From Microcaldota archaeon (lineage in GTDB: Archaea; Micrarchaeota; Micrarchaeia; Micrarchaeales; CABMGC01), in NCBI GenBank assembly GCA_028867145.1, contig JAGWGX010000005.1:1-50581 (forward strand): a stretch of DNA of 50,581 nucleotides, given 5' to 3'. Positions 1 to 50,581 of the stretch are shown piece by piece; within the stretch, counting starts at the first letter, position 1, and the number at the start of each line of letters is the position of its first letter. Made by a program: the position numbers and the translations under genes. The notes under the pieces are model-generated. The model saw nothing but the letters and a program-made list of their open reading frames with translations, was not told where the DNA came from and ran no database searches.

Positions 1-154
1 GGATCAAGTTAGGGTCTCTCACAATTGAACTAAGCTGATCTACACCAAAGAAAACAGAAGCCGTTGCGGTAATCGCACCAAATGCCATGTTGGCACCGAA
101 TCCACGCTTCAGCTCGTAAAACGCATTCTTAATCTCAACACTTTTGAATTCCAT
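1..154 (-). CDS. Hypothetical protein, N-terminal part only (runs off window edge)
   Basis: Minus-strand ATG at 154; manual translation MEFKSVEIKNAFYELKRGFGANMAFGAITATASVFFGVDQLSSIVRDPN.. open to the window edge. Confidence 0.5.
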   Translation of the reverse strand, partial: MEFKSVEIKNAFYELKRGFGANMAFGAITATASVFFGVDQLSSIVRDPNLI

Positions 155-270
155 AGGGTTAAGTTCTTTTCTTTATTTATACGCCTTGCTCATTAATCGT
201 TTCCGAGGGGAAAGATTAGAAATACCAACTATTTCCTAGAAAAACTTGAAGCATTTGGTTCAAAGAGGCT

Positions 271-573
271 TTAGCCTCGGGGCTTGATTGGAATCAGTAT
301 CTTGAATTTTGCATCCGCGATTCCCTTTATTGCCTTTAGCTCTCTCATACTTGAGACTATCTCATTTTTGGGCCAGTTTGCAAGAACGGTCATAGGAAAG
401 GAGTAGAAGCCGCCATAGGAAAGGGACTCGACGCCCTTTATCTTGAGGACCTCTTTTTTGAGCCTTAGGTACTCGGCCTTGAGCTGCGGGATCTGGGATG
501 CCAGAGGGACTAACTCCGAGTTTTTTCCGGCAAGCTCTACAAGCACATGTTCTTTCTTTTTTATGCCAAGCAT
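271..573 (-). CDS. Hypothetical protein, 100 aa
   Basis: ORF track; uninterrupted ORF between minus-strand neighbours. Confidence 0.55.
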   Translation of the reverse strand: MLGIKKKEHVLVELAGKNSELVPLASQIPQLKAEYLRLKKEVLKIKGVESLSYGGFYSFPMTVLANWPKNEIVSSMRELKAIKGIADAKFKILIPIKPRG

Positions 574-633
574 GGTTGAGTGTTGGCAGTCAAGATTATT
601 ATTACTTTCCAGACTAAGAAATTTTTAGAAAAA

Positions 634-945
634 CTAGTTGGTTTTGGCTAACTTTAGGCTTAGTTTTCTTCTCTTTTTGATATGCGATGCATAATCAATT
701 TTAGAAGTCAACTTATAATTTTTAATCACAACTCGCGCCTGTATCGGCTTATTACAATTTTTGCATACTGTATGAATCCAGACTTTTCCATCCTTGATTA
801 AGGCGTCATCTGTTTCAGCCACTTGGCCAGGCTTGTAAGTGGACAGCACTCTGTCAAATGCCTTGGTTTGCCACTCATGGTGCTTCTCTATCTCACCGCA
901 GTTTGGGCACTTAAAAGAGAGCAGTACATAGTCAAACAGACCCAT
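634..945 (-). CDS. Zinc-ribbon protein (two CxxC pairs), 103 aa
   Basis: CPNC...CKNC in the translation; ATG 4 nt after the vapC stop. Confidence 0.65.
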   Translation of the reverse strand: MGLFDYVLLSFKCPNCGEIEKHHEWQTKAFDRVLSTYKPGQVAETDDALIKDGKVWIHTVCKNCNKPIQARVVIKNYKLTSKIDYASHIKKRRKLSLKLAKTN

Positions 946-949
946 CCTA

Positions 950-1384
950 TCACTTAAAAGGATTAATTACTTTAATGCCTTGAATCCCCCTGAAATCCCT
1001 CTCGTTCTCTGTAATTATCTTTGTTACATTGTTCTCCTTTAAGGTCTCAATAATAACCAAATCCCAAAAAGGAACGTTTGATTGCTCAAATCGCTCTGTG
1101 GCGCGACTAATTGTATCATGCGTATAATTTATCTTCTGCCATTTATCGGATTCAATTATTGCCTGGACTATGATTTTTGCGTTATGAGGGGTTACTTTCA
1201 GTTTCTTGGTTGCTGCGTTAAAGATCTCACCAAGTACCTGATTGGAGACAACACCAATTATCTCGTTATTTAAAACCTGTTTTATCAGATCTTGACAGAT
1301 CGCTCTCTTGGCAGGCTCGTTCGCATCAAATGCGTAGCATATCAAGTTTGCATCAAAAAATAATCTATCTTTCATGGAGTTCAT
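950..1384 (-). CDS. vapC: PIN-domain ribonuclease toxin, VapC family
   Basis: FFDANLICYAFD start, conserved acidic residues, FWDLVIIETLKEN...ITENERDF end typical of PIN domains; overlaps an antitoxin-like ORF. Confidence 0.85.
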   Translation of the reverse strand: MNSMKDRLFFDANLICYAFDANEPAKRAICQDLIKQVLNNEIIGVVSNQVLGEIFNAATKKLKVTPHNAKIIVQAIIESDKWQKINYTHDTISRATERFEQSNVPFWDLVIIETLKENNVTKIITENERDFRGIQGIKVINPFK

Positions 1385-1601
1385 CCCTATCGAATTTCCA
1401 TTTCTTCATCTTGATACCAGTTTCTAAAAGTTTAAGGAACTGATTTTCGAGACCTTCTTTTTTCTTTCCAGACCATTCCTTCATCGCCTCCGCAAATGCC
1501 TTTCCCAGATATCCCTTTTTCTTTCCGTACTTGCGACTGGCCTGTTTCCTGAATTCGCTCTCTATTTGCTCCTCCACATTCACGGTAATTGTCTTGGACA
1601 T
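1365..1601 (-). CDS. vapB: VapB-type antitoxin
   Basis: Small basic protein MSKTITVNVEEQIESEFRKQASRKYGKKKGYLGKAFAEAM.. directly upstream of and overlapping the PIN gene; start moved to internal ATG at 1601. Confidence 0.7.
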   Translation of the reverse strand: MSKTITVNVEEQIESEFRKQASRKYGKKKGYLGKAFAEAMKEWSGKKKEGLENQFLKLLETGIKMKKWKFDRDELHER

Positions 1602-1738
1602 ATCCTCAGATGAATTTAGATGATTTAAATATTTAAATGTTTCCTTTTTATAAATATTAGAAGAACTATACATAAACTCATTAAAGCGTATTTTGTGTTT
1701 TCTATTCTTAAACCCTCCGAAAAAAAATAGAATTTTTG

Positions 1739-2212
1739 CTAATCGTACCTTAGCGTCTTGAGAAAATGCCTTGCGTCCCGAACCCTGACGCCAGGGGAGC
1801 CCACCCAGGTCATATCAAGAAGCTCGTCGTGGACGACGGATATTCTCGACTTTTCAAATCCCTGCTCCTTTAGGAAACGCGCGACCTTCAGGCTGCCTGC
1901 CTCTTTTATAATTGAGGCATTGGCATTCATTGAGTCGACATATGCGATTATCTGCGCGTCGGAAATTATCTCGTTGATTCCTGCAACCGGCCTGGTGACC
2001 CCGTCGTGTATCCAAAGGTCGTAGTATGTCGCCCTCGTGCTTGGCCACTCGGATTTGACTGCTATCGCAGCGGCCCCGAACGGAACCCTTAGCGACTGCT
2101 CGCAAACAACCTTTAGTATCCGCACTGCGGCACAGTCCGCCTTTGTTGGGCCTAAGCTCTCGCCAAGCGACGCGCTTTTGGAAGCTTTAGATTTAGTTGC
2201 TGCCCCTTCCAT
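1739..2212 (-). CDS. Hypothetical protein, 157 aa
   Basis: ORF track; longest ORF in the interval. Confidence 0.6.
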   Translation of the reverse strand: MEGAATKSKASKSASLGESLGPTKADCAAVRILKVVCEQSLRVPFGAAAIAVKSEWPSTRATYYDLWIHDGVTRPVAGINEIISDAQIIAYVDSMNANASIIKEAGSLKVARFLKEQGFEKSRISVVHDELLDMTWVGSPGVRVRDARHFLKTLRYD

Positions 2213-2279
2213 ACTACCACACCTCTACTATGTCTCTCCGCTTTATAATGCTTTTTCATTCTACGTTTTCAAAATGAGC

Positions 2280-2696
2280 CTAAACTCTCCTGAGTTCATG
2301 CCCCTTTAGCAGCTCTAGCAACCTTTGACGCTCGCTGCTTTGCGGATTTGACCTCAGCATCGCATGGGCGATGTTGATTAGCTCCTTGTCGTATGCCCTT
2401 AACTCCTCAAAACAGAGTTGGTAATTTTGGACGTTTATTAAATTTCCCGAGCTGACGTGCTCCTTGAATTTCTTTGGGATCAAATGCTTGAGCTCGGGGC
2501 GATGCTTTAGGAGGGTCTGCGCATTTCCCTTCTGGCCCTCTGAGGCTACCTTGTCAAAGAGCGCCTCAAACATGAGCCTCTCGTCACGAAGGACTCCTGG
2601 CGGCACACTCTTCTCGCTTAGGAACTTTGTTATCTCCACATTTATTGCGCGAACCTCTACCGCGGACAAGACCTTGCTATTGTAGCCAAGCTCCAT
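2280..2696 (-). CDS. Hypothetical protein, 138 aa
   Basis: ORF track; stop 3 nt from the nadM stop-side neighbour, operon-like spacing. Confidence 0.6.
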   Translation of the reverse strand: MELGYNSKVLSAVEVRAINVEITKFLSEKSVPPGVLRDERLMFEALFDKVASEGQKGNAQTLLKHRPELKHLIPKKFKEHVSSGNLINVQNYQLCFEELRAYDKELINIAHAMLRSNPQSSERQRLLELLKGHELRRV

Positions 2697-2699
2697 TCC

Positions 2700-3227
2700 C
2701 TAACCTCTTTTTTGAAGCAGCGCCATTAGCGCCGAGTCGGAGCTCATTGCTATCACTCCCCTTGTGCCGCTTGGTAGATGCTTAGAGATATCCTTGCCTT
2801 CAAAGAGCATCTGGCGCATCTTGGTCCCTGACAAAATCTTGCGATCAATCTGCTTTATCTCCTCGACCTTCTTTCCCATGCGCCTCAAAAGCAGGCTCAT
2901 CTCATCATCGCTTGAATAGATAACATCGTACTTTGGGACTAGATAGTCAATGCACTCCATCCATTTCGGGTCGTTGTTGAAATCTGGGACAAAAAGTATC
3001 TTCAGCTTGCTTGCGACCTCATTGGAAACGGAGTTTAGGATCATCATCTTTCTCTCGAGCGCAGAGAACGGGTTTTTCTCATCCTTTTTATTGATGCTGC
3101 CGACCACGATGTATAGCACATCAACGTTTTGCGTTGACTGGTTCACCATCTCAAGGTGCCCGTTGTGAAAGGGCTGGAACCTGCCGATCAGGAGGCCTGC
3201 CCTTTTTTCCCTGTGACCAATCGCCAT
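2700..3227 (-). CDS. nadM: Nicotinamide-nucleotide adenylyltransferase, archaeal NadM-like nucleotidyltransferase
   Basis: GLLIGRFQPFHNGHLEMV motif and SGTKMRQ-like ISxxR region. Confidence 0.85.
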   Translation of the reverse strand: MAIGHREKRAGLLIGRFQPFHNGHLEMVNQSTQNVDVLYIVVGSINKKDEKNPFSALERKMMILNSVSNEVASKLKILFVPDFNNDPKWMECIDYLVPKYDVIYSSDDEMSLLLRRMGKKVEEIKQIDRKILSGTKMRQMLFEGKDISKHLPSGTRGVIAMSSDSALMALLQKRG

Positions 3228-3276
3228 ATCAAGGCATCTTCTTGCGGGCTATTTAAGGATAATTCATTCTTTGTAT

Positions 3277-3933
3277 TCAGAAAGTTGGGAACTTATCAGA
3301 GAGGAACTGTCCCCTCTTCTCAAGGTCCTCGATCCTAAGCATCAAGGAGATTGACGCGATCCTTGCGTAGTCCTGGTCCGCGAACTCCTTTTGCTCCGCC
3401 TCCGCCATCGCAAATATCGGCTTGCCAAGCTTGAGCGCAATCGACCCTGACTCAAAGGAAACCCAGAGCTCGTCTGGGCCGATGTTGCCGTGGTACAAAT
3501 TGAACTTGTTGTGTAGCCTCTCAATTGAGCTGCGAAGGTGATCTAGAGAGTAGCTTATTGAATAGTGCGATTCCGATTTCCCCCTCTGCGCTATTGGCTC
3601 GCGCGCTGCTACGTACTGAGAAAGCGATTTTTCGCCGCTACTTTCGGTTACAACCCCAATTACCCTCTCTTTCCTTCCATCGAAATCTGAAACCAGGTAA
3701 ATGGGAGGGACGACATGTCCCGGAGCGTACTTGTATATCTTGCTCCAATGCTCAACGTAAGCCTTTATCGCGGAGCTCTCGTCAAACCGAAGAAGCGAGC
3801 TGAATGATTTGCGGATTATCGGGCTGCCCTCAAGATGCTCAAAGGAGATGCTGGGATTTCTCTCCATCTTTGACCTAAGCTCATCGCGACTTATTGTCTG
3901 AAGTGAAACTTGCGCCATTGAACTCAGTCCCAA
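3277..3933 (-). CDS. Protein-kinase-fold-like hypothetical protein (possible pseudokinase)
   Basis: LHNKFNLYHGNIGPDELWV resembles a catalytic-loop HGDxxxxN segment with the Asp replaced by Asn; no clear glycine-rich loop. Confidence 0.45.
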   Translation of the reverse strand: MGLSSMAQVSLQTISRDELRSKMERNPSISFEHLEGSPIIRKSFSSLLRFDESSAIKAYVEHWSKIYKYAPGHVVPPIYLVSDFDGRKERVIGVVTESSGEKSLSQYVAAREPIAQRGKSESHYSISYSLDHLRSSIERLHNKFNLYHGNIGPDELWVSFESGSIALKLGKPIFAMAEAEQKEFADQDYARIASISLMLRIEDLEKRGQFLSDKFPTF

Positions 3934-3937
3934 ATAA

Positions 3938-4360
3938 TTACTGGTCGCGTTTGATTCCGCTCAGCGCCTCAAGTTTGACCGGGCCGTGTCTTGTGAAATC
4001 ATACCTCACGGTTGTGCCGAAGATCTTCCCAAGATCCTTAGTCAGGTTGTGCAGGTCGTCAGACTTGTGAAAAAGATCCTGATCATAAATTGTCACTTTC
4101 CAGTACTTTAGAATCCTGTCCTTGTTTTCCACAAGGTGCCCGATTGGGATTTTCGCCACGGCAAAGGTGTTCTCGACTCCATCCTTGACAAAAGTCTGGG
4201 TTACAAGCATCACTCTTTCCTTCTTGCTTGACTGGTCTAAGATTTTGTGAGGGGTGACAAATGAGAAGCCGTGCCTGGCTACTATGTCGCCGATCCTGTC
4301 AACCACATTGTCCTGCTTTGTCTGCAAAGCGGATTCCGCAACTATTTTCAAGCCCCCCAT
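3938..4360 (-). CDS. Hypothetical protein, 140 aa
   Basis: ORF track; 4 nt from the neighbouring gene. Confidence 0.6.
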   Translation of the reverse strand: MGGLKIVAESALQTKQDNVVDRIGDIVARHGFSFVTPHKILDQSSKKERVMLVTQTFVKDGVENTFAVAKIPIGHLVENKDRILKYWKVTIYDQDLFHKSDDLHNLTKDLGKIFGTTVRYDFTRHGPVKLEALSGIKRDQ

Positions 4361-4440
4361 GATACCAAGTATGAATCTTGGCTCAAGATTTAAATATACT
4401 TTTGATTGATTCGTTTATTCCCTTCTCTTTTCGGAAGTTT

Positions 4441-4989
4441 TTAGTCGGGAGGCGCCGGAAAGGAATCCCCGTACCTTTTCAGGGCGCCAAGTATCCTCTC
4501 CCTTGCGCTCTTCTTGGGCTCCATCGCCTCTATCCTTGCAAACTCGAGGCCCCGCTCGAAGTCCGCTGTTCGGTCGAGGAAGTTTTGGATGTGCCCCCAG
4601 TTCCTGTAGGGCTCTGCAACCCGATTTAGCATCCGATCGTGAACTCCGTCGTTGTAGCTTCTCCACAAATCGATTGCAACCTGCCTAATTTGGGAGGCCT
4701 GCAGCTCCGTTCCGTAAAGTACTTTTCCCATAGCCTCCTTCTCAACGAAAATCGCAGGGTAGCTTGAGTCACGGCCCAGCTCAAATTTGATCGTGCCGTT
4801 TATGTTCGCCTCCATCTTGAAGTGCGTTCCGAGGTAGTTGCCCTTGAAGAGCACCCCCAGCTTTCCAAAGCGCAAAGTCGCATCGTCAAAGCTATTAGAG
4901 CTCAGCCTAAATTCCCTTGAAAAGATCGCAGGCTCGCTTGCAGCCTCGCGATCTGATTTGTCTTTTCGGTTTTTTTCAAACACTTCCAT
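4441..4989 (-). CDS. Hypothetical protein (start probably internal MEVFEKNRKDK)
   Basis: ORF track 4441..5037; hydrophilic start more likely at the internal Met. Confidence 0.55.
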   Translation of the reverse strand: MEVFEKNRKDKSDREAASEPAIFSREFRLSSNSFDDATLRFGKLGVLFKGNYLGTHFKMEANINGTIKFELGRDSSYPAIFVEKEAMGKVLYGTELQASQIRQVAIDLWRSYNDGVHDRMLNRVAEPYRNWGHIQNFLDRTADFERGLEFARIEAMEPKKSARERILGALKRYGDSFPAPPD

Positions 4990-5055
4990 CAAAAGGGAAA
5001 ATTGCCGGACTTTGTATATATAGCTGCTCTGCAACATTGCAAATAGACGTATTTT

Positions 5056-5532
5056 TTAGCAGGTCGGAATTGCTGTCCCCATAGAGTTGCCCAATATGAG
5101 GTTTATTATTATCGGAGCGAGCACTGCAAGCAGCGCGACAGTAATTGCGCCAAGTACAAGCCCGATCCCATAGCCCTGATATGAGCCCTTTTGCGGAGGT
5201 GGAATTGCGTGCGCAATCGCGTAAATCACTCCCCCCAAGACAAAGAGAAGCAGGCTTAGCGCGTAGAGTACTTCGCGGATGAGAGAGTAAATCTTGCAAA
5301 GCTGCTCTGAAAGCGAGGGGGTAAGGTTGGGATTTGAGGTCTGGACGCAGACCACGTAGTTTGTGGGGCACTTTGAGAGGTCCTGCTGCGGCGTGCAGTA
5401 CTGCGGGCAGGAGGCGATGCTTGCGACCTGGCAGTTGGTCGCAAAGCTGCCGCAGTAGTTGTACTGAGCCTGCACCGTAATGGAAAGCAAAAGGGAAAAA
5501 AGAATCAGGAGATAAATTGGCAAACTTCGCAT
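5056..5532 (-). CDS. Secreted/membrane Cys-rich protein with two C-terminal TM helices (TrbC/VirB2-like topology)
   Basis: MRSLPIYLLILFSLLLSITVQAQ signal peptide, Cys-rich segment, two hydrophobic helices, ends in Cys. Confidence 0.6.
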   Translation of the reverse strand: MRSLPIYLLILFSLLLSITVQAQYNYCGSFATNCQVASIASCPQYCTPQQDLSKCPTNYVVCVQTSNPNLTPSLSEQLCKIYSLIREVLYALSLLLFVLGGVIYAIAHAIPPPQKGSYQGYGIGLVLGAITVALLAVLAPIIINLILGNSMGTAIPTC

Positions 5533-5566
5533 TGTAACGAATAAGAGATGCAAAAACAGCTCTAAA

Positions 5567-6058
5567 TTACTTCTGCTGCGCGATTCCAAGCTGCTCGTTT
5601 AGGAAGGCAATCGCCTCAGCGGCGCTTACCTTGTCCTCCGGAACCCCGATTGTCTTGAGCACCTGCACAAGGTCCTCGACGGTTATCTCCCTTCCGACCG
5701 AGAGCAGGAAGTAGTAAGCATAGACATAGACCAGGTGCGATTTTATGTTCGCCTTGAAGATCGCGTCCAGCAGCTCGTCCTTTGGCTTGATCTTTAGGAG
5801 CTGCAGGCAGTTTATCATGTTCTCGCGGCTGATCTCCCTGCCCGTCAGGCTGAGGAAACCTGCGACATAAAGGTACGACGAAATCCCGTCATGTATGTGC
5901 GCCTTTATGTTCTCATCCCCAAGCGACCTTTTCAGCTCGCTGAGCAGCAGCGCGGTTGTTATCCTGCTCACCATCTCAACAGTCGCCGAGAGCCCGATGA
6001 AGATTGAGTTCGCGCTGGGCTCAAGCGTGCTTGGATGAGGAGTTAGGCCGGTTGGCAT
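5567..6058 (-). CDS. Protein with two tandem ribosomal stalk P1/L12p-like N-terminal domains
   Basis: SSYLYVAGFLSLTGREISRENMINCLQLLKIKPKDELL and LVYVYAYYFLLSVGREITVEDLVQVLKTIGVPEDKV both resemble the archaeal P1 pattern (YVYAALLLHxAGKEITEDNVxxVLxAAGV). Confidence 0.6.
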   Translation of the reverse strand: MPTGLTPHPSTLEPSANSIFIGLSATVEMVSRITTALLLSELKRSLGDENIKAHIHDGISSYLYVAGFLSLTGREISRENMINCLQLLKIKPKDELLDAIFKANIKSHLVYVYAYYFLLSVGREITVEDLVQVLKTIGVPEDKVSAAEAIAFLNEQLGIAQQK

Positions 6059-6097
6059 ATATGCACCAATTTATCGCAACTCTAAAGTTTATTAACC

Positions 6098-6406
6098 TTA
6101 TTGAGGCGCAAAAGCCTCGACCATCGAGAGCGCGAGTATCTCCGAGACGCTCCTCCTTGCCATCCTTATCACCTTTGCGCACTCGCACCCAGACGCCATC
6201 TCTAGAGCCTCGACTATCATCTGCCTGCTCTCCGGGAACTGCTTTGCGTACTCGCCCAGCTGCGAGACGAGGGCAACCGACTTGTTGTTGCAGATCGCCG
6301 CCGCGAGCTCCTCCCCGCCAATAGACTTCTCGAGGCCGCCCCCTGCGAGCATTGCCTCGATTCCCCATTCAGAGCTTGCGCTCTTCCATATTTGAATTCT
6401 CCCCAT
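6098..6406 (-). CDS. Hypothetical protein, 102 aa
   Basis: ORF track; upstream of the P1-like gene in the same direction. Confidence 0.5.
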   Translation of the reverse strand: MGRIQIWKSASSEWGIEAMLAGGGLEKSIGGEELAAAICNNKSVALVSQLGEYAKQFPESRQMIVEALEMASGCECAKVIRMARRSVSEILALSMVEAFAPQ

Positions 6407-6533
6407 TTACCCCCACCGTAAACTTAACTGTTCCCCTTGTATCTCAATTTCTTTTTTCTGATATATAAAGCTTTCAAGGCTTCCAAGAATATCAAAGAAT
6501 TTGGATGGAATGGGCCCTATTTTCGCATAGGAA

Positions 6534-8105
6534 TCATGATCCAAGCCTTGACTGGCGCCTGTCTGGCCCGTGCTTTAGGGCAAGCTCCTGTTTTATTTTG
6601 GTTACAGTCTCAAGCATCTTCTTTTCCTTCTGCTTTGAGACCATCAAATATACCTGGTCCTTTGTGTCTCTGGTCATCAGAACGTAGACGTCGCCGCTAT
6701 AGAGCCTGCCTGTCCTGCCCCTTCGCTGTATGTTTCGAATCTCGCTTGCAATAGGCTCGTAGAAGACCACAATGTCAACACTTGGGATGTCTAGCCCCTC
6801 CTCCCCGATTGAGCTTGAGACAAGAACGTTGAACTTCCCCTCCCGAAACTCCTTGATTGTAAGTTGCTGCTGCGCCTGCGTGACCCCATCCTTCTTTCCT
6901 ACAAATGCGCGGGCAGAGAGGTTGTTTTTGTTCAGCAGATCTGTGAGCATCTTGATTGTAGAGCGGTACTGCACAAAGACAATCGCCTTCTTTGCGTGGT
7001 TCATCTTGAGAAGGTCGACTAGCGCAAACGCCTTGGGGTGCTCCTCGCCCCTTTGCATCCCCTCCTGCGCGAGCTGGTCTGCGAGTATTACATTCTTGTG
7101 GTCAATTATCGCCTGCACAGCCTTGCTCTTTGTCTCCCTCTCCCTTAGCGACCTGAGGTACTGTGAGAAGGAGTAGAGCCCCTGCGTCTCAAGGAGGTCG
7201 TATGCATGGATGAGGTTGAGTAGCTTTGAGTACTGGTAGAGAGCCCCGAACTTGAAGTTTCGCGCCTCGATCTTGTTTATCATGTTGCCAAGCTCTATGA
7301 GGCGCCCCTTTGGCATAGTCTCAAACATCCTAAACGGGGTGAGACCCATTGTGTTTAGCTTCTTTAGCGCGTCCTCAGCAAGCGGGCGCAGCTGAAGCGC
7401 GATCCGATTGATCCTCTCCGATCTATCAACCTCGAGTACGTGCATATACTTTGGCATCACGTAAGTGGCAACATCAGGGTCGGTGCTGATTCGAATCTCG
7501 ATGTCCTGTATCTTGAGTTCATTGAGCAGTGACTTGATCTTCTCCCTTGCGCTCCCTGGGGAGGCAGTGAGCCCGACCATCTGCACTCCCTTGAGGTCAG
7601 CCTCCTCTGCAATGTAGGTGTAGGCGTACTTCCCTACCGCCTTGTGGCACTCGTCAAAAACCACAACCCCGAACTGCGACATGTCAAAGTTCGCATTCTT
7701 CAGCTCGTTTGCAACCGTCTGCGGAGTGGCTATTATTATTCTTGCATGCTCCTCCATCTCTTTTCTCCTGTTTTTCGCAAGCGAGCCTGTGAGCAAAAGG
7801 ATCTGGTCTTTTTCAACGTTCAAGGATTCAACAAGAGTGGAGTAATGTTGCTCTGTGAGCGGCTTTGTTGGTGAGAGGAACATCGCCTTTTTCCCCTTTG
7901 CAAGCGCGCTTGCAAGAACGAGGGTTCCAATCAGCGTCTTTCCAAGCCCTGTAGGGAGGACAACGAGCGTATTCTTGCCCTGCATTATCTTTTGGACTAT
8001 GCTGTGCTGGTACTCCCTGAAGCTAACGTTGTCTAGCTTCACAAGGTTTGCGACCTCGCCAAGCGAGTACCACCTGGTGTCCATGCTCTCTTGCATGAAT
8101 AGCAT
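6534..8105 (-). CDS. Hef/FANCM-type superfamily 2 helicase (no nuclease domain)
   Basis: LPTGLGKT (Walker A), VVFDECHKA (DECH), VGLTASPGS, QRRGRTGR motifs. Confidence 0.9.
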   Translation of the reverse strand: MLFMQESMDTRWYSLGEVANLVKLDNVSFREYQHSIVQKIMQGKNTLVVLPTGLGKTLIGTLVLASALAKGKKAMFLSPTKPLTEQHYSTLVESLNVEKDQILLLTGSLAKNRRKEMEEHARIIIATPQTVANELKNANFDMSQFGVVVFDECHKAVGKYAYTYIAEEADLKGVQMVGLTASPGSAREKIKSLLNELKIQDIEIRISTDPDVATYVMPKYMHVLEVDRSERINRIALQLRPLAEDALKKLNTMGLTPFRMFETMPKGRLIELGNMINKIEARNFKFGALYQYSKLLNLIHAYDLLETQGLYSFSQYLRSLRERETKSKAVQAIIDHKNVILADQLAQEGMQRGEEHPKAFALVDLLKMNHAKKAIVFVQYRSTIKMLTDLLNKNNLSARAFVGKKDGVTQAQQQLTIKEFREGKFNVLVSSSIGEEGLDIPSVDIVVFYEPIASEIRNIQRRGRTGRLYSGDVYVLMTRDTKDQVYLMVSKQKEKKMLETVTKIKQELALKHGPDRRQSRLGS

Positions 8106-8170
8106 TTCGAGTGAAAGGCATATTAATAAATTAGTTCATTCCAATGATTTGATTACCGGATATTATTTGT

Positions 8171-8244
8171 GCCGCAATAGCTCAGCCCGGGAGAGCGTCC
8201 CGCTGAAGACGGGAAGGTCGCATGTTCAAATCCTGCTTGCGGCA
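8171..8244 (+). tRNA. tRNA-Phe (GAA)
   Basis: Acceptor GCCGCAA/TTGCGGC, anticodon stem TCCCG/CGGGA with loop CTGAAGA, T arm GTTCAAATC; CCA not encoded. Confidence 0.95.
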
Positions 8245-8259
8245 TATTTTCTGCTTAAG

Positions 8260-8925
8260 ATGGAGAGGCGTTTTGACCTGGTGCTCTTCGACCTTGATGG
8301 CACACTAATTGACAACAGAGTCTCGATTCGCGACAGTGTGAACTTTGCGCTAAACGAGTTTGGCTTTGAGTCAGTCTCAGATGCAAAGATAGATGCGCAG
8401 ATTGGAAAGCACCTTCCGGATATTTTCAAGGCTTTCATTCCGGAAAATAAAAAGGATCTAGCGGATGAGCTAAGCAGCGCATATCGCGAAAGGTACATGA
8501 CCACAAGCGATCAAGGGCTTGTGGTGCTTGAAGGGGCGCACGAGGCACTGTCTTCCCTAAAGAAAAGGGGAATAACACAGGGGATTGTTACAAACAAGAT
8601 GGAAGGTGCTGCGCAGCTTTTGAAAAAGATCGGATTATATGATAATTTTGAATTTGTTATTTCCCCAAACGCGCAGCTTCGCCCAAAGCCCTATCCTGAC
8701 ATGATACTTAGCGCAATAAAGATGGCAAAGGCAACTGCGAGTAGGACGGCTTATGTCGGAGACACTTCGATTGACATGAACTCCGCAAGAAACGCAAAGG
8801 TCAGCTCGGTTGCGGTGATGACAGGGGTTAAGATGGGAATCGCAGACCAAAAAGAACTTATGGAGGCAATGCCAGACTACGCCATTGCAAACTTGTCTGG
8901 GCTTGCAAAGATTCTGGCCGAATAG
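8260..8925 (+). CDS. HAD-superfamily hydrolase (phosphoglycolate-phosphatase-like)
   Basis: DLVLFDLDGTLIDN and YVGDTSIDMNSARNA motifs; the ORF-track start at 7855 is too long because it crosses the tRNA. Confidence 0.88.
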   Translation: MERRFDLVLFDLDGTLIDNRVSIRDSVNFALNEFGFESVSDAKIDAQIGKHLPDIFKAFIPENKKDLADELSSAYRERYMTTSDQGLVVLEGAHEALSSLKKRGITQGIVTNKMEGAAQLLKKIGLYDNFEFVISPNAQLRPKPYPDMILSAIKMAKATASRTAYVGDTSIDMNSARNAKVSSVAVMTGVKMGIADQKELMEAMPDYAIANLSGLAKILAE

Positions 8926-8968
8926 TGCGACTTAAATTCTTATTGTTCCCATAATATTTTCGTTCTAT

Positions 8969-9041
8969 GCGAGCGTAGTCTAGCCTGGTAGGACGTTGCC
9001 TTGCCAAGGCAGCAACCCGGGTTCAAATCCCGGCGCTCGCA
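8969..9041 (+). tRNA. tRNA-Gly (GCC)
   Basis: Acceptor GCGAGCG/CGCTCGC, anticodon loop TTGCCAA, T loop GTTCAAATC. Confidence 0.95.
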
Positions 9042-9106
9042 CTCCTTTTTCCCATCCAAACAAAACCCAAAATCAAGTATTTAAATGGCCAGAATAGAGT
9101 GATATT

Positions 9107-9655
9107 ATGCAGGCTGAGAAATATGTTGTGGGCCGCGTAACCCTAAACGAGATAAAGACCGCGGTTGAAAAGGTGGAGCACTCCACGGTAGGCAATGTTT
9201 ATGCCTGGATTGCGGAAAAAAAGGGCGTAAGCCGGATGAGCCCAAAGGACGCCTACGAATATGAGTACATGTCTAGAAAGAGCATCATCTTGGCAGGGGT
9301 AGCAGGTGAAATAAGAGTCGCCCTAAAATCTCCGGTACCGCCAAACGAGATGGACCAAAAACTCATAGTTGATTTGCATTTAAACCACAGGTTGAGCGCC
9401 GCGCAGATATCGCAGTACATAACAGTGAGCGAGGAAACCGCAAGGCAGATCATAAAAAGGGAGATTAAGGTAGTGAAGGCACTTAGCGAGGTTTTGGGTA
9501 TTGTTCGCAAGGAGGAGTCAGAGGCGCTTGCTGCGCAGTATCTAAACAAAGACGGATCCGTTGATGCACTAAAATTTGCAATCGACCTGCCCCTGATAGT
9601 GGAGAGTGAAATAGGGGCAGAGCAGGAAAGGATGAAAAATGGGAAGGGTAGATGA
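9107..9655 (+). CDS. Putative HTH DNA-binding protein, paralogue A
   Basis: LHLNHRLSAAQISQYITVSEETARQIIKREI HTH-like segment. Confidence 0.6.
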   Translation: MQAEKYVVGRVTLNEIKTAVEKVEHSTVGNVYAWIAEKKGVSRMSPKDAYEYEYMSRKSIILAGVAGEIRVALKSPVPPNEMDQKLIVDLHLNHRLSAAQISQYITVSEETARQIIKREIKVVKALSEVLGIVRKEESEALAAQYLNKDGSVDALKFAIDLPLIVESEIGAEQERMKNGKGR

Positions 9656-10119
9656 AGGGCGAAAATATGGCAGTTACCACAAAAAATCTTGTCTCGCTTG
9701 ATCAAAGAACGATCCTAGGGCTCTACAGGATGCTAGATGAGGCGCTAAAGTACTCAAAGCCCACCGTAAGAAATGTCTACGACACCTGGAAAAGGAGAAA
9801 GGAGGCAAGGGGGATGCAGACCCTGGAGTGCGAAAGGGAGGAGATAATACGGATTGCGAGGGTGCTAAAGGACAACAGACTCCATATTGAAGCAACATTC
9901 ATGAATGGCATGACCGGGCAGGATAAGGAGGAGGTTGCAAGGAGGGCCATTATCTTGCACCTAAGATATGACTATTCGCCAGGGGATATCTCAAGGGCAC
10001 TTGACATACCCCCTGACGCTGCCGCAAATATAATAGAGAAGCGCGTCACGCGCCCGAGGAACGGGAAAAAGTTTTTGGAGCTGACGGAAAAAAGAAAGCT
10101 TGAGGCTGAAGAAAGATGA
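9652..10119 (+). CDS. Putative HTH DNA-binding protein, paralogue B
   Basis: LHLRYDYSPGDISRALDIPPDAAANIIEKRV aligns with the preceding protein; start overlaps the upstream stop. Confidence 0.6.
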   Translation: MKGENMAVTTKNLVSLDQRTILGLYRMLDEALKYSKPTVRNVYDTWKRRKEARGMQTLECEREEIIRIARVLKDNRLHIEATFMNGMTGQDKEEVARRAIILHLRYDYSPGDISRALDIPPDAAANIIEKRVTRPRNGKKFLELTEKRKLEAEER

Positions 10120-10138
10120 AATCCGAAATAGGGGTCGG

Positions 10139-10297
10139 CTAACTTTCTATTTTTCCTTTGCCATTGCACATGGGGCACTTAATCTCGCCCTCATCGCAAA
10201 AGAGGCACTCAGAATCCACCGAGTAGTTGTAGCCATCGGTGCACCTTTGGCACTTTGCCTTTCCTGTTCCCTTGCACTTGGTGCACTCGACTTCCAT
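10139..10297 (-). CDS. Stand-alone DnaJ-type CxxCxGxG zinc-finger miniprotein (~52 aa)
   Basis: MEVECTKCKGTGKAKCQRCTDGYNYSVDSECLFCDEGEIKCPMCNGKGKIES. Confidence 0.65.
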   Translation of the reverse strand: MEVECTKCKGTGKAKCQRCTDGYNYSVDSECLFCDEGEIKCPMCNGKGKIES

Positions 10298-10369
10298 TGA
10301 CTGCTTTTGCCGCCCAAAGTAGTTAAATCTACCGAGTAAAATGAGCTTTTGAAGGCAGAGTAAGGACAT

Positions 10370-10389
10370 TGACGTAGTATACTACGTCA
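10370..10389. promoter_or_regulatory. Perfect 20-bp palindrome TGACGTAGTATACTACGTCA directly upstream of a TATA-like TTTAAAAG (10390-10397)
   Basis: Sequence equals its own reverse complement; 30 bp upstream of the HMG-CoA synthase ATG. Confidence 0.75.
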
Positions 10390-10419
10390 TTTAAAAGGGT
10401 TACGCCCTAAGTAGTTCGC

Positions 10420-12018
10420 ATGGCGATGCAAACGGCACTTAAGAATAAGGAGAAGACCGGAATTAGCTATATCGGGCTTGAGTCCACTCCGTATCTTGTC
10501 ACCGCAGAAACGATGGCCGAGCACCTCAAGATGCCGGTCGGAAGGATAAAGGAGGGGCTCGGAGTGGATAGGTTCAGGTTCCCGGGATTCTCAGACACCC
10601 ATATCACTATTGGTGCAAACAACATCCTTAGGTTTGCGGAGAATATCATAAGGCTTGAGCCGCTAAAAAAACATTTCATAGACCATGGGGTCGGGGCGGT
10701 TTATGTCGCGACCGAGAGCAGCAGCGAGCAGAGCAGGAGCGCATCGCAAGCGATGCTAGAGCTCGTGGAGCCGGTTCTAATCAACAAGGCAAAGAGCATG
10801 TCGCCGGAAAACAGCCTGATAATAAAGGAGTTCATAAAGGCGGTCAGGAGCTCGGACACGATGGAGATGAAGTTTGCGTGCACCGCGCTTGCAAAGTCGG
10901 TCAACCTTGCAAACAACTTCATAATGAACGGGGGGATAGACAGCGCGATTGTGATCGGCTCAGACATTGCGATATATGATCACAAGAAAGCCCCAAATGC
11001 GGAGGCTACGCAGGGCGCAGGCTCTGCGCTTGTCTATATGACAAAGGATCCGCTTCTAATCTCCCTCAATAACAAGTCTGCTCATTACAATCTTCCAACA
11101 TACGATTTTTACAAGCCCGATGAGCACACTCCAATAGTCAGCAGCGGCTTTGGCTCGAAGGTGAATTACGTGGTGACCCTCGGGACAGCATTTGAGCTGT
11201 ACGCAAAAAAGCATGGGATTAGCAACAACTCTTACCTAATTAGCCACGTCCCCTTCCCAAAAGAGGCGGAGTACAACGGCTCGCTAATTTACGTCCACCA
11301 ATTAAGGAAGCACAACCCAGAAAAACTTAGGAGAATTGAGGAGAGAATCGGAAAGGAGCCGATTGAGGGGCATACCGGGAGCCTTGATTTCCTAAGGGCG
11401 GTTGTAAAGGGCCACCATGCGGCAAGCAAGCAGAGCAACATGCCGCTCATGGAGTACCTAAACCAGCACGAGGGAGTGAAAAAATTCTGGGAGTTTCACA
11501 AGGCGATGAGGGGAACAGCCGAGTTTGCAAGATTCAAGACGAGCATCGGACTTGACCACTCGCTTAGGATACCCTCAAGCGTTGGAAATTCTTACAACAA
11601 CTCGATGTGGTTTGCGACCGGCAGCCTGATGAGATACATAATAAGGGGCGTGATTGAGCCAAAGCCGATACTCTTTGGCTCCTATGGAAGCGGCTCTGGG
11701 GCAACCGTCTTTGAGGGGGAGTACGTGAGCTCTCTTGATAGAAAAGAGCAGCTTAAGCTAATTGAGATAGCGTCGCTTAGGATGGGAAGAGGGCTGGGAC
11801 TAATCGAGTACAGGACGATACATGACGCAAAAATCGAGAAGGGGGAGTACTGCGAGGGCGGGAATAACCTTATGCTAAAGGACAGGGAGCTCCTAAGGGA
11901 CAAGGCATCCGATGCGGGATTCAAGTTGATCTGCTACAATTCAAGAAGGGAAGGGGAGTACGCCTACAATGGCAACAGGATAAAGCATGGGCCAATAATC
12001 ATAGAGACGCATGTCTGA
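10420..12018 (+). CDS. Hydroxymethylglutaryl-CoA synthase family protein (532 aa, divergent)
   Basis: ISYIGLESTPYLVTAETMAE, ATESSSEQSRS, FACTALAKSV catalytic-Cys region, SHVPFPKEAE, FGSYGSGSGATVFEG. Confidence 0.8.
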   Translation: MAMQTALKNKEKTGISYIGLESTPYLVTAETMAEHLKMPVGRIKEGLGVDRFRFPGFSDTHITIGANNILRFAENIIRLEPLKKHFIDHGVGAVYVATESSSEQSRSASQAMLELVEPVLINKAKSMSPENSLIIKEFIKAVRSSDTMEMKFACTALAKSVNLANNFIMNGGIDSAIVIGSDIAIYDHKKAPNAEATQGAGSALVYMTKDPLLISLNNKSAHYNLPTYDFYKPDEHTPIVSSGFGSKVNYVVTLGTAFELYAKKHGISNNSYLISHVPFPKEAEYNGSLIYVHQLRKHNPEKLRRIEERIGKEPIEGHTGSLDFLRAVVKGHHAASKQSNMPLMEYLNQHEGVKKFWEFHKAMRGTAEFARFKTSIGLDHSLRIPSSVGNSYNNSMWFATGSLMRYIIRGVIEPKPILFGSYGSGSGATVFEGEYVSSLDRKEQLKLIEIASLRMGRGLGLIEYRTIHDAKIEKGEYCEGGNNLMLKDRELLRDKASDAGFKLICYNSRREGEYAYNGNRIKHGPIIIETHV

Positions 12019-12090
12019 TTTTATCTTTTGGTTGAGAAGTATCAGCAAATAGTTTGGTTTAAATATTATTCCCGGCAATACTTATTTTGT

Positions 12091-12163
12091 GCGAGTATAG
12101 TCTAGCCTGGTAGGACTTTGGGTTTCCAACCCAATAGCCGGGGTTCAAATCCCCGTGCTCGCA
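12091..12163 (+). tRNA. tRNA-Gly (TCC)
   Basis: Acceptor GCGAGTA/TGCTCGC, anticodon stem TTGGG/CCCAA with loop TTTCCAA, T loop GTTCAAATC. Confidence 0.95.
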
Positions 12164-12231
12164 CTTCCTGCTTTTACAAACGTTTGTGGACGAACGCATT
12201 TAAATGCGGAAATTGATTCAGATGTGCTGAA

Positions 12232-12945
12232 ATGAGGGGAGTTAAAAGCATTGTGATTGGAAACGGGCAGTCGCTGGGAGTTGATGGTCCATCTCAGGGC
12301 ACTATAGGGGTCGCAAACACGGTAAGCGAGATAATGATAGAGCAGGGGGCGCAGAAGGCGATATTCACCGGAAAAAGGTCTTTTAGGATAAACGGGCTCT
12401 CCCAAAAGGAGCTTGGCAACATACCCACCTACACCGAGGCCTCCGCAATGCGCGACCAGGCAGTTAGAAGGGGAGTAAAGGACGAGGACATCTACATGGA
12501 GCTTCGCGCCCTTGAGACCGTAGGCAATGCGTGCTTTAGCAAGGAGATAGTAAGGGAGCTTGGGGCAGAGAGGATATTTGTCGTTGGGCCAGACCACCAC
12601 ATCTGGAGGCTTGCGCTTATCTATAGATGGGTAATGGGAGAGGGATACAAGATTGTCCCGGTCACCTCGCCTGACGACTACAGGGGCGAGGAGCTAAGGC
12701 TCATGCAAAAAGCCGAGTTTGCCTCCGCGGTGGGGATGTTCCACTTCTGGAGAAAATACGGCAACAGCATCAAGATGGGCGATGATGAGGAGATAAGCAG
12801 GGTGCTCTACGCAACAAACAAAAGCTATAATGAAAACGCCCAGATCGACGAGGAGGACCAGAGAATGATGGACTGGGTCACCAGCCTAAGAAAGCCAATC
12901 AGGAAGTACACCACGCATCCGGACCTGCCGCTTATTCGGGCCTGA
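12232..12945 (+). CDS. DUF218/YdcF-like family protein
   Basis: SIVIGNGQS...EASAMRDQAVRRGVKDEDIYMELRALETVGNACFSKEI...RIFVVGPDHHIWRL. Confidence 0.55.
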   Translation: MRGVKSIVIGNGQSLGVDGPSQGTIGVANTVSEIMIEQGAQKAIFTGKRSFRINGLSQKELGNIPTYTEASAMRDQAVRRGVKDEDIYMELRALETVGNACFSKEIVRELGAERIFVVGPDHHIWRLALIYRWVMGEGYKIVPVTSPDDYRGEELRLMQKAEFASAVGMFHFWRKYGNSIKMGDDEEISRVLYATNKSYNENAQIDEEDQRMMDWVTSLRKPIRKYTTHPDLPLIRA

Positions 12946-13441
12946 GCGTTTTGAGGGAGGATGCAAGGCTCTTGTCTAGGTTTGGGACAATCTCAAACTT
13001 TGCTATCTCCTCAGGAATTATCCATTTGTAGCTGGTGTTCTCCCAATCAAGCTTGATCTTTGGCTGGCGCTTTGTCTCGACAATATAGGGGCAGACAATC
13101 CACCTCTTGCCCTCGTTCTTGTCGCTGAAGCTGTACACCTTTCCTGCACTAATCCTGAGCACATTTGCGCCCTTTATCCCCACCTCCTCCTGTATCTCCT
13201 TCAGGGCAATCTCCCCTATGGGGCGAATCTGGTCCACGTATCCAGATACCGCGTTCCACTTTCCCCTGTACCCGCTCACCTTGTTGCTTCTCTTTACAAG
13301 CAGTATCTTCTCTTTGTGCTTCACAAAGACGGTGACCACGACCGCGACCCTTGAGCTGGCGTAGTTTATCTCACCAGTCGAGAACTTGGGGAGCAGCTTG
13401 AAGAGCCTGCGAACCATGCCCTCAGGGTCTAGCCTTGCCAT
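12932..13441 (-). CDS. NUDIX hydrolase
   Basis: GYVDQIRPIGEIALKEIQEEVGI Nudix box. Confidence 0.85.
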   Translation of the reverse strand: MARLDPEGMVRRLFKLLPKFSTGEINYASSRVAVVVTVFVKHKEKILLVKRSNKVSGYRGKWNAVSGYVDQIRPIGEIALKEIQEEVGIKGANVLRISAGKVYSFSDKNEGKRWIVCPYIVETKRQPKIKLDWENTSYKWIIPEEIAKFEIVPNLDKSLASSLKTLRPE

Positions 13442-13505
13442 AAAATTACAAGAGTAAATACAGCGTAAAAGATATATAATCCTTGAGTGTGAATATACTA
13501 TCGCT

Positions 13506-13628
13506 GGCGGCGTAGCTCAGCCTGGTTAGAGCGCTAGACTCATATGTAAAACACGATGAGTGATGAGCATTGTATGCTATGACTGCTAAGAAATTTAGAG
13601 GTCGAGGGTTCGAATCCCCCCGCCGCCA
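13506..13628 (+). tRNA. tRNA with CAT anticodon (Met, or Ile2) containing an intron of about 48 nt (approx. 13545-13592)
   Basis: Acceptor GGCGGCG/CGCCGCC, D arm GCTC..GAGC, anticodon stem CTAGA/TTTAG interrupted after CTCATA, T arm GGTTCGAATCC. Confidence 0.85.
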
Positions 13629-13697
13629 AGCCTTATTCTCAGTTCAGGAGTTAGGAGAACTATAACATTTAATAGCATAGCATCAGCAAATCACAAT

Positions 13698-14291
13698 ATG
13701 CAAAGACGCATTAGGGTAGTTATAGTCCATGGCTGGATGGGAACATCGCAAAATGATTGGATGCCTTGGCTGGGAAAGGAACTAAGAAAAAAGGGAATTA
13801 ATGCAGATGTGCTGGATATGCCAGATACACGATATCCAAACATGGAAAGATGGAATGAGCATTTATCAAAGCAGATCGGGAAATCAGATAAAAATACATT
13901 TTTGGTAGGGCATAGCCTTGGCGGACAGGCGATTTTGCGCTACTTGGCAAATCAAAAGGGCAAAGCAAAGCTTGGAGGGGCGCTTATCGTCGCAAGCTGG
14001 ATTAACAGAAGAAAAAAGAGGTTTGCAAGCAAGGCAAACAAAAAACTTATCGCACCTTGGCTTAGAACCCCCTTTGCCTGGAATAAAATCCGCTCGCATG
14101 CGCGTAGTTTCACCGCAATATACTCTGATAACGATCCTTACGTTCCTATGAGTGCTGGAAGAGAGCTAAAGCAAAAACTTGGGGCCAAATTTGTTCTTGC
14201 GCACAACAAGTGGCACTTCAACTCGGCAAAATACCCAATAATATTGGAGGAACTGCTTTCATTAATTGAAAGGTCTAATCAAAAGAGTTAA
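13698..14291 (+). CDS. Alpha/beta hydrolase, RBBP9/YdeN-like
   Basis: VIVHGWMGTSQNDWMPWL, GHSLGGQAI nucleophile elbow, SDNDPYVP, HFN. Confidence 0.8.
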   Translation: MQRRIRVVIVHGWMGTSQNDWMPWLGKELRKKGINADVLDMPDTRYPNMERWNEHLSKQIGKSDKNTFLVGHSLGGQAILRYLANQKGKAKLGGALIVASWINRRKKRFASKANKKLIAPWLRTPFAWNKIRSHARSFTAIYSDNDPYVPMSAGRELKQKLGAKFVLAHNKWHFNSAKYPIILEELLSLIERSNQKS

Positions 14292-14311
14292 AGAATTAGG
14301 CAGCAACAAAA

Positions 14312-15193
14312 ATGTGTGACCAGATGAAACCTGAGTGGCTTACTATAAAACCCGCCTCGACAGAGAAGTATAGGGAGATAAAGGAGACGATTTCTGCTCT
14401 TGGGCTGCACACAGTGTGCACTGAGGCAAACTGCCCGAACATAACAGAGTGCTGGAGCGGCGGCACCGCCACATTCATGGTGCTAGGAGAGCTTTGCACT
14501 AGGGGGTGCAAGTTTTGCAGCGTGCTAAAGAGTGCAAAGGGGGCAAATGTTGACCCCCTAGAACCTTACAAGCTTGCGCAGGTGGTGAAGAAATGGGGCC
14601 TTCCTTACATTGTGATAACCTCGGTGTGCAGGGACGATCTTCCTGATCAGGGAGCTGGTCACTTTGCAAAGTGCATTGAGGAGATAAAGAAGATGAATCC
14701 ACAGACGATGGTCGAGGTCCTAATTCCTGACTTCCAGGAGAACTCAGAGTTCCTAAAAAAAGTGGTAGAGGCAAAGCCCGATGTTGTTGGCCATAACATT
14801 GAGACCGTTGAGAGGCTAACACCCCAAGTGAGGGACAGGAGGGCGATGTACAGACAATCACTTCAGGTGCTTAAAAATGTCAAGCAAATTGACAAGACAA
14901 GATACACGAAGTCCGCAATGATGCTAGGGATTGGAGAAACTGACGAGGAAGTTTACCAGGCGTTTGCAGATCTTAGGGCCGCAAACGTTGATTTCCTTGC
15001 GATAGGGCAGTACCTAAAGCCGAAGGGATACCACCTTGAGGTAAAAGAGTATGTGACTCCAGAAAAGTTTGGGTCTCTAAAGCAAAAGGCGCTTGAAGCA
15101 GGCTTCTTGTATGTTGCGTCTGGCCCATTTGTTAGAAGCTCGTACAAGGCGGGGGAGCACTTCATAGAGGCAATTGTGAAGAGCAAGAGCTGA
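14312..15193 (+). CDS. lipA: Lipoyl synthase
   Basis: CTEANCPNITEC auxiliary cluster motif and radical-SAM CTRGCKFC. Confidence 0.95.
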   Translation: MCDQMKPEWLTIKPASTEKYREIKETISALGLHTVCTEANCPNITECWSGGTATFMVLGELCTRGCKFCSVLKSAKGANVDPLEPYKLAQVVKKWGLPYIVITSVCRDDLPDQGAGHFAKCIEEIKKMNPQTMVEVLIPDFQENSEFLKKVVEAKPDVVGHNIETVERLTPQVRDRRAMYRQSLQVLKNVKQIDKTRYTKSAMMLGIGETDEEVYQAFADLRAANVDFLAIGQYLKPKGYHLEVKEYVTPEKFGSLKQKALEAGFLYVASGPFVRSSYKAGEHFIEAIVKSKS

Positions 15194-15940
15194 TCAGCGC
15201 ATGAAGTTCCATTCCTGAGTCTTGTAAACTGTTTTGACAAGTTGGCTAGTTTTTTCTATTTCGTTTGCTGAGAGTTTGCCAAATTCATACTCTTTGCCCT
15301 TTGTGAATCCCTTCAAAAGCGCCTTGTAGAGCGCCTCCTCAGAAACTTTTTTGTGCCTAAGCACGCATGTCACCCTCTCTTCAACGCTCTTTATCATCTT
15401 GTCAGAGATCTTCTCGTTTGAGATCTTAAGAATTGAGAACATCTTCTCCACATTTAGGTCGTATAGAATTGTTCCATGCTGAAGCAGGGTTCCTCTTCTT
15501 CTTGTCTGCGCGTTTCCGGAGATCTTTTTTCCCGAGACCAGTATGTCATTTATTGGAGCGAACTGCGAGCTTATTCCAACTTCAGAGAGACCGTCCACAA
15601 CCCAGCCGCAAATCACCTTGTAGCTCTCTATAATCCCTTTTGGAAAAAGTGACTCGGGAGCAATAACACTGTAGGTTATCTCGCCATTCTCCGCATGATA
15701 AACCGCACCCCCTCCGGTCTTTCTTCGAACGTAGTCTATACCAAAAGATTTGCATCTACCCACATTCACCTCATCATTCATTGACTGGAAATGCCCTATC
15801 GAGACAGCTCCAGGCTTCCATTGGTAGAAGCGGATTGTCGGAGGCGCCTTTCCTTGCGCAATCGCATCGCTTATCGCCTCGTCGGTAGCCATGTTGTAGA
15901 AGGCATCGTGCGTTGCAAGGGGCAAAACTCTCCACTTCAT
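15194..15940 (-). CDS. lplA: Lipoate-protein ligase A, catalytic subunit
   Basis: RFYQWKPGAVSIGHFQ, RRKTGGGAVYH, SGKKISGNAQ..LQHGTIL. Confidence 0.9.
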   Translation of the reverse strand: MKWRVLPLATHDAFYNMATDEAISDAIAQGKAPPTIRFYQWKPGAVSIGHFQSMNDEVNVGRCKSFGIDYVRRKTGGGAVYHAENGEITYSVIAPESLFPKGIIESYKVICGWVVDGLSEVGISSQFAPINDILVSGKKISGNAQTRRRGTLLQHGTILYDLNVEKMFSILKISNEKISDKMIKSVEERVTCVLRHKKVSEEALYKALLKGFTKGKEYEFGKLSANEIEKTSQLVKTVYKTQEWNFMR

Positions 15941-16221
15941 CTCTTCACCGCCATCAAGATTGTCTGGGCTATTGAATCGGGGGTTATCCCTATCATCTCA
16001 ATCTCGTTTTTAGCTACAACCTGGGCAACCTTGGAAGAAAGCTCCTCCATTGTGGAGCTGCTCTCCATTCCGACAAGTGCGCTCTCAATTAATTGAAGTG
16101 AGCTCTCGGGGTAGAGGAAAAAATCGCCCAGAAGCTGGATTGAGTCGATCTTTGAGGAGTAGGTGATCTTTACAGTAAGCAGCTTCCCGCCAGGAATTTT
16201 TTGCCTTGCCATCCCTTCCAT
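15937..16221 (-). CDS. lplB: Lipoate-protein ligase accessory subunit (LplB / LplA C-terminal domain)
   Basis: PGGKLLTVKITYSSKIDSIQLLGDFFLYPESSLQLIESALVG; overlaps the LplA start as in the bipartite archaeal LplA. Confidence 0.8.
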   Translation of the reverse strand: MEGMARQKIPGGKLLTVKITYSSKIDSIQLLGDFFLYPESSLQLIESALVGMESSSTMEELSSKVAQVVAKNEIEMIGITPDSIAQTILMAVKR

Positions 16222-16294
16222 TAAATCAGTAATTAGCAGCTAATAGGGATAATCTGCAGACAAGATATATAAATCTCCAAACCGCTAACAGATT

Positions 16295-16735
16295 ATGCGA
16301 AGGCAGCTAATCCAGATAAACCAGGACCTCAAGAACACGATACTCAAGAAGGATGTTGATGTCATAGTGGAAAGAAAGGCGGACTCATTGCAGTTTCACA
16401 TAGATGACTATAACTACAATTCGGGAAAGCTTCTGAGCATCACCTTCTTTAGCGACCTCACCGTGAAAATAAGCGGGATAAAGTCCACAATGAACAACCT
16501 GAATCTCTACATTAGCACAACTGACTGCGCCTCTGTGCTTGGTGCAGATTCAACCGAAACTGCATACAAAAAGGCGGTTGGGATAGTTGAAAGGCTTCTG
16601 GCGCATAGCTACGATGAGAGGCTAGGCCTCCTCAGGCCCCATGAAAATGTGAGCGCAAAGATGCAGGATATTGAATCAGATTTATCGAGAATGAACTTCT
16701 ACATTGCGTGCCTCGACTCGACCTTTAGGGAATAG
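16295..16735 (+). CDS. Hypothetical protein, 146 aa
   Basis: ORF track; TATA-like GATATATAAA upstream. Confidence 0.6.
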   Translation: MRRQLIQINQDLKNTILKKDVDVIVERKADSLQFHIDDYNYNSGKLLSITFFSDLTVKISGIKSTMNNLNLYISTTDCASVLGADSTETAYKKAVGIVERLLAHSYDERLGLLRPHENVSAKMQDIESDLSRMNFYIACLDSTFRE

Positions 16736-16740
16736 TAATA

Positions 16741-16976
16741 GTGGTGTGCCGTAGCCCTCCTTCTGTTTTAGGTGACATTTGACTAAGCGGCGTTTTGCCT
16801 TGCATGCTCACTGCGCATCTCCACGGCCGTTTCACCTGCACTGCCCAGCTCGTATTCTCATCGCTTGTAGGGCATAGCAGTCTCGTTTCTGCTCCGTGGC
16901 AAGGCCCTAGGCCATATGCGCTCTGCATGGGAAGAGCTTCCTCCATCATATTGACGGTAAGCCACCCGCACACCAC
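16741..16976 (-). ncRNA. rnpB: RNase P RNA (compact, ~236 nt)
   Basis: Terminal helix GTGGTGTGC/GCACACCAC; GGAGGAAGCTC (CR-I), GCAGAAACGAGACTGC (CR-II-like), CAGGTGAAACGGCC (CR-III), ATGCAAGGC (CR-IV), ACAGAAGGAGGGCTA (CR-V). Confidence 0.92.
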
Positions 16977-16991
16977 TGATAGCTTATTAGA

Positions 16992-17318
16992 ATGTGGAGT
17001 TTTATATTACTTGTTGATTCGATGGTTTTTGCCCTTTTTCAGGCTACTAATGTGGGGAACTTCGCCAGCTCAATCTCCTCCGAGGTTGTGCTGATAATTG
17101 GAATCGCACTGGTGCTAATCATTATTTTTAAGACAGGAAAGTTTGTCCTGGGCGCCCTAACAAACAGCATTCTGGGACTTATTTCTATTTTTGCGCTGAA
17201 CTCTATTTTTAGCCTGGGAATCCCGGTGAATCTTCTCACAATAGTTGCAACCGCAATCTTTGGACTTCCTGCGGTGGTAATCATGGTGCTGCTTAGGCTA
17301 ATTGGAATAAATTTCTAG
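16992..17318 (+). CDS. BofA-like small membrane protein
   Basis: NSILGLISIFALNSIFSLGIPVNLLTIVATAIFGLPAVVIMVLLRLIGI; true start may be an internal Met. Confidence 0.6.
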   Translation: MWSFILLVDSMVFALFQATNVGNFASSISSEVVLIIGIALVLIIIFKTGKFVLGALTNSILGLISIFALNSIFSLGIPVNLLTIVATAIFGLPAVVIMVLLRLIGINF

Positions 17319-17334
17319 GAATAATGAGGTCTTG

Positions 17335-17529
17335 CTACTTTGCAAGTTCTATGTCAGCCCTTTCCACAGTCTTTCTTTTTGCATGCGCCGCAAGCTTCAC
17401 AGCTTTCTTTGCTATTGTGTAGGCGTGCTTGTTTAGAATTCGCGCAAGTTCGTTTGCGGCAGGCTCCGAGACTCGCTCCGCTCCGACCTCCTTTAGGATC
17501 TTCTTGATTGTCATCTTCGTTATTCTCAT
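17335..17529 (-). CDS. Archaeal histone (HMf-like)
   Basis: [51 protein letters not shown]. Confidence 0.92.
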
Positions 17530-17574
17530 GAAACGACAATAGCTATTAATAAACAAAGATTTAAATGTCATCAC

Positions 17575-18060
17575 ATGGAATTGCGAGCTCTGCGCCCCGA
17601 TGACCTGGAAGAGCTTAGGGCGCTTGTGAAGGAGGTCTACTCGGACTCGGAGCTTGCGATGTGGTTTGACAGGGCGCCCACAACGGAGGATTTGAACGAG
17701 ATATTTAGGCTCAAGATGATTGCGATCAGCGGCGGGAGCGCTGTCGACATAATTGCAGTTGAAAAAAACAGGATTATCGGGGAGTGCGAGATAGTTGCAA
17801 CCGGAAGGGCCTACCTTGTGGGGATAATTGTCTCAAAGAACAAGAGGAGAAAAGGGATAGGGAAGGGGCTTCTCCTAAAGGGAATCGAGAGCGCAAGGAA
17901 GGCTGGCTTTCCAAATGTGTGCGCGGAGGTTGTTGAGGAAAATTTGCCCGCAAAGAACTTTTTCTTGAAAAACGGGTTTGTCCAGAGCGGGGTTGCGGAC
18001 AGGGAGTTCACAAAGGACGGAGAGAGCCACAGGATACTCTACCTTGAAAAGGAGCTCTAG
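17575..18060 (+). CDS. GNAT-family N-acetyltransferase
   Basis: [32 protein letters not shown]...[14 protein letters not shown]. Confidence 0.88.
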
Positions 18061-18680
18061 TGCGGAAGGGTGTAGTTTGCGACCAATTTGCCGCCAACTT
18101 GCGTTATTGCAGCGAATATTGAGTAGTTTGCCTTGCTTGCGGTGTAGTTGACTATCCAGACTCCATTGTAGGTGCTGGATGAAATCAGTATCGAGTTAAA
18201 GTAGTTTGCGTGCACACTCACGTTCTTGTAGCCGTATTTGCTTACGAACTTTTGAATAATTGGGATAGAGAGGTTGTAGGACCTTGCAATTGCGAGTGGG
18301 GCGGCTGCTAGTATGTAGCTCTTGTTTTGCTGCAATCCGTAGATTATGCAGTTGCTCGTGTAGTTGTTTTGCACCCTGTACACAAAGCCGTACTGAGGGT
18401 AGTCAAATGAGTATGCGACATATGATGGGCACGGGCTTGTAGCGTTGAATGCGACCGCGGTGAGAATGTGCCAGCTTCCCGGATAAACTGAGGGAGTGAC
18501 ATTTGTCACATTGACAAGAGTGTTTGGATTTGTGTTCTTTAGGTAATTCACAACAAGGGTGACAGCCTGGGGCTGGCTAACCTGAGGCCCGAACTTTACG
18601 TTCTGAATTGCAAAATACCCGACCGCAATTAGCGCGATAACGATTATCGCGGCAACTATTACCCTTGAAAGTAGATTCAT
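18057..18680 (-). CDS. Single-pass membrane-anchored extracellular protein
   Basis: N-terminal hydrophobic helix, many N-x-S/T sequons. Confidence 0.65.
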   Translation of the reverse strand: MNLLSRVIVAAIIVIALIAVGYFAIQNVKFGPQVSQPQAVTLVVNYLKNTNPNTLVNVTNVTPSVYPGSWHILTAVAFNATSPCPSYVAYSFDYPQYGFVYRVQNNYTSNCIIYGLQQNKSYILAAAPLAIARSYNLSIPIIQKFVSKYGYKNVSVHANYFNSILISSSTYNGVWIVNYTASKANYSIFAAITQVGGKLVANYTLPH

Positions 18681-18750
18681 ACAATTACCAGTTTACGATA
18701 TAAACATTTAAAAGATTGATAGCCCACAGGAGGACTAAAGAAATAGTGCC

Positions 18751-18933
18751 TCAGCCAGAGAACACGGATGGAAATGAAAGTACAAGTTTTGCTGTGAATA
18801 TGGTCATGTCGCCTGTCCTTAAAGTCTTTAAATTGGTTATCTTCATCCTTTGATTCCCGGGATACTTCAAGAAGGTCACTTTCGGGCCTTTATTATAATC
18901 CCTTAGATCCGAATTTATTTTAAATTTTGGCAT
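18751..18933 (-). CDS. Short hypothetical ORF, 60 aa
   Basis: ORF track only. Confidence 0.3.
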   Translation of the reverse strand: MPKFKINSDLRDYNKGPKVTFLKYPGNQRMKITNLKTLRTGDMTIFTAKLVLSFPSVFSG

Positions 18934-18951
18934 TTCCTAACACCTTGGTTC

Positions 18952-19233
18952 TCAAGATTCGCTCTGATATGCCTGCCTGAGTACACTCAATCTATTTGTC
19001 AGCAGGCTTAAAATACCTTTCCAAGAAATAAGCGGAGAGTACATTTCAAGGTTGGTTATGGTATGCGCCAAAACATGCTCGTTTAGACGACCTGTTTTTT
19101 CGTCTATCCCTTTTCCGGTTTCGTACGCCAAGATTAAAGCGTATTTGTTGCCTCCTAGTTCCTGCGCAAGCAATTTTTTAATCTCACCGAATAGTTTATC
19201 TCCTTTTTCAATATCAATAGTACTGGCAGACAC
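18952..19233 (-). CDS. Hypothetical protein, 93 aa
   Basis: ORF track; coherent soluble composition. Confidence 0.5.
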   Translation of the reverse strand: MSASTIDIEKGDKLFGEIKKLLAQELGGNKYALILAYETGKGIDEKTGRLNEHVLAHTITNLEMYSPLISWKGILSLLTNRLSVLRQAYQSES

Positions 19234-19286
19234 AGAAATGATAACAATTTTCGATTATAAAAACCCTGCGAAATCTTTCACATTTT

Positions 19287-20480
19287 TTATCTATCATTTC
19301 TATTAGTCTTTGGGCTTTCTACAACTTTGGAGGCCTTCAAAGAGCGCTCTAGCACCTTGTCTATTTTCATCTCCTTAAGCAGCCTCTCCACCTTTTCGCG
19401 GCTCGCATTTATCACGGTGTTTGTTGTGCTAATCGAGCAGACATCCTTGTAGGGCTCAACAGAGAGATCGTAAGTGCCGATCTCCCTTGCAACCTTTATT
19501 ATTTCAAGCTTGTCAAGGCCTATTAGCGGCCTAAGTATTGGAAGCTCGACTCCTTGCTGCGATGCGGCAAGGTTCGCCATGGTCTGCGAGGCGACCTGCC
19601 CCAGGCTCTCGCCCGTCACTATTGCTCCTGCTCCCTCCTTCTTTGCGATTACCTCTGATGCGCGAAACAGCAGCGCCTTTAGCAGAACCGGCTCGAACTT
19701 GTTGTCGATCTTTGAGAGCGCAAGCTGGAAGATGTGTGCTGGCATGTAGTACACCTTGTATCTTGGATAGTACCTTGAAAGCTGATCGAGTATCTTTGGG
19801 ATCTTTGATTTCTCGGCCATCTCGTTCTTTGGATAGCCGTGAAGGTGAAGGTAGATCGGAGTTGCACCCCGCCTCATCGCATACCACGCCGCAACTGGGG
19901 AGTCAATGCCCCCGGAGAGCATAACGACCGCCTTTCCGGAGCTTCCCACAGGAAGGCCGTGGATTGCCTCCGACTTTCCAAATGACAAAAATGCCTTCTC
20001 CTTGTAGACCTTCACAAAGATCTTGTTGTTTTTCTCGTTGATGTCAGGCTCAAGCTTCAGCTTTGCGGCTGCCTTTACAATTTTCTCGATTATTTGCTTT
20101 GAGGTGAACTTGTGGCCCTTATAGGCCCGGCTTGAATCAATCCTGATGTTTAGGGTCCCTTCTTTTTTCATCTCCTTGAGTATAGACTCAGCGAGCTTTA
20201 TTATTGCGGGAAGCGTCGCATAGGTAGAGTAGGAGATTGAGTAGTTGCTAATCCCTATCACATGAGCAAGCTGCTCCATCATCTTCTTTGCCCTCGCCTC
20301 GCTTTTTATCGGGATTAGCAGCTTGTCGTACTCCTCCACCATCTCTCCCTTCTTTAGGCCTAGCTGCATGGCTATGTTTCGCTTGATTAGGTCGATGTAC
20401 GACCTTCGGTTGTCACCCCTGAGCCAGAGCTCGCCGAAGTGGATAAGTATCGCCTTTTTGTAGGAGGGTTCTTTTCGCAT
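19287..20480 (-). CDS. thiI: tRNA 4-thiouridine/thiamine biosynthesis protein ThiI
   Basis: THUMP-like N-terminus and VVMLSGGIDSPVAAWYAMRRG PP-loop. Confidence 0.93.
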   Translation of the reverse strand: MRKEPSYKKAILIHFGELWLRGDNRRSYIDLIKRNIAMQLGLKKGEMVEEYDKLLIPIKSEARAKKMMEQLAHVIGISNYSISYSTYATLPAIIKLAESILKEMKKEGTLNIRIDSSRAYKGHKFTSKQIIEKIVKAAAKLKLEPDINEKNNKIFVKVYKEKAFLSFGKSEAIHGLPVGSSGKAVVMLSGGIDSPVAAWYAMRRGATPIYLHLHGYPKNEMAEKSKIPKILDQLSRYYPRYKVYYMPAHIFQLALSKIDNKFEPVLLKALLFRASEVIAKKEGAGAIVTGESLGQVASQTMANLAASQQGVELPILRPLIGLDKLEIIKVAREIGTYDLSVEPYKDVCSISTTNTVINASREKVERLLKEMKIDKVLERSLKASKVVESPKTNRNDR

Positions 20481-20484
20481 TTGC

Positions 20485-21129
20485 TCAGTCCAAATGAAGC
20501 GCGTAGGTGTTTCGGTAGAGCTTCTTCCCGTTCTTTAGCCCGTAGAGCTCGTAGGACATCGTAGGCTTTAGGCCGCGCTCGGACATGAAAGCCGCAGCGA
20601 GCTTCTTTGAGGAGATGAAGACGTTTATCCCGTTATTAACCGGGTCCACGCGGCTGAAGAACTCGTCGTTTGCCTCGAAGACCTTCTCAAGTTTCATTAG
20701 CATTTTTTGCACCCTCTCTGGGCTGCCGCGCAGCTGTATTATTCCCTCATAGTAGCTAGCCGCCCTCCTGTTGCACTTCGGGCAGAGTTGCTTTTGGTAG
20801 ATAAGCTTTATCTCCTGCCTTATTCCGTCGATGTGCTGCTCGGGCTTTGAAAGCTCGACAATCGCGGCGTCTCCCGTGCTGCTAATTAGCTTGACGTCCC
20901 ACTCCTTGAACCCCTTTTGCAAGAGGTCGCCAAGCAGCGCGTCGTCCCTTTCTATGAACTCGTTTCCAAATCTAAGCCTGTCGCACCTTTTGCAAATCGT
21001 GATCTTGAGCTCGGTTGGGATCTTTCTGCCGAGCTTTTCAATAGTGCAGATCTCGCAGAACTCGCCGAAGAATCTGATGTCGTCGCTTGACCTATTGCAC
21101 GTTGGACAGTGTCTTGCCACCTTGTTCAC
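20485..21129 (-). CDS. NMD3-like ribosome export/maturation protein
   Basis: HCPTCNRSSDDIRFFGEFCEICTIEK, CKRCDRLRFG, LCPKCNRRAASYYEGIIQLRG. Confidence 0.9.
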   Translation of the reverse strand: MNKVARHCPTCNRSSDDIRFFGEFCEICTIEKLGRKIPTELKITICKRCDRLRFGNEFIERDDALLGDLLQKGFKEWDVKLISSTGDAAIVELSKPEQHIDGIRQEIKLIYQKQLCPKCNRRAASYYEGIIQLRGSPERVQKMLMKLEKVFEANDEFFSRVDPVNNGINVFISSKKLAAAFMSERGLKPTMSYELYGLKNGKKLYRNTYALHLD

Positions 21130-22765
21130 CCTTTTCGTAGTGCCTGCTAACTATTGCGCCGTATGCAGGCCTTGTTATAAGTATTCCAAGTATTGCCCCC
21201 ATGATTGTCGACTCCGAGAATCCGATTACGGAAACCAGCGAAGTGGAGAAGAGCAGCGGAAGCATCGCAATTATGATGAGCGCCGCATCCACCCAGACTA
21301 TGTAAAACGCATTCTTTAGCCTTGACTTCACTCCGGACTCGTGGCCCTGTGTTAGGACCTCATCGGTTATGATTATCTGGGCATCGACTCCAGTTCCCAC
21401 CACCGCGATCATTCCCGCCACCGCCGCAAGGTCGATTGTCCCAAGAAGCCCGATCACTGATACGATTATGAAAAGCTCTGCGAGAACGGTGAGGATTATC
21501 GGAATCACGAGGAAAGGCTTTCTGTACCTTATCGCGATGACCGAAACCACCGCAACTATCGCAAGGAGCGCAGCAACGCCGCTAATTAGCAGGAACTTTG
21601 TACCAAGCGTTGCAGGTATCGTTGTAGGCGCACCCACTATCACCTTGACCGGAAGCGCACCGCCAGAGAGGATGCTTGCTATTGTCTTCGACTCCTGGGT
21701 CGCAAAGTTGATCTTGTTTGTAAGCGAGAGATTTGAGGGCGAGGCGCCCGAAATCACATATGAGGAACCGGAGGTCCCGTTTGTCACGCTAGGGTCGAGC
21801 CTTGGGGCGGAGAGGAGCCCGATTGCGGGCCATGTCTGAACAGCTGAGATTGTTGCAGTTGTCCCCGTGGAGATCTGCTCAAACTGAGGCGTCATGTTCT
21901 GGGGGGTCTTAAATGAGAGCGAGTAGTTTAGCTGCTGGAGCGCCGAGATGATGTTTGCCGGAGTGTTCTTTGCGAGCACCACCTTGCTATAGGTCTTGTT
22001 GTGGCTTGCAAAGTAAGGATACAGAAGGTTCCAGTTGCTAGAGTCGGCGCTTAGGAGTTGGAGCGGAATTGTTGTGTTGCCGTATGTGACCGCGCTTTGC
22101 ATAGTGGTTATCGCCTGAGATGAGGTGATCCCGCTAGAAGTGGCGCTTGACTGGTAAAGGGAGGAGTTCAGCAAAACTATTGTCCTAAGCGGCCTGTCAA
22201 GGAAGAGGTATAGCGGCTGGTAGCCCTGCCCGAAGACCACCTTCGAGAACCTGCTTGTGCCCTTTGGCGTGAGGTAAAATGTGACCGACCATGAGACGTT
22301 GCTTCCGGAGATTGAGGGAGGGACGGTGCCGATGCTCCCGCTAAGTATCGAGGTCCCGTTTAGCGCCTCCTTGTAATTGACGAGCCCCTGGAAGACTCCC
22401 TGGCTCTGGATTATGTTTATGGTTGAGTTGATCTCAGTTGGCGAGACGCTTGGGATCGTAACGTAAAGCGCCGAGCTTCCTATCCCCTCAACCGAAACCT
22501 GCTTTAGCCCGAATGTGGAGACTCGCTGCTGCATGATGCCAATTAGGTTGCTCATTTGATCGGGAGTAACGCTTTGCTCAAGCGTTATGGGTATCTGCGT
22601 GCCCCCGATGAACTCGATTCCGAAGTGGAGGAAATGCGGACCACCGTATGTGACGTCAAGCGCGCCAAGCGCCAGCACTATTAGTAGCAAAAAGAGGATT
22701 CTCCTGTCCGATACATAATCAAAAATTCCCATTTTCATCCACGATCGTGCTTTTTCTTGTACCAC
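21092..22765 (-). CDS. secD: Protein-export membrane protein SecD
   Basis: GIEFIGGTQIPI N-terminal motif, DLAAVAGMIAVVGTGVDAQIIITDE motif, multi-TM C-terminus. Confidence 0.93.
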   Translation of the reverse strand: MVQEKARSWMKMGIFDYVSDRRILFLLLIVLALGALDVTYGGPHFLHFGIEFIGGTQIPITLEQSVTPDQMSNLIGIMQQRVSTFGLKQVSVEGIGSSALYVTIPSVSPTEINSTINIIQSQGVFQGLVNYKEALNGTSILSGSIGTVPPSISGSNVSWSVTFYLTPKGTSRFSKVVFGQGYQPLYLFLDRPLRTIVLLNSSLYQSSATSSGITSSQAITTMQSAVTYGNTTIPLQLLSADSSNWNLLYPYFASHNKTYSKVVLAKNTPANIISALQQLNYSLSFKTPQNMTPQFEQISTGTTATISAVQTWPAIGLLSAPRLDPSVTNGTSGSSYVISGASPSNLSLTNKINFATQESKTIASILSGGALPVKVIVGAPTTIPATLGTKFLLISGVAALLAIVAVVSVIAIRYRKPFLVIPIILTVLAELFIIVSVIGLLGTIDLAAVAGMIAVVGTGVDAQIIITDEVLTQGHESGVKSRLKNAFYIVWVDAALIIIAMLPLLFSTSLVSVIGFSESTIMGAILGILITRPAYGAIVSRHYEKGEQGGKTLSNVQ

Positions 22766-23892
22766 AAGATTAGGGGAGCGTTTCCAAACCAGGTTGTTAT
22801 TATGTCACCGATTAGCCCAAAGAGGACCACTCCGGAGATCTGGTAGTATGTCGGAACGTATGCGACAAGCGAAACAACAAAGAGAACCGCGAACGATGCA
22901 ATCGCCGCAACTGTCATTGTAAGCCCCGTCTTCATCGCACTATAGGCCCTCTCCTCAGGCGTTCCCTCCCTTCTCTTTAGTATTCGCACCGCTGTTATCA
23001 TCTCGGTGTCAATTGCATATCCAATAAGCATCAAAAGCCCTCCAAGGCTTGCAAGCCCGAGAGGAATATTGAGCAGAACCATTGCGCCAAGCGCGATTAT
23101 TATGTCGTTTCCAGCCCCAAAGATTATCGCAAGCGATGGAACCCATGACCTAAAGATCACAAGGACTGCAATCGAGATCAAGACGAATGCTGCGATTAGT
23201 ATTCCCTGCACTTGGCTCAAGAAGAACCTGCTGAGCGTCGGGGTTATTTCCTGATAGGTGAAGCTTGAGAATGGAACTAGAGAGTGAAGGGTTGAGATCA
23301 CCTTTTGCTTGTAGACAAATGTAGAGTTTGTGTAGGCATTTTGCGCAACCACGGACATGTTGTTTTGGTCCGCTGGATTGTAGCTCATCGTGCCGATAAA
23401 CGGAGAAAGTGAGGCAAGCTCAAGCTTTAGCTGATTATTCATTCCAACAAGGGAGGCATTTACCCTCCTGTTTGCCGCTGAAAGCGAGGCTTGAAGCGAG
23501 GCGTTTGAGGGATTTTGAGTGTATGAATTTTGAAGCGTTGTCGCATTGAAGTTTGAGGAGGTGTAGTTTGACCTGAAGGCATAGAAGTTGAGCAGATAGG
23601 ACTGGGCATTAACGATGCTCTGGTTGTTAGAGATTGTCACTTGGACTGTTCCAGGGCTTTGAAAGACCGCTGGTGAGGTGACTTTGAGTGCGCTTGATAT
23701 TTGCGAAGCAAGGGTCGCCGTATTTACCTGCGAGCTTGTCTGCATGATGACGCTAATTCCCCCGCTAAGGGAGGTGTCAAGCGTGAGATGGGTGGACAAG
23801 ATGAGGCCTATCACCATCAGCGCCAAAGGCAGCGCTATGTAGTACCTCAGGTTCTTGCGTAGGAAGATGTTTGGTATCGTAAGCACTGGCAT
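22735..23892 (-). CDS. secF: Protein-export membrane protein SecF
   Basis: LDTSLSGGISVIMQ, LASLGGLLMLIGYAIDTEMITAVRILKRREG; overlaps secD. Confidence 0.93.
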   Translation of the reverse strand: MPVLTIPNIFLRKNLRYYIALPLALMVIGLILSTHLTLDTSLSGGISVIMQTSSQVNTATLASQISSALKVTSPAVFQSPGTVQVTISNNQSIVNAQSYLLNFYAFRSNYTSSNFNATTLQNSYTQNPSNASLQASLSAANRRVNASLVGMNNQLKLELASLSPFIGTMSYNPADQNNMSVVAQNAYTNSTFVYKQKVISTLHSLVPFSSFTYQEITPTLSRFFLSQVQGILIAAFVLISIAVLVIFRSWVPSLAIIFGAGNDIIIALGAMVLLNIPLGLASLGGLLMLIGYAIDTEMITAVRILKRREGTPEERAYSAMKTGLTMTVAAIASFAVLFVVSLVAYVPTYYQISGVVLFGLIGDIITTWFGNAPLILWYKKKHDRG

Positions 23893-23956
23893 CAGCTGTG
23901 AGTAAATAGTAGACTAACATGGCTCAAAAAAGTATTTAAAGGGGAGATAAACGTTG

Positions 23957-23987
23957 GGTGACCACATAATTGTAAATTGTGGTCACC
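23957..23987. repeat. Inverted repeat GGTGACCACA-N11-TGTGGTCACC between fic and secF
   Basis: Two perfect 10-bp arms (23957-23966, 23978-23987); a third copy of GGTGACCACA lies at 24935-24944. Confidence 0.85.
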
Positions 23988-23989
23988 TT

Positions 23990-24925
23990 CTATTTCAGCA
24001 TCTGTTTCAAGTTCTTGTATTCCTTCATTATGAGTTCAATCATCGGCCTTATGTCACCAGTAGCCTCGTAGATTTTTAAAGAGTCGTAGTAGGGAATGCG
24101 ATTTTTAAGCTCTATGTTAACCGGGGGCAGCTTGTGCTTGAGCAGTATGTTGTTTAGAATTAGCCTGCCTATTCTTCCATTTCCATCCTCAAAGGGATGT
24201 ATCATTTCAAATTGGTTGTGTAATATGGCAGCAAGAACCACGGGAGGATATTCTGATTTGTTTTTATCGTACCATTTAACCAACTTGTTCAAAAGAGAAA
24301 CTACCTCACTTGACTTCGCGCCCTGGTGAATTTTTAGGCCCGTGGCGCTAAACACCGCAACTTCAACCCCTTTTGATCTAAATTTACCTGCAAAGTCCTT
24401 TGAATTTTTGAATATGAGCCAATGCATCTTTTTCAACAGTTCCAAGGAGAAGTGTTCTCGGGTTTTTCGAATGTATGAAACAGCATCTGCAACGCCTCTA
24501 GTCTCAGATATCTCTTCCTTTGACTTGTTGGGCCATTTATCGTTCTGAAGTATATTCGCCACTTCCCTTTGAGTAACACTGGAACCTTCGATAGCATTTG
24601 TATTGTAGGTAAAGACCTCAACAAATTTTTCCCAGTCCTTTTCACTTAAATGAACTAGCTCAATTTTTCCCCTAGTTTGAAGAGTTTTTAGTTCCTCCAG
24701 CTCAAGGGCGGAAAGAGTGGTTTTATATGGGTCCTTTAGGGTTTTTGCCTGCGTTAGCTTTGCTTCGAGAACCGCCTCAGCATCCTTTATTTTCTGGGAT
24801 AAAACCTCTTTTGGGAGGTTTGTGCCAAGATACACTCTGGCCTTCTTCACTTGGTCGAGAAGCCTGTAAGTATGAGTAAGATAATATTTTTTCTTGTTAC
24901 CGACTATTCTCGTTTCAATGTACAC
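23990..24925 (-). CDS. Fic-domain protein (putative AMPylator)
   Basis: IHPFEDGNGRIGRL catalytic motif; TNAIEG matches the [ST]xxxE[GN] inhibitory motif; GTG start. Confidence 0.92.
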   Translation of the reverse strand: MYIETRIVGNKKKYYLTHTYRLLDQVKKARVYLGTNLPKEVLSQKIKDAEAVLEAKLTQAKTLKDPYKTTLSALELEELKTLQTRGKIELVHLSEKDWEKFVEVFTYNTNAIEGSSVTQREVANILQNDKWPNKSKEEISETRGVADAVSYIRKTREHFSLELLKKMHWLIFKNSKDFAGKFRSKGVEVAVFSATGLKIHQGAKSSEVVSLLNKLVKWYDKNKSEYPPVVLAAILHNQFEMIHPFEDGNGRIGRLILNNILLKHKLPPVNIELKNRIPYYDSLKIYEATGDIRPMIELIMKEYKNLKQMLK

Positions 24926-24934
24926 AATTGATTA

Positions 24935-24944
24935 GGTGACCACA
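24935..24944 (+). promoter_or_regulatory. GGTGACCACA copy between the fic TATA-like element and the fic start (candidate operator)
   Basis: Third copy of the repeat; adjacent ATTTAAATA on the fic upstream side. Confidence 0.6.
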
Positions 24945-24982
24945 TATTTAAATATTTATGCCTTGGGTGTCTACAATTAGCA

Positions 24983-25069
24983 TGCAGGGGTAGGGATTTG
25001 AACCCTAGCATCCACTAAAGGAAGCGGGCCCTGAACCCGTCGCATTTGACCAGACTCTGCCACCCCTGC
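24983..25069 (-). tRNA. tRNA-Leu (CAG)
   Basis: Acceptor GCAGGGG/CCCCTGC, long variable arm, loop TTCAGGG, T arm GGGTTCAAATCCC. Confidence 0.93.
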
Positions 25070-25103
25070 GCAGAGTATAATTGAAGGAAAAGGGTTATTT
25101 AGC

Positions 25104-25859
25104 TTACTCGTAGATGAGCGTCATCAGATCTTCAACTTTCTGCCTATCGAGCCCCATCCATGTCCCATCATTGGCGGGATCATAAAGCTCGCGCTTTACG
25201 TTAAAAAGGTTGTATAGCAGGGAGAACTCCTCCGGCTGAGTAAGCGGCTTCCACTTTTTCCTCTCGAGCTTTGAGATCATCTTGTTGAGCGCCGAAATCG
25301 AGACCGCCTCCCGCTCTTTTATCACCTTTTTGGAGCCTCCAGATTTGATCTTCTCCTTCGCATCCTGCTTTATAAAATCCCTAACAGCCTTGAGGACTGG
25401 CAGAAAAAGCTCCTTTCTCTCCTTGCCTGTGCTTGGAAGCGTGACCTTGCCAAGAAGGATTGCCCTCATCCTTGCAATGCCCAGCGCTGTTACTCCGGCA
25501 ACCTTATCCTCGGAGTTTGAAGTTGCAGAGTTTGCCTTCTGGATAAGGCGGGCCTCCGTGAACTCGAGCACCCTAAAGAACATGCTCATGGACTTGCTAT
25601 CCAGCTCCCTTTTGGCAGATGAGACAACATCTATAGAAAAGTCAAATATCTGAAGTATCCGGTGGAGAGGGTACGCTATTTGCGGGGAGTTGAACTGTGT
25701 TTCATCTATCAGCGCATTTTTTGTGTCCCTTAGGGCCGCAATTATTCTCTGCTTCTCCTCTGGGCCAATCATGAAGTCTACATGGACCGCCTTTTCATCA
25801 TTGGTGGGCTGTTGCTTTGCCTCACTTGGCCTCTTGAACTTGTCAAGCATTGTATCCAC
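25104..25859 (-). CDS. Hypothetical protein, 251 aa
   Basis: ORF track; long uninterrupted ORF. Confidence 0.7.
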   Translation of the reverse strand: MDTMLDKFKRPSEAKQQPTNDEKAVHVDFMIGPEEKQRIIAALRDTKNALIDETQFNSPQIAYPLHRILQIFDFSIDVVSSAKRELDSKSMSMFFRVLEFTEARLIQKANSATSNSEDKVAGVTALGIARMRAILLGKVTLPSTGKERKELFLPVLKAVRDFIKQDAKEKIKSGGSKKVIKEREAVSISALNKMISKLERKKWKPLTQPEEFSLLYNLFNVKRELYDPANDGTWMGLDRQKVEDLMTLIYE

Positions 25860-25951
25860 AGGATGTTTCGTTTTAGTTTTTAAAGAGTTTGCGTTGTTTT
25901 GTATAATTCCAAAAACGAAGATTTATAGGATTTTGAGTCCAAGCTATCCGC

Positions 25952-27298
25952 ATGGCGAAAATTGGACTTGCGGGAGCTACAGCAATTGGGCTTGGCGCAA
26001 TAATCGGAGCCGGAATATTCGTGCTCAGCGGGACTACCATAAACCTTGCGGGATCAGGGGCGCTTATTGCTTTCATCATAACGGGGATCGTGGCAATAAT
26101 ACTTGCACTTGAGATGGGAGAGCTCTCAAGCGAGATGCCAAAGGAGAGGGGCGCAACATACTCTTTCACCTACAATGCGTTTGGAAGCGAGCTGGGCTTC
26201 ATTGGGGGAATACTCCTCTACCTTGGATACACGGCAGCAGTCGCGACAATTGCGCTTGGATTCGGATCATACCTCTCATCCGCTATTGGAAATTCAAATC
26301 AGCTCTACACGTACGCATTTTCGATACTGCTCATACTTATCCTCACTTTCATAAATTACAGGGGCATAAAGAACACCGCAAAGACTGACCTGGTGCTTGT
26401 GGTGTTTAAGGTTGCGGTCCTTGCGCTCTTCATCGCATTTGCGGCACTCTATGGAACCTGGACGGTTCACCAGATAACAGGATTCATGACAAACGGAATA
26501 GGCGGAATCTTCTCCGCAAGCGTGATTGCGCTCTTTGCGTACGCGGGTTTCCAGGCAATTGCATCGCTAACTCCAGACCTTATTGGAGGCGGGAGGACTG
26601 CTGCAAAGGCGATAATTCTTTCAGTGATAATAAGCATGATACTCTACATCGGGGTCACCCTTTCACTGCTTGCACTTGTGCCAGGAAACGAGTTTGGTCT
26701 GGTCGCAAATCCGCTCAGCTACGCTCTGAACGCCGCATCAGCTCCGGAGTGGCTCTTCATACTAATTAGCATAGGTGCACTTGTCGCAACAACCTCTGCA
26801 ACCCTTTCCATGCTGGTCGGGGGCTCAAGGACCCTCTTCCAGATGTCGGTAGACGGGCTCCTTCCAAAGAGGTTCCTAAAAAAGAATGGCAGGGAGGCTC
26901 CGGTTAACTCAATACTTCTCACAGCGGTGCTTGGGATACTCTTCCTCTTCTCGGGAAACATTTACATAATCGCAGCGATAAGCAACTTCGGGATTCTCTT
27001 CAGCTATCTCCTGACGGGACTTGCGCTCATAAAGATAAGGAGGATTCGAAACCATTACAAGGAGAAGAAGGACATACTTGGAGAGAAGAGCATGGTGAAC
27101 TTCAAAGACGTATTTCAGATGCCGCTCTATCCGCACCTTCCAATCCTCTCGATAGTTGCAATACTCATCTTCTTCTACGCCTTCCCCAACGGCGTAATTA
27201 GCACGGGAATAATAGTGATGCTCGCAACAATGCTGATCTACTACGTAATGCGCGAGATTAAAAACAAGCAGGTCATAAAAGTGCGCTTCTTTGATTAG
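25952..27298 (+). CDS. APC-family amino acid permease
   Basis: GLGAIIGAGIFVLSGTTI, multi-TM, FAYAGFQAIASLTPDL. Confidence 0.93.
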   Translation: MAKIGLAGATAIGLGAIIGAGIFVLSGTTINLAGSGALIAFIITGIVAIILALEMGELSSEMPKERGATYSFTYNAFGSELGFIGGILLYLGYTAAVATIALGFGSYLSSAIGNSNQLYTYAFSILLILILTFINYRGIKNTAKTDLVLVVFKVAVLALFIAFAALYGTWTVHQITGFMTNGIGGIFSASVIALFAYAGFQAIASLTPDLIGGGRTAAKAIILSVIISMILYIGVTLSLLALVPGNEFGLVANPLSYALNAASAPEWLFILISIGALVATTSATLSMLVGGSRTLFQMSVDGLLPKRFLKKNGREAPVNSILLTAVLGILFLFSGNIYIIAAISNFGILFSYLLTGLALIKIRRIRNHYKEKKDILGEKSMVNFKDVFQMPLYPHLPILSIVAILIFFYAFPNGVISTGIIVMLATMLIYYVMREIKNKQVIKVRFFD

Positions 27299-27306
27299 TG
27301 ATCTTA

Positions 27307-28473
27307 ATGCTCATTGGAATAATTGGTGCCCCTAACAAGGGCAAAAGCACGCTCTTCTCCGCGCTCACCATGGCAAACGCGGAAATAGGGGATTACCCCT
27401 TCACCACAATAAAGCCAAACCGCGGAGTTGCTTATGTCGCAAGGGAGTGCCCCGAAAAACAGCTAGGCTTAAAATGCAACCCAAGGAACTCAACATGCAC
27501 AAATGGGATCAGGTACATACCAATTGAAATTGTGGATGTTGCAGGGCTTGTGCCTGGCGCGCACCTTGGGAAGGGGATGGGAAACCAGTTCCTGACCGAT
27601 GCAATTGCGGCTGATGTGCTAATTCAGGTGATTGACGGGACAGGAAAGACAGACCTAAATGGAAATCACACCCAGACGTCGAATCCCGCTGAAGAGGTCA
27701 GGATGATTTTCGACGAGCTCTCGCACTGGGTTGCGGGGATAGTCAAAAAGCACATGCCTGCAATGATAAAAAGAAAAGATGGGACAAAGGCGCTTCATGA
27801 GGTCCTTGCGGGGCTTAGGATAAGCGAGAAAATAATTGAGGATACAGTAAACAAACTCGGCCTTGCTTCATCAGGCATCAACTGGAAGGACGAGGAAATA
27901 CTCTCATTTTCGCAAGCTCTGGTCAGGGCGGGCAAGCCGATTGTGGTTGCGATAAACAAGTCGGATAGCGCATCGCCGCAGCAAATAGAGAAGATAAATG
28001 AGTCGTTAAAAGAAATGGAGGTCGTTGCCTGCTCTGCGGCTGTGGAGCTTTCGCTCAAGAAAGCGGCAAAGGCGGGAATAATAGACTACGCATCGGGAGC
28101 GAGAGGATTCAACATAACGGGAAATGCAACTGACGAGCAAAATAAGGGGCTGGAATTTATGAAATCCTTTGTGCAAAAGAGCGGGACAGGGATTCAGGAG
28201 CTCCTTCACAGTGCAATTTTCAAAACACTTAATCTGATAGTCGTCTATCCTGTGGAGGACGAAAACAAGTGCACGGACCATTTTGGAAACGTGCTTCCTG
28301 ACGCAAGGCTGATGAGAAGAGGTGGGACAGCAGTTGATCTTGCGCGGATGATTCACACTGACCTTGAAAAGAATTTCCTTTACGCGATTGATGCAAAGAA
28401 AAAGATGAGGATAGGAAAGGAGCACCAGCTAAATGACGGGGACGTGATAAAGATAGCCAGCGCCGCTAAATAG
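27307..28473 (+). CDS. YchF/Obg-like GTP-binding protein
   Basis: IGIIGAPNKGKSTLFSALT, VDVAGLVPGAHLGKGMGNQFL, C-terminal TGS-like domain. Confidence 0.92.
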   Translation: MLIGIIGAPNKGKSTLFSALTMANAEIGDYPFTTIKPNRGVAYVARECPEKQLGLKCNPRNSTCTNGIRYIPIEIVDVAGLVPGAHLGKGMGNQFLTDAIAADVLIQVIDGTGKTDLNGNHTQTSNPAEEVRMIFDELSHWVAGIVKKHMPAMIKRKDGTKALHEVLAGLRISEKIIEDTVNKLGLASSGINWKDEEILSFSQALVRAGKPIVVAINKSDSASPQQIEKINESLKEMEVVACSAAVELSLKKAAKAGIIDYASGARGFNITGNATDEQNKGLEFMKSFVQKSGTGIQELLHSAIFKTLNLIVVYPVEDENKCTDHFGNVLPDARLMRRGGTAVDLARMIHTDLEKNFLYAIDAKKKMRIGKEHQLNDGDVIKIASAAK

Positions 28474-28481
28474 TCCCTTTC

Positions 28482-28985
28482 CTACTTGCGCAGAGAAGTG
28501 AGTGCGCCGAATATCACTGCAAGCAGTATTGCCAGGAAAACGGGGAGCGCAAGCCAGTAGGCGCCCAGATTGTAGATCGTCGGGGCGGATGCGGGAAGCG
28601 TGTAGACCATTATCAGGTAGATGACGACTATCGCGACAACATATATCACGCTTGCATAGACTCCGTCGATTGCGCCAAGCTGCGCGCCGTCTTGCATCGT
28701 CCTTCCCTTAAGCCCAGCTATCGCGCCTATTGCGGCCCCGAATACTATCGGCATTATCACAATTCCCGGAAGGTTAAGTATGAAATTTGAGATTGCAAGA
28801 AGGACAGAGTTTATTCCGGCCTGCCCAGGCGCTGATGCGTTCCATACGGCAAATGCGTTTAACAAAAGAGCGATCAGAAGCAGTATTATCCAGATTGTCA
28901 TTGGAACGGCAATGCTGGGCGCCCTTCTCTTCTTTGAGGAGAGCTTTAGCGCATTTCCTAGGTCATCTTCTTCAGACATGCTCAC
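28482..28985 (-). CDS. Multi-pass membrane protein of unknown function
   Basis: At least four hydrophobic segments. Confidence 0.7.
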   Translation of the reverse strand: MSMSEEDDLGNALKLSSKKRRAPSIAVPMTIWIILLLIALLLNAFAVWNASAPGQAGINSVLLAISNFILNLPGIVIMPIVFGAAIGAIAGLKGRTMQDGAQLGAIDGVYASVIYVVAIVVIYLIMVYTLPASAPTIYNLGAYWLALPVFLAILLAVIFGALTSLRK

Positions 28986-29032
28986 AACTTTTAGAATTAC
29001 AATAGAATAAATGAGTTAATAAAGTTTTCACT

Positions 29033-29707
29033 TCAGGCTATGTTTCGAAATATTGTCCTTAGGATAACGTACCCGTCCCTGAATGTGTTGAGCTTGCCGA
29101 TTCCATACCCCCTCTTCTTCTCCATGCTTGGAACCTCTAGCACCCTAAGGCCCCTCTTTATCGCCTTTATGTTTATCTCGGTCTCGATCCCGAAGCCCTT
29201 TTCCCTAAGGCCCAGCCTCTGGAGCGCGCCGCGCTTGAAGCTGCGGTATCCATAGCAAAGGTCGGTGTAGTTTGAGCCAAAAATCAGATTTACAAGCAGG
29301 ATGAAGACCTTGTTTCCGAATCTCCTGATTTCCGGCATGTCATCGGATCCGCCGCCTATTATGAAGCGGGATCCCATGCAGATGTCATATCCGGTCTCAA
29401 TCCCGGCGATGAGCAGCTTGAGCTCCCTTGGCTCGTTTGATAGGTCCGCATCCATAGAGATGAGCAGCTCTCCCCTTGCGGCCATCAGCCCCCTCATTAG
29501 TGCAGAGCCCTTTCCGATATCGTCGTAGAGAACCCTTGCCCCCATTTTCTTTGCTATTGAGACGGTCCGATCTTTTGAGTGCCTGTCCACCACAATAACC
29601 TCGTAGGAATATCCCTTGAGGACGCGGTCTATTGCGGGAAGCACCCTGCCTATGTTACCCTCCTCATTCCAAGTGGGGATAACAACCGATACATAAGGGC
29701 CCTTCAT
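29033..29707 (-). CDS. Family-2 glycosyltransferase, dolichyl-phosphate hexose synthase-like
   Basis: VVIPTWNEEGNIGRVLP, SMDADLSNEP, GSRFIIGGG. Confidence 0.9.
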   Translation of the reverse strand: MKGPYVSVVIPTWNEEGNIGRVLPAIDRVLKGYSYEVIVVDRHSKDRTVSIAKKMGARVLYDDIGKGSALMRGLMAARGELLISMDADLSNEPRELKLLIAGIETGYDICMGSRFIIGGGSDDMPEIRRFGNKVFILLVNLIFGSNYTDLCYGYRSFKRGALQRLGLREKGFGIETEINIKAIKRGLRVLEVPSMEKKRGYGIGKLNTFRDGYVILRTIFRNIA

Positions 29708-29761
29708 TTACTCAACTTGTACTTTCTATTTTTATTTTATATAGTCATCTGTCGATGCGCC

Positions 29762-30160
29762 TTAGCATACGGTCTGGAAGAAAATATTTTGCGTGTAGGA
29801 GTTTGGGGTTTGTGCAACGGGTATGTTGACGCCCAGGTAAATGGTGTTGGTCGAAAGAGAGGGCAGCAGCATCGCGGTGTTTCCAAATGCGAGGCTGACG
29901 GAATTTGAGAGGTATCCCGCCCCATTATTGTTTGCGGAATTTGAGTATATCGTATTGCTCACGAAGAAGTTTATCGCTGAATTGTCCCCAATCCAGTTGC
30001 TACCGGATATCCAAAGATATCCCTGAATGTTGCCGTTGTTTGTTGAGGAGATTGCATTTGCAAGCGGGGAGTTGCCCCCTGGGTTTGTGGCAGGGAGGCT
30101 CACGGCGCTGTTTGAGAGCACAAGCGTGCAGGTGGTTGGAACGTTCACTGTGGCAATCAC
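29762..30160 (-). CDS. Small surface protein sharing the giant protein's C-terminal domain (caller start is truncated; coding reads upstream to ~30283)
   Basis: VNVPTTCTLVLSNSAV...IWISGSNWIG-type repeat ending QNIFFQTVC; upstream in-frame translation ISINLLLLIGIFSLVFLSVGGLGPSLFANSATNVIATVNV. Confidence 0.7.
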   Translation of the reverse strand: MIATVNVPTTCTLVLSNSAVSLPATNPGGNSPLANAISSTNNGNIQGYLWISGSNWIGDNSAINFFVSNTIYSNSANNNGAGYLSNSVSLAFGNTAMLLPSLSTNTIYLGVNIPVAQTPNSYTQNIFFQTVC

Positions 30161-30281
30161 GTTCGTGGCTGAATTCGCAAAGAGTGATGGACCCAGTCCC
30201 CCAACTGAGAGAAAAACAAGAGAGAAAATCCCAATAAGCAGGAGCAGATTGATAGAGATGGTGCCAACGCCTGTCGTAGCA

Positions 30282-31052
30282 TCACTTCTTTTTGGCGCCT
30301 TTCTTCTGCTTCCTTGGGGAGCGCTTTGCGGATTTCTTTGAGGCTGTGGACTTTGCTGCCTTCTCCGCCATGCTCGCCTGCTTGCCTATCATTCGCGCCT
30401 CTGCTAGCAGCTTTGCGCGCTCAGACCTTAGCTTCTCCTCCATCCTCCTTAGCTTCTCCTTTGCGATCTCCTTTTGCCTCTTCGCCCTCTTCGCCCGCTC
30501 CTCCTTGCTGTTGTACTTAGGGAGGAACTTGTATTTGTAGTAGTAAATTCCAAGCGCTATTGCAATGACGATGCCCGCGATTATCGCTGCAAGGGCGAGC
30601 GGGTCAATTGTCGCGGGCTGCGACTTTATCACAATCTCCTTGCCGACTCCGCCCTGTATCTGGGCGCCGCCGGTTCCCTGCGTAAAGTTGAGGGGCTGCG
30701 CAACAGATCCTATGACGCTGTCCCACCTGATCCCAGCCTTGTTGTTTAGGTAGGGCAGTGTTATCACCACCTTAACGGCCACTGTCGTGTGCGGGGCTAT
30801 CGTGCCATTCATCGGCACCGCGACAACGGTAGGGGCGGTTGCATTTGGAATAGGGGTGAATGTGGGCAAAATGACCCTGTAGGCAAGGGGGATGTCGCCG
30901 GTATTCACAAGCGACCAGTTCCTTGTGGCGGTGCTGCCGATGCTCATGTTTATCACAAACGCACCAGCCGCCTGCCCGAGCTGGGCATGGTAGACGTTGG
31001 CGGTCAAAATAAGGGATAGTAGGAAAAAGAAAAGAGGAACCCTAATCGCCAT
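30282..31052 (-). CDS. Membrane protein: signal peptide, ectodomain, TM helix, long basic coiled-coil cytoplasmic tail
   Basis: LFFFLLSLILTANVYHA signal, PLALAAIIAGIVIAIALGIYYY TM, Lys/Arg-rich tail to KKGAKKK. Confidence 0.75.
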   Translation of the reverse strand: MAIRVPLFFFLLSLILTANVYHAQLGQAAGAFVINMSIGSTATRNWSLVNTGDIPLAYRVILPTFTPIPNATAPTVVAVPMNGTIAPHTTVAVKVVITLPYLNNKAGIRWDSVIGSVAQPLNFTQGTGGAQIQGGVGKEIVIKSQPATIDPLALAAIIAGIVIAIALGIYYYKYKFLPKYNSKEERAKRAKRQKEIAKEKLRRMEEKLRSERAKLLAEARMIGKQASMAEKAAKSTASKKSAKRSPRKQKKGAKKK

Positions 31053-31061
31053 CCAAACACT

Positions 31062-31592
31062 TTAGCAAACGTTATTTATCACAACGTTCTGTGTGTATGA
31101 ATTTGCTGTCTGCCCATTTGGTATGTTAACCCCAAAGTACAAAGTGTTCGTGGCACCTGTGGACACAAGCTCTCCGGTGTTTCCAGTTGCCAGCCCGACC
31201 GAGTTGAAAAGGTAACCCGCTCCCTCATTGTTGAAGGAGTTAGAGTAGATAGTGTTTGCAACGAAGAAGTTGACGGCGATGTTCACGCCTATCCAGTTGC
31301 TTCCGGAGATCCAGATGTACGAACCCACGTTGCCGTTGTTCGTGTCCGAGACGACGTTGCCGCTTGCCCCGACCCCGGTGCTTGTGCCAGGATTTACGGT
31401 GAAGAAGTTAATTGCGCTGTTTGAGACTGCAAGAACGCACGTGGACTGCACGTTGACCGTCGCAACCACGTTTGTTGACCCGGAGTTAGCAGAAAGTGAG
31501 ATTCCACTGAATGTGAAAGACACAACGCTCAAGACCATCGCAGCCATAAGCGCGATGATGCCCAAATTTACAATAACAGCCCTATTGTTCAT
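31062..31592 (-). CDS. Small surface protein sharing the giant protein's C-terminal domain
   Basis: MNNRAVIVNLGIIALMAAMVLSVVSF N-terminal helix; TCVLAVSNSAINFF...QNVVINNVC; TATA-like TTTAAATAG about 30 nt upstream (~31622-31632). Confidence 0.75.
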   Translation of the reverse strand: MNNRAVIVNLGIIALMAAMVLSVVSFTFSGISLSANSGSTNVVATVNVQSTCVLAVSNSAINFFTVNPGTSTGVGASGNVVSDTNNGNVGSYIWISGSNWIGVNIAVNFFVANTIYSNSFNNEGAGYLFNSVGLATGNTGELVSTGATNTLYFGVNIPNGQTANSYTQNVVINNVC

Positions 31593-31654
31593 AAAGTTCG
31601 CCAAGTATATTATTAAACTTCTATTTAAAAAGCTTTTGCTAAGTGCGGTGGGGT

Positions 31655-34600
31655 TCAGCACACATTGAGGAAGACCACGTTTTGGCTAAAGTAGGCGGAG
31701 GTCTCGGCCGTAGGGATGTTAACCCCGAGGAAAAGGGTGTTTGGAGTCGTTGTGGTCACAAGCATTCCGCTGTTTGATGTAGAGAGGCCGAGGGAGTTGG
31801 CAAGATATCCGGCGCCCGTGTTGCCAAACGAGTTTGAGAAGAGCGTGTTTGAGACGAAGAAGTTGGTCGTCGCGGGGCTCGCAAACCAGTTGCTCCCGTA
31901 AACCCAGAGGTACGAGGACTGCGTTCCCGCATTGGTGTCGGTCACCGCATTTGTTGGTGAGCCGGAAGATCCCGGAATCACGTCATTGGCCGAGCCGCTA
32001 AAGAGGACCACGGTGTTGCTAAGCGAGAGGGTGCAGGTTGAGGAAATTGTATAGCCTATGGTGGCGGTGTTGCCGGTGCCGGAGAGGGCGTTGCTCTTGG
32101 GATCTCCTGCGACCAATGTGCCTGAGGAGGGAGTTGGATTGAACAGGTTGCCAAGGAAGGTGACCGCGTTTGCGATGAAGGAGTAGCTTCCGGCAGGCAC
32201 ATTGAAGGTTATCCTGTTGTTTAGTATTAGGGGCGCATAGTAGATCGTGTTGGTGGAGGCAAAAAGTGTGCTTCCGCCGATGCAGTACCAGTTGTCCCTC
32301 CACGGATCTGGGCAGCTCATTGAGGTGTCGTTGGTGAAGATATTGCCCACCCCGTTTGAGGACCAGGCCCCTATTCCGGGATTTAGGATGGGGGCAAAAT
32401 AAAGCGAGTTCTGCGGCCTCGATCCCTGATAGCCGCTCTTGCAGAAGATATTTCCCGAATCAATAGTGCACTGCCCATACTCCCCATTGTAGGGGATCGA
32501 GTTGGTGTTCACCCATGCTCCCACGATGTTTGTGGAGAAGATCGGCGCATAATATGCCTGCTTGTCGTAACCCACTCCGTTGTAGCCATCAACGCAGTAG
32601 ATGTAGCCGTTGTATACCGGACACTGCAACCCCTCAATTGTCTGGGGATATGAGTTTGTGTTGATCCAGGCGCCAAGCGCGTTGGTGGTCGTGACTATGG
32701 GCGCATAGTAAACAAGCGCCTGATCCACAAAGGTATTTGCCTGTCCGCCTACGCAGTAGATGTTCCCGTTGTAAAATCTGCAATCCTGCGTTAGTATGTT
32801 CACAGGGTATGCGGTGGTCGAGGTCCAGCTTCCAAGCGCGTTGGTGGCGCTGCTAATCGGGGCCCAGTAGACATCGGAGACGTAAAGGCTTCCCGTGCTC
32901 TCCCCCCCAATGCAGTAGATGTTGCCGATGTTGCTTGGAATGCATACGGGATTGATTATGTTCTCAGGATAAAGCTGCTGCTGCGTCCAGCTCTTGATTA
33001 TGTTGCTGCCAAGTATCTGCGTCTGCTCCACGTCGTTGTTGTTGCCAAGGGTGGGGTTTGCCCCCCCGATGCAGTAGATATTGCCATTATACTGCGCGCA
33101 CCCCTCGTTCTCCACATTTTCAGGATACGCATTGCCCACGGACGGGCTGCTGCCCAGATTGGTCCAGGCGCCAGCGATTGAGTTGGCGATTGTCTGGGCG
33201 GTGAGTATTCCGTCATAGACCACGTTCCAAGATGCGCCTATGGGCAGACCGATTGCGGCAAAATAGGAGTTATACTTTATGGAGGTTACGGTTATGGTGT
33301 TTGTCGTCGAGATTTTAAAGGGGGTTGTTGCGCTGTCCGTTATTGTGAGTGCAAGGTCAAGCGGCCCGAGCGCATTGTTCGTGCCGGTTGGCAGGGAGAA
33401 TGAGAAGGTGTTTGAGCTTACGGTGTTTGAAACGAGCATGTTGGCGATCACATTTCCGTTTATGCTGTTGGTCAAATAGTAGTTGTAGGTGTATGATGAG
33501 CTTCCTCCAGCAAACGAGGCAGTGAGCAGCTCTGCCTGGCCCTGGGCGGCAAACCAGTTTGAAGAGATAATGGAGTTGCCGGAGCTTGAGAAGGTGAGCA
33601 GCCTGTTGTTTTGCTCGTCACCGACGACTAGGAAGTTGCCGTTTGAGTTGAACGCCATCCCCTTGGGGCCCACAAAGTTCTGCTGCGTGGTTGCGCCCAC
33701 GGAAGTCGGCCCTCCTGAAGGGCTAAGGCTGTTTTGGCCCAGCACAAGCGAGGCAACCTCTCCGGTCGAGAAGGGGGACAAAAACTCAAGAACGCGGTTG
33801 TTGTTGCTATCCACCACCCAGAGGTTGTTTGCATTGTCAAACGAGATCGAGCTTGGCCCGCTTAGCCCGTTGTTTGTTGCAAGCGCCGTGTTCACAGTGT
33901 AGCTGGTCTGGCCGATTATTATGTTTGCGCCCTCGTTGCTTGTGAAGGGCGTGTCGTACTCGAGGACTCTGTTGTTCCCAAAGTCCGTGACCCAGAGGTT
34001 TCCGCTGGGGTCAAAATTCACCCCCTTTGGAAAGATCAGCCCGTTCTGGGTTAGAAGGCCGGCGTTGGTCGTAAAGCTGCCCTGGCCGATAGAGACCGTT
34101 GCGCCCTCGTTGCTCACAAAAGGGGTTGGGTATTTTAGGACCCTGTTGTTTGCAGCATCCGTTACCCAAAGGTTGCCGCTGGGATCAAACTCCATCGCAA
34201 TAGGGGAGATCAGCCCGTTCTGGGTTAGAAGGCCGGTATTTGAGGTGAGCCCTGACTGGCCTATTGCAACCGTCGCAGACTCGCCCGTGGAAAGGGGGGT
34301 CGGATATTTTAGGACACGATTGTTCCCAAAGTCAGCCACCCATAAATTCCCGTTGGAATCTATTCTCACAGTATAAGGATTTATCAGCCCTGCAGCGGTG
34401 TCTGCGCCCGTGTTCGCAGTAAAACCGGATTGGCCGATTACTATCCCGGCCCCTTCATTGTTTGTGAAGGGAGAGTTGAACTCAAGAATCCTGTTGTTGC
34501 CGCTGTCTGGGACGAAGATGTTGCCGCTGATGTCAAAGTCTGGGCGCCTTGGCAGGAAGAGGCTGTTTTGCGTCGTGGATGCAACCACCGCGTTTGTTGT

Positions 34601-37249
34601 AAAGCTGCCCTGACCCAGCACATTTACCGCTGAGTATCCCACAATCAGCGCCGAATTGATGGTAAGGCTGAGGGATGCCGGAGTTACCTGGTTTGCCGCA
34701 TGGTCAAAGTAATTTTCATTGAAGCTCCAGCTCCCATACACTGTGTTAACTCCCAGGATGTTCGCGTTGTAGCCCACTGAATTGTATGTGAAGAGTACGT
34801 TTGTCGCCTGGTATGCATTCACCGTAAGCGCGGAGTTAACGATGCCCCCGAGCAGTATGTTGGCAGTTAGGGTGTTGGTCCTGGAATTTGCAGTGAGCAC
34901 ATTTGTTCCGGGAACTGTCCAGACCCAGTTACCGACATAGGGCGCAATCCCGTTGCCAATTATGGTGTTCAGGGTTGAATACTGACCAACGTCAATCACG
35001 CTGTTGGAAACTGATGTGGCGCCAGGGGAGCCTCCATTTGCAAGGAGCAGGGGCTCGAACCATCCTGCCTGGACTATCGTATTTCCAAGCAGAGTGAAGA
35101 AGGTGTTTTTTGAGAGAGGGCTGGCAATTATGCCATTTACGGAGTTGCTCACAGTCCAGCCGTTGAACGTCCAGGACGTTCCGCCGCTTTGGGGCGCAAT
35201 CGCGTTTATCGTCCCATCGCCGATCATGTTCAGCACGCTGTTGTGCGCAAACGTCACGCCCGCGGCTCCCCCGGTCGGTATCGTTAATATGTTGCCCGTG
35301 GTCGGCAGGTCGTTGAGCGTGAGCGCATATGGAGGGAAGACGTACGCTGTTGCAAGGATCCCCGTGTTTGGACGAGACGCCAGAGTGTTTTGTACCGTGA
35401 AGGTTATGGTTCCTGCGGCAACTGAGTTGCATGCGATAGCAACCGCAGAGGCCCCGGTGTTGTATGCGACGTTTTGGGTGAATGCTGTGGTGCATCCCGT
35501 GGGCTTTGTGATGGTGTTAAGCAGTATGTTAGAGGAGGCGGAGAGAAGGACGACGAAGCTGTTTGCCTGTGCAACAGTGAAGCTAAGCGCAAGCGTGTTG
35601 GACTTCGCAACATTGGTCGAGAAGGTGACTGTTCCGCCGTTTGGGGTATTTGAACCTGTTGGAATCAGGACATTTGCGCCAATCCCTGCTATCACAATGT
35701 TTGAGGTTGCGGTAGTGGTGGTGGTAACGCTATTTGAGGTGGAGTATCCTGCGGTTGCAAGGAGCACCGAGTTTATTGCATTGACGGTGTTGGTGTAACC
35801 GGCGCTTGATATTGGAACCACCGCACTTTTTCCTCCGAGGCCACTTGCGGAGCTGTAGAAGTATGTTGTGTAGCTGCTGCCGATTATGTCCAAGGTGAGG
35901 GAGGTAACGGACGCGCCCACCGCATTCCCTGTTGCGTAGGAGACCGCATATGCGGAGAGGGAGTTTGAGGCGGCGCTAAAGAAGTAGTTTGTGATATTTG
36001 AGCCGGTGTAGGTCGTGGGGAGTGCATCCCAACTGTTTTGAGAGGGAACAAACTTCATGAGCCTGACATTCCCATTCGAGATTCCCTGCGAGGCCATCCA
36101 GGTTATCGGGACGGTGAAGTTGTAGGTCACATTGGCAACCGAGGGGTCTATTGAGCCAGTGTTGTTTGAGTTGCTCTCGTTTATCTGGATGTACTGGAAG
36201 ACGTTGTTCTTGGGCCTTGCTGCTATCCCCGTAATTGGAGCAGGCTGGTCCACGACCGAGATATTGAACCTTGACACCGCCTTTGAGAATCCGATCCTCA
36301 CATCGCTAAACGTTGAACCTTTCACGCTCAGGTGCGTGTCGGAGAAGTTGGCAACGGTCACTAGCGTCTTTGTCCTTGCGGCAAGCGATCCCTCAACTGT
36401 GCCGTTTATCTTTGCTCCCGCAAGTTTGGGCGCGGTGGTCGTACTTGAGGAGGAAGTTGTGGAAGTGGTTGAAGAGGTTGTGGAGGAGGTGGTTGTGGAA
36501 TTGAGTGTTGAGTTGGAGGGCAAAATGGTGGAGGTAGAGGTGGAAAGAGTGGAGGTAGAGGAGGTTGTTGAAAGAGAGGAGGTTGAAGTTGAAGAGGTGG
36601 TTGAGGAGGTCGAGGAGGTGCTAATCGTGGTAGTTACAGGAGTTGAATTTAAGGCAAGATAAACCGCATTTGTGCTGCTGCCCGTCTGCAAAAATCCGCT
36701 AGAGGGCAGTGGCACGTACTTTATCCCATTTATGACCACGTTGGAATAAAGATAGCTGTACAGTCCGTAGTGAAGGAAAATTTTGGTCGAGTTGGAGCTT
36801 GAGGTGTTTTGCACATTGTAGTAAAGCACTCCCCAATTCACCCCTGCGGGAAGTCCAGATTCCTTAAAGTTCGTGGGAAGCGTGAAATCAATATGCTCCA
36901 TGGAGCCCGAGTTCAAATTGCCGGACAATGGTGAGGGAGTCAAAGTAACATTGTTATACGGGACGGGCTGAATGCTAAAGTAGTACATTCCACTTGTTGT
37001 GTTGAAATAGATCTGATTTTGTGAGAGGGCTGAGAGGGAGTTGGAATTGTAGCTTACACTCCAGAGGGTGTTTTGGGGCAGGCCATTTTGGATAAAGGCG
37101 GTGTTCTGAAAGACAATAGAATTGGAAATTGAATTTGCGGAGGTTGAGTTGCTTGGTGCAAAGGTTTGGATAGGGGGATACTGCAAAATGAGCGAGAAAA
37201 GAATCATGAACGCTACTGAAAAACTGTAAAAGCGTGTTTCGGAATCCAT
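31655..37249 (-). CDS. Giant cell-surface protein (1864 aa): Ser/Thr-rich linker, PGF-pre-PGF-like domain, six NHL-like and six Kelch-like repeats, C-terminal shared domain
   Basis: Uninterrupted ORF; repeated GNLWVxDxxNNRVLxYxTPF and CxxxxGNIYCxGG; TTTSTTSSTTS linker; ends QNVVFLNVC. Confidence 0.88.
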   Translation of the reverse strand: MDSETRFYSFSVAFMILFSLILQYPPIQTFAPSNSTSANSISNSIVFQNTAFIQNGLPQNTLWSVSYNSNSLSALSQNQIYFNTTSGMYYFSIQPVPYNNVTLTPSPLSGNLNSGSMEHIDFTLPTNFKESGLPAGVNWGVLYYNVQNTSSSNSTKIFLHYGLYSYLYSNVVINGIKYVPLPSSGFLQTGSSTNAVYLALNSTPVTTTISTSSTSSTTSSTSTSSLSTTSSTSTLSTSTSTILPSNSTLNSTTTSSTTSSTTSTTSSSSTTTAPKLAGAKINGTVEGSLAARTKTLVTVANFSDTHLSVKGSTFSDVRIGFSKAVSRFNISVVDQPAPITGIAARPKNNVFQYIQINESNSNNTGSIDPSVANVTYNFTVPITWMASQGISNGNVRLMKFVPSQNSWDALPTTYTGSNITNYFFSAASNSLSAYAVSYATGNAVGASVTSLTLDIIGSSYTTYFYSSASGLGGKSAVVPISSAGYTNTVNAINSVLLATAGYSTSNSVTTTTTATSNIVIAGIGANVLIPTGSNTPNGGTVTFSTNVAKSNTLALSFTVAQANSFVVLLSASSNILLNTITKPTGCTTAFTQNVAYNTGASAVAIACNSVAAGTITFTVQNTLASRPNTGILATAYVFPPYALTLNDLPTTGNILTIPTGGAAGVTFAHNSVLNMIGDGTINAIAPQSGGTSWTFNGWTVSNSVNGIIASPLSKNTFFTLLGNTIVQAGWFEPLLLANGGSPGATSVSNSVIDVGQYSTLNTIIGNGIAPYVGNWVWTVPGTNVLTANSRTNTLTANILLGGIVNSALTVNAYQATNVLFTYNSVGYNANILGVNTVYGSWSFNENYFDHAANQVTPASLSLTINSALIVGYSAVNVLGQGSFTTNAVVASTTQNSLFLPRRPDFDISGNIFVPDSGNNRILEFNSPFTNNEGAGIVIGQSGFTANTGADTAAGLINPYTVRIDSNGNLWVADFGNNRVLKYPTPLSTGESATVAIGQSGLTSNTGLLTQNGLISPIAMEFDPSGNLWVTDAANNRVLKYPTPFVSNEGATVSIGQGSFTTNAGLLTQNGLIFPKGVNFDPSGNLWVTDFGNNRVLEYDTPFTSNEGANIIIGQTSYTVNTALATNNGLSGPSSISFDNANNLWVVDSNNNRVLEFLSPFSTGEVASLVLGQNSLSPSGGPTSVGATTQQNFVGPKGMAFNSNGNFLVVGDEQNNRLLTFSSSGNSIISSNWFAAQGQAELLTASFAGGSSSYTYNYYLTNSINGNVIANMLVSNTVSSNTFSFSLPTGTNNALGPLDLALTITDSATTPFKISTTNTITVTSIKYNSYFAAIGLPIGASWNVVYDGILTAQTIANSIAGAWTNLGSSPSVGNAYPENVENEGCAQYNGNIYCIGGANPTLGNNNDVEQTQILGSNIIKSWTQQQLYPENIINPVCIPSNIGNIYCIGGESTGSLYVSDVYWAPISSATNALGSWTSTTAYPVNILTQDCRFYNGNIYCVGGQANTFVDQALVYYAPIVTTTNALGAWINTNSYPQTIEGLQCPVYNGYIYCVDGYNGVGYDKQAYYAPIFSTNIVGAWVNTNSIPYNGEYGQCTIDSGNIFCKSGYQGSRPQNSLYFAPILNPGIGAWSSNGVGNIFTNDTSMSCPDPWRDNWYCIGGSTLFASTNTIYYAPLILNNRITFNVPAGSYSFIANAVTFLGNLFNPTPSSGTLVAGDPKSNALSGTGNTATIGYTISSTCTLSLSNTVVLFSGSANDVIPGSSGSPTNAVTDTNAGTQSSYLWVYGSNWFASPATTNFFVSNTLFSNSFGNTGAGYLANSLGLSTSNSGMLVTTTTPNTLFLGVNIPTAETSAYFSQNVVFLNVC

Positions 37250-37300
37250 GAAACCAGTTCAGTGTCTTATATATAATACCAATAAAGGTTAAATATTTGA

Positions 37301-38074
37301 TTAGAAGCCGATCACTCGCCTTAGCCACCCGATTATTCCCCCGCCGCTTGGAGCCGCGGGCGGGACGCTTATTTGCAGGGAGTAGCCCCTTGAAAACTTT
37401 TCCATCACCTTTGTAAAAGGGGCGGTGCTGTACATGAACACAGGGATCTTGGAGGCAATGCTCATTGGCACGCTGTCATCCTCCGGAAAGAGCGCGGAAA
37501 CCTTGTTCCCATAGGTGTCCTCTATCTGCTCCACGTTCAGCTCCCACCTCCTGTTTCTCACCCTGTTGATCACTATGCTGTGCTTTAGGTGAAGCTTGCC
37601 AAATATTTGGGAGAGGCGCATTGCGCTTGCTGTGGCCTGGATGTCAGGCGTTATAACTATTGCGGCTTCGTCAGAGTTTCCGAAAAAATTGTTTTGGGAA
37701 AAGCCCGGGGGCGTGTCGATTATCACAAAATCGTAGGAGGTGCTTTTTATCAGCCTGTCAAATCTTTTTATCTGGGCCTGGTTGGGCTCATACATGCCAG
37801 AACTCTGCTCCCCTCCAAGCACGTGGATGCCTGTGGGCGAATGAATAGATATCGAATTTGCGAGATTTGCTTTTCCAAGCATAACGGACTTGAACCCCTT
37901 GTTTATGTTCTCAAGCCCCAGATGGAATCCGACCACCGGATTCACATAGTCAGCATCCACTATGAGCACCTTGTGGCCCATGTTCCTCAAAGCGACTGCA
38001 AGATTTACGGAGATGGTCGTCTTTCCAACCCCTCCCTTTTGCGATGAGATTCTAATAGTGTACGGATTTGCCAT
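37301..38074 (-). CDS. MinD/ParA-like P-loop ATPase
   Basis: [17 protein letters not shown] deviant Walker A, IVDADYVNP, IIDTPPG; C-terminal GGGIIGWLRRVIGF. Confidence 0.92.
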   Translation of the reverse strand: MANPYTIRISSQKGGVGKTTISVNLAVALRNMGHKVLIVDADYVNPVVGFHLGLENINKGFKSVMLGKANLANSISIHSPTGIHVLGGEQSSGMYEPNQAQIKRFDRLIKSTSYDFVIIDTPPGFSQNNFFGNSDEAAIVITPDIQATASAMRLSQIFGKLHLKHSIVINRVRNRRWELNVEQIEDTYGNKVSALFPEDDSVPMSIASKIPVFMYSTAPFTKVMEKFSRGYSLQISVPPAAPSGGGIIGWLRRVIGF

Positions 38075-38078
38075 GCGC

Positions 38079-38885
38079 CTACCTTCCCTGCAAAATCTTG
38101 CGTATTGCGAAGATTATTTTTGAGAGCACGCCTTCCTGTTTTGGCGAATTTTTGCCCGCAAAGCCAAGCTTCACTGCATACCTATCAGCAAGGCTTTTTA
38201 TAGCCCTGCTGAAGGGGGCGTGCGGATTTGTGGTGTACGCAGGAACATGCTCTGCAACGCTAATCGGGATCGTCTCGTCATCCGGAAGCGTAGCGCTGAT
38301 CTTTCCGCGGTAGACCTCCTCCATCTCCCTTGCATGCAGCTCGTACCTCTTGTTCTTGAACTTGTTCACCACAAGGATGTGCTCAAGTCCAATCTTGTCG
38401 TAGTGGTTTGCAAGCCTTGCCGCGCTAATTGTTGCGGAGGTCTCAGGGGTGGTGATGATTAGCGCCTCGCCAAATGCCTTCAGGTTCTCCTCTGGCAAAA
38501 ATCCCGGGGGGGTGTCAACTATCACGATGTCATATCCGCTCTTTTCGATCTGCCCAAAAAGGGTAGCAAGCTGCTCCTTTGTCGGAGTGTGCGTTTGCGC
38601 ATGCATCTCGCCTGGCAGGACGTGCATCCCTGTTGCAGCGTGGATAACTACAGCATTGCTTTTTAGCGCGGATTTCCCCATCAAGACGGACCTCACTCCG
38701 CTGTTGCTGTTTTGAAGTCCTAGGTGAAAGCCGAGGCTTGGGTTTATGAAGTCAAAATCAATCAGCAAGACCCTCATCCCAATTGCGCTAAGGGCCGCGG
38801 CCAGATTCACGGAGACCGTTGTCTTCCCCACTCCCCCTTTTTGGGATGAGATCCTAATCGTAAAGGGCCTGCTACTCATTCTCAC
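38079..38885 (-). CDS. MinD/ParA-like P-loop ATPase
   Basis: [34 protein letters not shown]-terminal [17 protein letters not shown]; start overlaps the upstream stop. Confidence 0.92.
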
Positions 38886-40902
38886 TCCTCTTTATTTGCT
38901 CGCGAAGCCGCACCAGTTGCTCTGAGGTCTCCTTACGGTACCTTGGCTTTGAGAGGTAGCGCCTAATGAGCAGCAAAATAATGGCTGCAGCAATTATTGC
39001 AATCACCCCGATTCCCTTGAAGGGAAGCGCGGAAATTATGCTGCCGATTTGGTAGGGCGTGCTTGGCGGCTTTGTTGCACTCCCGTTCGGCGACTGCTGA
39101 TTGTTTAGCGCGATGAGCGGAAGGGAGTAGGTGTAGTTGAAGCCGTCCGCGGTATTTATGTATAGATTGAGAAGGTATGTGCCCTGCGCTGTGCCCGTCG
39201 AGACGTCGAACCTTGGATTTATCAGCTGGTTAGGATTTGCGGTTATGGTCTGGCTCGCATTTGCGATGCTAATGCCCGTGGGCGCAGTAAGGGTGAATGT
39301 TATTTGGTTTGGGTCATCGCCAGTATAGAGCGCAAATATGCTGATCCTGTTTGTTGCGTTTGTGTAGAATGTGGGGAAGGCGATGTTCACCACCTTTAGT
39401 ATGCTAGAGGGCGCAGGAGGCGATGGCTGCGCAAGCATGTTCTGTATTACGTCAAGCAGCCTCATGCTCTGCGGCCTGTTGATTGTGTAGTACCCAAAGA
39501 CTGATGTGGATGGGCTGATCTGCGGAATCTGCCAGGTTATTGTGTAAAATCCCGGAGGATCGGTGACATTTGCCTGAAGGCCGGTCGTTGTTATGTCAGA
39601 GAGGTTTTGCGCAAGCGCAAGCGGGATTAGGGTCTGCAGTGTGACATTGTTTAGCGATTTTGTGGTGGGGTTGCTCACCTGGATCACTCCCCTTGCGGCG
39701 TTGCTCCCGTTTAGCAGCACCACCTGGTTGACGACCTTTATGCTGTTGTTTAGGGGCGAGTAGATGTTGAGCGTGAAGTACTCGGTCTGGTTGACGCTCG
39801 TGCCTCCCGCATTTAGGTTAACGCTAAGCGGTAGGATGTATGTGCCAGAGGGCATGGTCGCATTTGGGGCCACGAAAAGCTGTATGCTCACCTGCTGATT
39901 CGGCAGGAGGTAAAGCGAGGAAGTCGAGAGTTTCACGAAGTTTTGGAAGGATTTTGGAAATGTGAACTGGATTGACTCAGGCTGGTTGCCCGCATTATGT
40001 AGCGTGAATGTTGAGAGCCCCTGCGAGCCAAGCTGTATAGAGCTGTATATGGGAGTTGAGACAAACGAGAGGGCGGGAATCGGAGTTATCGGTGTAGTGG
40101 CAGCGGTTGCCGAACCTCCGCCTCCGGCGCCCCCAACAGTGGTGCCTGATGATGAGACAGTATAGCGCGCGGTCAGGATGTTCGTGGTGACAAGCGTGTT
40201 GACTGTGTAGGTCTCATAGGCGGTGATTGCGTAAGATCCCGAGGTCGCGGTCGCATTGTTTAGCGAGATTGAATATGTTGCGCTCTGCCCAGGGGAGAGG
40301 GATGACTCAGGGTACTGGAGCTTAAGCGTGGTCGGGCCAATGATGTTTACATAAAGTGTTGCGGCACCAGAGCTAAACTGCCCAATGTTCTGCGAATTAA
40401 GGCTGATTGTAATTGAGCTGCTCTGCACCAGGCTTGAAGGCACCGAGAGCGATGAAAGGGAGAGATTCTGGGGGTTTAGCAGCGAGAAGGTGTTTGTGGA
40501 GGAGGCGATGAAGCTGTTGTAGGCGAATGTTATCGTGCCCGAATAGGCGGTGTTTGTTAGTATCTGCGAGTCCACAATCGCATTGAACGTCTGCTGCGCA
40601 AAGCCGATGCCGTTTGCAACCAGGTTGTTTGAGAAGACGACCGTGTTCGTGTTAATTTGCGTGAGCACGAAGTTCCCGTTCATCGAGCCAATCGAGCATG
40701 CGCTAAGCGTGTTTAGCGTGTATGGGGTGCTTATTGTGCCGACCCTGCTGTAGACCGAGGAGGGAATGTAGGAGACCGCAAAGGTGCAGGCGGGCGTAAC
40801 TGTTATGCTCGCCACGATGTTTGCGGTTTGGGAATTTGCAAAAAATAAATTGGGCAAAAAGAGTAAAATAAATAACGTCAGTAGCCCCAGGCGCATTCGC
40901 AT
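38872..40902 (-). CDS. 676-aa surface protein: signal peptide, repeat-rich ectodomain, C-terminal TM anchor and charged cytoplasmic tail
   Basis: [21 protein letters not shown]-glycosylation sequons, [22 protein letters not shown]. Confidence 0.8.
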
Positions 40903-40939
40903 ACCTATTTTGTTGGGTAAGCAACTATTTTATAATTGC

Positions 40940-42436
40940 TCACTCAAGCTTTCCCTGCTCCTTTGTGTAGATTATGAGCTCAGGGTGCTTCTTTGGCATA
41001 GGGTTTGCCTTGAGCCCGTAGATCGCGCGCACGTTCTTTAGTAGCGCAAGCTCGACCAGCCTCTGGGTTATTACGCCGTCAAGGACGACCCCGTACATGT
41101 TCGGCTCGTTAGAGTCCTGCAAATAAGCGATCAGCTCCCTGATCGGAAGCTCCTTTGCTACGTTCCCGTCGGGGCCGTAGATCCTGCTTCTAAGCGTTCC
41201 GTTTAATTCCTCAAGTCCGGTTCCAAGCTGCGCGAGAACCTGGCTCTCAAGAGCCGGCTTTGCAAGCGGAGGCCTCATCTCCAGCTGAGTGTTGAACATA
41301 GTCTTTGTCGAGCTTCTTGCAATAGGCTGGCTCTCAATCTTTGGAAGCGATGAGGATGATGAGGAGTCATCATCTATGTCGGAAAGGTCAGGTCCCGACC
41401 TAAAATTGGAAGAGCTCCTTGAGTCCATCCTTGGTTGCTCCATTCTAGGTTCGCTTCTCTGAATCGTCTGAGGCGGTCTTTGCGAAAGTGAAGGCGCCGG
41501 CTGCTGCACATGCGACGGCATTTGCTGCGTTGGTGGAACCCTTGAGTGCTGCATGTTCTGAGGCCTTGCGGTCTTGTTCATGCTAAGGTACTGGTCGATA
41601 GGTATCTTTGTCCTAATCGCCTTGATAACCTCCTTTCTCTGAAGCTCCTCAACCTCTTTTCCTTCTGGCGCCTTTGCGACAAAGTCGACGTTTGCGACGC
41701 TAAGCAGCGTCCTTAGAATCATGTCTCCTCCCTTGTCTCCGTCAAGGAAGACTGTAACCTCCTTTTCGCCGCACAGCCTGATTAGCGTGCGTGCAATCTG
41801 GGTTGCCCCGCCGATTGCGACAACGTTCGTGATGTCGTTTCTAAGCAAATTCAAGACGTCTGCCCTTCCCTCCACGAGGATTATCTCGCGGTTCTTGTCA
41901 ATGTCAGGGCCTGCAGGGAGCTTCTCTGGTCCGTACTCGACGATCTCGCTTGTCTTCACGTCCGCCTGAACGAGCTCTGAGAGCTCCTTGCTGTCTGGCA
42001 TCTCGGTGGTGAGGAGCATCTTGACAAGCTCCTTTGCCCTTGCGAGCAGCTTTCTCCTCTTGTCGGTTCTTGTGTCCTCGACCTTCTCAACCCTGAATTT
42101 AGCGTCATATGGACCCACCCTGTCTACCGACTCTACCGCAGCCGCAAGGATGCAGGTCTCGATTCGATCTAGGGATGCAGGCAGGTGCAGCTTTCCAAAC
42201 GTCTTGCCGCCCTGCTGATTCATGTCGATTTCTATTCTTCCGATCTTCCCGTTCTTTTGCAGTTCCCTCAAATCAAGCTCGTCTCCAAGCAAACCTTCTG
42301 TTTGACCGAATACTGCGCCGATTATGTCTGGCTTGTCAACAAGTCCGTCGATTGAAAAGTCAGCTGCAATCATGTATTTTACTATGTCTAGGTACGTCTT
42401 TGCCATGAAATCATCTATTTTTTGAGGACTATTCAC
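40940..42436 (-). CDS. dnaG: Archaeal DnaG-type primase (TOPRIM)
   Basis: IILVEGRADVLNLLRNDITNVVAIGGA, VFLDGDKGGDMILRTLL TOPRIM motifs. Confidence 0.93.
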   Translation of the reverse strand: MNSPQKIDDFMAKTYLDIVKYMIAADFSIDGLVDKPDIIGAVFGQTEGLLGDELDLRELQKNGKIGRIEIDMNQQGGKTFGKLHLPASLDRIETCILAAAVESVDRVGPYDAKFRVEKVEDTRTDKRRKLLARAKELVKMLLTTEMPDSKELSELVQADVKTSEIVEYGPEKLPAGPDIDKNREIILVEGRADVLNLLRNDITNVVAIGGATQIARTLIRLCGEKEVTVFLDGDKGGDMILRTLLSVANVDFVAKAPEGKEVEELQRKEVIKAIRTKIPIDQYLSMNKTARPQNMQHSRVPPTQQMPSHVQQPAPSLSQRPPQTIQRSEPRMEQPRMDSRSSSNFRSGPDLSDIDDDSSSSSSLPKIESQPIARSSTKTMFNTQLEMRPPLAKPALESQVLAQLGTGLEELNGTLRSRIYGPDGNVAKELPIRELIAYLQDSNEPNMYGVVLDGVITQRLVELALLKNVRAIYGLKANPMPKKHPELIIYTKEQGKLE

Positions 42437-42642
42437 GGAACCTTGAAGGATTAGTCAGATTATGCGCCGTAGACACTAACTTGCTTATCTGTTCTTTCAA
42501 AACAGAGAGATGATTTAGTATAAATTTGCATAATTGCACCTTGTGCTTGCCTGACAATCGCTGTCGATTCCATGCCTTATCCTATACTTAGGTTGGGAAT
42601 AGCAATATTAATATACACATCCTATCAGGTACGGCGATTGGG

Positions 42643-43071
42643 ATGCTCAGGTACCAAAAAGGTGCAAGAGGGGAGAGGGAGCTCTTGAACAGGTTCTTTG
42701 ATCTGGGGTACTCGGTCATACGCAGCGCGGGCTCGGGGGTCAACTCGATTAGCCCAGACATTTTCGTGATGAAGGGGGGCAGGGGATTTGCCTTTGAGTG
42801 CAAAGCTTGGGACAAGGACTCGATAAGTATAGAGTGGGATAAGTGGGATGCACTCAAGAAGTGGGAGGAGAACTCGAAGCTGCCAATGTTCATGGCATGG
42901 AGGATGAGTAATGTCGGATGGTTTTTCATAAGGCTAGATGAGATGCGTAAAAACACGAAGAGTTATAGCGTCACCAAGAAAACCGCAATAAAGATAGGGC
43001 GGGTTTTTGATAATCTGATTTTGGAAAAGGGAATTGAGCCGATAATCATAACGGTCAAGGAGGACGCCTAA
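42643..43071 (+). CDS. hjc: Archaeal Holliday junction resolvase Hjc
   Basis: KGARGERELLNRFFDLGYSVIRSAGSG...PDIFVMKGGRGFAFECKAW. Confidence 0.92.
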   Translation: MLRYQKGARGERELLNRFFDLGYSVIRSAGSGVNSISPDIFVMKGGRGFAFECKAWDKDSISIEWDKWDALKKWEENSKLPMFMAWRMSNVGWFFIRLDEMRKNTKSYSVTKKTAIKIGRVFDNLILEKGIEPIIITVKEDA

Positions 43072-43073
43072 GA

Positions 43074-43880
43074 TTACTTGCGCTTTTTGCCGATAAGTCC
43101 GTGGAATATCTTCACCAGCGGATGACGATCATCAGCCTCCTCACCTTGCGCCGTTCCAATTCGCGATGCGTACATCTGCGCGAGGTCCTTTATTGTTCTT
43201 GAAAATGGCGCCTTGCCATCAAGCGAGAAGGTCGGAACGCCCTCAGCGACCCCGACCTGCACCTTTTCATCCTCCGGGAACATCTCGCTCACCTTTGTCT
43301 CAGCCATTTCCTCTATCTCTCGCATGTCAAGCTCGAACTTCCTGTTTCGCACCCTGTTTATTATCAAGTTGCATTTGAGCTTTGCCTTGCCGTACCTGCC
43401 AAGCATCTTTATCGCGCTGATGCAGCTTGCCTTGTTTGGCTGCGCGACAAGTATTGCCTCATCAAGCACCGTGAGCGCGCTTGGGAACTCTATCCCGGGC
43501 TGCGTGTCGATAATCACAAAATCGTAGTCGAGGCCAGCTAGCTTTTTCATGAACGCGTCAATTTGGGGCGTTGTGATCTTGACGTCTTTTGTAGTTGTGA
43601 TCGTCCTTGAAAGATTTCCAGGAAGAATGCGGACCCCGCTTGAGGGATGCGGAACTATTGCGCGCTTTATGTCAATCTTGTTTGAGATCACGTCAAGCAC
43701 CCCATTTGAGGTGTCGTTTAGCCCCATGTAAAGCCCGACGCATGGGTTGATTATGTCCGTGTCGACAATCAGGACATTGTAGCGCATCTGCTTTAGCGCG
43801 ACAGCGAGGTTTATGGAGACTACGCTCTTGCCCACCCCGCCCTTTGGGGAGCTAACTATTATGATGTAGGGCTTTTGCAT
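43074..43880 (-). CDS. MinD/ParA-like P-loop ATPase
   Basis: VSSPKGGVGKSVVSINLA, IVDTDIINP, IIDTQPG; C-terminal HPLVKIFHGLIGKKRK. Confidence 0.92.
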   Translation of the reverse strand: MQKPYIIIVSSPKGGVGKSVVSINLAVALKQMRYNVLIVDTDIINPCVGLYMGLNDTSNGVLDVISNKIDIKRAIVPHPSSGVRILPGNLSRTITTTKDVKITTPQIDAFMKKLAGLDYDFVIIDTQPGIEFPSALTVLDEAILVAQPNKASCISAIKMLGRYGKAKLKCNLIINRVRNRKFELDMREIEEMAETKVSEMFPEDEKVQVGVAEGVPTFSLDGKAPFSRTIKDLAQMYASRIGTAQGEEADDRHPLVKIFHGLIGKKRK

Positions 43881-44083
43881 GCTGCCACGATTATTAGTAA
43901 ACAGATTCAGATTAAAAGCTTAAGCCCGATGCGAAGTGAGCTTATTTTTCTGCGCAAAAATAGTCCTACTCTAGTGAGTTTTTTGCTCTCTCTGTAAAGT
44001 GATACTACCACTACTCCTTTGCATGCCATCCCTTTTTTAAGGCTTGCATTGGTATCTAGTTCACCAATTCAGTTGGGGGTGAA

Positions 44084-44305
44084 ATGATGGCTAAACGGGG
44101 GTTCAGCCTATACGACATGGAGCAGTTCATGCGTGAGGCGGGAGCAGAACAGGTGACTGAGGATGCGGTCCTAGAGCTTGAAAAGGAGCTAGAGCGCCTC
44201 ACGGAGACGCTTGCGCAAAGGACGCTTAAGTACGCAAAGCACGCGGGCAGGCACAAGCTGATTAAGAAGTCGGACATAATGCTAACAAGGCACGGCCTTG
44301 TCTAA
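44084..44305 (+). CDS. Divergent archaeal histone
   Basis: FMREAGAEQVTEDAVLELEKELERLTETLAQRTLKYAKHAGRHKLIKKSDIML matches the histone-fold pattern. Confidence 0.85.
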   Translation: MMAKRGFSLYDMEQFMREAGAEQVTEDAVLELEKELERLTETLAQRTLKYAKHAGRHKLIKKSDIMLTRHGLV

Positions 44306-44321
44306 TTCTGTTTTTTGTTTT

Positions 44322-45371
44322 TCACAGCCAGCCAGCAAAGCTCATCATGAATGCAAGCAGCACAAATGCCGCCTCAAGACCGATAAGCCAGTTTGAGACC
44401 TCGTACTCCTTCATCGGCCTTATGTTCATAACAAAGTGCGTTAGGCTGTAGATCTTCTTTCCATAGGGTGCCTTGAAGGTTCCGTCCTTTTGCCTAATTC
44501 CAAGGTCGGTCACCTTGAAGCCTTTCCTTAAGTGCAAGAAGAACTCGATTATCCAAGGCAGGAAAATTATGAGACCAAATGCCTGCGCGTGACCAACTGC
44601 CATTATAGCAACTAGCGCGCCGCCGATGCAGTACGTGAAGCTATCTCCAGGGATTATCTTTGCAAAGAATTTGTTGAAAGGCCAAAACGCAAGCAGCACC
44701 ATGAACAAAAGCGCGGATAGCAGCGCGCCTATGTATGAGCCAAAGAAGGTTGTGTACAGCAAAAGGCCAAAGCTTGCGATTATCGCCATGCCAGGCTGAA
44801 GCCCGTCAAATCCACCGAGAAGATTGAATGCGTTTGAGATAAAGATTACTGCAAGCGGTAGGATGAAGATCGGGTACAAAAGCCCAAGGTTAACTGTCCC
44901 GAAAAATGGGATCGCTACCGTGCTAACTCCTGCGTTTATCGCCATGAGTGGAATTGCGCCCACAACTGTGAGCAGAGGCTTTTGCCACTGCTTTAGCCCC
45001 TTCTTTATATCCTTTAGGTCCGTTGTCATCACCCTTCTTGCGCTAACGTTTATGTCATCCAAAAATCCGACGAAGGTTATGAGCATTATTGAAAGCGCGA
45101 CGGCGATTAGCTGCTGAATGTTAATTAGAGGAGAGAAGACAAACGTGCCGCCAAATGTGTAGGCCATCATTCCAATTATCAGCCCGAACGCGACCGCGAC
45201 GCCGCCTGAGCTTGGAAGCTTTATCGCCTTTGCCTTGTTGTGGTCCTCGCCAATAACTCCTGCGCTATAGAAGTAAGACATCAGGAATTTTGTTGAGTAG
45301 AAAGTGACGATGAATGCGATGACTGCAGGGACTATTACGGTCAGATAAGTGTGATACTGGAAGACTACCAT
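44322..45371 (-). CDS. Glycosyltransferase 4/MraY-like GlcNAc-1-phosphate transferase family
   Basis: KLPSSGGVAVAFGLIIG, FVGFLDDI, NAFNLLGGFDGLQPG; multi-TM. Confidence 0.88.
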   Translation of the reverse strand: MVVFQYHTYLTVIVPAVIAFIVTFYSTKFLMSYFYSAGVIGEDHNKAKAIKLPSSGGVAVAFGLIIGMMAYTFGGTFVFSPLINIQQLIAVALSIMLITFVGFLDDINVSARRVMTTDLKDIKKGLKQWQKPLLTVVGAIPLMAINAGVSTVAIPFFGTVNLGLLYPIFILPLAVIFISNAFNLLGGFDGLQPGMAIIASFGLLLYTTFFGSYIGALLSALLFMVLLAFWPFNKFFAKIIPGDSFTYCIGGALVAIMAVGHAQAFGLIIFLPWIIEFFLHLRKGFKVTDLGIRQKDGTFKAPYGKKIYSLTHFVMNIRPMKEYEVSNWLIGLEAAFVLLAFMMSFAGWL

Positions 45372-45500
45372 GGTTTAGAATGCCTACTTCACTAATAAAA
45401 AACTATCATTGGGAAGTTTTGCTCCCGCACACAATCTTTATAATGATTTAAGCATCATAGCAATCAAGAGTAATCACTGATTTGGTTCCTTGGTGCATTT

Positions 45501-48341
45501 GTGAAAGACTACGCGAGCATTGATAAAAAGTGGCAGGAGGAGTGGGCCAAGGCCAAAATATTCGAGTCGGACCCGGACAACAGGAAGGCCTACCTTGTCA
45601 CTGCGGCGTTTCCTTATGTAAACACTCCCCAGCATATCGGCCACATGAGAACCTACGGAACAGCAGACGTTCTTGCAAGATACAAAAGAATGAGGGGATT
45701 CAATGTCCTCTTTCCGATGGGATTCCATGGAACCGGAACGCCGATTCTTGCAATCGCAAAGAGGATAAAAAACAACGACAAGGAACTGTTTCAGGAGCTG
45801 AAGACTTTTCACATCAGCGATGAGGACATCAAAAGGATGCAGGACCCAGAGTTCATTGTTCAGTATATATCCCAGGAGATTGAGACGGGAATGCACGGGT
45901 CTGGGCTGAGCATTGACTGGAGAAGGAAGTTCATCTCTATCGAGCCAATATTTAGCAAGTTCATAGAGTGGCAGTTTGGGATCCTAAACTCAAAGGGATA
46001 CCTCGTGAAGGGAAAGCATCCGGTGGGATGGTGCCCAAACGAGAACAATGCGGTGGGAATGCACGACACCAAGCACGACGTTGAGCCGGAGATCGAGCAG
46101 GAGACCGCAATAAAATTCAAGGTCGAGGGGGAGGAGGCAAGCCTGCTTTGCAGCACATATAGGCCAGAGACAGTTGACGGCGCGACGAATGTTTTTGTGA
46201 ACAAGGATGTCTCTTATGTGCTTTGCATAATTGACACAGAAAAATACTACATCTCAAAGGCGGCGGCAAAGATTTTATCCTACCAAATGCCAGTTGAGGC
46301 AACTGCAGAGCTTATGGGCTCTGAGCTTCTTGCAAAGAGGTGCATAAACCCATTCAACGGGGAGGTGCTTCCAATTTTCCCAGGAGATTTTGTGAAGGAG
46401 TCGCTTGGAACCGGGGTTGTGATGTCGGTTCCCGCCCACGCGCCGTTTGACTATGCAGCAGTTGAAAAGCTAAAGGCGAGCGGATATAACACCGGAGGGA
46501 TTAAGTACAAGAAGATAATTGATGTCCAAATCGGAAAGTCGCAGGCAGAGTCGAAGGAGGGAGGGAAGCCGATCCACCTTGACCTTCCGGCGCTTGCCTA
46601 CCTTGAGCTGCTAAAGACTGATGTGAATGCGGTAAACGACATGCTTGAGTTTGCGACAAAAATGCAGTACAAGGAGGAGTCGCACTGGGGCAAGATGCTC
46701 GTGAAGGGATATGAGGGGATGAGCGAGCCTGATGCAAGGGATAAAATCAAGAGGAAGCTGCTTGATGAGAAGAAGGCAATAATGATCCACATAATACAAA
46801 ATGCGCCAGTAAAGTGCAGGTGCGGCTTTGATGTAGTGGTCAAGATCGTGGACAACCAGTGGTTCATAAATTACGGCGACAAGGTGTGGAAGGAGCTTGT
46901 GAAGGAGCACTTTAGGTCAATGAATGTGCTTCCAGAAAAGGTCACAAATGCGTTCAATGCAGCAATAGACTGGATTGACCTAAGGGCAGTGGTGAGGGCG
47001 CAGGGCCTTGGGACAAAATTCCCGCTTGACAAAAACTTCATTATCGAGTCCCTTTCGGACTCGACGATCTACATGTCGTTTTACACAATACTCAACTTCA
47101 TAAGATCTGTTGATGTGGAGAAGCTTAGGCCCGAGTTTTTCGATTACGTCTACCTAGGAAAGGGTGATGCGGACAAGGTTGCGGCAGGCAGCGGAATAGA
47201 TTTTGAGATTGTGAAGAAATCCAGGGAGAGCTTCACTTACTGGTATGATTTCACCTCAAGGCACTCCGCCGCTGACCTTATTCCAAACCACTTCACAATG
47301 CAGATATACAACCACGTTGCGATCTTTGACAAGGCTTACTGGCCAAAGCAGGTTGTCGCGAACGGTATGGTCATGTGCGAGGGGGAGAAGATGAGCAAGA
47401 GCCTTGGGAACATAATTCCCCTCTCAGATGCGCTAAAAAAGGTTGGGGCAGACCCGCTTAGGATCTCGGTGATCACAAGCGCCGACCTCTTTAGCGACAC
47501 CGAGTACAGCGAGAGCGCGATAAATGGAATCCAAGAGAGGCTTGAGTACCTTGCAAACATAGTAGACAACATTGATTCGTACGAGTCAGGCGAGCTTCGC
47601 CACATCGACTACTGGCTCTACTCTAGGCTGAACAAGAAGATCGAGAGGATCGGGATCGCCCTCGACTCCCTTGAGCTGCGCGACTACTCAACCGAGATAC
47701 TCTACGGCTCTATAATAGAGCTAAGGAAGTACTTTGAGAGGGGAGGGAACAACGGAATGGTCCTAAGGGACTACATGCAGGGAGTGATACTCATGCTCCA
47801 GCCGGTTGCGCCGCACATCGCAGAGGAGCTCTGGCACCAGCTTGGCAACAACACATTTGTCTCGCTTGAGAAGTGGCCTGGCATTGACAAGGAGATGATT
47901 AATGAGAAAATTGATGCTGAGGAGGAGGCGCTCTCGCTTTTGGTCGAGGACGCAAAGAGCGCATCGGAGCTGATGAAAAAGAAGAATGAGGGGAAGAGCC
48001 CCAGCAGAATTCACTTAATAGTCGCATCGCAGTGGAAGAGGGACGGCACGAACGAGCTTGCAAAGTCAAAGAACATCGGCAAGGCGATTGAAACATTAAA
48101 GGCAAACGGAGTAGACCCTGAAATTGCAGCAAAGTACCTAGGCAAAATGGCAAAGGAGATGAACAGGCTAAGGCCAATTGAGGTAAACGAGGAGTCGGAG
48201 TTTGCGATGCTAAACGACGCAAAGGATTATCTTTCAAGAATTCTTGGTTCGCAAGTGGAGATTGCACTTGAGAAGGAGTCGAAGTCTGCAAGGGCGGAGA
48301 GGTCAATGCCGCTCAAGCCAAGCATAGAAATTACGTTCTAG
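45501..48341 (+). CDS. leuS: Leucyl-tRNA synthetase, archaeal type
   Basis: FPYVNTPQHIGHMRTY (HIGH), GEKMSKSLGN (KMSKS), editing domain; GTG start. Confidence 0.97.
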   Translation: MKDYASIDKKWQEEWAKAKIFESDPDNRKAYLVTAAFPYVNTPQHIGHMRTYGTADVLARYKRMRGFNVLFPMGFHGTGTPILAIAKRIKNNDKELFQELKTFHISDEDIKRMQDPEFIVQYISQEIETGMHGSGLSIDWRRKFISIEPIFSKFIEWQFGILNSKGYLVKGKHPVGWCPNENNAVGMHDTKHDVEPEIEQETAIKFKVEGEEASLLCSTYRPETVDGATNVFVNKDVSYVLCIIDTEKYYISKAAAKILSYQMPVEATAELMGSELLAKRCINPFNGEVLPIFPGDFVKESLGTGVVMSVPAHAPFDYAAVEKLKASGYNTGGIKYKKIIDVQIGKSQAESKEGGKPIHLDLPALAYLELLKTDVNAVNDMLEFATKMQYKEESHWGKMLVKGYEGMSEPDARDKIKRKLLDEKKAIMIHIIQNAPVKCRCGFDVVVKIVDNQWFINYGDKVWKELVKEHFRSMNVLPEKVTNAFNAAIDWIDLRAVVRAQGLGTKFPLDKNFIIESLSDSTIYMSFYTILNFIRSVDVEKLRPEFFDYVYLGKGDADKVAAGSGIDFEIVKKSRESFTYWYDFTSRHSAADLIPNHFTMQIYNHVAIFDKAYWPKQVVANGMVMCEGEKMSKSLGNIIPLSDALKKVGADPLRISVITSADLFSDTEYSESAINGIQERLEYLANIVDNIDSYESGELRHIDYWLYSRLNKKIERIGIALDSLELRDYSTEILYGSIIELRKYFERGGNNGMVLRDYMQGVILMLQPVAPHIAEELWHQLGNNTFVSLEKWPGIDKEMINEKIDAEEEALSLLVEDAKSASELMKKKNEGKSPSRIHLIVASQWKRDGTNELAKSKNIGKAIETLKANGVDPEIAAKYLGKMAKEMNRLRPIEVNEESEFAMLNDAKDYLSRILGSQVEIALEKESKSARAERSMPLKPSIEITF

Positions 48342-48657
48342 TCATTTGTGCGAGAGGATTTTTGGAAACACCTGAATCCTTTCCCTTGAAGTCAAAGTCC
48401 CATTTAATTTTGGGGAAATCCCACTTGAGATGATCAATAACCGCATTTGCCTGCTTTGGCTTGCCCTCGTCAAAATAAGATTTAACTATTGATTTTGCGG
48501 ACCTTATTGCAATCTCCTCTTTTTCAGAAGTGCTAAAATCTCTGTCCTGGCTGTGGAGAACTTTTTGTAGCTTAACGCAAATTATTCGTGCGTTGTCTTC
48601 CCTTACGTCCCCTCCCTGAAATGCTTCGTAGAACTTAGATTTTAGATGCATTGGCAA
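48331..48657 (-). CDS. Hypothetical protein, 108 aa
   Basis: ORF track. Confidence 0.55.
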   Translation of the reverse strand: MPMHLKSKFYEAFQGGDVREDNARIICVKLQKVLHSQDRDFSTSEKEEIAIRSAKSIVKSYFDEGKPKQANAVIDHLKWDFPKIKWDFDFKGKDSGVSKNPLAQMTRT

Positions 48658-48665
48658 GCTCTCAC

Positions 48666-49613
48666 TTACTTTGTCTTTGGCGTCTCAAATGCTCCAATCT
48701 TATTGTCTCCAAAGAGCCAGATTATTGTCCCGATTAGTATCAGTGCAACTCCTGCCCAGATGTAGGTAGGGTTCACTCCGCGATAGTAATCTCCATAGAG
48801 CCAGATTGCAGTTCCGACAAGCGTTAGGAATGCGCCGAGTTTTATCCAAAGGCCGACCATCTTGTTTCCAAGCAGCTCCTTGTCTGCGTACAGCCAGATA
48901 ATCCATCCCACAATCACTCCAATAGCACCGTAGAGGATGTAGCCAGAGCCCGCGCCATAATCGCCGTATAGCCATGCGACCGTGCCAATTAGTATGAGCG
49001 CAACCCCGATTATCGTGAGCCTTGTGAGCGGAGCCTTCATCATTGCAAGCAGTATTATTGCAATTACCGCGATGAGTCCTATTGCGCCGTATGCGTATGA
49101 GCTAAGCCCTGCCATTGCACTTGAGTATGAGCCCGAGGAGCCAGTGTAGGTGCAAAGGGATCCGCTGCCGTAGCAGTTCCAATATGTCGGCGCATTGTTT
49201 GAGATGTATGTACCTGATGGGCAGGTGTTGCAGTTTGGATAAGTAGGCGTGACCGATGGGACTGTGGTTGCAACCGTTGTTGCGACAGTTGTGGTCGCGG
49301 GAGTGTTTGAAGGCTTGGCACCTCCACTCGTGTTGTTCACAGATGTGGTTGGAGCAGTTGAGACTACGCTAGTTGAAGTTGTAGGGGCCGTGGATGTCGT
49401 GGACACTCCGGTGTAGGTGCAAAGCGAACCAGAGCCGTAACAGTTCCAGTAGGTAGGGGCGTTATTTGAAACAAAAGTTCCCGAAGGGCATGTTGCGCAG
49501 TTGGGGTAGGTCGTTCCTCCACCACCGCCATACTGAGCAAATGCAAGAGGCATTGAGAGCAGCATCAAGAATACGACCATGAGATTAGAGAAGTTTCCCA
49601 TCAAACCCACCAT
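48666..49613 (-). CDS. Membrane protein with two Cys-rich extracellular repeats and four WLYGD-type TM repeats
   Basis: YPNCxTCPSGTxxSNNAPTYWNCYGSGSLCTYTG twice; GTVAWLYGDY, IIWLYADK, GTAIWLYGDY, GTIIWLFGDN; start moved to an internal Met. Confidence 0.75.
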   Translation of the reverse strand: MVGLMGNFSNLMVVFLMLLSMPLAFAQYGGGGGTTYPNCATCPSGTFVSNNAPTYWNCYGSGSLCTYTGVSTTSTAPTTSTSVVSTAPTTSVNNTSGGAKPSNTPATTTVATTVATTVPSVTPTYPNCNTCPSGTYISNNAPTYWNCYGSGSLCTYTGSSGSYSSAMAGLSSYAYGAIGLIAVIAIILLAMMKAPLTRLTIIGVALILIGTVAWLYGDYGAGSGYILYGAIGVIVGWIIWLYADKELLGNKMVGLWIKLGAFLTLVGTAIWLYGDYYRGVNPTYIWAGVALILIGTIIWLFGDNKIGAFETPKTK

Positions 49614-49660
49614 TTTTATTTTGAAGTTGAAGTTTTTAATAGGTATGCATTGCAAGTTTC

Positions 49661-50212
49661 TCACTTTGTAATAAGGGGCGCCCCGCAGTTCCTGCAGAAC
49701 TTGGAGGAGGAGAGCTCCTTCATCCCGCAGGAACTGCAAAAGATGTCCGTGGCAGCAGGCTCAATGTCGAGATCACGCTGCATCTCAGGAGAAGCGTCAG
49801 AAATCTTCTTGTTTATGAAGTTGCCAAAGGCGCTTGCCTCCTCGGGCCTTAGCCCATCGATCACCCCCTCGAACTTCCCGGTGCTCATCAGCTTATCGCT
49901 CTCCACCCCAAGCACATGAAGATGAAGCGAGGAGGAGAAGATCCCGTGCTCTATCCTAACGCTTGTTATCCTGCGGTACGGTATCGCCTCGTAGTACTTT
50001 CTTATCCCAAATGAGGTGCGATAGACCACGATCAAGCGCCTCTCCGTGGCGGCAAGAGTCGTCGGGGTTATGAAATCCCCGCCGGGGCCGAATTTCCTCT
50101 GCTTTATGGTCATGAGCACCTTTTCGCCGGACATAAGAAGGTGCTCGACCACCGAGGCCTCGTGCTTGTCGACTAAAGTAGAACCACCAACCGAGTGCAG
50201 CCCAATCTCCAC
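49661..50212 (-). CDS. PH-like domain protein with C-terminal zinc ribbon
   Basis: TTLAATERRLIVVYRTSFGIRKYYEAIPYRRITSVRIEHG and CSSCGMKELSSSKFCRNCGAPL. Confidence 0.7.
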   Translation of the reverse strand: MEIGLHSVGGSTLVDKHEASVVEHLLMSGEKVLMTIKQRKFGPGGDFITPTTLAATERRLIVVYRTSFGIRKYYEAIPYRRITSVRIEHGIFSSSLHLHVLGVESDKLMSTGKFEGVIDGLRPEEASAFGNFINKKISDASPEMQRDLDIEPAATDIFCSSCGMKELSSSKFCRNCGAPLITK

Positions 50213-50371
50213 ACAAACTCCCCCTGCGCAGCACCCGCTGCGCTAATTGCTTACCAGATGAATAGCTATTTGAGCGAGGAGTACAACATCGCTTCGTGGC
50301 GAACTCAAAATGGTTTAAATATGTTCTGATACAATAAATATTGTTCTTATTATCAGTAATTAGTGTTTTAT

Positions 50372-50524
50372 ATGGGCAAATTTCCAATAGCTGACGAGCA
50401 GTTGGCAAGGATGGTGGTCTGCAGGAAGTGCAAGACTAGGAACAAGGCGGGCATAAAGGCATGCAGGAAGTGCGGCTCAATCTACCTTAGGCCAAAGAGC
50501 AGAGAGCTGCGTGTCAAGAAGTAA
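50372..50524 (+). CDS. Ribosomal protein L40e
   Basis: Manual translation MGKFPIADEQLARMVVCRKCKTRNKAGIKACRKCGSIYLRPKSRELRVKK; missed by the ORF track (length cutoff). Confidence 0.92.
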   Translation: MGKFPIADEQLARMVVCRKCKTRNKAGIKACRKCGSIYLRPKSRELRVKK

Positions 50525-50548
50525 TCTTAAAACAATAAAGTGAATTTA

Positions 50549-50581
50549 ATGGCAGAACTCAACGACATAGAAAAGATGATG
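50549..50581 (+). CDS. Start of a CDS running off the window
   Basis: ATG followed by an open frame MAELNDIEKMM. Confidence 0.4.
   Translation, partial: MAELNDIEKMM

Follow-up and report, generated by a model that had tools for sequence, protein, structure and literature searches.

Donor strands join the threads of Sulfolobus acidocaldarius (Saci_0406), archaeal fibres for which, in the part of the report available to us, no chaperone could be assigned and the sole proposed cap is a donor-strand protein without an acceptor (PMC9715654). The TasA fibres of Bacillus subtilis also work by donor strands, and the accessory protein TapA has the N-terminal strand of TasA (PMC10151520). In Micrarchaeota, Kelch and YVTN propellers were reported in 2017 on surface proteins of Mia14 ('Ca. 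Mancarchaeum') that also carry CARDB, so the presence of propellers on the cell surface is not a novelty in this group; unlike the proteins described below, those of Mia14 are given as surface-layer or adhesion proteins, with no mention of a pilin-like domain, of partners such as D and E, or of a donor strand in the accessible part of that report (PMC5498576). Filaments at contacts between Micrarchaeum and its host have been seen by cryo-tomography, with their proteins unnamed, and were attributed to the host by the authors (PMC8975820). A limited literature search returned no publication linking Micrarchaeota with donor-strand pili.

The window (i.e., the whole 50,581-nucleotide stretch analysed here) belongs to a 0.68-Mb draft genome of the order Micrarchaeales and encodes a giant protein (gene C) within an A-B-C-D-E gene cluster:

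38872..40902, minus strand: gene A, CARDB-containing surface protein, putative base anchor, with a donor-strand-like 12-residue motif at the mature N-terminus (aa 28-39)
38079..38885, minus strand: gene B copy 1, MinD-like ATPase (profile match)
37301..38074, minus strand: gene B copy 2, MinD-like ATPase (profile match)
31655..37249, minus strand: gene C, giant secreted surface protein (open reading frame with ATG start, 1864 aa)
31062..31592, minus strand: gene D1, small protein with the C-terminal domain (CTD) of the giant, putative pilin; signal sequence followed by the strand NVVATVNVQSTC (CTD match)
30282..31052, minus strand: gene E, putative assembly factor with a signal sequence, a PapD/ASH-like ectodomain, one transmembrane segment and a Lys/Arg-rich tail (profile)
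29762..30256, minus strand: gene D2, second small CTD protein (CTD match)

The CTD is a conserved domain of ~135 aa common to the giant, D1 and D2 (D1-D2: 56%; D1-giant: 50%). The listed reading frame of gene D1 begins at 31661 (GTG) and overlaps the stop of the giant; homologues and the signal sequence favour the ATG at 31592. No ATG, GTG or TTG lies upstream of the D2 signal sequence in two species (window 30256-30290, minus strand; L039 8450-8605), and the D2 frame opens across the stop of gene E (AAGAAGTGA). Either of two things would account for the missing start: an ACG codon that is conserved, or a +1 shift leading out of E into D2. Full-length gene A proteins of relatives carry a C-terminal transmembrane segment and a basic tail. 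The profile of the gene E ectodomain matched the ASH-type domains of HYDIN, CFAP65 and OCRL (E-value: 3e-9 to 0.01; HYDIN/CFAP65: 3e-9). ASH and PapD domains form one structural group, which makes a chaperone-like role for E attractive but unproven; no outer-membrane usher was seen among the cluster genes. Outside the cluster, the window holds a third MinD-like gene (43074-43880, minus strand) and a gene for a MraY-like membrane sugar-phosphate transferase (44322-45371, minus strand), perhaps a glycan lipid-carrier enzyme, that reaches 43 of the 450 bits of the archaeal MraY cut-off.

Gene order was surveyed around 50 giants of the order, in regions picked by CTD or giant matches and not by their neighbours, using MinD, A and E profiles seeded from this window. 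Among the 36 giants with visible upstream sequence, a MinD-like gene lies directly upstream in 24 and gene A within three genes upstream in 27. Downstream, a small CTD gene (D) directly follows 30 of 49 giants, and gene E is found within four genes in 30/49. This arrangement spans 12-14 genera. About 40% of the giants with visible downstream sequence have no adjacent D or E; some are cut by contig ends, and in some genomes (e.g., G014, G036, G037) D/E are located elsewhere. The CTD and E occur together in 71 genomes (CTD: 79, E: 74, n = 164; Fisher p-value: 4e-33, ignoring shared ancestry).

The giant itself comprises, from the N- to the C-terminus, two NT1 domains, a Ser/Thr stalk, PGF-pre-PGF, D1 (a domain distinct from gene D1), IGA, six NHL blades, IGB, half of an NT1 domain, six Kelch blades, the other NT1 half and the CTD:

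37160..37249, minus strand: N-terminal hydrophobic signal sequence, aa 1-30 (inferred from hydropathy; 57% identical in the sister genome G003)
36650..37129, minus strand: NT1 pair, GLPxxxW-type beta-sandwich domains, aa 41-200 (sequence)
36428..36640, minus strand: Ser/Thr-rich stalk, aa 204-274 (composition)
35930..36394, minus strand: PGF-pre-PGF domain (TIGR04213 match, aa 342-437)
35045..35707, minus strand: D1 domain, common to many giants of the order (sequence comparison)
34634..35044, minus strand: IGA, Ig/PKD-like domain (52% identity to the sister giant of G003)
33572..34630, minus strand: NHL propeller, six blades with a mostly 58-aa period, aa 874-1226 (profile and repeat motif)
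33272..33583, minus strand: IGB, Ig-like domain (sequence comparison)
33274-33170 and 32221-32090, minus strand: halves of the split GLPxxxW sandwich (NT1) around the Kelch propeller (sequence)
32222..33163, minus strand: Kelch propeller, six blades with a C-x8/9-C pair per blade, aa 1363-1676 (profiles and AF2 model)
31658..32077, minus strand: CTD, Cys at both ends (aa 1739, 1864), predicted donor-strand-pilin-like fold (AF2 model)

The initial annotation had described six NHL-like units preceding six Kelch-like units in one chain, a PGF-pre-PGF-like region and a Ser/Thr-rich stalk, and had suggested profile searches and an AlphaFold model as checks. These descriptions hold. The stalk has S or T at 60 of 76 residues (aa ~200-275), the PGF-pre-PGF region matches TIGR04213 (42.4 bits vs cut-off 28), and NHL precedes Kelch when the minus strand is read. 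The NHL region matches Pfam NHL (E-value: 7.4e-26; 89 bits vs cut-off 20) and repeats the motif GNLWV..NNRVL at aa 909, 967, 1025, 1083, 1141 and 1204, with the first four gaps of exactly 58 aa and the last of 63. It also matches solved six-bladed propellers (designed Pizza6: 9e-32; PknD 1rwi: 1.7e-16). Homology to these solved propellers suggests a closed ring in the giant as well.

Kelch similarity, weak in the giant alone, came mainly through homologues. A Pfam search with the full-length giant gave no Kelch model below E 1, and the Kelch region cut out alone reached 3e-5 against a Kelch model, under the cut-off of that model; among 29 homologous arrays, 22 have a match to Pfam Kelch_1/Kelch_6, and the Kelch profile matches solved Kelch domains at 1e-9. 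The AlphaFold check was done for the Kelch part, with an AF2 model covering aa 1322-1864 (pLDDT: ~95 for the first blades and about 56-89 for the last one). In the PDB, the model is best matched by the designed six-bladed Kelch protein SAKe6 (E-value: 6e-16; target TM-score: 0.76), and six four-stranded blades are predicted to close the ring. The NT1 and CTD parts of the same model were poorly predicted (pLDDT mostly <50), so the model is uninformative on mutual domain placement. Chance repeats as a source of the propeller units are excluded by the Pfam and model scores. The propeller is nested inside a GLPxxxW-type sandwich that is split at the same point in two homologues (L026, L027). Every blade of this Kelch type has a Cys pair, with ten Cys columns invariant across the 29 arrays, and their spacing suggests that the pairs may form disulfides. 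About six further Cys-paired Kelch arrays lie elsewhere in the same genome (G000 contigs C7, C37, C2 and C33; L044-L047), in open reading frames of 455-786 aa that constitute an expanded paralogue family.

Compared to the cluster, the propellers vary greatly. The same-genus sister G003 contains the whole cluster (B2: 76%, D1: 73%, E: 73% identity) and the adjoining glycosyltransferase (83%), and its giant, encoded in the same place, keeps the signal sequence, IGA (52%), IGB (46%) and CTD (43%) and has neither propeller. Other giants of the order have two Kelch propellers, another propeller type plus Kelch (e.g., a WD/lactonase-type propeller in L025), or none, and a search of genome contigs with the whole giant as query found no relatives. 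The NHL propeller is present in 3/164 genomes of the order. In a tree of 39 NHL propellers, that of the giant falls in an archaeal group (98/94) that includes Nitrososphaerota and Thermoplasmata and is set in a bacterial background, and these 39 rows appear to point to neither a donor nor a direction of transfer. Two Thermoplasmata proteins near it in the tree combine six NHL blades with an NT1 domain; in L097 (436-3711) and L102 (3999-6236), both from Thermoplasmata, six blades close to those of the giant occur with a GLPxxxW domain in repeated form. Eight archaeal genomes that have similar NHL propellers, including one from Micrarchaeota, yielded no CTD in a search without a positive control. 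From the comparison of giants, two kinds of propeller in one chain are one outcome of free head exchange. As judged from sequence comparison, the NHL and Kelch pair is a lineage-specific choice of head, and the conserved parts are the CTD and the A-B-C-D-E gene cluster. This qualifies two proposals of the initial annotation: surface exposure and an adhesin-like role are still the best reading of the giant, although its propeller pair is not conserved, and the domain order that was to be sought in other archaea varies between relatives.

The C-terminal 'cap' of the initial annotation does exist as a domain, and it turns out to be the key part of the protein. The AF2 model of the CTD (pLDDT: 84.5) had a single PDB match below E 1e-3 in Foldseek, the TasA fibre 8aur (E-value: 4e-4; TM-score: 0.59), followed by FimG, Pyrobaculum bundling pili (7ueg), Csu, CFA/I, PapA, Caf1 and TLP-1a/1b, with GH123 Ig domains ranking close after TasA. 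The scores are modest and Ig-like folds are generic, and the matches are suggestive of a pilin-like beta-sandwich subunit. At the sequence level, none of 35 CTDs matched a Pfam model above its cut-off or a PDB entry. There was no PHROGs match either, and a phage origin was dropped on that ground. Because homology to the TasA/camelysin sequence family was not found (35 CTDs, Pfam and PDB sequences), we do not claim membership in a known pilus family.

After the hydrophobic signal, D proteins have the pattern N-V-x-A-x-V-x-V-x3-C, with hydrophobic residues at positions -4, -6 and -10. Conservation reaches 3.4 bits per column, a large hydrophobic residue occupies -4 in 95%, and no comparable strand conservation was found at the CTDs of giants. 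Using a leave-one-genome-out PSSM built from the D strand, median scores were 13.8 for D and 7.3 for the N-termini of A proteins (A body: 1.7; p-value: 3e-9), whereas the region before the CTD of giants scored no better than elsewhere in these proteins (-1.1 vs -1.3; p-value: 0.13). The gene A protein of the window scored 12.5, the best of 19. Thus, with the strand present in D and A and absent before the CTDs of giants, the pattern expected of tip, shaft and base is found. The resemblance between D and A could also reflect shared ancestry rather than interchangeable donor strands. Tandem CTD fusions of ~330 aa (CTDx2) were observed in L024, L037, L081, L085, L086 and L090, where a strand-like linker precedes the second domain and looks suited to self-complementation. 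A type IV pilin identity of D was dropped, given that no prepilin motif was seen by eye and the N-terminus looks like an ordinary signal sequence.

We lean towards the view that the giant serves as an exchangeable, adhesive tip protein on a predicted thin surface fibre of the donor-strand type, encoded by the conserved cluster. By analogy with tipped donor-strand pili, the two propellers and Ig-like domains would form the binding head, which may contact an archaeal host, and the CTD would be an incomplete pilin-like fold that accepts a beta-strand. The small D proteins would polymerise into the shaft, the N-terminal strand of each entering a groove in the subunit that follows. At the far end, the outermost D would plug its strand into the CTD of the giant, an acceptor-only tip. 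Gene A protein would present the same strand at its mature N-terminus and fix the fibre base in the membrane by its C-terminal helix. The membrane-bound, PapD/ASH-like E probably protects or delivers subunits, and the MinD-like ATPase B probably positions or powers assembly from inside, a role that is a guess. No membrane anchor was seen in the 1864-aa chain of the giant, and the cluster is the putative supplier of one, via gene A. A PGF-CTERM sorting signal is absent from the C-terminus of the giant, which is formed by the CTD and has Cys as its last residue (PGF-pre-PGF being N-terminal), and sortase-type PGF-CTERM anchoring was dropped for lack of this signal.

Similar to the Saci_0406 threads and to Pyrobaculum 7ueg, which is among the CTD fold matches, the system is archaeal and shows an ordinary signal sequence, an N-terminal strand and a pilin-like fold; it differs in the absence of a sequence match and in the two Cys at the CTD ends, and the accessible part of the thread report describes neither a large adhesive tip nor a MinD partner (PMC9715654). 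TasA provides the best CTD fold match, and the accessory protein TapA has its donor strand in common with TasA, a relation like that of A to D. However, no sequence similarity was detected, and TapA is small whereas A is ~680 aa and membrane-anchored. We know of no TasA domain on a tip adhesin. Chaperone-usher pili (FimH/FimG/FimA, PapD) share with the cluster a head joined to a pilin domain without a donor strand at the tip, small shaft subunits and a PapD-like partner. In contrast to these pili, the cluster lacks a visible usher, E is membrane-anchored with a basic tail, and the PapD likeness of E rests on profile similarity to ASH domains.

The head swap on a conserved operon in G003 speaks for the giant as tip. 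Against it, the predicted likeness of the CTD to fibre subunits is one of fold with sequence matches absent, the ~40% of giants without adjacent D or E would fit it poorly, and the proposed thread cap, in the part of the report available, has the polarity opposite to that of an acceptor-only giant (PMC9715654). A surface lattice, S-layer or other, formed by the giant and D, with the CTD as a lattice contact without strand exchange and A/E anchoring or folding the lattice, is a rival reading that we regard as unlikely. Such a lattice would suit the large, S/T/N-rich and probably glycosylated giants, here clustered with one glycosyltransferase gene, the proteinaceous S-layer of Micrarchaeum harzensis, whose anchoring is unknown (PMC8975820), and the description of the Mia14 Kelch/YVTN proteins as surface-layer components in the accessible part of that report (PMC5498576). 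However, the CTD is too patchy for this (about half of the genomes of the order, 79/164), heads are unrelated between same-genus species, the CTD fold matches are dominated by fibre subunits, and the conserved N-terminal strand of D and A is left unexplained.

That strand asymmetry (D/A vs giants) also weighs against a display scaffold in which the CTD, as a dockerin-like docking or retention domain, ties unrelated secreted proteins to D/A on the membrane. Such docking would suit heads that differ widely yet share a single C-terminal CTD, and a giant without a visible membrane anchor beside an A protein with a C-terminal transmembrane segment, but D genes stand in rows of two or three and also form CTDx2 fusions, which suits polymers, and we consider docking somewhat less probable again than a lattice. 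Lyases, lactonases and oxidases occur among NHL or Kelch propellers, and the giant could be a secreted enzyme with the remainder serving for display. The NHL region shows sub-cut-off similarity to SMP-30/gluconolactonase and ScyD/E/F-type proteins, and relatives of the Kelch array include epimerases (NANM match in 6/29); no enzyme-level model reached its cut-off, however, and propellers are freely swapped between relatives, so that we give an enzyme very little credence.

Returning to the giant as an adhesive tip, three elements are apparently new, as far as we can tell: the family of CTDs, the cluster A-B-C-D-E and the distribution of the strand over putative tip, shaft and base. We put forward more tentatively, as a possibility short of an even chance, that this is a new archaeal fibre system. 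In it, E and the MinD-like B would build and position a donor-strand pilus with two-part tips, whose heads (NHL, Kelch, Ig and others) are swapped between close relatives. The pilus would give Micrarchaeota ectosymbionts their means of physical contact, and some of its heads would be common to other archaea such as Thermoplasmata and Nitrososphaerota. Within the literature compared, in part seen as excerpts, no donor-strand pilus of archaea has been described with an assigned chaperone or adhesive tip; if the proposal is true, archaea would have a FimH-like two-part tip together with a PapD-like partner. For the attachment of Micrarchaeota to their Thermoplasmatales hosts, the cluster provides candidate proteins for tip, shaft, base and assembly across many genera, and heads that change while the pilin domain stays the same would offer a direct route to studying the host range of these symbionts.
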